Below, in pieces: positions 1-64,000 of a stretch of 64,000 nt of DNA. Under the pieces are notes generated by a model. The model ran no database searches, was not told the DNA's origin, and worked only from the letters and a program-made list of their open reading frames with translations. The translations under genes were made by a program, and so were the position numbers. Source of the stretch: Paraflavisolibacter caeni. GTDB lineage: Bacteria > Bacteroidota > Bacteroidia > Chitinophagales > Chitinophagaceae. Every line of letters begins with the position of its first letter. The stretch's first letter is position 1. Location: assembly GCF_025628885.1 (NCBI RefSeq), contig NZ_JAOTIF010000001.1, positions 911,751 to 975,750 on the forward strand, written 5' to 3'.

Positions 1-1
1 G

Positions 2-550
2 ATGAAACTGGCCGAGAAATTCAACAAACCGGTCATTACTTTTATTGATACCCCAGGTGCCTATCCTGGGCTTGAAGCTGAGGAAAGGGGACAAGGAGAA
101 GCGATTGCCCGCAATATATATGAGATGATCCGCCTGAAAGTACCGGTAATTTGCGTCATCATTGGCGAGGGTGCTTCTGGTGGCGCTCTTGGCATCGGCG
201 TTGGTGATCGGGTTTTTATGATGGAGAATACCTGGTATACGGTAATTTCGCCGGAAAGTTGCAGTTCAATCCTTTGGCGTACCTGGGAAAAGAAACAGGT
301 GGCCGCCGACCAATTGCGACTGACAGCTGATAATATGCTTAGTTTTGGATTGATCGATGGAATCATTCCTGAACCTGATGGCGGGGCGCACTGGGATTAT
401 AACCAGGCTGCTCAAATGTTAAAAGATTTTATATTACCGGTATTGCAGGAAATAAAACAAATACCGGTTGAAGATCGCGTGAATCAGCGGATCGAGAAAT
501 TTAGTAAAATGGGATTCTGGGAGGAAGCAAACACCGAAGCGCAAGGCTAA
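2..550 (+). CDS. accA: Acetyl-CoA carboxylase carboxyltransferase alpha subunit, 3' part
   Basis: This is the C-terminal 182 residues of AccA, which with AccD transfers the carboxyl group from biotin to acetyl-CoA, making malonyl-CoA for fatty acid synthesis. The full protein is normally about 315-320 residues, so the 5' part lies before the window and the ATG at position 2 is an internal methionine. The crotonase-like core is recognisable: [10 protein letters not shown], then the glycine-rich oxyanion segment [15 protein letters not shown] and [10 protein letters not shown]. The C-terminus is complete. Its partner genes accB and accC are not adjacent but lie near 23.8-25.9 kb, as is common in Bacteroidota. 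Family assignment is secure. Confidence 0.97.
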
Positions 551-585
551 TGTGATTTCAAAGGATCTGACAGAAACAAATTGTT

Positions 586-606
586 TTCGTAATTCGTAAC
601 TCGTAA
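586..606. repeat. Three tandem 7-bp units upstream of dapA
   Basis: Two copies of TTCGTAA followed by CTCGTAA stand in tandem, ending 7 bases before the dapA start codon. The sequence shows only the repetition. Similar short TTCGTAA-type runs are, from memory, common in intergenic DNA of Chitinophagaceae. No role is claimed. Confidence 0.6.
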
Positions 607-613
607 TTTTTTT

Positions 614-1501
614 ATGTCTTTAAAAGCTTTATTGCGTGGAACTGGTGTGGCTTTAGTTACTCCATTCAAAAAAGATCATTCGGTAGACTACGATGCTTTA
701 GATAAGCTGATAAATTTCGTTATCAATGGCGGTGCACAATACATGGTTTCATTGGGCACTACCGGCGAAACTCCCGTTTTGTCAAAGGAAGAAAAGCTGG
801 AAATCTTCAATCGTACTTGTGATGCCGTTGCCGGACGTGTTCCTGTGGTGATTGGAATCGGTGGTAATAACACACAAGAGGTGATCAAGGAAATAGAAAG
901 TTTTCCCCTGGAAAAAGCTGTTGCTATTTTATCCGCTAGCCCTTACTATAATAAACCTTCACAGGAAGGCATTTACCAGCATTACAAAGCTTTGGCCGCA
1001 GCCGCTCCAAAGCCGGTTATTTTGTACAATGTTCCCGGCCGCACTGGCTCTAATATATCTGCTCAAACTACATTGCGCCTTGCGAAAGAGGTAGAGAATA
1101 TTGCAGGTATCAAGGAGGCTAGTGGCAACATGATCCAATGTATGCACATCCTTAAGGATAAGCCAAAAGATTTCCTGGTAACCAGTGGGGATGATCATAC
1201 CACCTTGCCGCTGATCGCTTGTGGAATTGATGGCGTGATCAGCGTGGCAGCCAACTGCTTCCCTAAAGATTTTTGTGCCATGGTTCTGGAAGCTTTAAAT
1301 GGCAACTTTGAAAAAGCTCAATCTTTGCATTTTTCGCTACTTGAAGGCTTTGACCTGCTGTTCGCAGAAAATAACCCCGCCGGTGTAAAAGCATTCTTAT
1401 ATGAATTGGGAGTTATAGATAATCAATTGCGACTGCCGTTGGTGCCGCTAAGTGAAGGCATTCATGTGCAGGTAAAGAAGTTCCTGGCAAGTTTACAATA
1501 A
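614..1501 (+). CDS. dapA: 4-hydroxy-tetrahydrodipicolinate synthase
   Basis: DapA condenses pyruvate with aspartate semialdehyde, the first committed step of the diaminopimelate/lysine pathway, in the cytoplasm. The 295-residue length is typical. The (beta/alpha)8-barrel signature residues are visible: GTTGE at 48-52 (Thr49, Thr50), Tyr138 in LYNVPGRTG, Arg143, and the Schiff-base Lys167 in GIKEASGNM. The ATG at 614 is the only sensible start. It follows accA by 63 bases containing a heptamer repeat and is ended by a rho-independent terminator facing a convergent kinase gene. The annotation could only be confused with other class I aldolases (NanA, KDG aldolase), but the motif set fits DapA best. 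Confidence 0.95.
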   Translation: MSLKALLRGTGVALVTPFKKDHSVDYDALDKLINFVINGGAQYMVSLGTTGETPVLSKEEKLEIFNRTCDAVAGRVPVVIGIGGNNTQEVIKEIESFPLEKAVAILSASPYYNKPSQEGIYQHYKALAAAAPKPVILYNVPGRTGSNISAQTTLRLAKEVENIAGIKEASGNMIQCMHILKDKPKDFLVTSGDDHTTLPLIACGIDGVISVAANCFPKDFCAMVLEALNGNFEKAQSLHFSLLEGFDLLFAENNPAGVKAFLYELGVIDNQLRLPLVPLSEGIHVQVKKFLASLQ

Positions 1502-1526
1502 GTCCTGGTATAAATTATTCATTGAC

Positions 1527-1562
1527 AGCCCCGGATGTTTCCAAGCTCCGGGGCTTTGTTTT
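1527..1562. terminator. Bidirectional terminator between dapA and the sensor kinase
   Basis: A 9-bp perfect stem (AGCCCCGGA at 1527-1535 with TCCGGGGCT at 1547-1555) encloses an 11-base loop and is followed by a T-rich run. It lies between two convergent genes, about 25 bases past the dapA stop. Confidence 0.85.
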
Positions 1563-1574
1563 TCTATTTCCGAC

Positions 1575-2987
1575 TCAAACTGGCAAGTAAATTTCAAACC
1601 TCGTCCCTTTATCCTTTTCACTCTGAACCTTTATATAGCCTTTGTGGTTTTGTACTATTTTTTTGCAAATGGTCAATCCAATACCAGTTCCGGGATAATT
1701 ACTTTGGCTGTGTAGCCGGGAAAATAATTCAAAAACCTTTTCTGCATATTCCTGGCTAAAGCCAATGCCATTGTCATTATAAACAATCTTATGATAATGT
1801 TCTTGGCTTCCGGTAATCTGTTCTGGCTTTTCTTCGCCATCAACGATGCTGCACTGAATAGTAATATAAGGAGACTCCCAGTCTTTGCGGTATTTTAGCG
1901 AATTACTGATCAGGTTTTCAAACAGTTGCGTAATCTGGAAAGGGATCGCCCTGATCGTTGGCAAGTTGGGAGCTTCAATAACAGCATTATTTTCTTCAAT
2001 GCTTTCTTTCATACTTTCCCGCAATTCCTGCAACACGCTTTTAAGGTCTACTTCTGAAAAATCTTCCTTTGCTGCACTTACCCTTGTATAGGCCATAAGA
2101 TCATTCAATAATAGCTGCAAACGATCTGCGGCAAATACCAATCGTTGGAAGTTGTGCTTGCTTTTTTCTGAAAGTTTATGATAATCTACATCCATGATCA
2201 TGCTGCTGAAAGTTTTTATTTTCCGTACAGGCTCCTTAAGATCATGGCTGGCAATATAGTTGAACGATTCAAGCTCCTCATTTGATTGCTCCAGCTCATT
2301 CTTTTTCTCTTCCAGGTCAATATTGCTTTGGGATAATTGTTTCTGGAAATTATTGGAAATAGAGAGCTGTCTGGAAAGTTGATAAAAAGCAGCAGAAATA
2401 ATAATAAGAGCTGTGATGATCAGTGCTATGGCCAGGGCTGGAGTAAACTGACTATACTTCTTTCTTTCCTTATCACTTTCCATAAATGCATTCATCTGTT
2501 CTGTCTGCATTTTGCTGACCAGCAGACGGATCTTGTCCATAGTAACATTGCTTTGTAAAAGGGCCATTTGTTTCCTGGCTGGCTCGTGGTTTTGCGCATA
2601 AAAAACAGCTGTTGAATCTAGCCTTTGAAATCTTTGAAGAGTTAATCTTCTCAGGTTTGACAAGTTTTTTTCCTGGTGGGGCTCGGAAATCATATTTTCC
2701 AGTTCGTACATGAGTTGCCATACTTTCTTCTGTGAGTCCCGGCTTGGTTCAAGGTACATGGAATCGTTTGTTAGTAAAAATCCTCTCTGAGAATTCTCTG
2801 CATCTTTCAGGTAAGAAATGACCTGCTCCAATTTTAGTGTAATGGAATTGCTTTGATTGAGTAGGTTATAAGAGGCGAAAAGGTTGCTAAAGCTCAAATA
2901 AAGAATTACTGAAATGGATAAAAGAACGACGACGGCCGCTGCAAATATCCATTTGATAATTCTGGTTGGCAGGTATATTTCTTTCAT
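1575..2987 (-). CDS. CHASE3-type membrane sensor histidine kinase
   Basis: This 470-residue protein has a membrane segment at about 12-34, an extracytoplasmic helical region at about 35-180 that resembles CHASE3 (SQRGFLLTND), and a second membrane segment at about 182-203. A short coiled coil follows at 215-240, then HisKA with phospho-acceptor His248 in SHDLKEP. The HATPase_c domain has NLISNSLKYR (N box), DNGIGF (G1) and GTGIGLTICKKIVQNHKG (G2). It probably autophosphorylates in response to an external signal. No response regulator is adjacent, so it is an orphan and the signal is unknown. It is closest to the bacteriophytochrome-like HisKA kinases (HDLKEP) common in Bacteroidota. Confidence 0.92.
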   Translation of the reverse strand: MKEIYLPTRIIKWIFAAAVVVLLSISVILYLSFSNLFASYNLLNQSNSITLKLEQVISYLKDAENSQRGFLLTNDSMYLEPSRDSQKKVWQLMYELENMISEPHQEKNLSNLRRLTLQRFQRLDSTAVFYAQNHEPARKQMALLQSNVTMDKIRLLVSKMQTEQMNAFMESDKERKKYSQFTPALAIALIITALIIISAAFYQLSRQLSISNNFQKQLSQSNIDLEEKKNELEQSNEELESFNYIASHDLKEPVRKIKTFSSMIMDVDYHKLSEKSKHNFQRLVFAADRLQLLLNDLMAYTRVSAAKEDFSEVDLKSVLQELRESMKESIEENNAVIEAPNLPTIRAIPFQITQLFENLISNSLKYRKDWESPYITIQCSIVDGEEKPEQITGSQEHYHKIVYNDNGIGFSQEYAEKVFELFSRLHSQSNYPGTGIGLTICKKIVQNHKGYIKVQSEKDKGTRFEIYLPV

Positions 2988-3107
2988 AGGTTGATGGTTA
3001 GATTGATAGTGTCGGACCTATGGCGAAAACTGTGCTAAAAAATTAATTCCCTCTATAAAGTTTTAATCATTACCATATCTTAATATGTATCACTTAAAGA
3101 ATTTCAC

Positions 3108-4013
3108 TTAGTGTACTTCATAGGTTAAACCTTCTAAAGCCAGGTCTGTATTGGGAAAAACATCCTTAGCTTCTTTCAGAAAAGTATCCAGCGAATTGTA
3201 TTTTGAACTGAAATGCCCAATGAGTAATTTTCTTACCCCAGCTTTCTTTGCAAGGACTGCTGCCTGTTTGGTGGTGGAATGAAAACGTTCATAAGCTTTA
3301 TCACGCATATTATCATGATAAGTGGCTTCATGGTAAATCATATCTGCGCCGCTTATATGGGGGATAATGGATTCATCATACCTTGTATCCGCACAGAAGG
3401 CATATATTTTCCCTCTTTCAGGCGCAGCAGTTACAGTGTCGTTCTTTATTCTTTCTCCTCTTGATGTAATGTAATCCAGGCCATTTTGCAGGCTACTGTA
3501 AAAAGTTACGGGGATACGTAACTGCCGTACCCTGTCTAAGAGCAGCTTTCTTTTACTCATTTTTTCTTCAAAAACAAAGCCATAGCATTCTATACGGTGA
3601 TCCGTTCTGAAGCAACTGATCTTGATCTTATCATTATCAACCAAAACTTCATTTTGCGTCAGTGTGTGAAAATGCAACGGGTAGCACATATGCGTATGTG
3701 CTGCGGCAAACTGCAATTCAATGATCTGCTGTAGAGGAGACGGACCAAAGACATGTAATTCACTTGTATGTGAAAGTAAATTGAATGAATTGAGCAATCC
3801 CGCCAGGCCAAAATAATGATCGCCATGCAGGTGTGAGATAAAGATTTGCGAAATTTTGCTGCGGCGAATCTTATATCGGATCATCTGGATTTGCGTTCCT
3901 TCACCGCAATCAACAAGGTAACTTGTTCCGTCGTGCGAAACTACCTGGCTGGTTGGATGCCGGTTGTAGGCCGGGACTGCAGAATTGTTCCCTAAAATCG
4001 TCACCGATAGCAT
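3108..4013 (-). CDS. rnz: Ribonuclease Z
   Basis: This 301-residue metallo-beta-lactamase-fold endonuclease should cut the 3' trailer from tRNA precursors. The zinc-binding motif HLHGDH is at residues 61-66 and is preceded by VDCGEGTQ. Downstream ligand regions FCADTRYDE and GHFSSKY are present. Length and order fit the short bacterial RNase Z (ElaC) form. It is transcribed away from the fructosamine-kinase-like gene region in the same direction, 43 bases downstream of it, so co-transcription is possible. Confidence 0.94.
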   Translation of the reverse strand: MLSVTILGNNSAVPAYNRHPTSQVVSHDGTSYLVDCGEGTQIQMIRYKIRRSKISQIFISHLHGDHYFGLAGLLNSFNLLSHTSELHVFGPSPLQQIIELQFAAAHTHMCYPLHFHTLTQNEVLVDNDKIKISCFRTDHRIECYGFVFEEKMSKRKLLLDRVRQLRIPVTFYSSLQNGLDYITSRGERIKNDTVTAAPERGKIYAFCADTRYDESIIPHISGADMIYHEATYHDNMRDKAYERFHSTTKQAAVLAKKAGVRKLLIGHFSSKYNSLDTFLKEAKDVFPNTDLALEGLTYEVH

Positions 4014-4056
4014 TTCATAAAATTAAGGTTAATGCAGTACACTCGCTTTATCCTAA

Positions 4057-4926
4057 CTAAACCGGAAAGTTACTTAGGGTTTGTTCGATTTGTGGGCGGT
4101 AACTGCTGCCAAACAAATACAGATGAATCAATAATGGATATAAGTTACAAATCTTCCATTGTTCTTGGTAGTTGTTCGGCAAAGGAAGATAATAATGATA
4201 AGCTTCGTAAAATGCTTTGTCAAATCCTCCAAAAAGTGTAGTCATTGCAAGGTCAATAGAACGGTGACCAAAATATATGGCAGGATCAATTAAGACAGGT
4301 TCTTCATTGTCGTTGCACATAAAGTTCCCGCTCCAAAGATCGCCATGCAGTAGGGCAGGGGGCTCCGGTTCAAAAACAGCACTCAATTGATCACAAACCT
4401 TTTCTAGCTTCTGGTGATGTTTAACTGTTAAAAGATTCGCCTGCAGGCAACGCTCTGCCAAGGGCATCAACCTCTGGCTGGCAAAAAAAGAACTCCAGTC
4501 TTCCGTCCATGGATTGGACTGCTCTATGCTGCCCATATAGTTTTGTTCTTCCCACCCAAAATGGCTGTTTGTTATGGAATGCAGTGCTGCCAGTTGGGAA
4601 CCAAATGATTTCCAGAATTGATGAGTTTTAGTACCACTTTTGATCCATTCCAATATCAGGACTTGTTCCGATTCTGTTTCTATACAATGTAATACTCCAG
4701 GTGCCTTAATAATTTTTTGGCTGGAAATATACCTTAGGGCATTGGCTTCTTTTTGAAACAAATGGGGAAACTTTGATGCATTATTGATTTTATAAAAAAA
4801 GTTTTGGCCATCAGCTGTTAGCCTTCCAGTCTCATTGATGCTGCCCCCACCTACCAATTCAAAATGTAAACTTCCTTCGGGAATCTTTAAATTTTGTGCA
4901 ATAATATTGTGTAAGGTAGGGTTCAT
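4057..4926 (-). CDS. Fructosamine kinase family protein
   Basis: This 289-residue aminoglycoside-phosphotransferase-like kinase belongs to the fructosamine/ketosamine-3-kinase family, which phosphorylates sugar adducts on amines so they decompose (protein deglycation). Evidence: glycine-rich GGGSINET near residue 26, FYKIN for the ATP-binding lysine (Lys46), catalytic loop LHGDLWSGNFM with Asp196, and metal-binding Asp214 in LIDPAIYFG. FGWEEQNYMGS is a typical family segment. The natural substrate cannot be read from sequence. Start at the first ATG. Confidence 0.9.
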   Translation of the reverse strand: MNPTLHNIIAQNLKIPEGSLHFELVGGGSINETGRLTADGQNFFYKINNASKFPHLFQKEANALRYISSQKIIKAPGVLHCIETESEQVLILEWIKSGTKTHQFWKSFGSQLAALHSITNSHFGWEEQNYMGSIEQSNPWTEDWSSFFASQRLMPLAERCLQANLLTVKHHQKLEKVCDQLSAVFEPEPPALLHGDLWSGNFMCNDNEEPVLIDPAIYFGHRSIDLAMTTLFGGFDKAFYEAYHYYLPLPNNYQEQWKICNLYPLLIHLYLFGSSYRPQIEQTLSNFPV

Positions 4927-4996
4927 AGAAGTACAAGAGGAGTAGTTGAATTGACTCCTGTCGTGGTTAATTACTATAAGTTAACTGTAATAAAAT

Positions 4997-5383
4997 TTAG
5001 ATTTCATCTCCCTCATCATTTAACAGCTCTCTTTCAATTTCTTCCATTTGCACAATATCCCAGGCTTCACTTTCAGTTGGCGTGATGTTCATCAACTCAA
5101 GCAAATTTGCTTTTTCTAAAAAGTCTTCTACCTCGCGGTTTATATTGCAGATCACAAAAGAGGCATTGTTATCATAAAAGTGTTGTTGTAACTTTACGAC
5201 AAGTTCGGCTGCATCTTCATCTAAATGTTTTACATCTTTAACATTTAGCACTACATTTGGAATACTAGTTTGTAAAATAGGCGCAAGTTGTTCATATAGA
5301 TCTGCTGCCATATTAGCAGTTAAATGGCTGGATACCACGCGAATGGCATGAAATTTTTCTTTGGTATCAGTTTTGACTTCCAT
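4997..5383 (-). CDS. STAS-domain protein (anti-sigma-factor-antagonist-like)
   Basis: A 128-residue protein made of a single STAS domain (about residues 5-110) with an acidic tail. STAS proteins such as SpoIIAA/RsbV bind partner-switch kinases, or form regulatory parts of other systems. The stretch NVVLNVKDVKHLDEDAAELV replaces the usual D-S-x-G-L phosphoacceptor loop with HLDEDAA, so there is no serine at the canonical phosphorylation position and phospho-regulation is doubtful. I prefer the internal ATG giving MEVKTDTKEK; a start 9 codons upstream is possible but would overlap the longer frame of clpC. It is divergent from clpC. Confidence 0.75.
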   Translation of the reverse strand: MEVKTDTKEKFHAIRVVSSHLTANMAADLYEQLAPILQTSIPNVVLNVKDVKHLDEDAAELVVKLQQHFYDNNASFVICNINREVEDFLEKANLLELMNITPTESEAWDIVQMEEIERELLNDEGDEI

Positions 5384-5471
5384 AATTACTTCGGGGAAAA
5401 GAGTTAACAATTATTGCTCAACTTCCCCTCAAAAATATTCGTATTATTGTTATAAAGCAATTAGAAAACAA

Positions 5472-7994
5472 ATGGATAATAATTTTTCTTCACAAGTAAA
5501 GGAAATCATCTCGTTCAGCAGGGAAGAAGCTTTGCGGTTGGGTAACGATTTCATTGGAACGGAACATTTGCTTCTGGGCTTGATTCGTGAAGGTGATAAT
5601 ACTGCGGTGCGGATTTTGAAGACCTTCAATGTAGATCTTTATGAACTGAGAAAGGAAGTAGAATTGGCTGTTAAAGATAAGACTGGTAAAAACATTGCTA
5701 ATATTAATAGTTTGCCGCTGACAAAGCAGGCTGAAAAAGTAATCAGGGTTACCGTTTTGGAAGCTAAAGCATTAAAAAGTCCTACAGTAGAAACTGAACA
5801 CTTGATGCTTTCAATTCTCAAGAACAAGGAAAACATTGCAACTCAAATCTTAAATCAATTTGACGTGGATTACGACATCTTTAGACAAGAACTAGGAATG
5901 GTTAAGTCCAACGACGTTAGAGCTGAGTATCAGGAAGAGGGTGATGATGATTTTGATGATGAAAAAAAGTACTCACAACAAAAATCTCGTCAGGCGGGTG
6001 CCACAAAGAGTAAAACGCCTGTATTGGACAATTTTGGCCGCGATATCACTAAGCTGGCCGAGACTGGTACTTTAGACCCGATTGTTGGGCGCGAAAAGGA
6101 GATCGAACGTGTTTCACAAATCCTTTCCCGTCGTAAAAAGAACAATCCTATTTTGATTGGTGAACCTGGTGTTGGTAAAACCGCAATTGTGGAAGGTCTG
6201 GCTCTTCGTATTGTACAACGTAAGGTGTCCAGGGTACTGTTCGATAAAAGAGTGATTTCTCTTGACCTCGCTGCCTTAGTGGCAGGTACCAAATACCGCG
6301 GCCAGTTTGAAGAACGTATGAAGGCCATCATGAATGAGCTGGAAAAGAATAGGGATGTGATCTTATTCATTGATGAGATCCATACTATAGTAGGTGCTGG
6401 TGGAGCTTCTGGTTCTCTGGATGCTTCCAACATCTTTAAACCAGCCTTGGCTCGCGGTGAACTCCAATGCATTGGCGCTTCAACCTTGGACGAGTATCGC
6501 ATGTACATTGAAAAGGATGGAGCTCTTGACCGTCGTTTCCAAAAGGTAATGGTGGAACCACCAAGTGTAGAGGACACCATTCAGATATTGAACAATATCA
6601 AGCCTAAATACGAAGAATATCACAACGTTATTTACGATCAGGAAGCTATTGATGCCTGCGTGAAGCTGAGTGACCGCTACATCACTGACCGCCTGTTGCC
6701 TGATAAAGCAATCGACGTGCTGGATGAAGTAGGTGCAAGAGTTCACTTAAAGAACATCAATGTACCTCAGAACGTCCTCGATCTGGAAAAGAAGATAGAA
6801 GATATCAAGGTTGAGAAGAACAGAGTCGTGAAAAGCCAGAAGTTTGAAGAAGCAGCTGCTTTGCGCGATACTGAAAAACGCTTGGGCGAAGAACTGGAAA
6901 AGGCTAAATCTCAATGGGAAGAGGAAAGCAAGCACAAACGTTACCCGATTGGAGAGGAACAAATAGCTGAGGTGATTAGCATGATGACAGGCATTCCTGT
7001 GAAACGGATGGTGGAAGCAGAAACGGAAAAGCTGCGTAAGATGGGTGATGAAATGAAGGCAATGGTAGTAGGCCAGGAAGAGGCAATCGGAAAAGTAGTA
7101 AAAGCTATCCAGCGTAACAGGGTAGGCTTGAAAGATCCTAAAAAACCAATTGGTACGTTCATCTTCTTAGGTCCTACCGGTGTAGGTAAAACTGAGCTGG
7201 CCCGTTCATTGGCCCGACATATGTTCGACTCTGAAGATGCGCTGATCCGCATAGATATGAGTGAATACATGGAAAAGTTCACCGTTAGCCGTTTGATTGG
7301 TGCACCTCCGGGATACGTTGGTTATGAAGAAGGTGGTCAGTTAACAGAAAAAGTCCGTCGTAAGCCTTATAGTGTCATCTTATTAGATGAAATTGAAAAA
7401 GCACACCCGGATATATACAACATCCTGTTGCAAGTGCTGGATGATGGCCAGTTGACGGATGGTTTAGGTAGAAAAGTGGACTTCAAGAATACTACCATTA
7501 TCATGACATCAAATATTGGTGTTCGTCAGTTGAAGGATTTTGGAGAAGGTGTAGGTTTTGCTACACAAGCCCGTCAACAAAATGCTGACGAAAACCATAA
7601 GGCAGTAATTGAGAAAGCTTTGAAACGTACTTTCTCGCCAGAGTTCTTGAATCGGATAGATGATGTAATTATCTTCAATTCCCTGACTAAAGAGCACATC
7701 TTTGAAATCATCGACATCCTGATGAAAGGTGTTATGAAGCGCCTGAACAACCTGGGCTTCAGTCTGGAATTAACTCCGGATGCTAAGGAATTCCTGGCTG
7801 ATAAAGGTTATGACCAGCAATTTGGCGCCCGTCCATTGCACCGTGCCATCCAGAAATACCTGGAAGATCCTCTGGCAGAGGAAATCCTTAATATGCACAT
7901 CAAACAAGGTGACATACTGAAGGCTGACCTGGATAAGGAAAATGGCAAGTTGAAGTTTGAACTGCAAAAGCCAGTAGAAGAAGCGAAAGCTTAA
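5472..7994 (+). CDS. clpC: ATP-dependent Clp protease ATP-binding subunit ClpC
   Basis: ClpC is a hexameric HSP100 unfoldase that feeds proteins to ClpP. From the ATG at 5472 the protein is 840 residues: two Clp_N repeats (about 1-140), an acidic linker, AAA-1 with Walker A GEPGVGKT at about 230-237, a UVR-type coiled-coil insert (KSQKFEEAAALRDTEKRL), AAA-2 with GPTGVGKT near residue 580, and the C-terminal D2-small domain. The UVR insert marks ClpC rather than ClpB or ClpA. The frame is open 37 codons further upstream, but that extension lacks conservation and overlaps the divergent STAS gene. No mcsA, mcsB or ctsR is adjacent. Confidence 0.96.
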   Translation: MDNNFSSQVKEIISFSREEALRLGNDFIGTEHLLLGLIREGDNTAVRILKTFNVDLYELRKEVELAVKDKTGKNIANINSLPLTKQAEKVIRVTVLEAKALKSPTVETEHLMLSILKNKENIATQILNQFDVDYDIFRQELGMVKSNDVRAEYQEEGDDDFDDEKKYSQQKSRQAGATKSKTPVLDNFGRDITKLAETGTLDPIVGREKEIERVSQILSRRKKNNPILIGEPGVGKTAIVEGLALRIVQRKVSRVLFDKRVISLDLAALVAGTKYRGQFEERMKAIMNELEKNRDVILFIDEIHTIVGAGGASGSLDASNIFKPALARGELQCIGASTLDEYRMYIEKDGALDRRFQKVMVEPPSVEDTIQILNNIKPKYEEYHNVIYDQEAIDACVKLSDRYITDRLLPDKAIDVLDEVGARVHLKNINVPQNVLDLEKKIEDIKVEKNRVVKSQKFEEAAALRDTEKRLGEELEKAKSQWEEESKHKRYPIGEEQIAEVISMMTGIPVKRMVEAETEKLRKMGDEMKAMVVGQEEAIGKVVKAIQRNRVGLKDPKKPIGTFIFLGPTGVGKTELARSLARHMFDSEDALIRIDMSEYMEKFTVSRLIGAPPGYVGYEEGGQLTEKVRRKPYSVILLDEIEKAHPDIYNILLQVLDDGQLTDGLGRKVDFKNTTIIMTSNIGVRQLKDFGEGVGFATQARQQNADENHKAVIEKALKRTFSPEFLNRIDDVIIFNSLTKEHIFEIIDILMKGVMKRLNNLGFSLELTPDAKEFLADKGYDQQFGARPLHRAIQKYLEDPLAEEILNMHIKQGDILKADLDKENGKLKFELQKPVEEAKA

Positions 7995-8014
7995 ACTGGG
8001 TTTCCCTAAAATAC

Positions 8015-8052
8015 AAGGTGCTGATTCAGAATATGAGTCAGCACCTTTTTTA
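8015..8052 (+). terminator. Rho-independent terminator of clpC
   Basis: A 10-bp perfect stem (AAGGTGCTGA at 8015-8024 with TCAGCACCTT at 8038-8047) ends in a run of six T. It lies 20 bases after the clpC stop. Confidence 0.9.
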
Positions 8053-8703
8053 TTATCTCCCACCAGCCATAATAACTAATAAGTTCCTCCCACATACAAT
8101 GTCACGATTTCTGTTGTCACCCTCACCACAATCACCTGACCATTTTGCCCCTTGACTGCAAAATGACCGCCTTTGTCCTGTTTGTCCGCTCAAAACCAAA
8201 TTATCCTTCGTTGCTGCGCCTTACTTACTCCATACCTAAGCCGTACTTTAGGTATACATCAGCCGTACCTAAGCCTAGGCTACTTCGACCATCCTTCGAT
8301 CATCCTTCGACTATCCTTCGACCATCTTTCGACTATGCTTCGATCTGAATTGAGCAAATGCTCATAAATAAGGGGAAAACAACCTACAGGCAGAACGCCC
8401 TAAAAAGCCCTGAACGGAGGCAATGGAACTGCGCCTAAAGGTACAACACCAATCCCCACCCTCCAAGTTTTGAACCCCCAACTTCAAACTTCAAACTCCA
8501 AACCTCATTACCCCATTCGTCATTCTACCCACCCTCTCTCTTTCCTTCAATTCACAATTCACCATTGACCATTCCACTGGCTCCTTACACGGAAATCCAA
8601 TTCATCCGTTCCTAATCCCCTTGATCTGCGGTTCTATTTTGTTGTTCAGTATATTATTTTCATTTTTGCCAAGTTGAATCGAAGGATTTAAAAGTAGAAG
8701 TTG
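8053..8703. other. Intergenic region with composite repeat modules (locus 1)
   Basis: No convincing gene is present in 650 bases. The region holds an 11-bp-period array (separate entry) and modules that, read on the minus strand, reappear at 17.1-17.4 and 33.5-33.9 kb. These are GAATGACGAATGGGG (8511-8525), tandem GTTTGGA/GTTTGAA units (about 8480-8506), and a block with CGAAGGAT, GGTTTTG, GGACAAA and GCGGTCA (about 8163-8218). The last ~100 bases before cmk are AT-rich and should hold its promoter. Confidence 0.7.
8225..8345 (-). repeat. Array of eleven degenerate 11-bp units (locus 1)
   Basis: Read on the + strand, units start every 11 bases without slippage. There are five of the type CTAAGCCGTAC/TTTAGGTATAC (8225-8279) and six of the type ATCCTTCGACC/ATCCTTCGATC (8280-8345). 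The strand given is that on which the flanking modules match the locus at 17.2 kb. An 11-bp period is not a multiple of three, so this is not coding. It gives rise to spurious open frames rich in Phe-Asp-His-Pro-Ser. Confidence 0.85.
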
Positions 8704-9396
8704 ATGAAAAAGAATAAAAAGATCATTATCACGATTGACGGTTGGTCGTCTTGTGGAAAAAGCACAGTGGCAAAAGAGTTAGCTAATGCCTTGGGATATG
8801 TCTATGTAGATAGTGGTGCTATGTATCGTGCTATTACCCTTTATTTTTTACGCAATCATATTGATTGGACGCACAAAAAAGCTGTTAAAGAAGCTTTAGA
8901 AAACATTAGCCTGGAATTTATATACAATCCTCAGAGTGAAAAGTCAGAAATGTATCTGAACAGTGAGAATGTTGAGTATGTGATCCGTGATTTAGTGATT
9001 GCAGAAAAGGTTAGTGAAATCGCTGCCATTAAGGAAGTACGTGAATTTGCAGTGGCGCAGCAGCAAAAAATGGGAGAGAAGAGGGGGATTGTTATGGATG
9101 GCAGGGACATAGGAACCATCGTTTTCCCCGATGCTGAGCTCAAGATTTTTATGACTGCAGATAATGCAGTAAGGGTAGAAAGGAGGTTCCAGGAGCTTTA
9201 TGAGAAAAATCCCAACATAACATTGGAAGAAGTAAAAAATAACCTGGAGCTACGTGATTATATTGATTCCAATCGTGAGATTAGTCCATTGAGAAAGGCT
9301 GACAATGCAATCATTCTGGATAATACCCAACTCACTCCAAAAGAACAGTTTCAGAAAGCATTAAAAATGGCCCATGAAGCTATTGAGCATGCATAA
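8704..9396 (+). CDS. cmk: (d)CMP kinase
   Basis: Cytidylate kinase phosphorylates CMP and dCMP to the diphosphates in pyrimidine salvage and supply. The 230-residue length is standard. Walker A is GWSSCGKST at residues 13-21, followed by VDSGAMYRAITLYF (nucleotide monophosphate site), MDGRDIGTIVFPDA and RVERRFQE (lid region). The ATG at 8704 is preferred to the overlapping TTG at 8701. It is preceded by the repeat-rich locus 1 and followed by an inverted-repeat element that should end transcription. Confidence 0.95.
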   Translation: MKKNKKIIITIDGWSSCGKSTVAKELANALGYVYVDSGAMYRAITLYFLRNHIDWTHKKAVKEALENISLEFIYNPQSEKSEMYLNSENVEYVIRDLVIAEKVSEIAAIKEVREFAVAQQQKMGEKRGIVMDGRDIGTIVFPDAELKIFMTADNAVRVERRFQELYEKNPNITLEEVKNNLELRDYIDSNREISPLRKADNAIILDNTQLTPKEQFQKALKMAHEAIEHA

Positions 9397-9397
9397 T

Positions 9398-9516
9398 AAA
9401 AAGAGGGTGTCTCAAAAGTAAGAGACACCCTCTTTTTATTCGGGTAGGGGGTGGAATCAATTTTCATTTATGCGATTCTCAGCGCCTTCATTTTACTTTT
9501 GAGACACCCTCTTTTT
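9398..9516. repeat. 119-bp inverted-repeat element, MITE-like or double terminator
   Basis: The 24-base sequence at 9398-9421 (AAAAAGAGGGTGTCTC then AAAAGTAA) recurs perfectly as its reverse complement at 9493-9516. In addition, GAGGGTGTCTC at 9403-9413 pairs locally with GAGACACCCTC at 9422-9432, giving an 11-bp stem with an A-rich lead and a T run, a good terminator for cmk. The right copy lies just past the 3' end of the convergent FKBP gene. About 60 bases of unrelated sequence separate the halves. It could be a miniature transposable element or a duplicated, inverted terminator. Confidence 0.8.
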
Positions 9517-9531
9517 TATTTATAAAGTAAA

Positions 9532-10275
9532 TTAAGACGATTTGTCATTAATCTTAAGGAGTTCTACTTCAAATATTAAAACTGAGCCCGGAGGGATTGC
9601 TCCTGCTCCCTGTGTGCCGTATCCTAACTGGTAAGGAATGTACAGCTTGTATTTTGAACCAAGTGGCATTAATTGTAAGGCTTCTGTCCAGCCACGGATA
9701 ACGCCGTTTACAGGCAACGATATAGGTTCGCCTCTTTTATATGAGTTGTCAAATTCTTCACCATTCAGGAGTGTGCCCGCATAATGAACCGTAACTGTAT
9801 CGGTAGCTAATGGTTTAGCGCCGGTACCTTCTTTGATCACTTCATATTGAAGGCCTGATTCTGTTGTTTTCACACCTGGCTTGGTTTTGTTCTGAGCCAA
9901 GAATTTTTCTCCGGCTTCAATGTTTCCTTTCGCTTTAGCTTCCTGAGCCTGGTTTACATATTTCATCATGATCATGTTGGCCTCCTCATTGGAAAGCAAT
10001 ACTTTTTTCTTGCCGATTACATCATCAATCGCTTTGTTCACCAGGGCAACGTTGATATTAGAAAAGCCCTGCTGAACATAAAAATTAGCAAAGCTGATAC
10101 CCATGGCATAGCTGGCAGAATCGTTCAGGTTCTTTAATGTCGTTGATGTTGCTGGTTTTGATGCTACAGAGGTCTTTGTTGTGCCCGCAGGAGTTTTTGG
10201 AGCGACTGCCTTTTTTACCTGGGCAGAAGCAGAAATTGCACAAAATAAGCAAGCTGCAATTACGGTTTTCTTCAT
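9532..10275 (-). CDS. FKBP-type peptidyl-prolyl isomerase, exported
   Basis: This 247-residue protein has a signal peptide (MKKTVIAACLFCAISASAQ, cleavage after about 19), a Ala/Thr/Lys-rich linker, an FKBP N-terminal dimerisation domain at about 50-125 (SYAMGISFANFY), and a catalytic FKBP domain at about 145-243. The catalytic domain shows VHYAGTLLNGEEFDNSY, GVIRGWTEALQLM and IPYQLGYGTQGAGAIPPGSVL, so the active-site aromatic and acidic residues are intact. The layout is that of periplasmic FkpA/Mip-like foldases, which speed proline isomerisation in envelope proteins. It converges with cmk. Confidence 0.93.
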   Translation of the reverse strand: MKKTVIAACLFCAISASAQVKKAVAPKTPAGTTKTSVASKPATSTTLKNLNDSASYAMGISFANFYVQQGFSNINVALVNKAIDDVIGKKKVLLSNEEANMIMMKYVNQAQEAKAKGNIEAGEKFLAQNKTKPGVKTTESGLQYEVIKEGTGAKPLATDTVTVHYAGTLLNGEEFDNSYKRGEPISLPVNGVIRGWTEALQLMPLGSKYKLYIPYQLGYGTQGAGAIPPGSVLIFEVELLKINDKSS

Positions 10276-10499
10276 GTTTAATCTTTTGTTTTAAATAATT
10301 CTATAAAATGCTTTTGTTTTGATGTTTTAAACAGTGTTCATGGGTAGCTGTTTTACACGGCTGCAGCATTTTATTTGGCAACTGAATCTGCAAAAATAAA
10401 GGTGTAGTATAAATAGAGCCCATAAAAGCTGTTAAGATTCTGAAACAAATGGGTGCGATGAGCGCTTTTTCAAGGAAAAATTTAAAAAGAACGACAAAT

Positions 10500-10934
10500 A
10501 TGGAAGATTATAAGAGGTTGGTACAAATCAGGTGGTCAGATCTGGATCCAAACTTTCATTTAAGGCACTCAGTTTATTACGATTGGGGGGCTTTTTGCAG
10601 GATTGAGTTCTTAAATCAGTTTGGTCTTACTGCAGAGGCAATGTACCAGCTTCAGATTGGGCCGATTCTATTCAGGGAAGAATGTGTATTTAGAAAGGAA
10701 ATCATTCTGGGCGACGAGATTCATATTTCTTTACAGCTTAGCAAAGCCCGGCCTGATTTCTCCCGTTGGAGTATACAACATGAGATCATAAAAAATAAGT
10801 CAACTGTTGCTGCCCGGCTTTCTGTTGATGGCGCCTGGATGCATACACAGCAAAGAAAGCTGATTACTCCTCCTGAGCATGTACACAAAGTGTTTAGCGA
10901 AATGCCCCAGGCAAAAGATTTTGCATGGTTATAA
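10500..10934 (+). CDS. Hotdog-fold acyl-CoA thioesterase-like protein
   Basis: From the ATG at 10500 this is a 144-residue protein of the 4-hydroxybenzoyl-CoA thioesterase (4HBT/YbgC-like) hotdog family, which hydrolyses acyl-CoA thioesters. The N-terminal IRWSDLDPNFHLRHSVYYDW matches the family signature with the catalytic Asp (D-x-N/F-x-H). A typical beta-sheet segment VFRKEIILGDEIHISLQL follows. A start 17 codons upstream is possible but adds a poorly conserved basic tail. It is divergent from the FKBP gene and ends 10 bases from the convergent nuclease gene. Substrate unknown. Confidence 0.82.
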   Translation: MEDYKRLVQIRWSDLDPNFHLRHSVYYDWGAFCRIEFLNQFGLTAEAMYQLQIGPILFREECVFRKEIILGDEIHISLQLSKARPDFSRWSIQHEIIKNKSTVAARLSVDGAWMHTQQRKLITPPEHVHKVFSEMPQAKDFAWL

Positions 10935-10944
10935 TGGATGCCTT

Positions 10945-12321
10945 TTATCCATTGTAAGAAACAAATGTTATTTTATGAGCATTTTGTTCTGCATAACGAT
11001 GAAGAATCTGCCTGATGGAGGCATTATCTTTTAAAGGCTGTAACTGTTCCTTTAATAGTTCAATGCTATGATCTTTCATGGTGTGGTCAATGTAACCCAT
11101 GCCAAACAATGTACCCTGTTCTACAACGACACAGGATAATTGATTTTCCTGGAGGCCTTTATCAAATACGATGTAAGAAGGTCTTTCTTTCAAAGAGGCC
11201 AGTGCTTCACCTACCCGTATATTGTAAGTGGAGGCTGGCTCCTGATGTTCACAGGCACCGTGACAATAGTTCTCTACAATGCCAATGCATTTTTCATTGT
11301 CGGTTTGTACATAACACAAACGTGGACATAATTCGAACTTGGTGATGAGTTTTTTCAGGAAGTTGTGTACATCCACTTTATAATGGAAACTACAAATAGG
11401 TTGGCTGTGCCTCCTTTTTTTGTCAATCACAAGTCGCTGATAACCATTCTGATCTTCGTAAACGTAGATGCCATAGATTTCATCCTGGACTTTTTGTGCC
11501 TGGTTAAAGAGGGGCCAAAGCCTTTTTATTTCAGCGGCCTCCAGTATGGAGGCCATTAATTCAGTTGCACATTCCTTATAACTAATAGAATAGACATTGC
11601 GTAAAAAGTTTTGTCTTTGCCGGCTGTCAGAGTTGTTGCTGAAATGACTGTTGACTCTTTTTTTGATGTTTTTTGCTTTGCCTACATAGACCACCTTCCC
11701 TTTTTGATCATGAAAATAATATACGCCGGGCGTTGAAGGTAATTGGGTAAAATGTTGTTTGGGAACATTAGGAGGCAGAATCTGTTCTTTTGAATTCCTT
11801 AAAAGGCTAGCTCCAATTGCATTGGCCTTATCGTTTGCCAGGAGTTTTTGAAATAAGACCGTTGTGGCGCCGGCATCCCCACCGGCGCGGTGCCGGTTAT
11901 TGATCTCTATTTCCAGCGACTGGCAAAGGTTTCCCAAACTATAGGATGGCAAGCCAGGAAAGATTTGCCTGGAAAGCCTTACTGTACAAAGCTTTTTCTC
12001 ATGGAAGCCATAACCATAGTGCTCCAGGTGACTTTTTACGAAAGAGTAATCAAAGTTTACATTATGGGCCACAAAGATGTTCCCCTGGAGCAACGTGAAA
12101 ACCTGTTGCGCCACTTCTTCAAATTGGGGGGCATCCTGCACCATTTCGTTGGAAATACCTGTGAACGCCTGTATGTATTTAGGAATAGTTTGATTAGGAT
12201 TGATGAGTGTTTCAAACTCTTCTGTAACCTTTTCACCATCAAAAATGCGAATTGCAATTTCTATGATCCCATTTGCTGCAGCGTAACCACCAGTTGTTTC
12301 AATATCTACAATAGCATACAT
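10945..12321 (-). CDS. DnaQ-like 3'-5' exonuclease fused to a GIY-YIG nuclease domain
   Basis: This 458-residue protein joins two nucleases. Residues 1-165 form a DEDDh exonuclease like the polymerase III epsilon subunit: Asp6 and Glu8 (VDIETTGG), Asp91 (HNVNFDY), His144 and Asp149 (HRAGGDAG) are all present. Residues about 197-275 form a UvrC-type GIY-YIG endonuclease: GVYYF at 199-203, VYVGKAKNIKKRV at 211-223. The remaining ~180 residues resemble the C-terminal part of Cho/UvrC-like proteins in this fusion family. It is a known family (exonuclease plus UvrC N-domain, Cho-like) thought to act in DNA repair. The target lesion is not defined. Only 59 bases separate its ATG from the preferred start of the divergent methyltransferase. 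Confidence 0.9.
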   Translation of the reverse strand: MYAIVDIETTGGYAAANGIIEIAIRIFDGEKVTEEFETLINPNQTIPKYIQAFTGISNEMVQDAPQFEEVAQQVFTLLQGNIFVAHNVNFDYSFVKSHLEHYGYGFHEKKLCTVRLSRQIFPGLPSYSLGNLCQSLEIEINNRHRAGGDAGATTVLFQKLLANDKANAIGASLLRNSKEQILPPNVPKQHFTQLPSTPGVYYFHDQKGKVVYVGKAKNIKKRVNSHFSNNSDSRQRQNFLRNVYSISYKECATELMASILEAAEIKRLWPLFNQAQKVQDEIYGIYVYEDQNGYQRLVIDKKRRHSQPICSFHYKVDVHNFLKKLITKFELCPRLCYVQTDNEKCIGIVENYCHGACEHQEPASTYNIRVGEALASLKERPSYIVFDKGLQENQLSCVVVEQGTLFGMGYIDHTMKDHSIELLKEQLQPLKDNASIRQILHRYAEQNAHKITFVSYNG

Positions 12322-12380
12322 CGTCTTTGATTACTTTTGAAATTTCAGGAAAAGAGATCGAAGTTCTAAAAAAGTTAGCA

Positions 12381-13331
12381 ATGCAGCAATTGAATGAGAA
12401 ATTTTTAATGTTTTACAACAGACTTCTAAAGGTTTATAAACATTTAAGTAAGCAGGCAGCCAGGCAGGGCATTGCTTGTTACCGCGTTTATGACCATGAC
12501 TTGCCTGAATTTCCCTTGCTGGTCGAAATTTATGAGTCCAAGCTGTACGTTGCTGAATATAAGCGCAGGCATGAAATGTCGGAAGATGCCCATGAAGCGT
12601 GGCTTGAGCAATGTAAGGCTGTAATGTCTGAAGTGCTTTCTGTTAAGATAGAAGATATATATGTTCGAATGAGACAGCGCAAGGCTGGCCGGTTGGGTCA
12701 GTATCAAAAGCTGGAAGAATCGAAAAGTGAATTTGTAGTAACAGAAAATGGTTTACAATTTATTGTTAACCTGGTAGATTATTTAGATACCGGTTTATTT
12801 CTTGACCATAGAGTCACGCGACAGATGGTTCGGGAGCTGTCAAAAGATAAAAAGGTGCTTAATCTTTTTTGTTATACCGGATCTTTTTCAGTTTACGCAG
12901 CAGCAGGAGGAGCTAAAGAGGTGGTATCGGTTGATTTGTCAAAAACGTATTTGGTTTGGGCCGATCGTAATATGAGACTCAACTTTCCTGAATTTAAAAG
13001 CCATTCAATAGTACATGCTGATGTAAAACAGGAATTGGGAAGAATGCAGGATGGCGCTTTTGATATCATTGTGATGGATCCGCCAACATTCAGCAATAGC
13101 AAGAGAATGGACGATTTCCTGGATATTCAGCGCGATCACGCAGAATTGATCAATGAATGTGTTCGTTTATTAAGTCCCGATGGCGTGTTGTTCTTTAGTA
13201 CAAACTTCCGGAAATTTCAGATAGAGCACGAAAAGATAAAAGCATCAAATATCAAAGACATCACAAAAGTCACGACTCCTTTTGACTTCTCAGGTAAGCT
13301 TCATCGATATTGCTTTAAAATCAGTAAATAA
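12381..13331 (+). CDS. RlmK-like SAM-dependent rRNA methyltransferase
   Basis: This protein matches the RlmK half of E. coli RlmL/K, which makes m7G2069 in 23S rRNA. The N-terminus FYNRLLKVYKHLSKQA with CYRVYDHDLPEFPLLVEIY aligns with the PUA-like/EEHEE lead of RlmK. The Rossmann methyltransferase core follows: DHRVTRQMVRELSKDK, NLFCYTGSFSVYAAAGGA (SAM motif I), VDLSKTYLVWADRN and the catalytic MDPPTFSNSKRM. It is free-standing, without the RlmL half. The frame is open to a TTG at 12327, only 5 bases from the divergent gene's ATG. I chose the ATG at 12381 because it leaves space for promoters; another ATG lies at 12408. Confidence 0.85.
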   Translation: MQQLNEKFLMFYNRLLKVYKHLSKQAARQGIACYRVYDHDLPEFPLLVEIYESKLYVAEYKRRHEMSEDAHEAWLEQCKAVMSEVLSVKIEDIYVRMRQRKAGRLGQYQKLEESKSEFVVTENGLQFIVNLVDYLDTGLFLDHRVTRQMVRELSKDKKVLNLFCYTGSFSVYAAAGGAKEVVSVDLSKTYLVWADRNMRLNFPEFKSHSIVHADVKQELGRMQDGAFDIIVMDPPTFSNSKRMDDFLDIQRDHAELINECVRLLSPDGVLFFSTNFRKFQIEHEKIKASNIKDITKVTTPFDFSGKLHRYCFKISK

Positions 13332-13359
13332 ATAAGCCGCTGTTTATCAGCGGCTTATT
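13331..13359 (+). terminator. Terminator hairpin after the RlmK-like gene
   Basis: A 12-bp perfect stem (13331-13342 with 13348-13359; core AAGCCGCTG/CAGCGGCTT) encloses a 5-base loop right at the stop codon. It lacks a long T run, so termination may be modest. Confidence 0.7.
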
Positions 13360-13440
13360 ATATCATCAACATATATTTATAATAAAAAGGGTGTCTTATT
13401 TATGCTAATTTAACAGTTTCTTTCGATTATCAAAAATAAA

Positions 13441-14262
13441 TTAATATAAAAATCCTAAAGCGATTTTGTCATTGGCATTGAAGGGACGGTTAACACCACT
13501 TCCAATACATGCAAGCATCCAGGAATTTGCATCCGGACCTGAAGGAGTACCTGGAATTTGAACGGCACCAACGCCATTTTTTGCTTGTCCTTCGTTTCCA
13601 CCGTAACCGCAACTATAAGATCTTCTCATATAATCTGTATGACGGAGTCCGATGCAATGTCCCATTTCATGTGACATAATGGTAGCAATGTAGTTGGTAT
13701 TGGTTGGATCAACTACAGTGCTATAGTGGTATGTATTCATTTGGATTTGGTTGTATGGGGCACCGGTACTGGTTGGAAAGCCTGCTGATCCAAGTGTACT
13801 GCTATTTTCATAAAAGGCAACTACAGTAATATCTGCTCCTGTGGTCACTCTTTGAAAGGTAATCTGAAGATTTTCTGCATTGTAGCGCCTGATAGCTTCA
13901 TCTAAAGCTGCAGAAAAAGCTGCTTCATGCTGAGATGAGCTGTTGTTTAGTGCTATTTTAATAACAGGATGTTTTGAAATGCTAACCAGGTTAAATGTGC
14001 GGTATTGCTCTTCCTGGGCAATAATCATATTAGGTGAGGTAGAAGTACTGTTCAATTCGCTTTCAGTTAATATGATATCACCTTCAACTAAGTAGCCGCC
14101 GGCAATTTTTTGTACTTCCTGGGATCCAAATCCCAAATTCTGGATCTTCGTCAATGTTTCCTGTGATACGCTGTTTGTTGCTTGCTTGGCATCTTTTTTA
14201 CAGGATACGAAACTTGTCACTAAAAGACCTACAGTAATAATACTTAATGTGAGCTTCTTCAT
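13441..14262 (-). CDS. M57-type (dual-action HEIGH) zinc metallopeptidase lipoprotein
   Basis: A 273-residue exported metalloprotease. The N-terminus MKKLTLSIITVGLLVTSFVSC ends in a lipobox, with Cys21 as the likely lipidation site, so the protein should be membrane anchored. The zinc site HEMGHCIGLRHTD fits the HExxHxxGxxH metzincin-like motif of the M57 family. The segment NDKIALGFLY at the C-terminus, after two Cys in SYSCGYGG and WMLACIG, is also typical. It is divergent from a secreted S8 peptidase, so two exported proteases share one intergenic region. Substrate unknown. Confidence 0.88.
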   Translation of the reverse strand: MKKLTLSIITVGLLVTSFVSCKKDAKQATNSVSQETLTKIQNLGFGSQEVQKIAGGYLVEGDIILTESELNSTSTSPNMIIAQEEQYRTFNLVSISKHPVIKIALNNSSSQHEAAFSAALDEAIRRYNAENLQITFQRVTTGADITVVAFYENSSTLGSAGFPTSTGAPYNQIQMNTYHYSTVVDPTNTNYIATIMSHEMGHCIGLRHTDYMRRSYSCGYGGNEGQAKNGVGAVQIPGTPSGPDANSWMLACIGSGVNRPFNANDKIALGFLY

Positions 14263-14437
14263 GTGGTTTTCGAATTTTTAAGGGATGAATTATTGATAAG
14301 CTTCAAAATAGGTTATTTTAACAATTAATGCAATCATTCTTTAATTTTTTTAATAAATAAAGAGTTGTGTCGGATTTGATGAGTTTCGCTAATTTGTTAT
14401 TTAAAAGATGGTAATAAATTATAAATTTCTTTGATTA

Positions 14438-17041
14438 ATGCTGCGATCCTCTATTTTGATGATATCCTTTTTTTTCTTCCTGGTAAGCTTTGCCCAAAAA
14501 GATACCAGCAGATTCAGGTACCGGCAACTTTCTGTTGATCTGCAGCGATTAATTTCAAAAAAGGAGAAGGATAGCGTAGAAATTGTAGTGGCTATCAATA
14601 AAGACAGCAGCTTGCCAAGGACTGGGCTAAAATTCAGGTTATTGGAGCATTATCTTCCGGCAAACATTATAAAAATAAAGGTGAAGCAGGATCAACTGGA
14701 AGAAGTACTGAAACTGTTTAATCCCAAATTTGCCAGTATTTCCCACCAGCCTAAAGAAGAACTTACTACCGGTAGTCTTGATATTTCCCTGAACAAGTTG
14801 AATTATGCTCATAGTTTACTTCCCGAGGTAAATGGAGAAGGGGTAGTCATTTCAATTAAGGAACAGCAGTTTGATTCTACTGATATTGATTACCAGAATC
14901 GTTATTTCAATTCTGGCAGGGCCGCCAACAGTATGACGACGCATGCTTCTATTATGGCCACTATAGCAGCCGGGGCTGCAAATTCTTCGCCTTTTGCAAT
15001 GGGGGCAGCTCCTGCCAGTACTATTACATCTTCCAGCTTTTCTTCACTTTTACCAGATCCTGATTCTGTGTTCCAAAAGTATAATATTACCATCCAGAAT
15101 CACTCCTATGGGACAGCTGTTGAAAGTTTTTACGGGAACGAAGCTTTTGCTTATGATGTAAGTGCTACAAATAATCCGGGTTTGTTGCATGTTTTTTCCA
15201 GCGGCAACTCAGGGGATACTTCTGGCTCGAATGGTTTATACGTTGGTCTTAAAGGTTATGGAAACCTCACCGGGAATTTCAAGCATGCTAAAAACATACT
15301 GACTGTAGGTGCTGTTGATTCATTTAATGTTGTAGAGTCCCGGAGTTCTAAAGGGCCCGCCTTTGATGGCAGGGTTAAGCCTGAACTAGTGGCATTTGGA
15401 GCTGATGGCAGTTCTGGTGCAGCAGCCATGGTTTCTGGAGCGATCGCTTTGGTGCAACAGGCTTACAGGAACAGTCATAGTGGGATTACTCCGGATGCTG
15501 CACTGGTTAAAGCGGTGATCATCAATAGTGCTGATGATATTGGAAATTTACATGTTGATTATTCTTCCGGATATGGGAGCTTGAATGCCTGGAAAGCTGT
15601 TTCAACTGTTTTGGAGAACCGAATTTTATCTGATTCCGTTTCCAGTGGAGCGTCAAAAACTTTCCCTATATCTATCCCAGCGGGTGTTTTACAATTAAAG
15701 GTAACTGTAGCATGGACTGATGTTCCTGCTGCTCCTAATGCTGTTAAGGCATTAGTCAACGATGTTGATGCAAAGCTGCTATCGCCAGCAACCAATGAAA
15801 GCTGGTTGCCGTGGGTACTTAGCTCATTTCCTCATGTTGATTCTTTACAAAGGCCGGCACATAGGATGCTGGATACTTTAAATAATGTAGAACAAATTAC
15901 AATTGATCATCCACAACCAGGCATTTACTTACTACAGGTAAAAGGAACAAGGATCACAACAGACAGGCAGAAGATCTTTGCAGCCATTCAAATGGATACA
16001 GCAAATAGTTTTACGTGGACCTTTCCTTCTAATGGTAGTCAGATCATTGCTGGCGATAATAATATATTACGCTGGCAAACTGATCTGGCAGGTGCCGCAA
16101 AGCTGGAATATTCGTATGATGGCAGCAATTGGCAGACCATTTCGGATCGTGTATCCCTGGAGAAAGCGTATTATAGATGGCAGGCTCCGGATGTTATGAA
16201 AAAGGCAATCCTGCGTATGTCTGTCAATTCTTTACCAGAGGTTATATCTGATACATTTGTCATCAGCAAGCAAACAAGGGTGCAGGTAGGTTTTAATTGT
16301 GAAGATTCTTTTTTATTGTATTGGAATGCTTTGCCTGCAATCAGCAATTACCAGATTTACCGGTTGGGCGACCAATATTTGCAGCCTGTTACGGCGGCCC
16401 AGGATACCTTTATAGTGGTACAAAAATCGCAGGATCAATCATTGTTTTATGCTGTTGCTCCGGTTGTCGATGGATTACCAGGAATAAAAAGCTATACAAT
16501 CAATTATGCAGCACTAGGTGTAGGCTGTTATTTAAGAGGTTTTTATGTACTGGAAAAGACGGATGCTTTTGTTGTGCTGAAAGCTGAGTTGGGAAGTCTT
16601 TATAATGTAATTCAAATCACTCTACAAAAAAGGATTGGAAATAATTTTGTTGATGTATCATCTATAAGTAGCCCTCTCGACCTTTCTTTTTTGTTCAGGG
16701 ACAGTACATTGGTTCAAGGTATCCAGTATTATCGTTTGCAACTCAGGCTGTTGAATGGCGCTGCTGTATATAGTGAGATCGTTCCAGTCTTTCATTTTTC
16801 TTCTTTGCCTGTAGTGGTTTATCCGAATCCAGTACAACAAGGCATACCGGTTAGTTTATTAACAAGTGAGCCAGGTAGGTATCAAATCGATATTATTGAT
16901 GTTCAGGGCCGGAAAGTAAAAGAATACAAACTTCAAAACCAGGAGGAAAGGATTCCTCTTATTCTTTCAAAAGGTATTTATTTTATCCGGATTCTAAGTG
17001 ATGAGGGTAAAGTTGGGGTGCAAAAGTTAGTGGTGTATTAA
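14438..17041 (+). CDS. Secreted S8-family subtilisin-like protein with T9SS sorting domain
   Basis: An 867-residue protein with a signal peptide (about 1-19), an S8 fold at about 130-390, a beta-rich P-domain/Ig-like middle, and a C-terminal T9SS type A domain (VVYPNPVQQG to the end). His169 (THASIMATIAAG), oxyanion Asn257 (FSSGNSG) and Ser326 (GSSGAAAMVSG) align with the subtilisin His, Asn and Ser. The catalytic Asp position is occupied by Glu142 in ISIKEQQFD, and the usual HGTH and GTSMA motifs are eroded. It may therefore be weakly active, or non-catalytic and used as a scaffold. The T9SS tail predicts export and attachment at the cell surface. Start is the ATG after an AT-rich divergent promoter region. 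Confidence 0.88.
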   Translation: MLRSSILMISFFFFLVSFAQKDTSRFRYRQLSVDLQRLISKKEKDSVEIVVAINKDSSLPRTGLKFRLLEHYLPANIIKIKVKQDQLEEVLKLFNPKFASISHQPKEELTTGSLDISLNKLNYAHSLLPEVNGEGVVISIKEQQFDSTDIDYQNRYFNSGRAANSMTTHASIMATIAAGAANSSPFAMGAAPASTITSSSFSSLLPDPDSVFQKYNITIQNHSYGTAVESFYGNEAFAYDVSATNNPGLLHVFSSGNSGDTSGSNGLYVGLKGYGNLTGNFKHAKNILTVGAVDSFNVVESRSSKGPAFDGRVKPELVAFGADGSSGAAAMVSGAIALVQQAYRNSHSGITPDAALVKAVIINSADDIGNLHVDYSSGYGSLNAWKAVSTVLENRILSDSVSSGASKTFPISIPAGVLQLKVTVAWTDVPAAPNAVKALVNDVDAKLLSPATNESWLPWVLSSFPHVDSLQRPAHRMLDTLNNVEQITIDHPQPGIYLLQVKGTRITTDRQKIFAAIQMDTANSFTWTFPSNGSQIIAGDNNILRWQTDLAGAAKLEYSYDGSNWQTISDRVSLEKAYYRWQAPDVMKKAILRMSVNSLPEVISDTFVISKQTRVQVGFNCEDSFLLYWNALPAISNYQIYRLGDQYLQPVTAAQDTFIVVQKSQDQSLFYAVAPVVDGLPGIKSYTINYAALGVGCYLRGFYVLEKTDAFVVLKAELGSLYNVIQITLQKRIGNNFVDVSSISSPLDLSFLFRDSTLVQGIQYYRLQLRLLNGAAVYSEIVPVFHFSSLPVVVYPNPVQQGIPVSLLTSEPGRYQIDIIDVQGRKVKEYKLQNQEERIPLILSKGIYFIRILSDEGKVGVQKLVVY

Positions 17042-17581
17042 CCGCGGATTAATAGGATTTTTCGCAGTGGAATGGACAGGAAGGACGATTTGAATGACGA
17101 ATGGGGGAGAGAAGATGATGCATGATAGAGGGATTTCGGATTCGGAGGTAGGGGTTGGGGTTGGAGGGGGAAGTGAAGAGGGAATTAGGAAGGGGTCAAA
17201 ATCTGTTTCGTGCTTCAGGTATGCTTTAAGTATGCTTCAGGTGTGCTTCAGGTGTGCTTGAACTATACTCCGGGTATACTATAGGTATACTCTAGGTATA
17301 CTTTAGGTATACTTAAGGTATACTGAAGCTACGAAGGATGCATGTGGTTTTGGTGGTCAAAACCGGACAAAAGCGGTCAATTCCTGTAAAAAGCGGTAAG
17401 AGCAGGGGGGAAGGATGGTGGGGTTGGGTGGCAAGGGGAGGGGGCGGTATTGGTTTGGGAAGTGGAAATTGCTGAAATAAGTATTGAGTGGGTTGGTGGG
17501 GATAGGGGGATTGAAGAATTAAGGATGGATTGGGCTTTAATATTTGTAGGGATGTTGAGCATTTGTGGGAGATCATATTAA
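17042..17581. other. Intergenic region with composite repeat modules (locus 2)
   Basis: No gene is seen in 540 bases. It carries GAATGACGAATGGGG with a GAGAAGATGATG continuation (17092-17120), a G-rich purine stretch (about 17135-17190), GGTCAAAA at 17194-17201, an 11-bp array (separate entry), then CGAAGGAT, GGTTTTG, GGTCAAAA (17355-17362), GGACAAAA (17365-17372) and GCGGTCA. These modules are shared with loci 1 and 3. Open frames here are low-complexity, Pro/His-rich artefacts. Confidence 0.75.
17212..17332 (+). repeat. Array of eleven degenerate 11-bp units (locus 2)
   Basis: Eleven consecutive units of exactly 11 bp: GCTTCAGGTAT, GCTTTAAGTAT, two GCTTCAGGTGT, GCTTGAACTAT, ACTCCGGGTAT, ACTATAGGTAT, ACTCTAGGTAT, ACTTTAGGTAT, ACTTAAGGTAT, ACTGAAGCTAC. 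In the second half the palindrome GTATAC recurs every 11 bases, close to one DNA helical turn. The 30 bases at 17197-17226 are identical to 33570-33599. Confidence 0.92.
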
Positions 17582-17616
17582 AAAAGGCTGGCTCATATTT
17601 TTGAGTCAGCCCTTTT
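17582..17616 (-). terminator. Terminator of mdh
   Basis: Read on the minus strand, AAAAGGGCTGACTCA pairs with TGAGCCAGCCTTTTT across a 6-base loop, with one bulge and one G-T pair, then a T run. It lies about 25 bases past the mdh stop. Confidence 0.85.
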
Positions 17617-17638
17617 AAATTCACTGAGTTGTGAGGAG

Positions 17639-18571
17639 TTATGCCAATGTTTTTAATACATCGTTCATGTTGCGAACTGCATCTGCACTCTTGCTAAACA
17701 GCGCTTGTTCGTCTGCGTTCAACTTATAGTCGATTACTTTTTCCCAGCCATTTTTGCCAAGGATTACAGGTACACCCATGCAAATGTCATTTTGCCCGTA
17801 CTCACCTTCAAGCGCAACACTACAAGCAATTAATTTCTTTTCGTCTCTTACAATGGCTTCTACCATTGCTGCACCAGCTGCACCCGGAGCGTACCAGGCA
17901 GAGGTTCCAATTAATTTGGTTAAAGTGGCGCCACCAACCATTGTGTCAGCAATAATTTGTTTTTGTTGTTCTTCGCTTAAGAAGTTGGTTACAGGCACGC
18001 TGTTCCATGTTGCATAGCGAATCAGCGGAATCATTGTTGTGTCACCGTGGCCACCAATAACAATTGCATTCAAATCAGCTGGAGAGCAGTTCAGTGCCTG
18101 GCTCAGGTAGCATTTGAAACGGGCGCTATCCAATGCACCACCCATACCGATTATGCGGTTCTTTGGTAAACCGGTTGCTTGCAGGGCCAGATAAGTCATT
18201 GTGTCCATTGGGTTGCTGATGATGATCAAGATAGCATCTGGAGAGTGCTTCAAGATGTTTTCTGCAACACCTCTAACGATATTAGCGTTCACCCCGATCA
18301 GTTCTTCGCGGGTCATGCCTGGTTTACGAGGGAGGCCTGAAGTGATCACTACTACATCAGAGCCAGCAGTTTTACTGTAGTCGTTTGTGCTGCCAATAAT
18401 TTTTGTGTCGAAACCAAGGATGGCTGCAGTTTGGGTCATGTCGAGTGCCTTTCCTTCAGAAACTCCTTCTTTGATATCAAGCAATACCAATTCTTTGCAA
18501 AGTTCTTTCCGGGCAATGTTATCTGCAACGGTAGCGCCTACTGCGCCAGCGCCAACAACAGTTACTTTCAT
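17639..18571 (-). CDS. mdh: Malate dehydrogenase
   Basis: This 310-residue NAD-dependent LDH/MDH-fold enzyme interconverts malate and oxaloacetate in the TCA cycle. The Rossmann motif is GAGAVGATVADNIA at residues 7-20, and the NAD-binding Asp is in LVLLDIKEG. The active-site loop GLPRKPGMTREEL carries the substrate arginines; an arginine-arginine/lysine loop with PGM is the malate-type signature rather than lactate-type. The catalytic Asp/His pair is around SARFKCYLSQ and IGGHGDTTMIP. The length matches the tetrameric LDH-like MDH of Bacteroidota. Own promoter and terminator are visible. Confidence 0.95.
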   Translation of the reverse strand: MKVTVVGAGAVGATVADNIARKELCKELVLLDIKEGVSEGKALDMTQTAAILGFDTKIIGSTNDYSKTAGSDVVVITSGLPRKPGMTREELIGVNANIVRGVAENILKHSPDAILIIISNPMDTMTYLALQATGLPKNRIIGMGGALDSARFKCYLSQALNCSPADLNAIVIGGHGDTTMIPLIRYATWNSVPVTNFLSEEQQKQIIADTMVGGATLTKLIGTSAWYAPGAAGAAMVEAIVRDEKKLIACSVALEGEYGQNDICMGVPVILGKNGWEKVIDYKLNADEQALFSKSADAVRNMNDVLKTLA

Positions 18572-18611
18572 TGTGTTGAGTTTTGTATGTAAGAGAAACT
18601 AATTTGCGGAG

Positions 18612-18619
18612 CAAAGGTA
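18612..18619 (-). promoter_or_regulatory. Putative -7 element of mdh
   Basis: On the minus strand TACCTTTG matches the Bacteroidota -7 consensus TAnnTTTG and lies 41 bases before the mdh ATG. A clear TTTG -33 element is not seen, so this is tentative. It sits just past the end of the upstream outer-membrane gene. Confidence 0.4.
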
Positions 18620-18633
18620 GGGGAGGAGGGGTG

Positions 18634-21243
18634 TTAAAAAAAGAAACCTACCTGCAAATGAAAAACTGTATCATCAGAAGATATCCCATAAGTGCCGTTG
18701 AGCCAAAGTCTATCGAATGGAGCGATGACAATTCCTGGTCCGTAGCCAACGTGCCATTTATTTGATTTTTCGCCGGGCTGCCAAACTCTTCCGTGATCAA
18801 CAAAGCCAAGAAGACCAATTGTGCCATTGAAGGCATAGCTTCGAACTTTTATTAGCCAGCGTAGTTCATTATCGTTGTAAAAAGTTGTTTTCCCATAAAA
18901 TCGCTCTCTAAGGTGCCCTCTTAGATTCTCATTACCTCCAAGGCGGTTCAATTGGTAAAACTCTGCTTTCCCGTTTAGTGTAGCGCCTCCTGCACGAACC
19001 GCAAATGACAGGTTATTTAAAATTGGTAAATAGAGTGCAAGGGAGGAAGTATAACGAGTAAAATTTCTGCTACTGATCTTTGTATTTTGCGAATAGCTTA
19101 CTCCTGCCATGAAATTAATTCCCCGGGTGGGTGCCTTTGGATTATTTAATTTAATGTAGTTGTAGGCAACCTCAGCACCCGTGAAATATTTTTGTTGCAT
19201 TTGAATTGGCGTGATGTTGGACGCCATGCCAATAAATTTATCTTTATCATCCAGAATCTTAATAACCTGGTAGTAGGGCCGGAATTGTACGAAGTGAGAT
19301 GATTTGATCAAGCGGTTAAATGCAAACCCCGTATTGAATTCATGTATACTCATGCGATAATAACGATTCGGATTATTTGAACGTTCCGTGTTATTGCCCA
19401 CACCAAAAAAGTATACTACGAAAGGAAACTCTGCCCGTGCACCAACATCGAAATTCCACTTCCCAACCAGTTGGGGTAATGTTGTACGGTATTCTACGGC
19501 GAGCCCACCACGGGTAATTGTATAGTATCCAATCAGGCTGTGCTCTACTCCAAATGGCTTTTTACCCCATTTCTCCTTACGGATGGCATAGCCAATACCC
19601 AAACGGTTGCCAGGTTTCATTGTGAAACCACTTTTATCCAGTTTGAAGGCGTCGTAGTGATAGTCATTTACATTTGAGTTGTAAGAAATGTGTACTTTGC
19701 CCGAAGTCTGGAAGCCGGAGCCTTCTGTGTCGTAAATTTTTGGTTTCATTTTTTCTCTGCCTTCGGATTCGTCATTTATTGAATCTCTTCCAGGACCAGG
19801 AATCAATCTTATTTTGGTTTTATTTTGTTTGTATTCTTTTAATTTATAAACGTCATTATCATCCAGTCCATAAATTCTGATTTCCTGAGTTTCCTTAGGG
19901 AGGAATATCCTATGATAATAGGGCTCTTTATCAACACCAACTTCATTAACCCCAAAAATCTTTACGGATGTTTCTTTATTATCGAGCTTTTCTACTTCAA
20001 ACAGGTCTTTTTTAGCTGTGCCGGTGATATCTATGTTGGACGCTAAAAATCTGTAATATTCATCTGCATATTTAACAAGGTGGTTTCTTCTTGACTTCAA
20101 CTTGTCGATGATCTCCTGCCCGGAAATTGGGAATACTTCCGGGGGCAATTGTCTAACGGCTTGTTCAATAACAGTGTCGGTTAAGGCATGCTGGAGGTCT
20201 TTGGCGATGTCGGTCCATTGCTTGCGGGTAACTTCATTTGTCAATTTTTTATCAAGGTGGCGTGCGGAAAAATTGTATTCCCTAATATTTGCGATTTTGT
20301 AATCAAAGGATTCCAAATGGCCGAGGCCGGCAGCTTTCAATGCAATGGATAGTATACTGCCATCGAATTTTGTGTATAGTTGATCGCGATCACGGGGAAT
20401 TGGTTTGTATATTGTATCTTCCCCTACCTGAAACGAAGCCCACCGCCATTGGTCTTCATGCCGGCCCCAGTCGCCAACGAACATATCGAATAGCCTGGCT
20501 TTTACAAAAGCGAGTTGGTCAACTTTGTGGTGATAATCCTGGCCAATAATTTTAAAGAGGTCGTCTGTGCCTATTACATTTTTAGAATTTCCGAAGTTGG
20601 GGGCATCTTCCTGATTGCCGCTTGGGTGTTCTTCGAAAAGGCATAGGGTATTGCCAATATTTGCATTGAATAAACCAAGCCTTTTACTGTAAGGGACAAA
20701 GACAATTTGTGGGTTGGTATGATAAATACCAGCTGCTTCAATCATTTTAGGGACAGTAAGGGCAGCGTAAGGATGCGCAATGGATGCCTGGTCGATAGCA
20801 ATCGTTTCCAGGAAACTGCCTTTGCAAATCTCGGGAAGCACACCGCTGAAGTCTTTGACTACTGAGCGGAGCACATAATTCTTGCCTTTATCATTTTCCA
20901 GGTGTAAAGTTGTGGATTGGCTACCTCCGCCCAGTTTTACAGGATTCAACCCACCGGCTACTGTATCAAGGTTGATAACCGGTACTGTGACAGGGGTTGC
21001 CCATTCTGCCCTATAGTGCCGGCCCCAAAGCGCCTGGGAGGTTTTGTCTATGTCGTACTGCTTTCCAGCGATGACTGTTTTTGTCTTTACCTCCGGGATA
21101 GCAGTCTGTGCATTTGCTACTGCTGAAATCAGGAAAAAAATGGATAGAAGAGTGCAGCTTGAAAAATAACTTCCATGATTGGACCTCTGTTTAACAGAAG
21201 CGAGCATAACTGTTCTCTCCTTAAATTTTCCGGTGAGCGCCAT
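18634..21243 (-). CDS. Outer-membrane beta-barrel (BamA/TamA-like) with N-terminal kinase-like region
   Basis: An 869-residue exported protein; the signal peptide ends near residue 45 (ISAVANAQT). The C-terminal ~350 residues are an Omp85/BamA-type barrel (surface antigen domain) ending in a strand with terminal aromatic residues (FHLQVGFFF), with GNENLRGHLRERFYG as the conserved barrel loop. Residues about 90-300 look like a protein-kinase-like fold: GGGSQSTTLHLENDKGKNYV (glycine-rich/strand lead), then FVKARLFDMFVGDWGRHEDQ at about 246-265 and IPRDRDQ at 282-288, recalling the catalytic and metal loops of HipA/FAM20-type kinases. The Asp expected before Arg261-His262 is Gly260, so catalysis may be lost. 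An alternative ATG lies at residue 13. The kinase comparison is inference; the barrel call is firmer. Confidence 0.78.
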   Translation of the reverse strand: MALTGKFKERTVMLASVKQRSNHGSYFSSCTLLSIFFLISAVANAQTAIPEVKTKTVIAGKQYDIDKTSQALWGRHYRAEWATPVTVPVINLDTVAGGLNPVKLGGGSQSTTLHLENDKGKNYVLRSVVKDFSGVLPEICKGSFLETIAIDQASIAHPYAALTVPKMIEAAGIYHTNPQIVFVPYSKRLGLFNANIGNTLCLFEEHPSGNQEDAPNFGNSKNVIGTDDLFKIIGQDYHHKVDQLAFVKARLFDMFVGDWGRHEDQWRWASFQVGEDTIYKPIPRDRDQLYTKFDGSILSIALKAAGLGHLESFDYKIANIREYNFSARHLDKKLTNEVTRKQWTDIAKDLQHALTDTVIEQAVRQLPPEVFPISGQEIIDKLKSRRNHLVKYADEYYRFLASNIDITGTAKKDLFEVEKLDNKETSVKIFGVNEVGVDKEPYYHRIFLPKETQEIRIYGLDDNDVYKLKEYKQNKTKIRLIPGPGRDSINDESEGREKMKPKIYDTEGSGFQTSGKVHISYNSNVNDYHYDAFKLDKSGFTMKPGNRLGIGYAIRKEKWGKKPFGVEHSLIGYYTITRGGLAVEYRTTLPQLVGKWNFDVGARAEFPFVVYFFGVGNNTERSNNPNRYYRMSIHEFNTGFAFNRLIKSSHFVQFRPYYQVIKILDDKDKFIGMASNITPIQMQQKYFTGAEVAYNYIKLNNPKAPTRGINFMAGVSYSQNTKISSRNFTRYTSSLALYLPILNNLSFAVRAGGATLNGKAEFYQLNRLGGNENLRGHLRERFYGKTTFYNDNELRWLIKVRSYAFNGTIGLLGFVDHGRVWQPGEKSNKWHVGYGPGIVIAPFDRLWLNGTYGISSDDTVFHLQVGFFF

Positions 21244-21620
21244 TTCAAATAATTTATAATCCTGCCTGCGAAGGGTTGATAAGCTTTTATAATCTTAAAA
21301 AAATCTTGCCAGAAAACTGGGAGTTTAAAGTACTGTAGGGATGAACAGTAAAAAATAGAAGTATGATTTTTTACGATGGTTATAATATGCTTATGAGGCA
21401 CATCAGTAAAACCAAAGTTTCTGATCTTTATTACTGTTTCATAAAGGGTAGGATCAATAGGTTATCAGCAATAGAATTTAGAGCATAAAATAATTTCAAC
21501 CAAATGTTTAATATTTGTTATATGTATTCTGCATTATTTGAGAATCACTAATTTGCTATTATTGGTTAATATGTATTTTATTTTATTTAATATTTCTTTG
21601 GTTATAGTTATTAATATCCT
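21244..21620. other. AT-rich divergent intergenic region
   Basis: A 377-base AT-rich stretch between divergent genes. No gene, RNA structure or repeat was recognised. It should contain promoters for the outer-membrane protein (leftward) and the membrane protein (rightward). Confidence 0.5.
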
Positions 21621-22313
21621 ATGGACAGCTTTCAATTCATGTTTATTTCTTCTTTCTCGGTTTTGATTCCATTATTTTTTGTCATCGTTAATTTCAAGAA
21701 GATTGAACGTAATTTTTATCCATTAGTCTGTTTGTTATTTATAAATATGATTAATGAAATAATTATCTGGATATCACTTGGAACGAAGTTTATAGATGGG
21801 AGTCAAGTATATAATGTATATTTTTTATTTGAGGCGCTTATTATTACCTGGCAATTTAAACGATGGGGGCTGTTTCATTCAAAGAAATGGTTGTTATTCC
21901 TTTTTGTTTCTCTGTATTTGGTTGCCTGGATAAGCGATGGTTTGTTTTTTGCTCCTGAAGGAAGATTATATTCTTATTATATTATTTTTTATTCCTTCCT
22001 GGTTATTTTGATGAGTTTGAATATGCTATACTATATATTTAAGGAAGATTCTCTTCAAATAGTTGATCATCCTATATTTATTATAAGTATTACGTTCCTG
22101 TTCTTTTTTGTATATACAATCATTACCGAGGTGCTTACCATTTACCCTAAAACGAGTGTTGATTTCAGATGGAATATATTAAACCTCCTAAATGTGATCA
22201 ATATACTATGTAACATAGGATATGCCTTTGCCATTTTCCAATTAAGTAAAAGGCAAAAGTTTTATATGACCTTGGAGAGGGAAGTCGTTTATGAAAGGAC
22301 CAAGGCAAATTGA
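21621..22313 (+). CDS. Integral membrane protein of unknown function
   Basis: I do not recognise a function. The 230-residue protein has about six to seven hydrophobic segments, at roughly 5-24, 33-52, 65-80, 90-108, 117-138, 150-170 and 185-207. The N-terminus is very short outside the membrane, and a cytoplasmic tail LSKRQKFYMTLEREVVYERT follows. Base composition is more AT-rich than the neighbours. Comparable small multi-pass proteins occur in many Bacteroidota, sometimes beside signalling genes, but nothing in the local context assigns a role. It converges with a thioredoxin-fold gene, 14 bases apart. Confidence 0.75.
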   Translation: MDSFQFMFISSFSVLIPLFFVIVNFKKIERNFYPLVCLLFINMINEIIIWISLGTKFIDGSQVYNVYFLFEALIITWQFKRWGLFHSKKWLLFLFVSLYLVAWISDGLFFAPEGRLYSYYIIFYSFLVILMSLNMLYYIFKEDSLQIVDHPIFIISITFLFFFVYTIITEVLTIYPKTSVDFRWNILNLLNVINILCNIGYAFAIFQLSKRQKFYMTLEREVVYERTKAN

Positions 22314-22327
22314 CCTATAACAGAGCT

Positions 22328-22822
22328 TTATTTAAATGTGTTGATGATTTTAGAGAGGGGCATAGAGCCTTCATAGCCCATGATCAATTGGCCTTTTTTG
22401 TTATAAAATGCCAGGTAGGGGAAATTTTTCACAGCATAAAAGGAAGGCATAATATAATATAAGTCCTTACCAATAGTGACGTTGGGTATTTGATTAAGGC
22501 CATATTTGTCCACAAAGGCATTCATTTCTTTTATGGAATGCAGGGTGGCCATAATAATAGTTATGTTTTTCAGTTCATCCTTTCTTTGAACCATTTCTTC
22601 GGCTGTATGTTGGCAATGGCTGCAGTCGGGGCTGAAGAGCATGAGTAGAACTGGTTTGTTTTTAGGAATATCTTTTTTTGTGTATTTAGTAGTGCTATCT
22701 GCCAAGAGTAATTGTATGGGTGGCAGATTGGGAAAGCGTTTAAATGGAGGCAGGGTGCTGTCAACCTGGGCGTAGGAGGCAGAACTTAGGAGTATCAGAC
22801 AAAAAAGGATGATTTTTTTCAT
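22328..22822 (-). CDS. Thioredoxin-fold (TlpA/AhpC-TSA-like) exported protein
   Basis: A 164-residue protein with a signal peptide (about 1-18, ASYAQ) and a thioredoxin-like domain. The redox motif is CSHC within MLFSPDCSHCQHTAEEM (about residues 69-72). The later PNVTIGKDLYYIMPSFYAVKNFPYLAFYNKKG contains the cis-proline region. Such proteins reduce or exchange disulfides, for instance in cytochrome maturation, in the periplasm. No partner genes lie nearby, so the substrate is unknown. Confidence 0.85.
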   Translation of the reverse strand: MKKIILFCLILLSSASYAQVDSTLPPFKRFPNLPPIQLLLADSTTKYTKKDIPKNKPVLLMLFSPDCSHCQHTAEEMVQRKDELKNITIIMATLHSIKEMNAFVDKYGLNQIPNVTIGKDLYYIMPSFYAVKNFPYLAFYNKKGQLIMGYEGSMPLSKIINTFK

Positions 22823-22943
22823 GCAACAAAGAAAGGTTTTTATTGAGGAAAATGGTTAAATGGGAATAATAACATACGATTGCTTCAACTATTGTGGATT
22901 AGGTTGGAGAAATATTAAAATCTGCAAACTAAAAAAAGTCCGG

Positions 22944-22976
22944 TTTGTCACTTTCACTCTTTTTGTCATAGTTTTG
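22944..22976 (+). promoter_or_regulatory. Promoter of efp
   Basis: TTTG at 22944-22947, a 21-base spacer and TAGTTTTG at 22969-22976 match the Bacteroidota primary-sigma consensus TTTG / TAnnTTTG. It lies 43 bases before the efp ATG. This is one of the clearest promoters in the window. Confidence 0.7.
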
Positions 22977-23019
22977 CCGACTGATTTTTTAATTCTAAAT
23001 AGTAATTAGAGATTTTTTT

Positions 23020-23583
23020 ATGGCATCTACTTCAGATATCAGCCGCGGTTTAATCATCAAGCTCGACGGTAGCCTTTACAAAGTGATTGAGTTTGGAGAA
23101 AACAAAACAGCGCGTGCTGCTGCAAAGGTTTGGGCTAAACTGAAAGGTGTGGATAACAACCGCACTATTGAGCAAACCTGGAACAGTGGGGATAATATTT
23201 TCCCTGTTCGCGTAGAAAGAAAAGAGTATCAATACCTGTATAAGGACGATACCGGCTATAACTTCATGGATAATGAGACATTTGAACAGGTGGCTGTACC
23301 GGAGACTATGGTAGATGCTCCCCAGTTTTTAAAGGAAGGCCAAAATGTCTCAGTATTGTTTAATACAGAGACTGAGCAACCAATGAGCGTGGAACTTCCG
23401 GACAAAATTGTTGTTCTAGTAACTTACAGTGAGCCAGGTATGAGAGGTGACACGGCAACGCGTACTTTAAAACCAGCAACTGTGGAAACTGGTGCAACGG
23501 TGATGGTTCCTTTATTTGTGAATGAAGGAGAGATGATCCGTGTGAACACGAAGACCGGTGATTATGTTGAAAGAGTAAAATAA
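23020..23583 (+). CDS. efp: Elongation factor P with an arginine-tipped loop
   Basis: EF-P rescues ribosomes stalled at polyproline. The protein has the standard 187 residues and three beta-barrel domains (KOW-like N-domain, OB, C-terminal OB ending YVERVK). The N-domain tip loop, which enters the peptidyl-transferase centre, reads FGENKTARAAAKVWAKLKG. The position of the modified lysine in the usual PGKG loop is Arg32, and the flanking sequence resembles the NKSGRNAA loop of Pseudomonas-type EF-P that EarP rhamnosylates. No earP gene lies within the window. It has its own promoter and terminator and is followed by accB. Confidence 0.95.
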   Translation: MASTSDISRGLIIKLDGSLYKVIEFGENKTARAAAKVWAKLKGVDNNRTIEQTWNSGDNIFPVRVERKEYQYLYKDDTGYNFMDNETFEQVAVPETMVDAPQFLKEGQNVSVLFNTETEQPMSVELPDKIVVLVTYSEPGMRGDTATRTLKPATVETGATVMVPLFVNEGEMIRVNTKTGDYVERVK

Positions 23584-23606
23584 ACTTCTTATTAATGATT
23601 TGGTGA

Positions 23607-23638
23607 TAGAAAAAGAGCTTTTGTGAGCTCTTTTTCTA
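23607..23638 (+). terminator. Terminator of efp
   Basis: A 13-bp perfect stem (23607-23619 with 23626-23638; core AAAGAGCT/AGCTCTTT) with a 6-base loop and a T run in the 3' arm, 24 bases past the efp stop. Confidence 0.9.
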
Positions 23639-23764
23639 TATTGCATTCAAAAAGTATTTGCTAAGGGGCAAACACTTATGCACTGCAAATCATTTAATCA
23701 TTTTAGTGTAGAAGTTCTAACTTAGCCCACCTGTTTAAACCAAAATCAAACAAAATTGAAACAA

Positions 23765-24253
23765 ATGGATTTCAAGCAAATTCAGGAGTTGATCAAATTG
23801 GTCAACAACTCAAATATTGGAGAAGTAACGGTAGAACAGAAAGATTTTAAAATTACTATTAAATCCAAAGAAGAGCATTTTACCCAGGTAATGGCAACAG
23901 CAATGCCGCAATCATTTCCTGCTGTTTCTTTGCCATCCCAGGCGCCGCAACAAGCGTTGCCAGCTGCTCCTGCCCCAGAAAAACAAGCATCGAGTGCACC
24001 AGAGGTCAGCAATCTGCTGACTATCAAAAGTCCTATGATTGGTACTTTCTATCGCAGACCTTCACCCGACAAGCCTGACTTTGTAGCTATTGGTGATGAA
24101 GTGACTCCTGGTAAAGTTGTGTGCATTATTGAAGCTATGAAGCTGTTTAATGAAATTGAAAGTGAAGTAAGGGGTAAGATTGTAAAAATACTGGTAGATG
24201 ATGCTTCACCAGTGGAGTATGATCAGCCGCTCTTTCTTGTAGAGCCAATGTAA
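23765..24253 (+). CDS. accB: Acetyl-CoA carboxylase biotin carboxyl carrier protein
   Basis: AccB carries the biotin that shuttles carboxyl groups from AccC to AccA/AccD. From the ATG at 23765 it is 162 residues: an N-terminal helix, an Ala/Pro/Gln-rich flexible linker (about 50-80), and a biotinyl domain with the attachment motif EAMKLF (biotin lysine Lys126) and the thumb region SPMIGTFYRRPSPD typical of AccB. A TTG three codons upstream is a less likely start. It is followed by a weak hairpin and 274 bases before accC, wider than the usual accBC spacing. Confidence 0.95.
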   Translation: MDFKQIQELIKLVNNSNIGEVTVEQKDFKITIKSKEEHFTQVMATAMPQSFPAVSLPSQAPQQALPAAPAPEKQASSAPEVSNLLTIKSPMIGTFYRRPSPDKPDFVAIGDEVTPGKVVCIIEAMKLFNEIESEVRGKIVKILVDDASPVEYDQPLFLVEPM

Positions 24254-24269
24254 TTCATTGGCAAATTAG

Positions 24270-24310
24270 AAAATGTGAAGTAGTAGGTGTTTTTTTTCAC
24301 ATTTTACTTG
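24270..24310 (+). terminator. Weak hairpin after accB
   Basis: AAAATGTGAA (24270-24279) pairs with TTCACATTTT (24296-24305) around a 16-base loop that itself contains a T run. It is AT-rich and of modest strength. It suggests partial separation of accB and accC transcription. Confidence 0.4.
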
Positions 24311-24466
24311 ATTCATCCAACGATTCGTATTGTGAAAAACTGGAAAGTATTGAAAAGTTTGCACTTGCTAATCAATTATCAAACCTGGAACTTCTATTAG
24401 TGCAAACATAATGGGAGCGCAAAATGCAGAAAGTAAAGCTGACTTTATTCACATAATGAAAATAGC

Positions 24467-24498
24467 TTTGGAATATGCATAATTCATTTTTACAGTTG
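24467..24498 (+). promoter_or_regulatory. Candidate promoter of accC
   Basis: TTTG at 24467-24470, a 20-base spacer and TACAGTTG at 24491-24498 match the Bacteroidota consensus with one mismatch in the -7 element. It lies 29 bases before the GTG start of accC. Confidence 0.4.
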
Positions 24499-24527
24499 CT
24501 CATTTTGACATTATCAAATTAAAAATC

Positions 24528-25865
24528 GTGTTCAAGAAAATACTTATAGCCAATCGTGGAGAAATTGCCTTGCGAGTTATCCGGACTTGCAGGGAGATGG
24601 GTATCAAGACGGTTGCAGTTTATTCGACTGCCGATAGGGACAGTTTACATGTGAAGTTTGCTGACGAAGCTGTGTGCATAGGAAAACCGCAAAGCAGTGA
24701 TTCTTATTTGAATATCCCTCATCTAATGGCTGCGGTGGAAATTACCAATGCTGATGCGATCCATCCTGGTTATGGATTCCTGGCGGAAAATGCAAAGTTT
24801 GCACAGATATGCCAGGATCATGGAATTAAGTTTATTGGACCTACAGCCGAAATGATCACCAAAATGGGTGATAAGATGACGGCAAAGGAAACCATGATCG
24901 CTGCGGGAGTACCGGTTATTCCTGGTAGTGAAGGCTTGTTGCAAAGCCTGGAGGAAGCTAAAAGCATTGGCAAGGAAATGGGCTACCCTGTGATTTTGAA
25001 AGCGACAGCCGGCGGTGGCGGAAAGGGGATGCGGATTGTATGGGAAGAAAGCGAAATGGAACGTGCCTATAGTACAGCCAGAGCAGAAGCTGGGGCGGCT
25101 TTCAAGAATGATAATATTTATATGGAGAAGTTCGTTGAAGAACCTCGCCACATAGAAATACAGATAGCTGGTGATCAATATGGTACAGTTTGTCATTTAG
25201 GTGAAAGAGACTGCTCTATTCAGCGTCGCCATCAGAAATTGGTGGAAGAATCACCTTCTCCTTTTATGACACCAGAATTGCGCCATAAAATGGGTGAGGC
25301 TGCTAAAAAAGCTGCTGCTGCTATTAACTACGAAAGCGTAGGGACTATTGAATTCCTGGTGGATAAACACAGGAACTTCTACTTCATGGAAATGAATACC
25401 CGTATCCAGGTTGAACATTGTGTAACAGAAGAAGTGATCAACTTTGATTTGATCAAAGAGCAGATCAAAATAGCCATGGGAGAAAAGATATCAGGAAAAG
25501 ATTACGAACCTGCGATGCATGCTATCGAATGCCGCATAAACGCAGAAGATCCTTATAATGATTTCCGTCCTTCCCCGGGAAAGATCACTGTATTACACCA
25601 GCCGGGTGGTCATGGTGTGCGAGTGGACAGTCATGCTTATACTGGTTACGTGATTCCTCCATATTACGATTCCATGATTGGAAAGCTAATCACAGTAGCT
25701 CAGACCAGGGAAGAGGCTATTGATACCATGTACAGGGCTTTGAGTGAATATGTAATCGAAGGTGTTAAAACAACCATTCCTTTCCATTTGCAGTTAATGA
25801 AGGATGAGCGCTTCCGGTCGGGGAATTTCACAACCAAGTTTCTTGAAGATTTTAAAATGCAATAA
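24528..25865 (+). CDS. accC: Acetyl-CoA carboxylase biotin carboxylase subunit
   Basis: AccC uses ATP and bicarbonate to carboxylate the biotin of AccB. The 445-residue protein has the N-terminal domain start [19 protein letters not shown], the ATP-grasp domain with glycine-rich loop [14 protein letters not shown], then [19 protein letters not shown] (catalytic Glu and Arg), and the biotin carboxylase C-terminal domain with GHGVRVDSH. Length is typical of the single-function subunit, and a fused biotin domain is absent. The start is GTG, fixed by the conserved N-terminus. A strong terminator follows. Confidence 0.96.
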
Positions 25866-25867
25866 TA

Positions 25868-25893
25868 AAAGCCCCGGTTTTCGGGGCTTTTTT
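25868..25893 (+). terminator. Terminator of accC
   Basis: A strong GC stem, AAAGCCCCG with CGGGGCTTT around a short TTT-rich loop, followed by a run of T. It lies immediately after the accC stop and before a convergent gene. Confidence 0.92.
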
Positions 25894-25943
25894 ATGCATC
25901 CTTTTTTAAGGATCAATCGATTTATTATTGAAGTCAATCCAGG

Positions 25944-26477
25944 TTACATGTTTTTGTGAGGGTTACCCTTACCTTTCTGCCAGCCATAATGATTTCCGTT
26001 GTTGCCTTTTGACTTTTTGGCCTTGTAATTCTTATCATCATCGTCGCAATCTTTCCTATCATATCTTCTGTCTTCATACCTTCTTCGATCTTCATATCTT
26101 CTATTATCTCCGTTTATTTCGCGTAATCTTCTTGCTCTTTCATTATTCAGATCCCGTATGATGCGTTCTTTTTCTGCTGAGGACAGGTTTGGATTGTTGC
26201 GGATAGAACGAATCTTTGCATCATACTCCCTATTTATTTGTTCAGTCCTGGACCGGGATGTAGTGCCACTAGGATACCTGGTATCTCTGGGATTGTAAAC
26301 CACTCTTCTGCCATCAGAACCCAGAATCACATCCTTAGGGTCGTTGGAAGGTGAGGATGTGCGTGAATCTTTTCGCTCGCCAAGAACGATTCTCTTGGCT
26401 TCTTCCATATCATTAGATTGTGCAAATGAAGTGGTGAATGCCGCAGCAGTAATCAAAAGGGTAACAATTTTCTTCAT
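25944..26477 (-). CDS. Exported Arg/Asp-rich protein of unknown function
   Basis: I do not recognise a function. The 177-residue protein has a clear signal peptide (MKKIVTLLITAAAFTTSFAQ). The mature part is highly charged: a DGRRVVYNPRDTRYP segment, a predicted helical stretch REYDAKIRSIRNNPNLSSAE with following RDLNNERARRLREI, then a low-complexity tail of RRYEDRR repeats, DCDDDD and a Lys/Gly/Asn/His end. Similar small exported proteins with an 'SxAEKxxxIRxL' helix are known in Chitinophagaceae from memory. It is probably periplasmic or surface located. Confidence 0.72.
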   Translation of the reverse strand: MKKIVTLLITAAAFTTSFAQSNDMEEAKRIVLGERKDSRTSSPSNDPKDVILGSDGRRVVYNPRDTRYPSGTTSRSRTEQINREYDAKIRSIRNNPNLSSAEKERIIRDLNNERARRLREINGDNRRYEDRRRYEDRRYDRKDCDDDDKNYKAKKSKGNNGNHYGWQKGKGNPHKNM

Positions 26478-26622
26478 AGTTAACGATTAATGTGATGAAA
26501 TGAAATCGAATCTTGTGCCAGAGAAAAATAAAAGAATAAATGTTGTGTTAAATGCGTATAGGGTTGATTGATTTTAACAATGGATAATGAATGGTTAATG
26601 ATGAATGGGCAATGGTGGATGG

Positions 26623-27285
26623 TCAGGGTTTTACCAGAATGTTTTTGGCGACCTTTTCGCTTAGATGTAGCTGTTTTTTATTGATCACTACAATTAAAGA
26701 CTGGTCATATTCATTCCTATCAAGGATCTTGATTTTGATAGCCGGCCTGATGTCAACTTTACTTAAATAGTCAAGAAAGGAATCGGCAGTTTCTGCAAAG
26801 CTTTGAACGATGTAGGTTTTTCCTAATTCCACTTCCTTAAGGGGGATTAATTGAACTTGCGTCAATTTGCCGTTTTTGTCTGGAATCGGATCGCCATGGG
26901 GATCTGATGCAGGAAAGCCAAGGAAAGCATCCAGCCTGTTTACCAGGTCCTCGGATTCTATATGTTCTAATTGCTCGGCCAACTCGTGTACTTCGCTCCA
27001 CTGATAGTTTAGTTTATCTACTAAAAATACTTCCCAGAGCCTGTGCTTGCGAATAGTAAGCAGTGCTTTCTTCCTGCCTTTCTCAGTAAGGTGGATCGTT
27101 TTGTCTGGCATCAATTGCACCATTTTGCGGTCTGAAAGTTTCCGAACCATTTCCAGAACTGTTGCCGGGTTGAGATCTAATTCCTTGGCCAAAGCTATGT
27201 TATTCACTTTTTTAACCTGTTTGCTGCTGAGTTTAAAAAGCGCCTTCAAATAATTTTCTTCAGAGAGGTGTGCAAAATGTGACAT
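26623..27285 (-). CDS. DtxR/MntR-family metal-dependent transcriptional regulator
   Basis: A 220-residue repressor with an N-terminal winged helix (KKVNNIALAKELDLNPATVLEMVRKLSDRK, residues about 20-50), a metal-binding/dimerisation domain containing HRLWEVFLVDKLNYQWSEVHE with several His/Glu ligands (about 75-130), and a C-terminal FeoA/SH3-like domain (about 145-220). Such proteins bind DNA when loaded with Mn2+ or Fe2+. I take the ATG giving MSHFAHLSEENY. The frame extends 14 codons further, but that extension would start inside the 26-bp palindrome. It is divergent from a TonB-dependent receptor, its likely target. Confidence 0.9.
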   Translation of the reverse strand: MSHFAHLSEENYLKALFKLSSKQVKKVNNIALAKELDLNPATVLEMVRKLSDRKMVQLMPDKTIHLTEKGRKKALLTIRKHRLWEVFLVDKLNYQWSEVHELAEQLEHIESEDLVNRLDAFLGFPASDPHGDPIPDKNGKLTQVQLIPLKEVELGKTYIVQSFAETADSFLDYLSKVDIRPAIKIKILDRNEYDQSLIVVINKKQLHLSEKVAKNILVKP

Positions 27286-27313
27286 AAGCAAATTTATAGG
27301 GTTAGGTTGTAGG

Positions 27314-27339
27314 ATTTTATTTGGCATGCCAAATAAAAT
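27314..27339. promoter_or_regulatory. Perfect 26-bp palindrome, probable operator of the DtxR/MntR-type regulator
   Basis: The sequence is ATTTTATTTGGCA followed by its exact reverse complement, centred on GGCATGCC. It lies 28 bases before the regulator's ATG and 37 bases before the receptor's ATG. Position between a metal-responsive repressor and a TonB receptor, with perfect dyad symmetry, makes it the obvious operator for autoregulation and receptor control. Confidence 0.75.
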
Positions 27340-27376
27340 GTATTTGGAAATTCATATAATGACTTAATTTCGATTT

Positions 27377-29671
27377 ATGAAACGAAATACCAACATTGTA
27401 TGGGTGGGTCTATTATGCCTGTTTTCCCTTGGTGTGCAGGCACAGTCTATACTTGTAAAAGGAAGGGTTAGCAGTGAAGGCAAGGCATTGCCGAATGCGA
27501 CTGTTTCTGCCAACACTCAAAAAATCATTTCCGATTCCAGCGGTTTTTTTCAGTTCAAGCTTCCGGAAGGAAAGCAAACCCTTCATATTACAGTAGTGGG
27601 CTACGAGCCTTACCATAAAGTGGCTCAATTTTCGGAACATGATACTTCAACTCTATTGATTGATTTGAAACCTTCCAACGCTGTATTGGGAGAAGTCGTG
27701 ATCACGGGCACAATGAGGGCTGTGCAAAAACTGGAAAGTCCAATTGCAGTTGAAGTTTACAATCCTCAGTTCTTTAAAAAGAACCCGGCACCAAGCGTGT
27801 TTGAAGCATTGCAAAATGTGAACGGAGTAAGGCCGCAAATCAATTGCAGTGTATGCAACACTGGTGATATTCATATCAATGGGCTTGAAGGGCCATATAC
27901 AATGGTTACGATAGATGGTATGCCCATTGTAAGCAGCCTCTCATCTGTGTATGGGTTGTTTGGCATTCCAAGCCAAATGATTGAGCAGGTAGAAATCGTG
28001 AAAGGGCCTGCCTCAGGTTTGTATGGTTCGGAGGCTGTAGGAGGGCTGATCAATATCATCACAAAATCACCTGAGAAGGCACCCCTTTTCAGTGCCAATG
28101 TTATGAGCACCAGTTGGCGAGAACATAGTGTTGACCTGGGCTTTCGCTGGAAGATGGATAAAATATCTTCTTTGCTGGGTGTCAACTATTTTAACTATCA
28201 AAATCCTGAGGATCGTAATGGCGATAATTTTACAGATGTAACCCTACAACACAGGATTTCTGTTTTCAATAAGTGGAGTCTACAGCGCAAGTTTAACCGC
28301 ATGGCTACTATTGCTGCCCGATATTTTTATGAGGACCGGTGGGGTGGTGAAATGCAGTGGAATAAAGATTTTAGGGGTAGTAATCAAGAATATGGAGAAA
28401 GTATTTATACAGGCCGATGGGAACTGATTGGAAACTACCAACTGCCTGTGATGGAAAAGCTGATGTTTTCTTTCTCAGCCACGGCACATGATCAGAATTC
28501 ATATTACGGCACTACGCCCTATATGGGAAAACAGAAGATCGTTTTTGGTCAACTGGTTTGGGATAAAGAGTTGTTGCCGATGCACAATTTCCTGGTGGGC
28601 GCTGCGGGACGTTACAATTACTATGATGATAATTCTACTGCAACCATTGATACTTTAACCAGGGACAACCGCCCTGAGAAGTACTTTCTGCCCGGTGTTT
28701 TTGTGCAAGATGAGTGGAAATTAGATGGCAATAAGGTTTTGTTGCTAGGTATGCGGTATGATCATCACCCAGTTCATAAAGCGATTTTAACACCAAGGTT
28801 TGCATTTAAGTGGAGCCTGGATGAAAAGCAAGTATTGAGGATGAATACAGGAACCGGATTCAGGGTGGTGAATTTATTTACAGAAGAGCATGCCGCGCTA
28901 ACTGGCGCAAGGTCAGTTGAAATCAAGGAAGCTCTAAAGCCAGAGAAGAGCTACAATGTTAACCTGAATTATTCAAGGCAGTTAGGCAACCATTCAAACC
29001 GGTTTAACCTGGATGTGTCGGCTTGGTATTCATACTTTTACAACCAGATCATTGCAGATTATAATACAGATCCGCAAAAGATCATCTATGATAACCTGCA
29101 TGGGCATGCACTTTCTAAAGGTTTTACCTTGAATCTGGATATGAATATCCAACAGAGATTGAAAGGAAATCTTGGCTTTACTTACCTGGATGTTGCTAAG
29201 ATAGAAAGAAATGGATCGGGCAAGAAGGTTAAGGAAAGGCCGATGTTGACAGAGCGATGGAGTGGCACATGGGCGCTTACGTATAATTTTCCATCTCCAG
29301 GTATTACTTTGGATTATACTGGTAATGTATATGGGCCGATGCGCCTGCCACTTATTAATGCTTTAGATCCACGCAGACCAAATTCTGAAGTTTGGAGTAT
29401 TCAAAACATACAAGTTACGAAGTGGATATCCAGGCAGGTAGAAGCTTTTGGTGGAATCAAGAACCTGTTGAACTGGACACCGGCAAAAAATAATCCTTTT
29501 ATTATTGCACGGGCGCAAGATCCGTTTGACAAGAAAGTTGAGTATCATACAGATGGAAGTGTTAGGGCTTCTCAAGAGAATCCTTATGCGCTGACATTTG
29601 ATCCTTCCTATGTATATGCGCCTAACCAGGGATTAAGGTTTTTCGCAGGAGTAAGGGTAAATGTAAAATGA
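27377..29671 (+). CDS. TonB-dependent outer-membrane receptor, probably for a metal or metal chelate
   Basis: A 764-residue receptor: signal peptide (about 1-22, GVQAQS), carboxypeptidase-regulatory-like domain (about 25-105, GRVSSEGKALPNATV), plug domain (about 115-220, including INCSVCNTGDIHINGLEG and MVTIDGMPIVSS), then a 22-strand barrel. It imports a substrate across the outer membrane with energy from TonB-ExbBD. The Cys-x-x-Cys in the plug (CSVC) is distinctive. The divergent DtxR/MntR-type regulator and shared palindrome suggest manganese or iron supply, but the ligand cannot be read from sequence. Not a SusC type: it lacks a SusD partner and is shorter. Confidence 0.92.
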   Translation: MKRNTNIVWVGLLCLFSLGVQAQSILVKGRVSSEGKALPNATVSANTQKIISDSSGFFQFKLPEGKQTLHITVVGYEPYHKVAQFSEHDTSTLLIDLKPSNAVLGEVVITGTMRAVQKLESPIAVEVYNPQFFKKNPAPSVFEALQNVNGVRPQINCSVCNTGDIHINGLEGPYTMVTIDGMPIVSSLSSVYGLFGIPSQMIEQVEIVKGPASGLYGSEAVGGLINIITKSPEKAPLFSANVMSTSWREHSVDLGFRWKMDKISSLLGVNYFNYQNPEDRNGDNFTDVTLQHRISVFNKWSLQRKFNRMATIAARYFYEDRWGGEMQWNKDFRGSNQEYGESIYTGRWELIGNYQLPVMEKLMFSFSATAHDQNSYYGTTPYMGKQKIVFGQLVWDKELLPMHNFLVGAAGRYNYYDDNSTATIDTLTRDNRPEKYFLPGVFVQDEWKLDGNKVLLLGMRYDHHPVHKAILTPRFAFKWSLDEKQVLRMNTGTGFRVVNLFTEEHAALTGARSVEIKEALKPEKSYNVNLNYSRQLGNHSNRFNLDVSAWYSYFYNQIIADYNTDPQKIIYDNLHGHALSKGFTLNLDMNIQQRLKGNLGFTYLDVAKIERNGSGKKVKERPMLTERWSGTWALTYNFPSPGITLDYTGNVYGPMRLPLINALDPRRPNSEVWSIQNIQVTKWISRQVEAFGGIKNLLNWTPAKNNPFIIARAQDPFDKKVEYHTDGSVRASQENPYALTFDPSYVYAPNQGLRFFAGVRVNVK

Positions 29672-29737
29672 TATTCTCTAGCTTCCAGAGGGGGAGTTTA
29701 GGAAGAACGTTTGGTTTTTGAACAGGTTAGGGAAATG

Positions 29738-29769
29738 AAAAGCCGGAAGTTGTTAGCTTCCGGCTTTTT
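29738..29769. terminator. Bidirectional terminator between the TonB receptor and pyk
   Basis: AAAAGCCGGAAG pairs with CTTCCGGCTTTTT around a 7-base loop. A and T runs flank both sides, so it can serve both convergent genes. Confidence 0.92.
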
Positions 29770-29787
29770 GTCATTATGTGAGATGAA

Positions 29788-31281
29788 TTAAACCACTTTT
29801 GTGATCTTGATCACGTTTGTAGGCAGATGCAGTTGCACAGGGGTGCTTCCTGTATTCACAACAATATTACCTTCTTTCAAGAATCCTCTTTCTTTCAGGA
29901 TATCGATCTGGTCATAAACGATATCGTCAAGGCTTACTTCTTCACCATAGTAGAAAGCACGTACGCCCCAGCTTAAGCTTAACTGGTTGACAAGAGTTTT
30001 TTCTTTAGTGAAGACAAACAAAGGAGATTTAGGACGGTAACTGCTTAGGATAAACGCAGTATAACCACTTTGCGTCATACCGATGATGGCGTCTGCATTT
30101 ACATCGTGGGCTATTTTACATGCATTGTAACAGATAGCGTCGCTCAGGAATGAGGGAGATTTTGGTTGAGGTCTCAGATCTTCTTCACGGTTGTAGCGGT
30201 ATTCTGTTCTTTCTACTTCCATGATGATTTTTTTCATTGTTTGAACAACCAGGGCAGGGTGTTGGCCAGTAGCTGTTTCGCCACTTAACATTACCGCATC
30301 TGCGCCTTCAAGCACAGCATTTGCAACATCTGTGATTTCGCTACGGTTAGGCTTGATACGGTCGATCATGCTCTCCATCATCTGTGTAGCTACGATAACG
30401 GGCTTAGCACGGTGGATACATTTACGGATAATATCACGCTGAGCCATTGGAACTTTTTCTACAGGCAGCTCAACACCGAGGTCGCCACGGGCCACCATTA
30501 CGGCATCAGATTCCAGGATAATATTCCTGATATCTTCAAGGGCAGAAGGCATTTCGATCTTGGCGATCACTTTGGATTTGCATCCTCTTTCTGCCAGCCT
30601 TCTTTTCAGGTCGATGATATCATCAACTTTCCGCACAAACGAAAGTGCGATCCAGTCTACCTCCTGGCCTATAATAAATTCCAGGTCAGCAAGGTCTTTT
30701 TCAGTAAGTGCCGGTAAAGAAATTTTTGTATCGGGAAGGTTAACGCCCTTTTTAGGTCTCAGTATACCTCCGTATGTAACGATCACCTTCACATCTCCTT
30801 CAGCTGTTATTTCAGAAACAACAACCTCCAGCTTCCCATCATCAATCAGGATTTTGTTTCCAATTTCCACGTCCTGGTGGAGGTTGGGATAGGAAACATA
30901 GATTTTTTGTTTAGTACCAACAACTTTTTCTTTGGAAGTAAAAGTGAGCACATCGCCGGGCACTATTTCAAGGCCATCATTTTCTATTTCGCCAACGCGA
31001 AGTTTAGGACCTTGCAAGTCGGCCAAGATAGAAATGTTGTACGGCTCCTTTTTATTGATTTTGCGGATGTGTTGGATCACCTCTGCTTTATTCTCGTGAG
31101 AACCATGGGAAAAGTTGAGGCGGAAAACGTTTACGCCTGCTTTTACAAGTTCTAATAATTTTTCATATGTATCACAGGCTGGTCCTACTGTGGCAACAAT
31201 TTTCGTGCGATGAAAGGAGTGCTCAATACCTGCCTGCATATCCATTTCTTTATGCAGATACTTTTCTAAATTTTGTGACAT
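29788..31281 (-). CDS. pyk: Pyruvate kinase
   Basis: Pyruvate kinase converts phosphoenolpyruvate and ADP to pyruvate and ATP, the last step of glycolysis. The 497-residue protein shows TKIVATVGPACDTYEKL, VNVFRLNFSHGSHE (substrate loop), KIEMPSALEDIRNI (catalytic Lys and metal-binding Glu), MVARGDLGVELP and the signature PVIVATQMMESMI through MLSGETATGQHP. The C-terminal regulatory domain is present. The first ATG adds about 20 residues before the conserved core, and a methionine at residue 14 or 16 is also possible. It lies 146 bases downstream of pfkA on the same strand, so the two glycolytic control genes may be co-transcribed. Confidence 0.96.
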   Translation of the reverse strand: MSQNLEKYLHKEMDMQAGIEHSFHRTKIVATVGPACDTYEKLLELVKAGVNVFRLNFSHGSHENKAEVIQHIRKINKKEPYNISILADLQGPKLRVGEIENDGLEIVPGDVLTFTSKEKVVGTKQKIYVSYPNLHQDVEIGNKILIDDGKLEVVVSEITAEGDVKVIVTYGGILRPKKGVNLPDTKISLPALTEKDLADLEFIIGQEVDWIALSFVRKVDDIIDLKRRLAERGCKSKVIAKIEMPSALEDIRNIILESDAVMVARGDLGVELPVEKVPMAQRDIIRKCIHRAKPVIVATQMMESMIDRIKPNRSEITDVANAVLEGADAVMLSGETATGQHPALVVQTMKKIIMEVERTEYRYNREEDLRPQPKSPSFLSDAICYNACKIAHDVNADAIIGMTQSGYTAFILSSYRPKSPLFVFTKEKTLVNQLSLSWGVRAFYYGEEVSLDDIVYDQIDILKERGFLKEGNIVVNTGSTPVQLHLPTNVIKITKVV

Positions 31282-31427
31282 ATTAATACTAACCTTTAAC
31301 AGGAAGATTTTGGCGCATCTGCTTTATTGCAGAGTGCTTTGGTTTTAAAATAGATTTTAATGAACTTTTTGTTTCTACAAAAAATGTCCCAGCTTATATG
31401 ATTGAAGGCGGTGTTTTCGTGCTGAAA

Positions 31428-32411
31428 TTAACTGGCCAAAATTTTAACAATTTTCATCCATTCTTCGCTAATGGTTCCTTTCTTTTTGCCTACACTATCC
31501 AGCGGAATGTAATTCATTCTATTATTCTGAATGCCTACAAAAACATTGTGCCTGCCTTCGATCAGGCATTCTACGGCATGATAACCCATGCGGCTAGCAA
31601 TTAGTCGATCTATGCCAGTAGGAGAACCTCCTCTTTGGATGTGGCCTAAGATACAAACGCGAGCATCGATATTCGGCATCCGTTCTTTTACCAGTCTTGC
31701 TACTTCGTTGGCACCACCAATTTCATCACCTTCAGCTACAACAATAATGTTTACAAGCTTTCTTCTTCTTTCTTTTTCTACTAAAGAATCGATGATAGCA
31801 TTTATATTAGTCTTCCGCTCGGGAATAAGGATATTTTCTGCTCCCGTAGCAATACCGCTGTGCAGGGCTATGTAACCAGCATCTCTGCCCATTACCTCTA
31901 CAATAAAGAGCCGGTCATGAGCATCGGCGGTATCGCGTATTTTATCGATGGCTTCAATGGCAGTATTAACAGCAGTGTCAAAGCCGATAGTGAAATCAGT
32001 TCCTGCAATATCTTTATCGATGGTACCTGCAAGGCCTATGCAGGGGATGTCGTATTCTTTACTCAGGGCCATGGCTCCTTTAAATGAGCCATCTCCGCCT
32101 ATTATAACGAGGCCGTCAATACCTCTTCTTTTTAAAACTTCGTAAGCTTTTTTTCTACCTTCCGGTGTATAAAATTCTTTACAACGTGCAGTTTTCAGAA
32201 TTGTTCCGCCTCGTTGTATGATATTAGCTACAGAGCGGGATTCCATTTTAAAGATATCATCCTCAATCAATCCCTGATACCCTCTCATAATTCCAAATAC
32301 TTCCAATCCATAGAATAACCCTGTGCGAACAACTGCCCGTACAGCTGCGTTCATTCCCGGGGAGTCACCACCAGAGGTTAACACAGCAATGCGGTTAACT
32401 TTCTTTTGCAT
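31428..32411 (-). CDS. pfkA: ATP-dependent 6-phosphofructokinase
   Basis: PfkA phosphorylates fructose 6-phosphate at the committed step of glycolysis. The 327-residue length matches the bacterial allosteric enzyme. Motifs: LTSGGDSPGMNAAVRA (ATP loop), IGGDGSFKGA, GTIDKDIAGTDFTIGFDTA with the catalytic Asp, EVMGRDAGYIAL, and LGHIQRGGSPTGIDR. A Gly at the GGDGS position, not Asp, indicates ATP rather than pyrophosphate as donor. Upstream of pyk on the same strand. Confidence 0.96.
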   Translation of the reverse strand: MQKKVNRIAVLTSGGDSPGMNAAVRAVVRTGLFYGLEVFGIMRGYQGLIEDDIFKMESRSVANIIQRGGTILKTARCKEFYTPEGRKKAYEVLKRRGIDGLVIIGGDGSFKGAMALSKEYDIPCIGLAGTIDKDIAGTDFTIGFDTAVNTAIEAIDKIRDTADAHDRLFIVEVMGRDAGYIALHSGIATGAENILIPERKTNINAIIDSLVEKERRRKLVNIIVVAEGDEIGGANEVARLVKERMPNIDARVCILGHIQRGGSPTGIDRLIASRMGYHAVECLIEGRHNVFVGIQNNRMNYIPLDSVGKKKGTISEEWMKIVKILAS

Positions 32412-32616
32412 TTGTATTTTAATTTCTTATAAGAATTAAATTTTACCGACCCCTGGTCAAGTAGGGGCCAAAATTAAGGTATTGTGTCTATTAAGCAACT
32501 AAGGTTAAAATCATGGGTTAGATATGATTTTTGTTAATATAATTAATAATTGAGTAGAATACGTAAGATTTTATGAGTGACAGTTGGTTTCATGTTGGTC
32601 TTTATTATTTTTAAGT

Positions 32617-33528
32617 ATGCAAAAAATATTGATTACTGGTGCCAATGGCTTTATTGGTCAAAATCTTGTCCAAAAGCTGTTATTGAAAAAAAATATAATT
32701 ATTGCTACGGGCAAAGGGGCGAGCCGGCTTCCATTTGATACTGCGCAATTTGTTTTTGAGTCAATGGATTTTACAGATGAAGTTTCAGTGGAAGAAGTAT
32801 TTCAGAAGCATCGACCGGATGTAGTTGTTCATTGCGGTGCCTGGTCTAAGCCTGATGATTGTGAGCTGAACAGGGAGGAGGCCTATAAGGTGAATGTAAC
32901 AGGAACGATACATTTGTTAAAGAAGGCTGCTCAACTCCGGAGCTTTTTCATTTTTCTTTCCACTGATTTCATCTTTGATGGTGTACAAAATATTTATAGA
33001 GAGGAAAGTGCAGCTGACCCGGTAAATTATTATGGGCAGACGAAGTTTTTGGCTGAGGAAGAGGTTAAAAAATATCCATATGATTGGAGTATTGTACGTC
33101 CGATATTGGTATACGGCAAGTGCCTGAAGGGGCGACATAATATTGTGAGTATGGTTGCCGAAGCACTTCAAGAGGGAAGGGTAATCAGTATTGTAGATGA
33201 CCAGGTGCGAACGCCAACTTATGTTGAAGACCTGGTAGATGGAATAATAAGTATTATTGAGAAGAGGTGTACTGGAATATTTCATCTTTCCGGGGAAGAG
33301 GTGTTAACTCCTTTTCGCATGGCATGTGCAGTTGCCAGGTATTTGGAGAAGGATGAAAGTTTGGTGAAACGAGTAACGGCAGATAATTTTCAACAACCAG
33401 CCAAGCGGCCGGGGCGGACAATTTTTGATTTGAGTAAGGCCAAGAGGGAGTTGGCGTATCAGCCAGTTACGTTTGAAGAGGGGTTGAGGAGAACCTTGGG
33501 AATGACGAGTGGGGGAGAAGATAGATGA
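32617..33528 (+). CDS. RmlD-like SDR family sugar-nucleotide reductase
   Basis: A 303-residue extended/atypical SDR of the RmlD (dTDP-4-dehydrorhamnose reductase) substrate-binding family. It has the NAD(P) motif TGANGFIGQNL at residues 7-17, STDFIFDG, the active-site YYGQTK (Tyr-x-x-x-Lys), RPILVYG and TPTYVEDLVDGI. It could be RmlD itself or a related reductase; no rmlA, B or C genes are adjacent. The ATG at 32617 is chosen because it is followed immediately by the Rossmann strand. The last codons (MTSGGEDR) are encoded by an intergenic repeat module also present at 17.1 and 33.8 kb, so the C-terminus has probably been extended by repeat DNA. Confidence 0.82.
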   Translation: MQKILITGANGFIGQNLVQKLLLKKNIIIATGKGASRLPFDTAQFVFESMDFTDEVSVEEVFQKHRPDVVVHCGAWSKPDDCELNREEAYKVNVTGTIHLLKKAAQLRSFFIFLSTDFIFDGVQNIYREESAADPVNYYGQTKFLAEEEVKKYPYDWSIVRPILVYGKCLKGRHNIVSMVAEALQEGRVISIVDDQVRTPTYVEDLVDGIISIIEKRCTGIFHLSGEEVLTPFRMACAVARYLEKDESLVKRVTADNFQQPAKRPGRTIFDLSKAKRELAYQPVTFEEGLRRTLGMTSGGEDR

Positions 33529-33584
33529 GGGGATGAGTTTGGAGTTTGAGGTTTGGAGTTTGGAAGGGACAAAATCTGTTTCGT

Positions 33585-33617
33585 GCTTCAGGTATGCTTC
33601 AGCTATACTATAGGTAT
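33585..33617 (+). repeat. Short 11-bp array, three units (locus 3a)
   Basis: GCTTCAGGTAT, GCTTCAGCTAT and ACTATAGGTAT follow each other at 11-bp spacing and are the same unit type as at 17.2 kb. The 30 bases at 33570-33599 are identical to 17197-17226. After the third unit the register is lost in diverged sequence. Confidence 0.85.
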
Positions 33618-33728
33618 GGGTGGGTTGGATAAGGGGATAGTAGGGCGTAGGTATACTTTAGATACGGGGTTGATCCGGAGTAGTATAGGAGTGGTCGAGG
33701 AGGATGTAGTTAGGATGTACGGCTAATG

Positions 33729-33794
33729 TTTACTATAACTCTACTATAAGTTTACTATAACTTTACTGTAAGTTTCCTATAAGATTACTATAAG
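33729..33794 (+). repeat. 11-bp array, six units (locus 3b)
   Basis: TTTACTATAAC, TCTACTATAAG, TTTACTATAAC, TTTACTGTAAG, TTTCCTATAAG and ATTACTATAAG stand in exact 11-bp register. The unit sequence differs from the array at 33585 but keeps period, length and flanking modules. Confidence 0.9.
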
Positions 33795-33924
33795 GGACAA
33801 TTGGAATGACGAATCGGGGAGGAGAAGATGATTGATGATAGATGGTAATGGGGATTTGGGAATTCGGATTTCGGAATTTGGATTTGAAGGGTTTATTTGA
33901 AACAGCTATAATATTTTTCTTTTC

Positions 33925-34515
33925 ATGGTAGAATACGGTCAGTTAAAACAACATGTTCTCAAAAGAGTGCCCTTTACAGAGGATGAACTCATTGAATTTT
34001 GCAGTTGCTTTAAGAAAGCGATCATCAAGAAAAGGCAGTTTATAGTACAACCTGAATTCACGGCTAAGCATAGATATTATGTGGTGCATGGTAGTTTCAG
34101 GGCTTTTGTAATAGGCGATGAGGGCCAGGAGCATACTATACAGTTTGCTATCGATGACTGGTGGATCACTGATTATAACAGTTATATTTTTCAGCAGCCA
34201 GCCACTATGTTTGTAATGGCCCTGGAAGATAGTATTGTGTTGCAAATAGATTTTGAAACCGAACAGAAATTAAAAAGCGCAAATCATAAGTTTGAAACCT
34301 TTTTCAGGATTTTGGCTGAACGCACCGCAGCTTATATGGCTCGCAGGGTGATTACCAACCTTACGAAAACCGCTGAACAACGCTATCAATTGTTTTTAGA
34401 GCAATATTCAGATGTTGCAATGCGCGTCCCTCAATATGCATTGGCTTCTTTCCTGGGCATGACTACCGAATACCTTTCAAAGCTTCGGAAAAAGAGGACA
34501 ATACAAAAAAGTTGA
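33925..34515 (+). CDS. CRP/FNR-family transcriptional regulator (first copy)
   Basis: A 196-residue protein with an N-terminal cyclic-nucleotide-binding-like domain (about 15-120; VVHGSFRAFVIGDEGQEHTI then QFAIDDWWITD) and a C-terminal winged helix (about 150-196; RVPQYALASFLGMTTEYLSKLRKK). The WWITD segment marks the Bacteroidota subgroup of CRP-like regulators that usually control an adjacent gene. The residues that bind cAMP phosphate in CRP are not conserved, so the ligand is unknown. A terminator overlaps its stop codon, separating it from the MFS gene that follows. Confidence 0.9.
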   Translation: MVEYGQLKQHVLKRVPFTEDELIEFCSCFKKAIIKKRQFIVQPEFTAKHRYYVVHGSFRAFVIGDEGQEHTIQFAIDDWWITDYNSYIFQQPATMFVMALEDSIVLQIDFETEQKLKSANHKFETFFRILAERTAAYMARRVITNLTKTAEQRYQLFLEQYSDVAMRVPQYALASFLGMTTEYLSKLRKKRTIQKS

Positions 34516-34532
34516 ACTATTTCAACTTTTTT
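34505..34532 (+). terminator. Terminator at the end of the first CRP-like gene
   Basis: AAAAAAGTTGAA (34505-34516) pairs with TTCAACTTTTTT (34521-34532) around a 4-base loop; the stop codon lies in the stem. It implies the MFS gene is transcribed from its own promoter. Confidence 0.8.
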
Positions 34533-34600
34533 GCCTGATTTAGTTCGGGATAATTTACTAAACCAGTTCATTGATAGAAAGTGCTTGCCATGGTCAACTT

Positions 34601-34624
34601 TGTATTGTCAATTAAGGCAATACA
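34601..34624. promoter_or_regulatory. Inverted repeat upstream of the MFS gene
   Basis: TGTATTG and CAATACA face each other across 10 bases; the centre contains GTCAATTAA. A longer inverted repeat with the same TGTAT/ATACA ends and the same GTCAATTAA core precedes the AhpD-like gene at 38.8 kb. Its end lies 28 bases before the MFS ATG. Candidate binding site for one of the two CRP-like regulators. Confidence 0.5.
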
Positions 34625-34652
34625 GGATTAAAAGAATAAAAACAATTTGGTT

Positions 34653-35846
34653 ATGGCTTCTCTTTCTAAAACACAGATTCTCATCATGGCGACTACAGCA
34701 GGGATATGCGTGGCTAATGTTTATTATAGCCAGCCTATTCTCAATGCTATTGCCCAAAGTTTTCATATTGATACTGAAAAAGCAGGCATCGTTTCTGTTT
34801 TATCGCAAATAGGCTACGGGGTCGGCTTATTTTTTCTTACACCAATAGGTGATATGATCGAAAGGAAAAAGTTGATTCTTTATTTGCAGATGGGGCTGAT
34901 CGTATCACTATTACTGATGGCTTTTTCATTTCATATTTGGATGCTGTTTTTGGGGAGTTTTGCGATTGGTGCTTTCTCCGTTGTGGCACAAGTCGTCTTG
35001 CCTATGGCAGCGAGCCTTGTAACGGAGAATAGGGGAAAAGTAGTTGGGCAAATATTTACCGGTATTTTAGTGGGCATACTGTGCGCAAGGGTTTTTAGCG
35101 GCTTTATAACAAGCTGGCTAGGCTGGCAATATGTATATATTATTTCAGCGCTTATGGTATTGGGAACTGCTATTTTAATGCAGGCAGATTTCAGATCGGT
35201 ACCTGAACGTTTTAATGGGACTTATACCGGGCTTTTGAAATCGACAATTGCGCAATTTGCCAGATTTCCACAACTGCGCCAGTCTGCGATAACGGGAATG
35301 TTGGCTTTTGGTACGCTCAGTGCTTTCTGGGTAACGCTTACTTTTTACCTAAGTGGTACACCGTTTCACTATTCAGCCTCAAGTATTGGGATGTTTGGGC
35401 TTCTTGCTGCAGCCGGTGCCCTGATTGCACCCATCTTCGGAAAGTTGGCCGATAAAGGTTCTACAACCAGGTCGTTGTTGTTCTCAACCAGCCTTACGTT
35501 TTTGAGTATTTTACTACTTAAACTATCTCCAGGGGCAATTGCCGCAGTATGGATTACCGTCATTTTACTGGATATCGGTGTGCAGGCAACCCAGGTAACT
35601 AATATTGCTATTATATACTCGTTAGATCATTTAGCCAACAGCAGAATTAATACAGTTTATATGACCAGTTATTTTATTGGAGGAGCTTTGGGTGCGTTCC
35701 TGGCAATACAATGTTATCATATTGGCGGCTGGGCGTGGTCTACCTCTTTAATGGCATTATTTGGATTACTTGCTGTTTTCAATGTTATCCTGCAGAGATT
35801 TATGAAAACTTCAGGAAACAGGCGTTGTGATCCAATCACTAATTAG
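34653..35846 (+). CDS. MFS transporter
   Basis: A 397-residue major-facilitator protein with 12 predicted membrane helices. It shows the MFS motif between helices 2 and 3 (GDMIERKKLIL), a helix-1 start ATTAGICVANVYYSQPIL typical of the YbfB/YgaY-like drug or metabolite exporters, and a second-half loop GKLADKGSTTRSLLF. The ATG at 34653 is preferred over the TTG at 34647. Only 8 bases separate it from the radical SAM gene, so the two form an operon and the transporter may export or import that enzyme's product or substrate. Specificity unknown. Confidence 0.9.
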   Translation: MASLSKTQILIMATTAGICVANVYYSQPILNAIAQSFHIDTEKAGIVSVLSQIGYGVGLFFLTPIGDMIERKKLILYLQMGLIVSLLLMAFSFHIWMLFLGSFAIGAFSVVAQVVLPMAASLVTENRGKVVGQIFTGILVGILCARVFSGFITSWLGWQYVYIISALMVLGTAILMQADFRSVPERFNGTYTGLLKSTIAQFARFPQLRQSAITGMLAFGTLSAFWVTLTFYLSGTPFHYSASSIGMFGLLAAAGALIAPIFGKLADKGSTTRSLLFSTSLTFLSILLLKLSPGAIAAVWITVILLDIGVQATQVTNIAIIYSLDHLANSRINTVYMTSYFIGGALGAFLAIQCYHIGGWAWSTSLMALFGLLAVFNVILQRFMKTSGNRRCDPITN

Positions 35847-35854
35847 AGATATTT

Positions 35855-38176
35855 TTGCAGATTAAATCAGCCGTTTTGGAAGCACCTGTTTTTTTGATTA
35901 CTCCGCCTTTCACGCAACTTAATACACCTTATCCTGCTACCGCTTACCTTAAGGGGTTTCTAAACACGAAACATATTCCAGCATACCAGGCTGACCTTGG
36001 GATTGAAGTTACACTGGCACTTTTCTGTAAAAGTGGCCTGGAGCGGCTCTTTGCTCATATTGAAAGTAAACGAGAGGCTGTGGGTCGCCAACCAGGAGAA
36101 AGTTTTCTAAAGGTAGAAGGAAAAGAACAGTTGAATAACAGGAAAGGGGGAGCGCAAGTGTTGGAAAACGGATTGCAGTCACTTTCTACTAATGTGGAAA
36201 GGATCATTGCGTTGAAGGATGATTATATCAATACTATTGATGATGTGGTACTTTTTCTGCAGGGTAAGCGCCCAACACTTGCCCACCTGATCTGCAAAAG
36301 GGAATTTTTACCTGAAGCAGAGCGTTTTGCCCAGCTTGAGGATCTGCAATGGGCATTTGGGAGTATGGGTACGCAGGATATGGCCAAACATCTCGCTACT
36401 ATGTACCTTGAAGATCTGAGTGATCTGATCAAGGAAACTGTGGATGAGCATTTCGGTTTCAGCCGTTATGCAGAACGCCTGGGCCGGTCTGCCAACTCGT
36501 TTGATGAATTATATGCTGCCCTGCAACAGGATTATACTTATGTCGATTATCTACTGATTGACCTTCTGCAACAAAAGATGGAGGCAATTCAGCCGAAACT
36601 GGTTGCATTTTCGGTGCCTTTCCCCGGCAATTTATATACTTCATTCCGTTGTGGGCAGTGGATACGGAAGCATTACCCTGGTGTTAAAGTTGTGATGGGA
36701 GGAGGATTTGCCAATACGGAATTACGTTCGCTCAGCGATCCCCGCGTGTTTGAATTTTACGATTATGTCACACTCGATGATGGGGAAGCGCCTTTGGAGC
36801 AACTTATTGCATATATAGATGGGAAAAAATCTTTTCAGGAGCTAAAACGGACATTCACACTTGTTGATGGAGTAGTTACTTATATCAATAATACAGCTTG
36901 TACTGACTACAAGCAGGGGCAGGTAGGTACGCCGGATTACAGCGATTTTTACCTGGATCAGTATATATCTGCTATTGAAGTCATCAACCCCATGCATAGC
37001 CTATGGAGCGACGGGAGGTGGAACAAATTGACAATGGCTCATGGTTGTTATTGGGGTAAATGTACTTTCTGCGATATTTCGCTGGACTATATCAAAAATT
37101 ACGAGCCTATAACAGCATCCCTGTTGGTTGACCGCATGGAAGAAATCATTGCGCAAACCGGACAGAATGGTTTTCATTTTGTGGATGAAGCAGCACCGCC
37201 GGCCCTGATGAGAGCACTGGCCATTGAGATCATCCGCCGCAAACTGGTTGTTACCTGGTGGGCCAATGTGCGATTTGAAAAAAGCTTTACCCGGGATCTC
37301 TGCCTGTTGTTAAAGGCTTCGGGTTGTATTGCTGTGAGTGGCGGGCTTGAAGTGGCGTCAGACCGTCTGCTCAAGTTGATCAATAAAGGTATTACCGTGG
37401 CACAAGTGGCGCGGGTATGTAAACATTTTACTGAGGCCGGCATTATGGTACATGCCTACCTGATGTATGGCTTTCCTACACAAACCGAGCAGGAAACCAT
37501 TGACTCACTCGAGATGGTTCGACAGCTTTTTGAAACGGGTGTTCTTCAATCTGCATATTGGCACCTGTTTACCATGACAGCACATAGCCCTATAGGATTG
37601 GAACCTGAGAAATTTTCGGTTCAAAAGCGGGTAGAAGTTATTGGTACTTTCGCTAACAATGACATAGAGCATATTGATCCATCAGGGGCTGAACATGAAA
37701 AGTTTGGTTATGGGTTGAATAAAGCCTTGTTGAATTATATGCATGCCAACTGTTTTGATTATTCCTTGCAGAAATGGTTTGACTTCAAGGTGCCTAAAAC
37801 GAGTGTTGCCGCTGACTATATCAGGAAAGCGATTGAAGATCCGGAATACTCTTCGTTTAATGTAAACAGTAAGGTGATATGGCTGGGTAAGCAGCCGAAG
37901 ACTGAAACTTTTGTAAAGTCAAAAAAAGGTAGCCAGTGGGAGGTGATGTCTCTTACCTTTCAAACTAAAAAAAATACACTTGCTATTCATGTAGAACCTG
38001 AAAAAGGAGTATGGTTAGAAAATATGTTGATTCAACTTAGTGTTTATAATCCTGCAACATTTACTGTTCAGATGATCAAAGCTGACTATGAAAAAGCAGG
38101 TTTGGAAGATTTTGAATTGTTCTGGGACAATAAACCTGTGAATACTCTATACAAAGCGGGACTTTTGCGGTTTTAA
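35855..38176 (+). CDS. B12-binding-type radical SAM protein of unknown function
   Basis: A 773-residue enzyme. Residues about 12-40 (FLITPPFTQLNTPYPATAYL) start a cobalamin-binding-type Rossmann domain that is interrupted by a ~200-residue helical insert and resumes at PKLVAFSVPFPGNLY and VKVVMGGGFANTEL (about 250-300). The radical SAM domain begins with the cluster motif CYWGKCTFC (Cys-x4-Cys-x2-Cys) at about 398-406 and continues with VDEAAPP, SGGLEVASDRLLKLINKG and AYLMYGFPTQTEQET. A 150-residue C-terminal extension follows. No DxHxxG cobalamin motif is seen, so real B12 binding is uncertain. Start may be TTG at 35855 or TTG at 35876. The reaction is unknown. Confidence 0.85.
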   Translation: MQIKSAVLEAPVFLITPPFTQLNTPYPATAYLKGFLNTKHIPAYQADLGIEVTLALFCKSGLERLFAHIESKREAVGRQPGESFLKVEGKEQLNNRKGGAQVLENGLQSLSTNVERIIALKDDYINTIDDVVLFLQGKRPTLAHLICKREFLPEAERFAQLEDLQWAFGSMGTQDMAKHLATMYLEDLSDLIKETVDEHFGFSRYAERLGRSANSFDELYAALQQDYTYVDYLLIDLLQQKMEAIQPKLVAFSVPFPGNLYTSFRCGQWIRKHYPGVKVVMGGGFANTELRSLSDPRVFEFYDYVTLDDGEAPLEQLIAYIDGKKSFQELKRTFTLVDGVVTYINNTACTDYKQGQVGTPDYSDFYLDQYISAIEVINPMHSLWSDGRWNKLTMAHGCYWGKCTFCDISLDYIKNYEPITASLLVDRMEEIIAQTGQNGFHFVDEAAPPALMRALAIEIIRRKLVVTWWANVRFEKSFTRDLCLLLKASGCIAVSGGLEVASDRLLKLINKGITVAQVARVCKHFTEAGIMVHAYLMYGFPTQTEQETIDSLEMVRQLFETGVLQSAYWHLFTMTAHSPIGLEPEKFSVQKRVEVIGTFANNDIEHIDPSGAEHEKFGYGLNKALLNYMHANCFDYSLQKWFDFKVPKTSVAADYIRKAIEDPEYSSFNVNSKVIWLGKQPKTETFVKSKKGSQWEVMSLTFQTKKNTLAIHVEPEKGVWLENMLIQLSVYNPATFTVQMIKADYEKAGLEDFELFWDNKPVNTLYKAGLLRF

Positions 38177-38187
38177 TTATAAAAGAC

Positions 38188-38763
38188 ATGGCAGAACAAT
38201 TCAAAAAGCACCTTGCAAAGTTTGTCAAAATCAATGAAGTGGATTTTCCAGAGATTCTCAATTTCTTTCAGCTCATTCATGTAAAGAAAAAGGAGAATTT
38301 GGTTACGGAAGGAAATATTTGCAGGTGTCAATATTTTGTACTTGAAGGTTGTTTGAGGATGTTCTTTATCAAAGAGAATGGGATAGAACAGACTACCCAG
38401 TTTGCGATCGAAAACTGGTGGATGACTGATCTCTTTGCATTTGAAAATCAAGGCCCTGCAACTTTTAACATACAGGCAGTAGAAAAGTCTGTTGTCTTAG
38501 CTATTGATTATCTATCATATGAAAAACTGCTCCAGCAATTCCCTCAAATGGAGCGATACTTCAGGTTTGTTTACCAGCGGGCATTTGCTTCTTCACAAAT
38601 CCGGATGAAATACCATTATGATTTTTCAAAAGAGGAAATGTACCTACACTTCAGGGATAATTTTCCGGAGTTCCTCCAAAGAGTGCCCCAATACCTATTA
38701 GCATCATACCTGGGTTTTACACCAGAATATCTCAGTGAAATCAGGAATAAAACACGTTCTTAA
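38188..38763 (+). CDS. CRP/FNR-family transcriptional regulator (second copy)
   Basis: A 191-residue regulator similar in layout to the one at 33.9 kb: cNMP-binding-like domain with VLEGCLRMFFIKENGIEQTT and QFAIENWWMTDLFAF, then helix-turn-helix segment RVPQYLLASYLGFTPEYLSEIRNK. It starts 11 bases after the radical SAM stop, so it is probably the third gene of that operon and precedes an AhpD-like gene. Pairing of such a regulator with a carboxymuconolactone-decarboxylase-family gene is common in Bacteroidota. Confidence 0.9.
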   Translation: MAEQFKKHLAKFVKINEVDFPEILNFFQLIHVKKKENLVTEGNICRCQYFVLEGCLRMFFIKENGIEQTTQFAIENWWMTDLFAFENQGPATFNIQAVEKSVVLAIDYLSYEKLLQQFPQMERYFRFVYQRAFASSQIRMKYHYDFSKEEMYLHFRDNFPEFLQRVPQYLLASYLGFTPEYLSEIRNKTRS

Positions 38764-38791
38764 ACCAGTTTAATTTTTGGGGATTTTGTCT

Positions 38792-38824
38792 TGTATAGCT
38801 TGCAGTCAATTAAAAAGCTATACA
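38792..38824. promoter_or_regulatory. Inverted repeat immediately upstream of the AhpD-like gene
   Basis: TGTATAGCTT (38792-38801) and AAGCTATACA (38815-38824) are perfect 10-base arms separated by 13 bases that include GTCAATTAA, the same core as in the site at 34.6 kb. It ends one base before the ATG. It can be an operator for the adjacent CRP-like regulator or a hairpin over the translation start. Confidence 0.6.
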
Positions 38825-38825
38825 C

Positions 38826-39266
38826 ATGGAACAAAGATTAAACATTCAAGAAGTTGAGCCTGCAGCGTATAGAGCAATGTTCGGTTTAGAGAAGTATCTT
38901 CAAGACACCCAACTTACCAAAACGCACAAGGAGCTTATTAAAATCAGAGCATCCCAGATCAATGGTTGTGCATTCTGTATCAATATACATACAAGAGATG
39001 CACTAAAAAATGGTGAAACTGCTCAAAGAATATTTTTGCTCAACGCCTGGAGGGAAACGGATTTGTTTACTGAGGAAGAACGTGTTATCCTGGCACTTAC
39101 AGAAGAAATTACTTTGATTCATCAGACTGGATTGTCGGGAAGGATCTACGAAAAAGCAGAAAAGATTTTTGATAAAAACTATTTATCACAAATTATCATG
39201 GCTATTGTAACTATTAATGCCTGGAATAGGATCGCTGTCAGCACACAAATGGAACTTGAAAATTAA
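38826..39266 (+). CDS. AhpD-like carboxymuconolactone decarboxylase family protein
   Basis: A 146-residue all-helical protein with the AhpD redox signature CAFCINIH: Cys48, Cys51 and His55. AhpD-family proteins act as peroxide or alkylhydroperoxide-related disulfide reductants. Members with an intact CxxC motif are likely redox active rather than decarboxylases. It is preceded by a perfect inverted repeat and the second CRP-like regulator, and followed by a strong bidirectional terminator. Confidence 0.92.
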   Translation: MEQRLNIQEVEPAAYRAMFGLEKYLQDTQLTKTHKELIKIRASQINGCAFCINIHTRDALKNGETAQRIFLLNAWRETDLFTEEERVILALTEEITLIHQTGLSGRIYEKAEKIFDKNYLSQIIMAIVTINAWNRIAVSTQMELEN

Positions 39267-39274
39267 GTAAATAT

Positions 39275-39317
39275 ATATGTTACAGCTGCCATGTTTACAT
39301 TGGCAGCTGTAACATAT
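39275..39317. terminator. Strong hairpin between convergent genes
   Basis: A perfect 17-bp stem (39275-39291 with 39301-39317; core TTACAGCTGCCA/TGGCAGCTGTAA) with a 9-base loop. It lies 8 bases past the AhpD-like stop and before the stop of the convergent beta-helix gene. Confidence 0.85.
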
Positions 39318-39334
39318 TATTACGCTTTAAATGA

Positions 39335-41491
39335 TTAGTCGCTGTGTTGATACCTCTTATTATTCTTTGGTGGTGGCGCGGCTTTTGAGTCCAGAAAAAC
39401 TGCACCGCTGTAAGGAGTCATCTTGTACTGCTTTCCTGGAGCATAAACTGAACCTTTAAAGTCAATAAGAGAGCGATCAAGTGTTATGATAGAATCCTGC
39501 GTCGAAAAGTTATAGTGAAACTGAAAAGCCTTATCATCATTAACTCCAGGAGCAGCGAGCCTTAGGGCGTTGGCGGTATGGACATCATGACCAAACGCTT
39601 TTTCCCACTGCGCATTTGTATAATATCTTTTTTGCTCACTGCCTGCAACATAGGTGCCCCAAATGGCATATATCGCTGCGGAATCCTGATTGAATGGTCT
39701 TGCATAGATGTTCGAGTCGATGCCGTTATTAAGGTTGGTTCCTGCAGTGGCTCCACTTGCTTCATCTATCAGCCCGAGGTAAGCGGAATCTGCAGGTCGC
39801 ACAAAGATTTTCATTACCCATTCGTTTCTTGCCCTGGCAATGACCGTATTGTGCTTAAACTGCAACTGGCTGATCATATTTTGATCTCCATCCAAATCGT
39901 TGCATATCCAAACCACCTGCCGTTGCCCGATTGAAGATCCATAAAACAAGTTGTCATGTACATTGATGTTTTTGCTGTTGTGCAGGTAAAAGGCTCCATC
40001 TTTACAGTTACCTACGATATTATAGGCGACTTCCACATTATTACTTGAATTGTCCAGATATATGCCATAAGAGCGGAAGTCTTTACGGTTGGTACCCTCC
40101 GCATTTCCCAGCCCGTTCACAATTACGTTGTGCAAGACTTTACGGTTAGAGGCGGAGCCTCCATTACCGCTATAAGTACCGCCACCATCATCAATAACCA
40201 AAGTAAAGTTGGTTATATAGTTGGAGTCAATCATCACATCGGATGCGGTCCATCGTGTACCTACATAGCCAATAGAGTCAATGTAATTCCGTCTCAATGT
40301 ATAATTACTCCTGGCACACCAAACACCAATAAGGGCCTGGGTACCAACCCCGCCCATGGTAGTCAATAAGCCGTTCCGTTTGATTGTGTTGCCATACACT
40401 GTAACACCTCTTGTATTTCTTGCATAAACGGAAACGTCATGACAGTCGGCTATAAAGTTTCGTAGTACCAGCCAGTTGTAATCAGCATCAGTATTGACTC
40501 CACAATGTAAACCGTTCAAACCGCAATATTGCACATCACAATTTTGCACTACTGTATTACTACTGCCATTTTTCGACCCCTGAAACGATATGCCATATTC
40601 GTTAGCGCCTTCAAAGCGAATATCATCTACTACAATATAACTTCTGTCAGTGGCAGTAAAGGTTTTTGCAATGGAAGATACTTTAATCGTGTAGTTTGCC
40701 GGCGTTGTTCCTGCTTTAAGGCAGATCCGCAGCTTTTTGGTTGATTTATCGTAATACCACTCCCCATGTACATCTAATGTTCTTGGGTCATTGCAAATGA
40801 TATAGCCCCAATTATTTGGGAGGCCGGATTTTTTTTTGATCTTTTCCGGGTCAAAGGAAAGCCTTGAGCCACCGCCGGAGGCAATGTGCTGTGTAATAAT
40901 GGCTGTATCAATCATGTAAGAAGCGTACTTAATGACGATGCGAGCCCCAGTCCAGTTGGTCGTTGTTGGCAATTCATTGTCTATGATGGCACTATCACCA
41001 TCGTGGTTCTCATATTTCAAGTAGCCTCCCCAACTGCTTGTATGATTGGGATACCTACCCATTTCCATATCCCTGCCATCTACAGTCACAATTCTTAGCT
41101 CTGTAGAAAGGCCATTGTTGACCGGGTTGGTGGTTTCCCAAATATTTGGTACAGTTGAAATCTGAGTCCAGTTGCCGCTTGTTGTTTTAGATAAAGTTGT
41201 AAAACCGGTTATTATGGGCTTTGCTCCATTACCATAAGCACTAAAGACAATATTGTTGCCACTGGTACCAGACCCGCCGCAAGTAATAGAGCCGTAGAAT
41301 GTGTCGCCTCGCTTAAAAAATACCCTGTCGCCAGGGTTCAAGTTGAGTGTGTTCAGCTTTTCAATGCTGGCGTAGGGGGCGGCTTGGGATCCATTGCCGG
41401 TGGCATCACTACCACGGTTTGAAAAGTAATAGTCAGTAGCATTGGCCTGAAGTGACACTATGATGAGTAATATTATGGTCAATTTATTCAT
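39335..41491 (-). CDS. Secreted right-handed parallel beta-helix protein
   Basis: A 718-residue exported protein. The signal peptide (about 1-18, SLQANA) is followed by DYYFSNRGSDATGNGSQAAP and a DRVFFKRGDTFYGSITC lead typical of pectate-lyase-like beta-helix proteins. Successive turns run from about 270 to 560 (ITSI-like Asn/Val ladders such as NTVVQNCDVQYCGLNGLHC, NNVEVAYNIVGNCKDGAFYL). These folds act mostly on polysaccharides as lyases, epimerases or hydrolases. The catalytic residues cannot be placed. No T9SS tail is evident; the C-terminus is short and Pro/Lys-rich. It is isolated from the AhpD-like gene by a terminator. Confidence 0.85.
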   Translation of the reverse strand: MNKLTIILLIIVSLQANATDYYFSNRGSDATGNGSQAAPYASIEKLNTLNLNPGDRVFFKRGDTFYGSITCGGSGTSGNNIVFSAYGNGAKPIITGFTTLSKTTSGNWTQISTVPNIWETTNPVNNGLSTELRIVTVDGRDMEMGRYPNHTSSWGGYLKYENHDGDSAIIDNELPTTTNWTGARIVIKYASYMIDTAIITQHIASGGGSRLSFDPEKIKKKSGLPNNWGYIICNDPRTLDVHGEWYYDKSTKKLRICLKAGTTPANYTIKVSSIAKTFTATDRSYIVVDDIRFEGANEYGISFQGSKNGSSNTVVQNCDVQYCGLNGLHCGVNTDADYNWLVLRNFIADCHDVSVYARNTRGVTVYGNTIKRNGLLTTMGGVGTQALIGVWCARSNYTLRRNYIDSIGYVGTRWTASDVMIDSNYITNFTLVIDDGGGTYSGNGGSASNRKVLHNVIVNGLGNAEGTNRKDFRSYGIYLDNSSNNVEVAYNIVGNCKDGAFYLHNSKNINVHDNLFYGSSIGQRQVVWICNDLDGDQNMISQLQFKHNTVIARARNEWVMKIFVRPADSAYLGLIDEASGATAGTNLNNGIDSNIYARPFNQDSAAIYAIWGTYVAGSEQKRYYTNAQWEKAFGHDVHTANALRLAAPGVNDDKAFQFHYNFSTQDSIITLDRSLIDFKGSVYAPGKQYKMTPYSGAVFLDSKAAPPPKNNKRYQHSD

Positions 41492-42077
41492 GATGAATAT
41501 TGTCTATGTCTGCATTCCTGCTGTTTACGTTACTGAGTTTGTAACGATATTTATGCCATATATATTTCTCAGTCGATAGAACTATCTATATTTTTCTTGT
41601 ACCAAGGATTGGGAGCGGCCTATCGATTAACTAACCGTCTGGTGATGGTATCAGCATTATTGCGGGGAGTAGGGCTTCGGGGACTTATTAAGTTGTAGAC
41701 ATCGTTTTCGATGCGACTAAAACTTTTGCTGGTTTCGTCTTTTTATTTTTACCTCCCCACCAGATATAGAAACCTGTAACAGGCAGAGAAGCCGCAATCA
41801 GGCTGGTAAAGAACATTAATTATCAGAAAAAAGTTAAGTTCTTAAAGAAAAAAGTGATTAGTTGAAAACTATTCAAATTTATCAGGCCAGGGGATGTGGC
41901 TTTTTGAGTTTAATTGTTTAAATTACAGATTAATAAATCTTCAAGTGCGTTCTGACCTGCCCCTTCCGGAAACGCCCACACCATAATATCCTGTTTTCCT
42001 GTTTGGAATTTTGATACCCAATGATATCATTAGAATTCGGAAGTGAATATTTATTAAATACATAAACATTAAAAAAA
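41492..42077. other. Intergenic region with a gene remnant
   Basis: The 586 bases between the beta-helix gene and a rightward small gene hold no full-length gene. A decayed PepSY-type fragment lies at 41688-41816 (separate entry). On the minus strand at about 41935-42030 a short open stretch is seen without recognisable similarity. The last 60 bases are AT-rich and probably contain the promoter of the next gene. Confidence 0.5.
41688..41816 (-). pseudogene. C-terminal remnant of a PepSY-associated membrane protein
   Basis: A 42-codon frame on the minus strand reads MFFTSLIAASLPVTGFYIWW followed by GGKNKKTKPAKVLVASKTMS. The LPVTGFYIWWG segment followed by a Lys-rich tail is the hallmark of the last membrane helix of PepSY-associated (iron-uptake-linked) transmembrane proteins, which are about 380-500 residues long. 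In-frame stop codons (TGA TAA) occur just upstream of the ATG, so only the 3' end survives. Assignment rests on motif memory. Confidence 0.6.
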
Positions 42078-42437
42078 ATGGAAAAAGGTCAAATTCCGGA
42101 AGATCACATCATTTACATTACAGGAATTAAAGTAGTTGGAGGAAAAAAGCAATTGGAGATGACAAAAGATGGGGATGTAGATGATGCCCATAAGAATGAT
42201 ACTGTAACCTGGATTATCGAGCCAGAGTCGGGAGTAAAAGAAATTCAATACAGTAAGAAAACAGGGGATGATGTATTTAAGGATAAGCCTGCCAAGATCC
42301 AGGGTTCTGAAAATTGGAAGGGAAAGATAAAAGATAGATTGGATAAGCAAAAGGAAGAGGAAGATTACACTTTATACTTTATAACCACTAATGGTGATAA
42401 AGGTGATCATGACCCAAAGATTTCGGTCAACAATTAA
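42078..42437 (+). CDS. Small unknown protein in operon with an adenylate cyclase
   Basis: I do not recognise a family. The 119-residue protein has no signal peptide or membrane segment and is rich in Lys, Asp and Glu. Alternating patterns (IIYITGIKVVGGKKQLEM, DTVTWIIEPESGVKEIQYS, YTLYFITTNG) suggest a compact beta-sandwich with a charged helix (GKIKDRLDKQKEEED). Only 9 bases separate it from the cyclase gene, so it may be a partner or ligand-binding accessory of that signalling protein. It is expressed from the AT-rich region upstream. Confidence 0.7.
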   Translation: MEKGQIPEDHIIYITGIKVVGGKKQLEMTKDGDVDDAHKNDTVTWIIEPESGVKEIQYSKKTGDDVFKDKPAKIQGSENWKGKIKDRLDKQKEEEDYTLYFITTNGDKGDHDPKISVNN

Positions 42438-42446
42438 AACTGAATT

Positions 42447-44231
42447 ATGAGGTTTCAAGGAAGAGCATATTGCATATTCCTGGTCCTCCTTTGTTTTATA
42501 ACCCATTTCGTTTCTGCCCAGGACCAAAAGGTGGCGGATAGCCTGGCCAAGATATATCGTGAAGGAGTACAAGATGATACAGATAAACTGGAGTTGCTCA
42601 GAAATTTGTCTTTCAATGAGGTGAAAGACCTTAATCTTGCTTTACGATATGCAGAAGAACTAATCAGCCTGGCCAAGAGACAAGGTAATTACATATACCT
42701 ATACAGGGGGTATTTACAAAAGGGAAATAAAAAAAGATTGCTAGGCGATCTTGATGAAGCATTGGATGCTTATTTCAAGAGTGCGGAAGCAGCCAGCAAG
42801 GCAAACTTTCTCTCCGGGGAAGGAACCGCTTATGGAGCCATAGCTGATATTTATTCAATTTCCAATAATCAACGCAATGCAAGTCTTTATTATAATAAGG
42901 CCATTTCAACCCTGCGCCGATCGAAGGACTCTGTTGCATTAGCATCTGCTATTTCGAATGCTGGTGATGAATTGCTTAATACTAAGCATTATGATTCTGC
43001 TCTTTTGTATTTTAAGGAATCAAAAAGAATTTTTGAAAAGCTCAATTACCCTATAGGGTATGCCTACAGCCTAGGGAACATCGGAATGGTGTACGCTAAT
43101 CTTGGCGTCAACCCTTTAGCTGAAAAATACATCAATGAGGCCATCGGGATTTTGGAAAATGCAGGAGATTATTATCCTATCTGTGAATATCTCCTCTCTA
43201 TGGCTGATATCTATCGTGATAAAGGGGAGGATCACATCGCGCTGAACTATGCTCACAGGAGCCTGGAACTAGCCCGGCAGTACCGGCTGAAAGAACAGAT
43301 CAGCGATGCTGATCTGAAGCTGTCTGAACTCTATGAACAAACCGGTAATCCAGCCGAATCCTTTAAATATTACAAGGATCATATTGTATACAGGGACAGC
43401 GTGAATGACATCAAATCTGTGCAGAAAATGGCTGACCTGCGTACAGATTATGAACTAGCCCAAAAGCAGGTAGAAGTGGATTTGTTGAACAAGAAGAAAC
43501 AAAACCAGCAGATCATTGTGATTTCCCTTTTCATTATTCTTGGTTTGACGACAGTAATACTGGCCACATTATTCTGGTATTATAAAGCGATTTCAAGAGA
43601 GAAAGAAAAATCAGAGCTTTTGTTGTTGAATATTTTACCTGCTGAGACTGCAAAGGAGTTAGAGCAAAACGGGAAAGTAGAGGCAGTAAAGATTGACCAG
43701 GTTTCTGTGTTATTTTCTGATTTTATCGAGTTTTCAAAGTTAGCGGCACAAGTTGAACCAGAACAATTAGTGAAGAGCCTGGATTATTACTTTAAAGGAT
43801 TTGATGAGATCGCAACCAGATATGGTCTTGAGAAAATAAAAACTATTGGTGATTCGTACATGTGTGCCTCCGGGCTTCATACCTCTGATCAAAAGAATGT
43901 AAAGCATGTAATCTATGCAGCAAAGGAAATGATCGAACTGGTGGACAACGAGCTGAACGCACCGGATGACATTATACATTTTAAAGTTAGAATCGGGATA
44001 CACACAGGACCCGTTGTGGCGGGTATAGTGGGCACCAAGAAATGGCAGTATGATATTTGGGGCGATACCGTAAACATTGCCTCACGGATGGAATCTATGT
44101 CGAATCCGGGACGTGTGAATCTTTCGGAAACCACCTACCAGCAAATTAATGATGAGTTTTCTTGTGAATACAGGGGTGAGATTGAAGTAAAGAACCATGG
44201 GGCGTTAAAGATGTACTTTCTTGTCCAGTAA
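42447..44231 (+). CDS. TPR-containing membrane adenylate cyclase (class III)
   Basis: A 594-residue signalling protein: signal sequence (1-24, VSAQ), exported TPR repeats at about 40-320, a coiled coil, one membrane helix at about 356-376, and a cytoplasmic class III cyclase at about 410-594. All catalytic positions are present: metal-binding Asp425 (LFSDFIEF) and Asp469 (TIGDSYM), adenine-selecting Lys465 and Asp536 (QYDIWGD), and transition-state Asn543 and Arg547 (TVNIASRM). The Lys/Asp pair points to ATP rather than GTP as substrate, so it should make cAMP. The TPR part probably senses an envelope protein. Start ATG at 42447. Confidence 0.93.
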   Translation: MRFQGRAYCIFLVLLCFITHFVSAQDQKVADSLAKIYREGVQDDTDKLELLRNLSFNEVKDLNLALRYAEELISLAKRQGNYIYLYRGYLQKGNKKRLLGDLDEALDAYFKSAEAASKANFLSGEGTAYGAIADIYSISNNQRNASLYYNKAISTLRRSKDSVALASAISNAGDELLNTKHYDSALLYFKESKRIFEKLNYPIGYAYSLGNIGMVYANLGVNPLAEKYINEAIGILENAGDYYPICEYLLSMADIYRDKGEDHIALNYAHRSLELARQYRLKEQISDADLKLSELYEQTGNPAESFKYYKDHIVYRDSVNDIKSVQKMADLRTDYELAQKQVEVDLLNKKKQNQQIIVISLFIILGLTTVILATLFWYYKAISREKEKSELLLLNILPAETAKELEQNGKVEAVKIDQVSVLFSDFIEFSKLAAQVEPEQLVKSLDYYFKGFDEIATRYGLEKIKTIGDSYMCASGLHTSDQKNVKHVIYAAKEMIELVDNELNAPDDIIHFKVRIGIHTGPVVAGIVGTKKWQYDIWGDTVNIASRMESMSNPGRVNLSETTYQQINDEFSCEYRGEIEVKNHGALKMYFLVQ

Positions 44232-44256
44232 AAGTGATTGTTCTTTGTAATTATCG

Positions 44257-46992
44257 CTACCTGGCTTTTGTAACTTGAGTTGGATCAATAAAATATTCAT
44301 CTTCCTTTATGAATTCCACTTCTGTAATTGCATTCCACGAATTCATGCTGTTTCCATTGCATACGATCCTAAGATAGCGGGCCTGGGCAGGTGTTAAATG
44401 ATAAGGTTCAAAATGAGTTGTCTGGCCACTACTATGCCCGGTATATAATGTCGTCCAATTAGTGCTATCCAGAGAGCTCTGAATTATAAAGTAGGCTTTT
44501 CTTTCATTTCCCCGGTACCATGCCACCTTAACTGTTTTTATCACTTCTATAGTATCAAAAGAATACCTGATCCATTGGCTATCTTCCTGGGCTGACCAGC
44601 GCGTATTGTATTTCCTATCAATAGTGTTGAATGCGACATTACCGTCATCAGCACTCGCTAATACATTCGTTATGATAACTTTTTGAGGATTATGAATGTC
44701 CACGGGAGTATAAGGCTGCAGATTGATGGTTTGCCCATAAACAATTGCTGTAACTGCTCTGTCTGTTTCAATTTTGGTGATTTCGCCCATCTGTAGCTGC
44801 ATCAAAAATCCTGTAGTAGTGTCAAAGGTTGCTTCGGCTGTTGAATCATTATTTAGATCTATAGTTGATGCTTCACCGCCTGCAGAAGTTCTGCCTATAT
44901 AAATGTTTCCTTTGACAGATCCTAGAATTGAAGTGAAGTCATTGCCCTTCCGAATAAAGCTTTTTTGTACAGAGTCAGCATCGGGGTCTTGTATGTTGCG
45001 GGGGTATATAAAAGTAATGTTACTATCAGTTCCTGAAATCATTCTGACAGGAAGAAGGTCGCCATATGAACTCCTCCGGGTTGTATCCGTGGCTGTAATT
45101 GTAGGAGATGAATGTAAGGCAATAAAGTTTTGCTGATCAGATTCATTAGAAAATGATGTGCTTGCAATATGAGATGTAAGATGATAGTTAAGGTAAGATG
45201 TGCCATCGAATGTTAATATTGGCCAGGTTATGCCGTAATTAGTTGTAGAAGATGTAAGTATTGATAGTATGCCATCAGGTATAATAATGAAGTCGTTTGT
45301 AAAAGTTGGTCCCGTTTGACCTCTTTTAGGTTTATAGTTTATCCGGCAGCGTACTAATAAAGGATGCGTAAACTGTGTGGAAAAAAAAGCTTCATAACGT
45401 TCAGGTAAACTTGCTAATCTTACCCAGTTATTATTCTCTAAAAAAGTTGGAGCAAAAGATATCCCTAAGCCCGATTTAGTTTCCCTGATGCCATCAGATG
45501 GACCAAGGCGTGAATCCCAGCCCGGCCTTGCAAAACGGACTACGCCTAATGTGGTCCAATAAAGATCATTATTCAAGTCTGTAGATCCCCTCATGCAAAC
45601 TTCGATGTGCATTCCTCCTGCATTTGCAATAGCAGTAGACAAAGAAGTGTCGCTTACAATCGTATAGCCTCCTATTTCATTTGGAGCAGGTTTTTCTGCA
45701 ATGGCAGTTCTGTGTCTCAAATAATTCTCCGCTATGTGATACATCATATAGCCATTGTAGTTAGTAAAAAAGCTGTATCCAGCATACCTGTTTCTGATTT
45801 GAGGATCGAAATGATTTTTCGTCACAGAATAAGTCCCATCAGATCTTTGCCACCTTTGAACACTCTGGAATCCAAGTGCTGCAGCGTGGCGATACTGACC
45901 CGCCAGCAGCGTATCTCCTTGATTGAAAGCTATTTCGGCCATGGTTTCAAAACTGTTGGCTAACACAAGATCATTCCAGGTGTGATTCCCACTACGTCCT
46001 CCCGCGACACCTTGCCCTGATGGATCTTGATATAAAAGGCTTGATTGAGTTCCTTTCATTAATATGTTTAAGATATCACCTTGAGATGCACCGTCATATC
46101 CATCAGCAACCATTGCCAGCAGATTACTTCTTGCTGCTGATTCATACGGCCATGTATCAGGATTGGAGGTGGAATCGTGGTAAAAATTCCATAAATTATT
46201 AATCAGTCTACTTTTTTGTGTATTGATCCAGCTGTCTTCAATCCAGTTCACCGCTTTATCTTTTTGTATAAACCCATATTTTGCCCTATACCATTCGCCC
46301 TTCATCGCATATGTTCTCCAGTTATGAGTTCTCCCACGGATAATTTTATTGACAGGAATTGACATCCTGGTCCTCCAGATTTGTATTTGTGAAGTTGAAA
46401 CATAGGGAGCATAAAGAGGAATTGCTACTGCGAGGGGCGCCAGGAAAAATTCTCCATGATTGTCTGGTATCGACGAAGCGCCCTCTGCTACATCAGTAGT
46501 GGCCTTGTTCATAGCGGATACTCCTTCATCTAATAAATCTGAAGCACGGCCAGCAGAAATTAAAGTAGCAATCGCATTAGCAAAATATGGCGTAGCATAT
46601 TGCATTTCATTATTTTCGTAGGGGTCAATGATAGCGCCGTTTGAATCCTGGAAGTTTACAGTTCTTCTGACGAGTCCTTCAACTTTATCCAGATAGGTAT
46701 TTTCAGAAATGTTCAATGGAATCCATGGCCTTGAGGTGAGGTGATATCTGACATTTGGCAAAGTAGATGGCATTCCTATCTCTTGTGCGTACAATCTGAT
46801 TGTGAAGTTCATTACAAACAAGAAAAAGTAAACAGAATAGTTGCCTTTAAATAATTGTTTAACAATAAAAAAGAATATACGCTTATTATGGTTTGATTGA
46901 TTTACATAGATGGGATTAATAAACAGGAGCAGATGCTTGTAAAAAGATTTCATTATACTACCAGGGAGTATATAGAAGAAGTGCTGGTTCAT
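44257..46992 (-). CDS. Secreted polysaccharide-lyase-like protein with C-terminal F5/8 type C domain
   Basis: A 911-residue protein. The real signal peptide probably begins near residue 50 (FFLFVMNFTIRLYAQE), so the start may be internal (for example ATG giving MKSFYKH or later). Residues about 80-430 are helix-rich and Trp/Tyr-rich (NWRTYAMKGEWYRAKYGF, GNHTWNDLVLANSFETMAEI) as in the alpha/alpha-toroid of polysaccharide lyases. Residues about 440-760 are beta-sandwich-like (super-sandwich). The C-terminus (about 775-900) is a discoidin/F5-8C carbohydrate-binding module (NTRWSAQEDSQWIRYSFDT and ARYLRIVCNGNSMNSWNAI). The lyase family (PL8-like) is inferred from layout, not from catalytic residues. 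Confidence 0.7.
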   Translation of the reverse strand: MNQHFFYILPGSIMKSFYKHLLLFINPIYVNQSNHNKRIFFFIVKQLFKGNYSVYFFLFVMNFTIRLYAQEIGMPSTLPNVRYHLTSRPWIPLNISENTYLDKVEGLVRRTVNFQDSNGAIIDPYENNEMQYATPYFANAIATLISAGRASDLLDEGVSAMNKATTDVAEGASSIPDNHGEFFLAPLAVAIPLYAPYVSTSQIQIWRTRMSIPVNKIIRGRTHNWRTYAMKGEWYRAKYGFIQKDKAVNWIEDSWINTQKSRLINNLWNFYHDSTSNPDTWPYESAARSNLLAMVADGYDGASQGDILNILMKGTQSSLLYQDPSGQGVAGGRSGNHTWNDLVLANSFETMAEIAFNQGDTLLAGQYRHAAALGFQSVQRWQRSDGTYSVTKNHFDPQIRNRYAGYSFFTNYNGYMMYHIAENYLRHRTAIAEKPAPNEIGGYTIVSDTSLSTAIANAGGMHIEVCMRGSTDLNNDLYWTTLGVVRFARPGWDSRLGPSDGIRETKSGLGISFAPTFLENNNWVRLASLPERYEAFFSTQFTHPLLVRCRINYKPKRGQTGPTFTNDFIIIPDGILSILTSSTTNYGITWPILTFDGTSYLNYHLTSHIASTSFSNESDQQNFIALHSSPTITATDTTRRSSYGDLLPVRMISGTDSNITFIYPRNIQDPDADSVQKSFIRKGNDFTSILGSVKGNIYIGRTSAGGEASTIDLNNDSTAEATFDTTTGFLMQLQMGEITKIETDRAVTAIVYGQTINLQPYTPVDIHNPQKVIITNVLASADDGNVAFNTIDRKYNTRWSAQEDSQWIRYSFDTIEVIKTVKVAWYRGNERKAYFIIQSSLDSTNWTTLYTGHSSGQTTHFEPYHLTPAQARYLRIVCNGNSMNSWNAITEVEFIKEDEYFIDPTQVTKAR

Positions 46993-47609
46993 AGATTAAC
47001 GTTTAATGAAGGAGTGCTAATTATTAGCTGTCCATTTATTAACGAGGATGGATAAAGTTAAATAAATAAGCTTCATCATCGGGCTGTGTATAAAATCGGA
47101 AAATTATAAGAGCTCAATTATGGCTCTATGCATGAGTGGCCTGATTTTTGAAAGCTTAACAATAAAATAAAACTATAATGCCTATGTCAAAGAATTACTA
47201 TTTATCAAATGGATATAACAATAAACAACATGAATAGGCTTCATGAGAAAGCTACTTATACTCTGGTTGAAATATCTCAGCGATAATTAAACTGAACAAT
47301 AGCATATTCATGCAGGTGAGCCTTCTATAAGGAATGCTAAGATTTGATTTTCTAATTTGAATAGATGACTAATTTGAATTGCTAAGCAATGCTTATTCAA
47401 TGGGATAATAAGCTTTGCAATAATATATATTTTTTTTTATAGATTAAATGTTTCTATTTTTATAAAAGACTTGCAGGATTTGCCTATTGTCATTATCGCC
47501 TACCTTACTTATCTGCTTTATGTTCAATTCTATCAATCCTAAAAATTACCACCAGATCCAACTATGAAAGGCTGTTTTCGTTAGGTGTTCAACATCCAAA
47601 TTTCTTAAC
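46993..47609. other. AT-rich divergent intergenic region
   Basis: The 617 bases between the lyase-like gene and the first large T9SS cargo gene are AT-rich and show no gene, RNA or repeat that I can support. A 19-codon frame near 47178 is too short to credit. Promoters for both flanking genes should lie here. Confidence 0.5.
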
Positions 47610-50600
47610 ATGCGAACCAGCTTTTTAAATTTATCAACGGCTATTGCTGCAATGTTTTTTTTATTGTCTTTTCCGTTCCTTCAAACTCTTGACATTTCAT
47701 CTTTCCTAACCAATACAGTTGAGTTTGGTGCCACGAACAGATTATCGGTAACGGAGCATAGGAGCATCAATTTGGCAAAGGTTTCAAGCATTTCTAATGT
47801 TTTCCATGCTACTAATTTTTCAGCCGGACCTTATTCTGCTACTGGCAACAAGGGCGCATATGCATTGACTAATTTAATGATCAATTTTCAGGATGTCTCA
47901 ACTGTACCTCCAGGAGGTTGGTTGGTGGACTTTGGACAACCATATGGTGCGCGCACTTCAGCAAACCAAGGTACGGGTAATACTTATGGATGGGTCAAGC
48001 GTGTGGATAATACGCTGCTTGATATGACGGCATATGGACGAAAAAGATCTAGTCCTTCGGATGTATTGTTAGCAACGCTCATGCATATGCAGCCATCCGG
48101 TGCCACGGAAGGCAAATGGGAGGCTTTAGTGGTGAATGGCACATACAATGTTACTGTATCTGTAGGTGATGGTAGTTATGTAGACAGCAAACATTACATT
48201 AATATAGAAGGCACGGCTGCCATTGTTAATTTTATACCTACTACCAGTAACCGGTTCAAGTCTTCCTCTGTTACAGTAACTGTGTCCGATGGCAAATTGA
48301 CTGTTGATGCTATTGGTGGTACCAACACCAAAATCAATTATATTATTATACAGCCCTCAATAAGCGGTCTGAATGTAAACTTCCAGGATTCAGCTACCGT
48401 TCCACCTGCAGGTTGGCTAAAAGACTTTGGGCAACCTTTTGGTGTCCGTACTTCAGCTTTTCAAGGCAGTGGCAATACATACGGATGGATTCATAAGGAG
48501 GATAATACGCCATTAGATCTGACTTTAAATGGGCGTAGGAGAAGTAAGCCTTCCAATAATTTATTGCAAGCTACGCTCATGCATATGCAGGCTGATGATG
48601 TAGTGAATTTTGCCGGAACCCCCATAGAAGGGCGGTGGGAAGCCCAGATTCCAAATGGGCTTTATGATGTAACTGTTTCAATAGGTGATGCTGTTTATTT
48701 CGGTCCCAACAAACAATCTATCAATATAGAAGGGGTCCTGGCGATTATTGATTATATTTCTACAGCAACTGCACCCTTCAAAACTGCAACGGTTACTGTT
48801 GAAGTGAGGGATGGACGTTTAACAGTTGATGCATTTGGAGGTAATAATACTAAAATCAATTACATATCCATAGTGCCCTCTACTTCTTCTAACTTACCTT
48901 TTGTAGAAACGGTGAATCCGCCTAACCGTTCCGGAAATGTTGGAGAGTATTCTTCTTTATCCACAGATGTTCTGAATTTACCAAATGGAGGCATTAATAA
49001 CGCAACGATTACTCCTGCTACGGTTTTTCTAACTGAAGGACCCGGAGGCCCTGTTGTACCAGCAAACGTTAATGGTACGGGAGGTGGAGATGCTATTACC
49101 CTGGTGCCATCTGCACCTTTAAAATTGAGTACTACATATGTATTCAATGTTACCAATGGCGTAAAGGATTTGTCTGGTGCAGGTTTTATTCCTTTTTCCA
49201 GCGCGTTTACTACCACTTCGGTACCTACGCCACCACTGCCCAATGTGACGTTTACCAAAGTGCAACTGACCAATACAACCGGAAAGCATTCTAGTTTGAC
49301 CATTGGACCGGATGGCAAATTATATGCATTAACTATTGATGGGATCATTAAACGGTTTACAATCAATGCTAATGGTACTTTGGGTACGCCTCAACTAATT
49401 TATTCTTTACAGGATGCCTATGGTACCAGGAAACAGCGGTTAGCCGTCGGGTTTGCATTTGATCCTTCCTCAACTGCCACCAACCTGATCGCTTATGTGA
49501 CACATTGTACCTATGTATTTCAAAATGCGCCGGACTGGGATGGAAAATTGACAAAATTAAGCGGTAGCAATCTTCAGACTGTTCAGGATCTACTCATTAA
49601 TTTACCCCGTTCATCCAAGGATCACGTGACCAACAGTATTACATTTGGTCCGGATGGTGCTTTGTATTTCACTCAAGGTTCTCTATCCGGAATGGGGGCT
49701 GCGGATATGACCTGGAATATGAGAGATGAACATTTACTCTCTGCAGCATTGTTAAGGCTGGATCTGACCAAATTGAGTACTTTACCCTTAAATGTAAAAA
49801 CAACAGACGGGGGAGGTACTTACAATCCCTATGCGACTAACGCCCCTTTGACTATTTATGCTTCAGGAATCCGTAATGCTTATGATATGGTTTGGCATAG
49901 TAATGGCGAATTATATTTACCCACCAATGGTTCTGCTGCAGGTGGTAATACGCCAGCCTCAGTCAATGGAACATTAAGGCCTGATGGAACTACCTACAAT
50001 GGGCCAAATGTGCCTGCATTAACCGATGTTCCGCAAACCCAGAAAGACTATCTCTTTAGGGTTAAGAAGGGTGGGTACTATGGTCATCCGAATCCTTCAA
50101 GGGGCGAGTACGCAATGAATGGAGCTAATCCTACAGCCGGAACAGATCCGGCCCAGGTTGACGCTTATGTTATCGGTACCAGGCCTGATGTAAACTGGAG
50201 GGGGTTTGCTTTTGATTTTCAGAACAATAAATCGCCCAATGGCGCTATTGAATATAAGAGTAATACTTTCAATGGTGCCCTGCAAGGAAAATTACTGGTG
50301 GTTCGCTATAGTCAAAATGATGATATTATTGCGCTTACCCCCGGAGGTACTAATAAAGATATTGTTAGCTTCAATGAAGGGGGCTCAATACAAGGTTTTA
50401 CTGGTTTTGTAGACCCGCTGGATTTGATAGAAGATGTACGAAATGGAAATATCTATGTTTCTGAATATGGCGGTAATGGGAAGATCACATTGCTGAAACC
50501 AAATACTAGCTCTTCATCAAGTTTGGTTTCAGGCAACAATGTTGGAATTGAGCAGTCTGTTTCCAGTGCATACCTGGAACAGAATGCGCCCAATCCATTT

Positions 50601-50822
50601 AGTGATAATACAGTTATTGGTTACGGTGTGCCCCAGGATGCACGTTCAATGAAATTAGTGATTACAGACATGCGGGGGACAGTAGTGAAGAAAGTGTCAC
50701 TTACCAAAGGAAAGGGCCAGATAACCATTGCCTGGGAAGAATTACCTGCCGGGACTTACGTATATAGCTTGTGGATTGATGATAAACAAATAGACAGTAA
50801 AAAGATGATTCTGCACAGGTAG
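47610..50822 (+). CDS. Secreted malectin/sugar-dehydrogenase-like propeller protein with T9SS domain
   Basis: A 1070-residue protein: N-terminal hydrophobic export signal (about 8-30); two malectin-like carbohydrate-binding domains at about 89-250 and 253-432 (each with NFQD...PPGGW/PPAGW, FGQPxGxRTS, MHMQ, INIEG and TVDAxGGxNTKINYI); an Ig-like Big_5 domain (about 437-545); a glucose/sorbosone-dehydrogenase-like six-bladed propeller (about 550-985, SLTIGPDGKLYAL, GPDGALYF, YGHPNPSRGEY); and a T9SS type A tail (about 1000-1070, EQNAPNPFSDNTVIGY). It should be exported and displayed at the surface to bind or oxidise sugars. The two malectin units are clear internal duplicates. Its layout reappears inside the 2251-residue protein downstream. 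Confidence 0.88.
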   Translation: MRTSFLNLSTAIAAMFFLLSFPFLQTLDISSFLTNTVEFGATNRLSVTEHRSINLAKVSSISNVFHATNFSAGPYSATGNKGAYALTNLMINFQDVSTVPPGGWLVDFGQPYGARTSANQGTGNTYGWVKRVDNTLLDMTAYGRKRSSPSDVLLATLMHMQPSGATEGKWEALVVNGTYNVTVSVGDGSYVDSKHYINIEGTAAIVNFIPTTSNRFKSSSVTVTVSDGKLTVDAIGGTNTKINYIIIQPSISGLNVNFQDSATVPPAGWLKDFGQPFGVRTSAFQGSGNTYGWIHKEDNTPLDLTLNGRRRSKPSNNLLQATLMHMQADDVVNFAGTPIEGRWEAQIPNGLYDVTVSIGDAVYFGPNKQSINIEGVLAIIDYISTATAPFKTATVTVEVRDGRLTVDAFGGNNTKINYISIVPSTSSNLPFVETVNPPNRSGNVGEYSSLSTDVLNLPNGGINNATITPATVFLTEGPGGPVVPANVNGTGGGDAITLVPSAPLKLSTTYVFNVTNGVKDLSGAGFIPFSSAFTTTSVPTPPLPNVTFTKVQLTNTTGKHSSLTIGPDGKLYALTIDGIIKRFTINANGTLGTPQLIYSLQDAYGTRKQRLAVGFAFDPSSTATNLIAYVTHCTYVFQNAPDWDGKLTKLSGSNLQTVQDLLINLPRSSKDHVTNSITFGPDGALYFTQGSLSGMGAADMTWNMRDEHLLSAALLRLDLTKLSTLPLNVKTTDGGGTYNPYATNAPLTIYASGIRNAYDMVWHSNGELYLPTNGSAAGGNTPASVNGTLRPDGTTYNGPNVPALTDVPQTQKDYLFRVKKGGYYGHPNPSRGEYAMNGANPTAGTDPAQVDAYVIGTRPDVNWRGFAFDFQNNKSPNGAIEYKSNTFNGALQGKLLVVRYSQNDDIIALTPGGTNKDIVSFNEGGSIQGFTGFVDPLDLIEDVRNGNIYVSEYGGNGKITLLKPNTSSSSSLVSGNNVGIEQSVSSAYLEQNAPNPFSDNTVIGYGVPQDARSMKLVITDMRGTVVKKVSLTKGKGQITIAWEELPAGTYVYSLWIDDKQIDSKKMILHR

Positions 50823-50862
50823 CGATAAAAGTATGTGCCATTTCTGACCGTACCCTTACTTT

Positions 50863-50913
50863 TCAAAGTGTGTTGGGAAGCAATTAAGATAAAATAAAAC
50901 ACTTTGAGTTTTT
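50863..50913 (+). terminator. Probable terminator after the propeller gene
   Basis: TCAAAGTGT (50863-50871) pairs with ACACTTTGA (50899-50907) across a 27-base loop, followed by a T run. The loop is long, so this is only moderately supported. Confidence 0.4.
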
Positions 50914-51071
50914 ATTATATCAGGCAACTGGTTAAACGATTCGCACGTTCATATATATTATGATATGCCTGCAGTTGCTATACTATTTATAAAATAGTAA
51001 GAATACCTTTTAAATAACCCATAATAGTTATTGACGTGAAAGAGAGAAACCATACTTACAGTGCCAAGCAC

Positions 51072-53834
51072 ATGAAATCTTTTTTTGATCCTATCTTTCT
51101 ACTTGGATTTCTATGTGCATTTTCCTGCGCATCAGTGTTTGCTCAATCTCCCATAACATTGTCGCCAATTGAGGATGCGTTTGTGCGTAATGGTACCTAT
51201 GCCGGTACTAATTTTGGTAGTGATATAAATTTAATTGTCAAAGGAACAACATCCAGTGGCTTTGCTCGGGTATCATATCTTAAGTTCCAGCTTGCAGGTG
51301 TCTCTAATGTAGTATCTGCCAAGCTCCGTGTATACGGTAGCAATACAGAAAGTGCAACTACTGTGAATATGTCTGTTTATGGCGTGAGCGACTCCTGGAC
51401 GGAAGGCGGGATCACCTTTAACAATGCACCTGCTGCCAGTGGGTCTGCTTTAAGTAGTGCAGGGGTTAATAATGTGGCGCAATACTATGACCTGGATGTA
51501 ACCGGTTTTGTACAAACTCAATTTTCTGGAGACAAAGTTGCCAGCTTCTTGTTGAAAGATCCTACTAACCAGGTGAAGACCCTGACTTTAAACAGCAGGG
51601 AAAACGCATCGAATCGGCCACAATTGGTTATTACTACTTCTGGTTCGGCACCTGCGAGCAATTCGTTGCTTTTTGTAGAAAACCTGGATAAATTTCCGTC
51701 AAATGATCATCCTGTTGCTTCCCGGATTCAAATCCCCTGGACAAGAGACTCAATGCCTCCGTACATATATAATGCTAACCATGACACTATTCGTCTCAGG
51801 ATTCATAACAAGGGCATCGACCCGCTGGTGATCAGCAATTTAATATTATCCAATACATCGAACTGGATGTTTTCAAAACTAAATGGTGCTACCTATACTC
51901 CATCTGCATTACCGTTAACCATTAATTCGGGAGCATCTGCTGATCTTTATTTGTTATTTATTGCTAAAGACCTGGCAACCAGGGTTGCGATCGTAGTGAA
52001 TAATCTTACAATTATTTCGAATGATAAGAAAACTCCTTCCAAAACTGTCTTCCTTCACGGTATCTATCAGAAGCAGGGTGAAGGCTCACATGAACCCCGT
52101 GCAGTTGAAGTAATCAATGCATTTAATTTTAAATCAGATCCGGGTTTTACTTACAAAGATCTTGACTTAGGTGATCCGAAGAAACCGAAAGGAGATGAAA
52201 TTATTTCGGCCTATTTTGTCCGGGCAGATCCATCAATACCTATCACGGTCAGGCAGATGTCTGCCTATCATGGGTGTTGCGATAATATTTATACAGAATA
52301 TTTAAGAGTCTTCAATAAAGGCACCAACCCAACTGTGGATCCGGCACCTGCTCTTGTTACGCAGATTGGTATCGATGCACAAACTTCGTTGCCTCGTAGG
52401 GCGACTCCTAATTTGCCGTCAGAAAATACCAATTACAATCCAACGACTGCATTTGGGTTTAAGGTAGGGAAGAGGGATCATACTGATACTATATATAATC
52501 CATCACGGAAAATTGGTATCCGGGTTTGGAAAGCAAAAGATGCCAATGGACGGCTAATTCCGAATGCTTACATTGTTTCCAATGATTACCTGGGTACTCA
52601 ATTTACCAATTACGACTATAATGACAACACTTATTTTGTTACCAACATCAGACCGGAAGTAGGAACTGCTAACTTCTCAGCCCTTAGCGCCACTCCTTCA
52701 GCTGTTGATTTTGGTGAAAAGTTGCTGCAAAGTACCAATTCCTTTACCCTGAACCTGAAGAGCCTGGGACAAACCTATGCCAATGGCTCCAAAGATCCGA
52801 ACATTGTCATTTCTTCAGTATCTGTAGTAGGGGATAATAGCGGGGAGTTTTCCGCATCCCTGCCAGCCGCTACAACCCTTGGGCCACAGGCTACTACAAC
52901 GCTGACAGTAGGATTCAAGCCTGTTTCGGAAGGGTTGAAGATTGCTGATCTGCTGATTTATCACAACAACTCACCCACACCTCTACGGGTGCCGCTTTAT
53001 GGCATCGGTAAGGCCTCTGGTACTACGGTTACAGTTCCATTCCGGATCAAGAGTGGTTCTTCCAGTAGCGTAACGGTGAATGGCAAGACCTGGGTGTCTG
53101 ATGTGCCTTATGCTTTTGACAATCTTGAGCCCTTTACCAACAGCAGACTTACTCAAATCAGTGCAACGGATGAAGATGTGTTGTATTTAAGAGAGCAGTC
53201 TTCGGATGCAGATAAACGTCCATTCCGTTATGAAATACCTATAGCCAATGGCACCTATGCAGTTCGGTTGCATTTCGCAGAAATTTTCTGGGGCAATCCG
53301 GGATCCGGATTTATTGGAGGCGCTGGTTCGAGGGTGATGAGTGTGAACATAGAGGGCCAGCTAAAGCTGATCAACTTTGATGTAGCCCAGGAAGTGGGCT
53401 CAGCCTCAGCGATTATCAAGAACATTCCGGTAACGGTGAGTGATGGCAAGTTGAATATCAACTTTTCGGCTACAGTGAACAGGCCAATGGTGTGTGCTGT
53501 GGAAGTGTATCAATTCAGCAGTGGCGCATCAGTTACACAAGCCATCAGCGATGTCATTGAAATGAATAATGATCTGGCAAAACCAAAAGTTTATCCAAAT
53601 CCGGCCAGGGATAAGTTCAAGATCGAGTTTCCAACTGGTTATGAGGGAAATGCAAACCTTGAGATATCAGACCAGTTAGGAAGAGTCAATGAAATTGGAG
53701 CATATCATATCCAAAAAGGAGGAACAACGGTTGAAATCAATCTCTCAAGGTTCCAGTTAAAACAGGGTATTTATTATCTGAAAATCATTTCTGAAAACAG
53801 GAATACGGAGGTTATTAAACTGCAATTAGAATAA
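51072..53834 (+). CDS. Secreted CBM96/DNRLRE and malectin-like protein with T9SS domain
   Basis: From the ATG at 51072 (a GTG 12 codons upstream is open) the protein is 920 residues. The signal peptide ends near ASVFAQ. A DNRLRE/CBM96-like domain at about 25-190 (EDAFVRNGTYAGTNFGSD, LKFQLAG, SWTEGGITFNNAP) follows. Next come a ~380-residue region with LLFVENLDKFPSNDH and MSAYHGCCDN of unknown fold, an ASH/choice-of-anchor-D-like Ig domain (SATPSAVDFGEKLLQSTN), a malectin domain (RIKSGSSSSVTVNGKTWVSD, RLHFAEI), and a T9SS tail (KVYPNPARDKFKIEF). It is likely a surface carbohydrate-binding protein. It is almost collinear with the C-terminal half of the 2251-residue protein. Confidence 0.85.
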   Translation: MKSFFDPIFLLGFLCAFSCASVFAQSPITLSPIEDAFVRNGTYAGTNFGSDINLIVKGTTSSGFARVSYLKFQLAGVSNVVSAKLRVYGSNTESATTVNMSVYGVSDSWTEGGITFNNAPAASGSALSSAGVNNVAQYYDLDVTGFVQTQFSGDKVASFLLKDPTNQVKTLTLNSRENASNRPQLVITTSGSAPASNSLLFVENLDKFPSNDHPVASRIQIPWTRDSMPPYIYNANHDTIRLRIHNKGIDPLVISNLILSNTSNWMFSKLNGATYTPSALPLTINSGASADLYLLFIAKDLATRVAIVVNNLTIISNDKKTPSKTVFLHGIYQKQGEGSHEPRAVEVINAFNFKSDPGFTYKDLDLGDPKKPKGDEIISAYFVRADPSIPITVRQMSAYHGCCDNIYTEYLRVFNKGTNPTVDPAPALVTQIGIDAQTSLPRRATPNLPSENTNYNPTTAFGFKVGKRDHTDTIYNPSRKIGIRVWKAKDANGRLIPNAYIVSNDYLGTQFTNYDYNDNTYFVTNIRPEVGTANFSALSATPSAVDFGEKLLQSTNSFTLNLKSLGQTYANGSKDPNIVISSVSVVGDNSGEFSASLPAATTLGPQATTTLTVGFKPVSEGLKIADLLIYHNNSPTPLRVPLYGIGKASGTTVTVPFRIKSGSSSSVTVNGKTWVSDVPYAFDNLEPFTNSRLTQISATDEDVLYLREQSSDADKRPFRYEIPIANGTYAVRLHFAEIFWGNPGSGFIGGAGSRVMSVNIEGQLKLINFDVAQEVGSASAIIKNIPVTVSDGKLNINFSATVNRPMVCAVEVYQFSSGASVTQAISDVIEMNNDLAKPKVYPNPARDKFKIEFPTGYEGNANLEISDQLGRVNEIGAYHIQKGGTTVEINLSRFQLKQGIYYLKIISENRNTEVIKLQLE

Positions 53835-53845
53835 ATTTCAATAGT

Positions 53846-53888
53846 AAATAAAGCGAAGGTTCCTCTTTACGGAACTTTCGCTTTATTT
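53846..53888. terminator. Bidirectional terminator between T9SS cargo gene and wzt
   Basis: AAATAAAGCGAAGGTTCC (53846-53863) pairs with GGAACTTTCGCTTTATTT (53871-53888) around a 7-base loop with one G-T pair. It overlaps the last codons of the convergent wzt. Confidence 0.9.
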
Positions 53889-55171
53889 AAGGCTTCATTT
53901 TCGACTGTATCTTTTACGTATAAGTAACTCGTAATCTGGGGTCTGATAATACCTGGCCATTCTCCATAATAGTACATTCCTTCACGAACATCTTCTACTT
54001 CAAATGAAATGCAATCTGTAAACTCGCAGACATTGAAATTGTTGTTTTTAAGCACAACTAGTGAAAGTGAGTATCCGGAATTGTTTAATAGGTTTTTGGG
54101 AATGATACACGTTAAAGCCAATATTCCTTTTTCAGCTGTTATGCTGGGAGTACCCAGGTTAAAAACACATTCCCTTTTTTCGGTAAACAGCATCACATTA
54201 ACATTCAAAGAGCAATTATCCAGGAAACACCAAAATTCAAAGTCAAGCTGAATCGGGGAGTTTACTGTAATCAAGGTGCCAGATGTTTCACCCTGTGGCT
54301 TGGCTGAGGCCTTTTTTATACGGATCTGGGAGTTGCCTGGTGCAAGATCTGGGGCTGTCCATTGCTGTTTCGGGTCATTTTTTAAGCTGGTGAGATATGT
54401 ATTGATCACGCCTGAAGTTTCACCGATGGCAGAAGCTTTACCTTTATTCAGCCATAAGGCTTTATTACACAAATTTCCTACGGCCTGTAAATTATGGCTC
54501 ACAAAAAGGATGGTTCTGCCGTTATTATTTGAAACTTCCTGCATTTTCCCCATGCATTTTTTTTGAAAGTCGACATCTCCCACTGCCAGTACCTCATCGA
54601 CGATCAGAATGTCTGGTTCAAGATGTGCTGCTACGGCAAATGCCAATCGCATATACATACCGGATGAATACCTTTTTACCGGGGTATCTAGAAATTTTTC
54701 TACACCGGAAAAGTCAACGATCTCGTCAAATTTTTTCTTGATTTCCTGTTTGCTCATTCCGAGGATGTAGCCGCTTATGTAAATATTTTGCCTGCCCGTA
54801 AACTCCGGATTGAAACCTGTTCCTACTTCCAAAAGACTACTCACTTTCCCTTTCCCTCTTACATAGCCTTTAGTCGGATTAATGATCCTTGAAATTATTT
54901 TTAATAATGTAGATTTTCCTGAACCATTGCTACCTATAATTCCCCAGGCTTCGCCTTGTTTTACTTCAAAACTTACTTCATTTAATGCCCAAATAAAGTC
55001 TTTTGATGTGTTCAAAACATCATCAGAAGGTATCTGGAAAAATGGATTTTCTTTTTTAAGGATTTTGGTTGACCACCAATTTTGCAAATCCCTCTTTAGT
55101 GATCCACTTCCGATCACTCCCAATTGATACATTTTGGATAAATCCTGAACCTGTAATATGACTTCTGACAT
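53867..55171 (-). CDS. Polysaccharide ABC exporter ATP-binding protein (Wzt-like)
   Basis: A 434-residue ATPase of the Wzt/TagH class that powers export of finished O-antigen or teichoic-acid-like polymers. The nucleotide-binding domain (about 1-250) has Walker A GSNGSGKST at 80-88, signature YSSGMYMRLAFAVA, Walker B DILIVDEVLAVGD and switch His in LFVSHNLQ. Residues about 290-425 form a Wzt C-terminal beta-sandwich that in E. coli recognises the modified end of the polymer. The permease gene lies 5 bases upstream. The neighbouring surface proteins suggest the polysaccharide contributes to the same envelope layer. Confidence 0.94.
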   Translation of the reverse strand: MSEVILQVQDLSKMYQLGVIGSGSLKRDLQNWWSTKILKKENPFFQIPSDDVLNTSKDFIWALNEVSFEVKQGEAWGIIGSNGSGKSTLLKIISRIINPTKGYVRGKGKVSSLLEVGTGFNPEFTGRQNIYISGYILGMSKQEIKKKFDEIVDFSGVEKFLDTPVKRYSSGMYMRLAFAVAAHLEPDILIVDEVLAVGDVDFQKKCMGKMQEVSNNNGRTILFVSHNLQAVGNLCNKALWLNKGKASAIGETSGVINTYLTSLKNDPKQQWTAPDLAPGNSQIRIKKASAKPQGETSGTLITVNSPIQLDFEFWCFLDNCSLNVNVMLFTEKRECVFNLGTPSITAEKGILALTCIIPKNLLNNSGYSLSLVVLKNNNFNVCEFTDCISFEVEDVREGMYYYGEWPGIIRPQITSYLYVKDTVENEALNKAKVP

Positions 55172-55176
55172 AAAAG

Positions 55177-56028
55177 TTAAACGATATCTAATAAGGAATT
55201 GCTTTTTTTATTGAATACCAGCAGGGCTGTCAATAAAATTCCAAGTGTGATTAACGTGCTGACTAAAAGATTTAAATATGAAACTGTGCCTTCACCAAAT
55301 AAGCTGAATCGGAACAATTCAAAATAAACGGTCAATGGATTTGCTTCCACAATCCACTTCAGACTTGGCCGCACTGATGCCAATGGGTAAATAACAGGCG
55401 TCATAAACATCAGCAATCGGATACCTAAACTGACCATGTTTGCAATGTCTCTGTATTTCACCGTAATCAATGAAATGATCAAGCCAACCCCAAGGCCTAA
55501 AGATCCAACCAGAAGTATAGATAAAGGCACGCCCAGTAAGTTGAGGCCGAAATGGATATTAATGTTCCGAAAAAGCCAATAATATAAAACGAGCAGAATT
55601 AACAATGCTAATTGAAGTAAGCAACGCAAAAAATGTGTGCATACAACAGATACAGGCATAATAATTCTGGGGAAGTAAACTTTACTGAATAAGTAGAAGT
55701 GCTCTTTAAAGGTATTCGATGTGCCTGTGAAACTTTCACTGAAGAAGTTCCAAAGTACAATTCCTGAAAAATAAAACAATATTGGAGGCAATGTGCCTAC
55801 TGACAGGCCTACTAAGTTTCTGAAAACTATTACATAGGTAATTAAGGTAAATACTGGCTGTAAGAGGGACCATAGAGGACCTAAAATTGTTTGCTGATAA
55901 TTTAATGTGAAATCTCTTTTTACTAAATTGATCAAAAGGTGGCGGTAAGCCCAAATTTCCTTTAAATTCCAGTTCCAAGTAGTTACATTTTTTCCTATTT
56001 CCCAATCCCATTTATTTGTTATTGACAT
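55177..56028 (-). CDS. Polysaccharide ABC exporter permease (Wzm-like)
   Basis: A 283-residue inner-membrane permease with about six membrane helices. The N-terminal coupling segment ends RDFTLNYQQTILGPLWSLLQ, a hallmark of the ABC-2 polyol-phosphate/LPS exporters. Further typical parts are FYFSGIVLWNFFSES and SLITVKYRDIANMVSLGIRL. It forms the channel with the ATPase encoded 5 bases downstream. It starts the operon, with the divergent 2251-residue protein on the other side of a 685-base gap. Confidence 0.94.
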   Translation of the reverse strand: MSITNKWDWEIGKNVTTWNWNLKEIWAYRHLLINLVKRDFTLNYQQTILGPLWSLLQPVFTLITYVIVFRNLVGLSVGTLPPILFYFSGIVLWNFFSESFTGTSNTFKEHFYLFSKVYFPRIIMPVSVVCTHFLRCLLQLALLILLVLYYWLFRNINIHFGLNLLGVPLSILLVGSLGLGVGLIISLITVKYRDIANMVSLGIRLLMFMTPVIYPLASVRPSLKWIVEANPLTVYFELFRFSLFGEGTVSYLNLLVSTLITLGILLTALLVFNKKSNSLLDIV

Positions 56029-56713
56029 GGTGATGTGTTGATGTACCGCTCTGAAAATATTCTAATTACCCTAAAGTAATATTTTACAGTGAAAAATGGA
56101 AATGTAAACTCGTCAGTTTTATGGAGCAATAAGCTCTTCAATATGTGAAACGTTTCAATTTTGTTTAGTCCTTTCAGTATGTAGCAACTAGTTATTAAAA
56201 TGTATTTTTTTATACAAGCAGGTGATATTCTACTTTTTTATCTATTTGAATTATTTAAAGTTATTAAAAGAATATGTATGCTTTGAAGATAAAATTTTTT
56301 TGTTAAGTTTTTAAATCCCTTAATTTTGGTTTAAATCCGTAAACTCCGTACCTGCTTAAACGATCCGCTCCATCCGTTTTTTACCCTGTGTCGTTATTAA
56401 TATCCTCTGCAAAGATTGAATTGTTTATATCCTAGTTAATTATCATTGTAACAGGCTTAAGAAGTATTACAATCATTATGTAAAGCTTTTTTAAGAACAG
56501 GCAAGGTTTAGCTTCATTTTGCAATATGGTCTTGTCTGAAAATTCCCGATTGTTTGTGTGGTTGGTCTTGTTCGTTTTGTAATGGAATCATCAATCTGGC
56601 AATTGATGTTAACGGTGAATGAGCGCATGAATAGATATCCTAAGGAATGCTAAACAGTTTGTATTCATTTCCTGTGTTTTTAACCAAGTATAGATTTTAT
56701 ACACCTTAACCAT
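56029..56713. other. Long AT-rich divergent intergenic region
   Basis: The 685 bases between wzm and the giant T9SS gene show no gene, tRNA or clear repeat. Long T and A runs dominate. It must hold the promoters of the exporter operon (leftward) and of the giant gene (rightward). Confidence 0.5.
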
Positions 56714-59700
56714 TTGTTCAACTTAAACTCCGGAGCTGTGATTAGAGACATCTTTACGCTTTTCAATCGTTTTCAGGTTGCATCCTATTCCAAGCTATTT
56801 TTTTTGGTGTTTTGTTGTAGTTTATTGACTACCACTGTTTTAGCTCAATCTTCATTTGACACAACGACTGTCACACCTGCAGGAGATGCGTATGTTCGTG
56901 ATGGTAGTTATGCTGCCATCAATTATGGGACAGATCCTACATTGGTGCTGAAGACCAATACAACAACTGCAACTGGTTTTAAGCGATACTCTTTTTTGAA
57001 ATTTGCGCTCACTGGTGTTACTGATTCGATTGTATCGGCAAAGCTGCGCGTATATGGTAATAATACAGAGAATACCGCTCTTATATACATGTCGTGCTTT
57101 GGTGTTGCTAATGATTCCTGGAATGAAACCAGTATTAACTGGAACAATATGCCAGCTTCATCCGGGGCAGCCTTGAGTACTGTAGGTGTCAATAGCCAAT
57201 TACAATATTATGAGCTGGATGTAACCAATTTTGTAAAGTCACAGTTTGCCGGAGATAAGATCGCGAGCTTTGTGTTAAAAGACACCTTAAAGCAAAATAA
57301 AACGCTGACATTCAACAGTAAAGAGCAGGTGCTCAATCGGCCACAACTTGTCATTATAACCGAAAATACAGGTGGCCAGACTGAAAACGCTATCTTATTT
57401 AATCAATCTACTCAAAATGCTGATGTAGAACAAGGTGGCACACAAAGTCTCCTTGAATTTATTTCTACCTCCAATAATGTTCCTGTAAATGCACAATTGA
57501 ATGCCATAGACGCAAACGGAAGTGTGCCTGCATGGCTAAGTGTAAACGGAAATGTTTTAAATGGTATCAATTATACAACCGGGTCTGAAATCACTTTTGA
57601 TTTTGATGCCACCAATTTATCCATTGGAAAATATTCAGCGAAGGTAGTAGCTTCTGCTCCAGGATATCAGAATGCTACACTAGATATATTCTTAACAGTA
57701 AAAGCTGGGTCAAACGGTACGCCCGTTAATTTAAAAATTAATTTCCAGGATGCGGCCACCACACCGCCGGCTGGCTGGATAAGGGATTTTGGAGAACCAT
57801 TTGGGCTGCGAACAGGGGCTAACCAAGGTTCAGGCAATACGTATGGGTGGGTAAAGCGATCGGATAACACTCCGCTTAATTTGACCCAATATGGCCGTAA
57901 AAGAACGACGCCTTCTGATATCTTACTGGCTACATTTATGCATATGCAGCCAACGAGCACAATTGAAGGAAAATGGGAAATTCAGGCGGCCAATGGCAAT
58001 TATGATGTTACAGTTTCTGTAGGAGATGGTAGTTATATAGACAGTAAACATTATATTAATGTAGAAGGGGTACCGGCGATTGTTAATTTTGTTCCTACCA
58101 CTAGCACCCGCTTCAAATCGGCAACTATCTCTGTAACTGTAGCGGATGGACTATTGACTGTTGATCAAATAGGGGGGACAAACACAAAGATAAACTATAT
58201 CATCATTCAGCCCAGTACCAGCGCAAGACCTTCTGTGGTACTGGTAAGCCCTGAACATGGCTCTCAAAATGTGAGTGAAAATACTTCAATATCAACTAGT
58301 ATTTTGAACTTGCCTAATGGTGGTGTTAATAATAATACCTTGACCTCTTCTTCCGTTTATTTGTCCGAACAGGGGACAAATACCCATGTGCCTGCGCATG
58401 CAAATGGAACGGCAGGGGGAGATGCTATCACTTTAGTGCCGGATAATCCATTGAAGCTTAACACAAGTTATGTCTTTACCATTACAGATAGTGTGAAGGA
58501 TTTGTCAGGAGCTTCCTTTATTCCATACTCCAGTACCTTCACCACGACTGCTGTTTCAACGCAAGCACTCCTTAATGTGAAATTCGATCATATCAAGTTA
58601 TCCAACACAGTGGGTAGGCATTCCAGTCTGACGATCGGGCCGGATGGTAAGCTTTATGCTTTAAGTATTGACGGGGTCATTAAACGCTTTGTTATCAACC
58701 CTGACGGCACTTTACAAGATCCTGAATTGCTATTTTCTTTACAAGATGCTTATGGTAGCAGGACGCCGAGATTAGCCATTGGCTTTACTTTTGACCCTTC
58801 GTCAACAGCCAATAACCTGATTGCATATGTGACCCATGGCTCCTTTATGTTTGTAGATGCTCCTGATTGGGACGGGAAGCTGACAAGGTTAAGTGGCAAT
58901 AATCTTCAAAATGTTCAGGATCTTTTGATCAATTTACCAAGATCGGCTAAAGATCACCTGACCAATAGTATTGCATTTGGCCCGGATGGCGCCATGTATA
59001 TAAACCAGGGCTCTAATAGTGCCATGGGGCTTGCTGATCTGACCTGGGAGTCTAGAGATGAGCATTTGCTTACAGGGGCTGTATTGCGGTTGGACTTAAC
59101 AAAATTGGGAACATTACCATTAAATGTAAAAACTGCGGAAGGAGGTACTTATAATCCTTATGCTCCCAATGCACCATTGACTATTTATGCTTCAGGGGTT
59201 AGAAATGCTTATGACCTGGTATGGCATAGCAATGGAGAGCTGTATGTACCCACCAATGGTTCTGCGGCTGGTGGTAATTCGCCTGCCTCTGTTGCTGGTA
59301 CAATAAGGCCGGATGGTACACCTTATAATGGTCCTTCAATACCAGCGTTAACGAACGTGCAGCAAACCATGAAAGATTTTCTTTTCAGGGTTAAACCAGG
59401 TGGGTATTATGGTCATCCCAATCCTTCCAGGGGCGAGTATGTATTGAATGGAGGTAATCCCACAACCTCAATAGATCCTGGTCAGACAGATGCCTATCCT
59501 ATCGGTATTGCACCTGATGCCAATTGGCGTGGCTATGCTTTTGATTTTCAAGCCAATAAATCACCTGATGGCGCAATAGAATACAAGAGCAATACATTCA
59601 ATGGGGCTTTGAAGGGAAAGTTATTGGTGGTACGGTACAGCCAAAACGATGATATTGTTACACTTACTCCTGGAGGTGCTAATAATGATATTATAAGTTA

Positions 59701-62700
59701 CAATGACGGAGCATCCATACAAGGCTTTACTGGATTTATAGATCCATTGGATCTAACGGAAGATGTAAGAAATGGTAATATCTATGTTTCTGAATATGGG
59801 GGAGAAGGCATCATAACCCTCCTCAGGCCTCAGGGATCTACAACTACAGTTGGAAATCTCATTACCGTCAAACCCATGAAGATATACGATAATGATGTAA
59901 TAGGTGGAGCTGTTGGTATCAATCGAGTGGTTAAAATAAAAAATACATCTGATACCAGTGTTCTTACCGTTTCAGGTATTTCCTTAACCGGAACAAATGC
60001 GGATCAGTTTGTATTGGGTAACTTACCTACTTTCCCTGCAGGTATTAATCCAGGTGATTCAATTAGTATTTCAGTAGCCTTCAATCCATCAACTGTGGGT
60101 TTAAAGACTGCATCAGTTGATATCGCCAGCAATGATGCCAATAACCCAACTGTTTCTGTAGCTCTAAGGGGCATAGGTACTTCAGGAACAGGTGGAACGA
60201 ATGAGCCATCTTTACAAGCATTATTAAATTTGTTGGAGATACCTATTTCAGTGGGTGATGACAATGCGGCAACAACTGTAATTAACAGCAGTACAAGTTT
60301 GCAAAAAGCCCCTCTTTTAGGGGATGAAGTAAGCATCCAGAAATTTGTTAAAGCAGATACGGGAGTCGTTACCATTGAACCATTGGCCGTGTTTGGTCCT
60401 ACAACCAATAACCCGGTTGTTGGAATGGGCTGGTACAATTCAGGAGATAGTACCTCTAAACATGAATTATTAACTGTTTCCAATAATCCTGTGTCCAATG
60501 GCCAGACTGTCAACGTAAACTTTACTGGTACACTTTCATATGATCCGGGAACAGCTTCCTTTGGATTCTATTCCCGCTGGCCATTCTTTAGCAACAGGCA
60601 TCTTTATAGCGAGGACAGCCTGAATACGTTCACCGGAAGTATACCACACCACGTTCGTGTTTATCCATATAAAAATACAAGTGGTGTAGAGGTGCCATTT
60701 ACTTATCTGGTTGCATTTGAGGAGACGACTACGGGCATCGATTTCCAGGATATCGTATTTGTCGTTAAAAACGTAAAAACAGCTGCGCAAGCCGCCACGG
60801 TTAACATAGAGCCAATAGCTGATGCATATGTGCGGAATGGCACTTATGCGAATACCAATTATGGATCTGATACAGCTCTGGTTGTTAAAGGGGCTACCGC
60901 CAGCAGTTTTACCCGGCAGTCTTACCTGAAATTCCCATTGAACAGTGTTAATGATGTCGTATCTGCCAAGCTTCGTATTTATGGCCGCAATACAGAAAGT
61001 ACAGCCAATGTAAAAGTAACGGTTCATGGCGTTGCGGATGATTCATGGACGGAAGGTGTCATTAACTATAATAACGCACCTGGTGCTGCCACTACTTCTA
61101 TTGGTTCATTAGACATCAATGATGTGGCAAAATATTATGAACTGGATGTTACTAATACAGTGAAAGCTCAATTTGCCGCGGATAAGATAGCCAGCTTTGT
61201 ATTGAAAGATTCGGCTAATCAAAATAAAACCATTTCTTTTAATAGCAAGGAAAATGCGTTCAATCAACCACAGCTGATCATTACAACCACTAGTGAAGTA
61301 CCTGCTGGTAACACGCTTTTATTTGTGGAGAATTTGGATAAGTTCCCATCAAATGAGCTCTATGTTGCATCAAGAATACAGACTCCATGGACAAGAGACA
61401 CAGTAGCGCCGTTTACCTATAATGCAAACCACGATACTGTCAGGATCAGGATTCATAATAAGGGCATCAATCCATTAGTTGTCAGCAAATTGATTTTGTC
61501 TAATCAAAAGGACTGGAAGTTGTTTAAGCTAAAAGGTGTTGACTATACTCCATCGGCTATACCAGTTGTTGTCAATCCAGGCACATTTGCGGATCTTCAA
61601 GTGTTATTTATCGCCGATGATTCAGTTACTACAGCAAGGAATAAATTTTTGCAGGATAATATCACCATCGTTTCCAATGATGACAATGCACCATTTAAGA
61701 CCTTAGCTCTTAACGGATTTTGGCAGAGACAAGGAGAAGATGTCTTTGAGCCTAGTGCTCAGGCTATCATCAATGTATTCGGATTCAAAACAAAAACCGG
61801 TTTTAGCAGTACGGATCCTGATGATGGCGACCCTAGTAAGCCTAAAGGGGATGAGATTCTTTCTTCTTATTTTGTGCGGGCTGATGCTTCCAAACCTATA
61901 ACTATACGGCAGATGTCAGCTTATCACGGATGCTGTACCTTCACGGAAACCTTCAGGTGGCACCTCAAAGGATCAAACACTTTGAATGCAGTCTTTACCC
62001 ATATTGGCCGTGATGCGCAATCTATGCTCCCACGGAGAAGTTTACCCACTAACCCTGCCGAAGGCTCTTTCACTCCAACTGGTGCTTTTGGCTTTAGAAT
62101 TGGGAGCCAGGACTGGACTGATACTTTAAAAAATACAGGGCATAAGATCGGTATACGGGTATGGAAGGCATATGATGCCAATGGGCAAATTATTCCTAAT
62201 ACCTATATTGTTTCCAATGATTACCTGGGTACACAGTTTACCAACTTTGATTATAATGACAATACCTATTATGTGACCAACATCAGACCGGAAATCGGAA
62301 CTGCTTACTACTCAGCACTCAGCGCGACTCCTTCTGCTGTTGATTTTGGAGAACATCTTTTGCAAAGTACCAACTCCTTTACGCTTAACCTGAAGAGTTT
62401 GGGACAGACATATGCTAATGGTTCCAGTGATCCGGATATTACCATTTCTTCTGTTGCAATTGTTGGTGATAATAAATCAGAGTTCACTGCTGCTATGCCA
62501 GTCAGCACGACTCTGAGTCCGCAGGCAACCACCAGTCTGACCATTGGGTTCAACCCAATTTCGGAAGGGCTGAAGATCGCAGACTTGCTGATCTATTATA
62601 ACAATTCTAATTCGCCACTCAGGGTGCCACTATATGGAATTGGAAAAGCAACAGGTACGACTGTTAGTGTGCCATTCCGCATCAAGAGTGGATCTTCCAG

Positions 62701-63469
62701 CAATGTAACGGTGAACGGTAATACCTGGGTGTCTGATGTGCCTTATGCCTTTGACAACCTGGAGCCATTTACCAATTCTCAATTGACCCAAATCAGTGCT
62801 ACAGATGAGGATGCCCTCTATTTAATTGAGCAATCTTCCAATGCAGATAAGAAACCTTTCCGCTACGAGATTCCCATTGCTAATGGCAGTTATGTAGTGC
62901 GGTTGCACTTTGCAGAGATCTACTGGGGTAATCCGGGTGCGGGGCTGGTTGGCGGACCAGGTTCACGGGTGATGAGTGTGAATGTGGAGAATCAACCCAA
63001 GTTGATCAATTTTGATGTGGCACAGCAAGTGGGGTCAGCTTCGGCGCTCATTAAGAACATTCCGGTAACGGTGAGTGATGGCAAATTGAACATCGACTTT
63101 TCGGCTACAGTGAACAGGCCAATGGTGTGTGCTGTTGAAGTATATCAATTCAGCAGTACTCCATCGTTGATTACAAATGCCAGAACAGATAATTTGGGTA
63201 TGGATAATGGTTTAGTTAAACCCATAGTGTACCCTAATCCGCTCAATAAAAAGTTCTTTATTCAGTTTCAATCGGTTTACAAAAATATTTCACTTCAGAT
63301 TGTTGACATGACTGGCAGGGTATTTGAGTTATCAAAGCCGAGCTTCATTGTAAGTGGATCGACAATGGAGGTAGATGTTTCAAAATTCAACTTCAAGCCT
63401 GGAGTGTATTTTTTGAAAATAAATTCGAGAGAAAGGAAAACAGAAGTGGTTAAATTACTCATACGCTAG
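56714..63469 (+). CDS. Giant 2251-residue T9SS-secreted multidomain surface protein
   Basis: Domain order: export signal (about 25-45, TTTVLAQS); CBM96/DNRLRE-like 1 (about 48-215); cadherin/Ig-like (about 220-335); malectin (about 338-500); Big_5 Ig-like (about 505-615); sugar-dehydrogenase-like propeller (about 620-1040); ASH-like Ig (about 1055-1160); a unique ~195-residue segment (about 1160-1355); CBM96/DNRLRE-like 2 (about 1360-1530); the unknown-fold region with LLFVENLDKFPSNEL and MSAYHGCCTF (about 1535-1860); ASH-like Ig (about 1870-1990); malectin (about 2000-2165); and T9SS tail (VYPNPLNKKFFIQF to end). It combines the 1070-residue and 920-residue neighbours in one chain. The start is TTG at 56714 or GTG at 56738; no ATG is available. 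Likely role: surface carbohydrate binding or adhesion. Confidence 0.86.
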   Translation: MFNLNSGAVIRDIFTLFNRFQVASYSKLFFLVFCCSLLTTTVLAQSSFDTTTVTPAGDAYVRDGSYAAINYGTDPTLVLKTNTTTATGFKRYSFLKFALTGVTDSIVSAKLRVYGNNTENTALIYMSCFGVANDSWNETSINWNNMPASSGAALSTVGVNSQLQYYELDVTNFVKSQFAGDKIASFVLKDTLKQNKTLTFNSKEQVLNRPQLVIITENTGGQTENAILFNQSTQNADVEQGGTQSLLEFISTSNNVPVNAQLNAIDANGSVPAWLSVNGNVLNGINYTTGSEITFDFDATNLSIGKYSAKVVASAPGYQNATLDIFLTVKAGSNGTPVNLKINFQDAATTPPAGWIRDFGEPFGLRTGANQGSGNTYGWVKRSDNTPLNLTQYGRKRTTPSDILLATFMHMQPTSTIEGKWEIQAANGNYDVTVSVGDGSYIDSKHYINVEGVPAIVNFVPTTSTRFKSATISVTVADGLLTVDQIGGTNTKINYIIIQPSTSARPSVVLVSPEHGSQNVSENTSISTSILNLPNGGVNNNTLTSSSVYLSEQGTNTHVPAHANGTAGGDAITLVPDNPLKLNTSYVFTITDSVKDLSGASFIPYSSTFTTTAVSTQALLNVKFDHIKLSNTVGRHSSLTIGPDGKLYALSIDGVIKRFVINPDGTLQDPELLFSLQDAYGSRTPRLAIGFTFDPSSTANNLIAYVTHGSFMFVDAPDWDGKLTRLSGNNLQNVQDLLINLPRSAKDHLTNSIAFGPDGAMYINQGSNSAMGLADLTWESRDEHLLTGAVLRLDLTKLGTLPLNVKTAEGGTYNPYAPNAPLTIYASGVRNAYDLVWHSNGELYVPTNGSAAGGNSPASVAGTIRPDGTPYNGPSIPALTNVQQTMKDFLFRVKPGGYYGHPNPSRGEYVLNGGNPTTSIDPGQTDAYPIGIAPDANWRGYAFDFQANKSPDGAIEYKSNTFNGALKGKLLVVRYSQNDDIVTLTPGGANNDIISYNDGASIQGFTGFIDPLDLTEDVRNGNIYVSEYGGEGIITLLRPQGSTTTVGNLITVKPMKIYDNDVIGGAVGINRVVKIKNTSDTSVLTVSGISLTGTNADQFVLGNLPTFPAGINPGDSISISVAFNPSTVGLKTASVDIASNDANNPTVSVALRGIGTSGTGGTNEPSLQALLNLLEIPISVGDDNAATTVINSSTSLQKAPLLGDEVSIQKFVKADTGVVTIEPLAVFGPTTNNPVVGMGWYNSGDSTSKHELLTVSNNPVSNGQTVNVNFTGTLSYDPGTASFGFYSRWPFFSNRHLYSEDSLNTFTGSIPHHVRVYPYKNTSGVEVPFTYLVAFEETTTGIDFQDIVFVVKNVKTAAQAATVNIEPIADAYVRNGTYANTNYGSDTALVVKGATASSFTRQSYLKFPLNSVNDVVSAKLRIYGRNTESTANVKVTVHGVADDSWTEGVINYNNAPGAATTSIGSLDINDVAKYYELDVTNTVKAQFAADKIASFVLKDSANQNKTISFNSKENAFNQPQLIITTTSEVPAGNTLLFVENLDKFPSNELYVASRIQTPWTRDTVAPFTYNANHDTVRIRIHNKGINPLVVSKLILSNQKDWKLFKLKGVDYTPSAIPVVVNPGTFADLQVLFIADDSVTTARNKFLQDNITIVSNDDNAPFKTLALNGFWQRQGEDVFEPSAQAIINVFGFKTKTGFSSTDPDDGDPSKPKGDEILSSYFVRADASKPITIRQMSAYHGCCTFTETFRWHLKGSNTLNAVFTHIGRDAQSMLPRRSLPTNPAEGSFTPTGAFGFRIGSQDWTDTLKNTGHKIGIRVWKAYDANGQIIPNTYIVSNDYLGTQFTNFDYNDNTYYVTNIRPEIGTAYYSALSATPSAVDFGEHLLQSTNSFTLNLKSLGQTYANGSSDPDITISSVAIVGDNKSEFTAAMPVSTTLSPQATTSLTIGFNPISEGLKIADLLIYYNNSNSPLRVPLYGIGKATGTTVSVPFRIKSGSSSNVTVNGNTWVSDVPYAFDNLEPFTNSQLTQISATDEDALYLIEQSSNADKKPFRYEIPIANGSYVVRLHFAEIYWGNPGAGLVGGPGSRVMSVNVENQPKLINFDVAQQVGSASALIKNIPVTVSDGKLNIDFSATVNRPMVCAVEVYQFSSTPSLITNARTDNLGMDNGLVKPIVYPNPLNKKFFIQFQSVYKNISLQIVDMTGRVFELSKPSFIVSGSTMEVDVSKFNFKPGVYFLKINSRERKTEVVKLLIR

Positions 63470-64000
63470 CATTTTGAGTTTGCCGGTTTTGGCAAGTTTT
63501 GGAACCTTAAGTTATGAAAAATGTTGAGGTAAAATATGTAAGCTTAAAATGGCTTTTAGTGTAAGTTATTAATGTATATTTTTTACAATACGAAGGCACT
63601 GAAATTGTTTTAAACATTCATTTTCAGTGCCTTAGTTTTCACAACGATCTTTAAAAGTGCAAGCTTTAATATAAGGGTTTATTAGGCATTTACGTTAATT
63701 AATTTTTGTATTATTGTGAAATTTAGTTACTTTCATTTAAGTTTTAGTGACAGTGTTCTTGATCGTTTGATGTAGTGTTAAAATCACTAAAGAACAAACA
63801 AGTAGGTGCTGTGTCACTTTGCTAACGTTGTGGTCTTTTTACGTTTAAAACCAATGTAAATCTATTATCCATTTAAGGCCACTGAAAAGTTTGCTATTCC
63901 ATATTCCTCCTTATCCGATATTCTTTCGAATTATCTTATTTAAATCTGTATTGAAACTTTCATATTCAATCATAAATAATGAAGTTCGGATACTCATCAT
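63470..64000. other. AT-rich intergenic region to the window end
   Basis: Apart from a terminator at about 63593, I see no gene, RNA or repeat in these 531 bases. Confidence 0.5.
63593..63640 (+). terminator. Probable terminator of the giant T9SS gene
   Basis: AAGGCACTGAAA (63593-63604) and TTTCAGTGCCTT (63622-63633) form a perfect 12-bp stem around a 17-base loop, followed by AGTTTTC. It lies about 125 bases past the stop codon. Confidence 0.75.

Follow-up and report, generated by a model that had tools for sequence, protein, structure and literature searches.

The arrays of 11-bp units described here, from a bacterium of the phylum Bacteroidota, are intergenic and keep an exact 11-bp register while the sequence of the units changes. 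We suggest that they are helically phased putative protein-binding arrays that originated in the control region of a gene cassette present in many copies and have been copied around the genome, often without the gene, and we put the probability of this interpretation at about 0.52. The reading as binding arrays is based on the facts that the spacing is stricter than the sequence, that it is close to one helical turn, and that a small gene with a predicted helix-turn-helix (HTH)-like product usually lies beside the array elsewhere.

The window, which is the whole 64-kb stretch of DNA analyzed (C1:911751-975750 of a genome of 7.01 Mb in 89 contigs), contains four 11-bp arrays, and all of them were confirmed at the positions reported by an earlier sequence-only reading (Table 1). 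When identities were counted in a 66-base frame at lags 4 to 30, scores of at least 46 occurred only at lag 11 and its multiple 22, and the lag-11 regions were 8254-8353 (48 identities), 17209-17352 (52), and 33714-33805 (47); the maximum in three Markov shuffles of the window was 36. Tandem Repeats Finder returned period-11 arrays at 8283-8343, 17213-17324, 33584-33618, and 33728-33794, together with six short period-11 rows of 1.9 to 2.8 copies elsewhere in the window. The eleven units claimed at 17212-17332 and the six at 33729-33794 were thus recovered by both methods and the three at 33585-33617 by Tandem Repeats Finder, and the array claimed at 8225-8345 in the opposite orientation was also found, its first part (8225-8266) being weaker and in register by eye. 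The scan in 33-base frames described below added one further lag-11 stretch (33659-33702). The shared flanks that had been described are likewise present: 30 bases are identical at 17197-17226 and 33570-33599, and CGAAGGAT and the GGACAAAAGCGGTCA block, the latter with one change in copy 2, are common to the first two loci.

Table 1. Parts of the repeated elements in the window (positions counted from the first base of the window; G000 is the window's genome)
Feature	Position	Strand	Basis or remark
Repeated element, copy 1	17187..17397	+	blastn vs 25 other copies, longest matches 17180-17397
Left flank CAAAATCTGTTTCG	17197..17210	+	Read directly; identical at 33570-33583
11-bp array, 11-12 units, family F1 (ATACTTTAGGT / ATGCTTCAGGT)	17204..17342, core 17212-17332	+	
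CGAAGGAT at array border	17332..17339	+	Read directly
GGACAAAAGCGGTCA block	17365..17379	+	= G000:C1:929115-929129
Repeated element, copy 2	8153..8586	-	blastn matches 8153-8215 and 8219-8586 to other copies
11-bp array, ~11 units, TACGGCTTA-type (F5) then TCGAAGGATAG-type (F2), one register	8225..8351	-	
GGACAAAGGCGGTCA, block with one change	8164..8178	-	= G000:C1:919914-919928:-
CGAAGGAT at array border	8203..8210	-	
Left flank and three F1 units, partial copy	33570..33618	+	blastn to other copies
Weak lag-11 stretch, four units	33659..33702	+	
11-bp array, six to seven units, family F3 (TTTACTATAAG)	33721..33799	+	

Copy 1 sits between convergent genes, one subtilase-like (14438-17041, +) and the other for a malate/lactate dehydrogenase (17639-18571, -), and has no cassette gene behind it. 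Copy 2 lies between genes for a ClpB-type chaperone (5361-7994, +) and a cytidylate kinase (8701-9396, +), all four neighbors being named from Pfam. None of the three gene families RG, MARQ, and IYPKD, which are treated below, has a match inside the 64-kb window, and both window copies are gene-less. In blastn, 33617-33847 aligned to part of another locus, L017, at 89.7% identity. Tandem Repeats Finder also listed a second repeat class with a 7-bp period (AGTTTGG, GGGATTT, TGAATGG) at 33535-33564, 33851-33886, 8480-8507, 8548-8574, and 26587-26625.

Autocorrelation on a larger scale had been proposed as the way to tell a general phenomenon from a local accident, and it revealed an excess at lag 11 in a chromosome sample composed of C1:1-400000 and the window (33-base frame, threshold 22 identities). 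There were 18 lag-11 regions in the 400 kb and 4 in the window, whereas lags 8, 9, 10, 12, and 13 gave 1, 2, 1, 3, and 1 regions in the 400 kb and lags 6 and 15 gave 5 each. Lag 7 gave 9 regions, which belong to a separate heptamer class with the multiples 14 and 21. Only 0.3% of the bases of the 18 arrays fall into open reading frames (ORFs) of at least 100 aa, compared with 87.6% for the sample. The 18 arrays fill 12 ORF gaps, six co-directional, six divergent, and none convergent; the background of gaps of at least 150 bp comprises 63, 31, and 6, respectively, with ORFs called mechanically. The units fall by eye into about six families, and the register is kept across the junctions between families, as at C1:229222-229376, where 13 to 14 units run through two such changes.

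The flank modules had been suggested as search profiles, and the GGACAAAAGCGGTCA block indeed recurs, at 41 places with at most one mismatch (0 in the reversed control) and at 56 with at most two (23 in the control). A set of loci that is independent of the period was obtained from these places, namely 27 unique GGACAAAAGCGGTCA loci (30 of the 56 places less three overlapping ones; 27 of the 41 places with at most one mismatch). A lag-11 score of at least 22/33 within 260 bp before the block was found at all 27, a count that covers lag 11 and no other lag. When successive motif pairs not more than 60 bp apart were measured in the 300 bp upstream of the 27 block copies, the spacing was a multiple of 11 for GGTAT in 57/57 pairs, GTATAC in 35/35, CTT.AGG in 33/33, CGAAGGAT in 8/8, and TACGGCT in 7/7, counts that are not independent because many of the 27 copies share descent. 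The claim that the units drift while the period never slips therefore holds for these motif pairs. The lengths of indels in pairwise alignments (multiples of 11 in 129/1699 for arrays vs 49/921 for spacers) are uninformative and lend no support to the register, as the gap costs led to numerous short gaps in both classes of sequence.

In the multicopy gene cassette, the arrays make up the left part of the control region, and the order is 11-bp array, CGAAGGAT, block, and gene; the CGG units of the block are spaced about 9-10 bp apart, as read in other loci. A gene of the RG family (~200 aa, multicopy, with 27 matches in the window's genome) follows 98-103 bp downstream of 15 of the 27 blocks (two of the 15 genes are incomplete, one of them because it lies at a contig end), and a MARQ-family gene follows another block at 178 bp. 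A cassette gene is accordingly found 98-178 bp behind 16 of the 27 blocks, and neither RG nor MARQ behind the other 11. Searches of Pfam, PHROGs, and NCBIfam yielded no reliable match for either the MARQ or the RG proteins. By eye, the variable C-terminal end of RG (e.g., VNGQWSMVN in L006) resembles heptamer-like repeat DNA taken into the coding sequence.

A MARQ alignment scan of named genomes returned at least 547 relatives, of which the best 80 were kept; these come from Chitinophagaceae, many from Flavobacterium, and a few from Algibacter, Oceanihabitans, Jiulongibacter, and a Saprospiraceae bacterium. In 74 of these best 80 loci, a divergent gene of about 65 aa, IYPKD, lies upstream of MARQ (found by a regular expression for its motif over 1000 bp of the opposite strand; most of the products have 62-68 aa), and in many of them an 11-bp array stands at or shortly before the IYPKD start codon; a few loci, L189, L196, and L208 among them, have no visible array there. 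A comparable layout, with a lag-11 stretch between divergent IYPKD and MARQ, thus exists in other Bacteroidota genera. After removal of loci that were more than 60% alike, the stretch between the two genes was scored in the 25 non-redundant loci that remained, and the mean best lag-11 score was 18.2 vs 13.7 in shuffles (z 9.1), with z between -2.2 and 2.0 for the other lags from 6 to 20. A score of 20/33 was reached at lag 11 in 8 of the 25 and at any other lag in at most 1. An initial scan of the 80 loci with a high threshold had found lag 11 in 2/80 upstream stretches, with no other lag, and in 0/80 downstream stretches; at the far left locus ends (n = 67), there were 2 stretches with lag 11 and 1-2 for each of the other lags that appeared. 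Subsequent tests concentrated on the region adjoining IYPKD and worked with shorter frames and shuffles; with 22/33 over -450..-40 as the threshold, lag 11 was represented by 7 loci, lag 10 by 3, lag 19 by 2, and lags 8 and 9 by 1 each.

The spacing of AT[AG]C in 68 loci was 11 in 69 cases, followed by 22 in 14 and 5 in 10, and the summed unit of 55 loci reads AT(A/G)C(T/C)TT(T/A)(G/T)(A/C)(T/C). The F1 unit of the window, ATACTTTAGGT, fits this consensus better than 99.7% of random 11-mers. For the other families, the corresponding fractions were 0.021 (F3), 0.033 (F1b), 0.047 (F6), 0.086 (F5), and 0.10 (F4); the resemblance is faint for the units of G124 (0.22) and L265 (0.18) and absent for F2 (0.56), G007 (0.39), and G015 (0.39). 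Two control 11-mers gave 0.66 and 0.67, and since fifteen 11-mers were tested, middling values mean little.

Downstream of MARQ, a DUF5675 gene is present in 50 and a DUF6943 gene in 41 of the best 80 loci, both named from L184, and small hydrophobic proteins that look holin-like by eye often stand beside them; some loci are cut by contig ends. The other gene-cluster names were given by eye. The papers listed for DUF5675 concern phages, and DUF5675 and the small hydrophobic proteins of the cassette look phage-derived. In L184, L207, L224, and others, DUF5675 is followed by small hydrophobic proteins (in L184 also by DUF6943), perhaps a lysis-like module, and the DUF5675 protein of L184 has a weak match to Tlde1 (E 0.0018) that is below the cut-off.

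In other Bacteroidota, arrays of this kind lie next to the IYPKD/MARQ pair, a position that points to a landing strip on which a DNA-binding protein would depend on the spacing. The predicted structure of IYPKD has four helices with a mean pLDDT of 94.8, and in our reading of the model, two predicted hairpins are HTH-like; the predicted structure of MARQ is poor (mean pLDDT 60). Nothing reliable was found for IYPKD in Pfam, and its PHROG match to a Cox-like excisionase and repressor is weak (of the three sequences searched, one gave E 4.5e-4, another 0.022, and the last no match). Comparison of the model with Xis, Cox, and MerR folds gave no confident match (best PDB E 1.4), and the best viral match was an unnamed model (E 0.09, TM 0.71). 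The best 50 matches of each fold search were mostly EF-hand and HTH proteins with weak scores; there was no Xis, Cox, or BldC among them, and they included two MerR-type proteins (PDB E at least 6) and one viral protein of the excisionase family (E 2.5).

The similarity of the units follows that of IYPKD when MARQ is held constant (r 0.28, p 0.001, n 55), and the reverse link with MARQ is weaker (0.12, p 0.04). This link may be mere physical linkage, as IYPKD is the nearer neighbor of the array. Among 25 IYPKD loci, 20/33 was reached in 8 of 16 with MARQ in the locus and in 2 of 9 without it. The window's genome has nine IYPKD genes, of which six stand next to an array and three (L266-L268) do not. 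In one IYPKD subtype (L261-L264), the array lies directly behind the stop codon and not in the promoter, with the same strand sense. At E 1e-4, IYPKD had no match in G015 (100% complete, 47 array clusters) or G007 (84% complete, one array by eye). IYPKD as modelled can therefore not be the binder everywhere; in these two genomes, the putative binder may be an IYPKD relative too distant for the search or a MARQ-type protein itself.

The window's genome was placed in the genus of G005 (Flavisolibacter longurius BT320, JACJGO010000011.1). By eye, 11-bp stretches with other units stand upstream of MARQ genes in G001, G005, G007, and G010. In the sister species G013, the GGACAAAAGCGGTCA block occurs at 19 places with at most one mismatch (1 in the control), has CGG units 9-10 bp apart, and precedes MARQ-like genes in the loci read. 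In two G013 loci (L091, L099), a palindrome of about 35 bp, TATAGATACTGCGTG ... CACGCAGTATCTATA, precedes both the CGG block and the MARQ-like gene. Another sister species, G015, is the clearest case and has a pattern of its own, TTACTCCGTAT at 22-bp spacing with variable units between, with 93 placements in 47 clusters (1 in the reversed control). A MARQ match lies within 700 bp of 6 of the 47 clusters, and 6 of 22 MARQ matches are near a cluster. The spacing in 11 G015 loci was a multiple of 11 for ACTCC in 35/39 pairs, CCGTA in 30/34, and TTCAT in 10/14, the remainder being off register. Gene-less and gene-bearing copies have about 90-165 bp around the array in common (blastn). The G015 pattern was found nowhere in G013 or G124 and once in the window's genome, which indicates that amplification is species-specific and the period common. 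The abundance of the arrays is species-specific as well, because none of 57 relatives has the F1 tandem pattern and no lag-11 region above 31/44 was found in 200 kb of G124 or in 100 kb each of G003 and G034. One G124 array was found by similarity (L084, 35/44). L275, a locus in a genome of the same family, has an other-looking 11-bp array, TTCAACAACCG (29/33), about 205 bp behind an IYPKD-like gene.

Alternatively, the arrays could mark the end of a mobile element and be recognized there by a recombinase or its directionality factor, which would bind them to move the cassette, and the gene-less copies would be non-autonomous offspring of the MITE type. The high copy numbers are in agreement with this (41 block places and 27 RG matches; in G015, 41 clusters without MARQ within 700 bp), as are the rough ends of array-only copies in blastn, the excisionase-like PHROG match of IYPKD, the phage-derived look of DUF5675 and the small hydrophobic proteins, and one gene cluster in 9 of the 80 loci that looks like tyrosine integrases by eye. 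However, the 14 gene clusters listed within about 3 kb on each side include no other recombinase or transposase, and a search of viral contigs did not recover the MARQ family; we consider this explanation unlikely. Neutral minisatellites, in which slippage adds or removes 11-bp units and the spacing is under no selection, would account for the observations that units are most alike within one array and that several unlike families exist, and the shared descent of the copies and the uninformative indel comparison leave room for them. Slippage hardly explains, however, why the register persists across junctions of unlike units and in 27 copies without a slip, why the sister species G015 has the same period with other units, why lag 11 alone stands at a fixed place in other genera, and why the 7-bp class is the smaller one and the lags around 11 are so rare. 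Neutral slippage is weakened and in our view quite improbable. Of the two ideas of the sequence-only reading, selection on a spacing of about one turn and copying in 11-base steps, the former is the better supported, on the grounds of the junctions, the slip-free copies, the sister species G015, and the other genera.

Two further explanations place the function in the nucleic acid itself. If the arrays acted as RNA, the transcribed array would fold into a long hairpin, and the region 17190-17400 does reach -79.4 kcal/mol on the plus strand (z -7.5) and -42.6 kcal/mol on the minus strand (z -2.7) against dinucleotide shuffles, with three more regions at z of about -2 to -3 (Markov shuffle) and mean z values of -1.3 (MARQ strand) and -0.9 (other strand) in 18 named loci with unit columns kept. 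When the letters were redealt within the unit positions, however, the z of the window array shrank to -2.8, the other 21 arrays lay between -1.7 and 1.7 on both strands, and the F2, F3, and F4 arrays tested fold no better than shuffles. The hairpin at 17190-17400 is thus mostly a consequence of the near-palindromic F1 unit, and long RNA hairpins are weakened to the point of being very unlikely. Intrinsic bending or flexibility of the DNA alone, with no dedicated protein, could be read from the TA steps at a fixed phase in several unit families, from a period near the helical turn, and from TA being the most constant dinucleotide in 6/22 arrays, more than any other. Against it, another dinucleotide is more constant than TA in 16/22 arrays, the F1 unit resembles the units of other genera more than flexibility requires, and A-tracts are depleted, with 0.42 A4/T4 runs per 100 bp in the 22 arrays vs 3.38 in ORF-free 200-bp tiles. 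Runs so few cannot mark most array units, so that a phased A-tract curvature element, and with it bare bending by such tracts, is not supported; bending of any kind without a protein is, in our estimate, highly improbable.

Direct repeats spaced by about one helical turn, as found here, characterize cooperative HTH operator arrays of the Apl/Cox/Xis/BldC kind. P2 Cox and lambda Xis, two recombination directionality factors, have direct-repeat operators. The arrays described here differ from those of Apl, Cox, and Xis in having up to about 14 units, several families in one register, and many gene-less copies, and the cassette has no recombinase and a putative binder, IYPKD, without a confident winged-helix match. 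Apl of phage 186 and other directionality factors are described as using direct repeats one turn apart with weak single sites, high cooperativity, and spreading (PMC7498355). The Apl operators there are direct repeats 10-11 bp apart for a small DNA-binding protein, similar to the present arrays, and lie between two opposed promoters and at att (PMC7498355). RdfS and BldC form filaments with low sequence specificity and no strict dependence on a consensus, according to another study (PMC11963761). In BldC, one DNA turn separates bound molecules over a long region, comparable to the unit spacing of these arrays, and the same study reports no consensus motif for RdfS, in contrast to the visible species-specific units here (PMC11963761). 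Both proteins belong to other phyla, and no homology to them was found. By analogy, the arrays would work like phased direct-repeat operators, a known kind. Two papers describe a helix-related periodicity of A-tracts, at about 11 bp, in bacterial genomes (PMC4132750, PMC3431218); it is a genome-wide bias of A/T runs, whereas the present arrays are discrete, intergenic, and poor in A-tracts.

CRISPR arrays, REP/BIME elements, and MITEs are, like these arrays, multicopy intergenic repeats. The repeats of a CRISPR array are parted by unique spacers of at least 20 bp, and here the units are contiguous, 11 bp long, and without spacers. REP/BIME elements are imperfect palindromes of 20-40 nt with a hairpin in every copy, and here only 1 of 22 arrays fell below z -2 with unit columns kept. 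MITEs have terminal inverted repeats and target-site duplications. CRISPR and REP-type repeats and A-tract bending are therefore excluded or weakened. The whole window had no Rfam match at gathering scores, and no literature on 11-bp intergenic arrays in Bacteroidota or on the cassette families was found by multi-term queries, which are weak evidence of absence; the earlier statement that no described family is known thus agrees with the sources searched.

As for the mechanism of the proposed protein-binding arrays, a small protein that binds DNA, with IYPKD or a relative as the likeliest candidate, would put one subunit on each 11-bp unit, and the subunits along one face of the helix would build a cooperative filament that controls the cassette. 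Contacts between neighbors would fix the spacing and single sites may be weak, so that the sequence could drift while the spacing stays. In the window's genome, the control region would have been copied to many intergenic sites, often without its genes. More tentatively, the 11-bp arrays might represent a new type of repeat in bacteria, one that began in Bacteroidota as an operator belonging to an IYPKD/MARQ cassette of phage origin and then spread, one species at a time and with ever new units, to tens or hundreds of intergenic sites, seeding filaments that act on neighboring genes or the nucleoid; the inherited signal would then be the spacing and not the sequence, a possibility we regard as speculative.

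The arrays are a natural case in which a spacing of about one helical turn is kept despite sequence drift, with many natural replicates in one phylum. They also draw attention to an unstudied multicopy cassette (IYPKD, MARQ, DUF5675, small hydrophobic proteins, and DUF6943) in Flavobacterium, Chitinophagaceae, and others, whose putative regulator and target DNA become directly testable.
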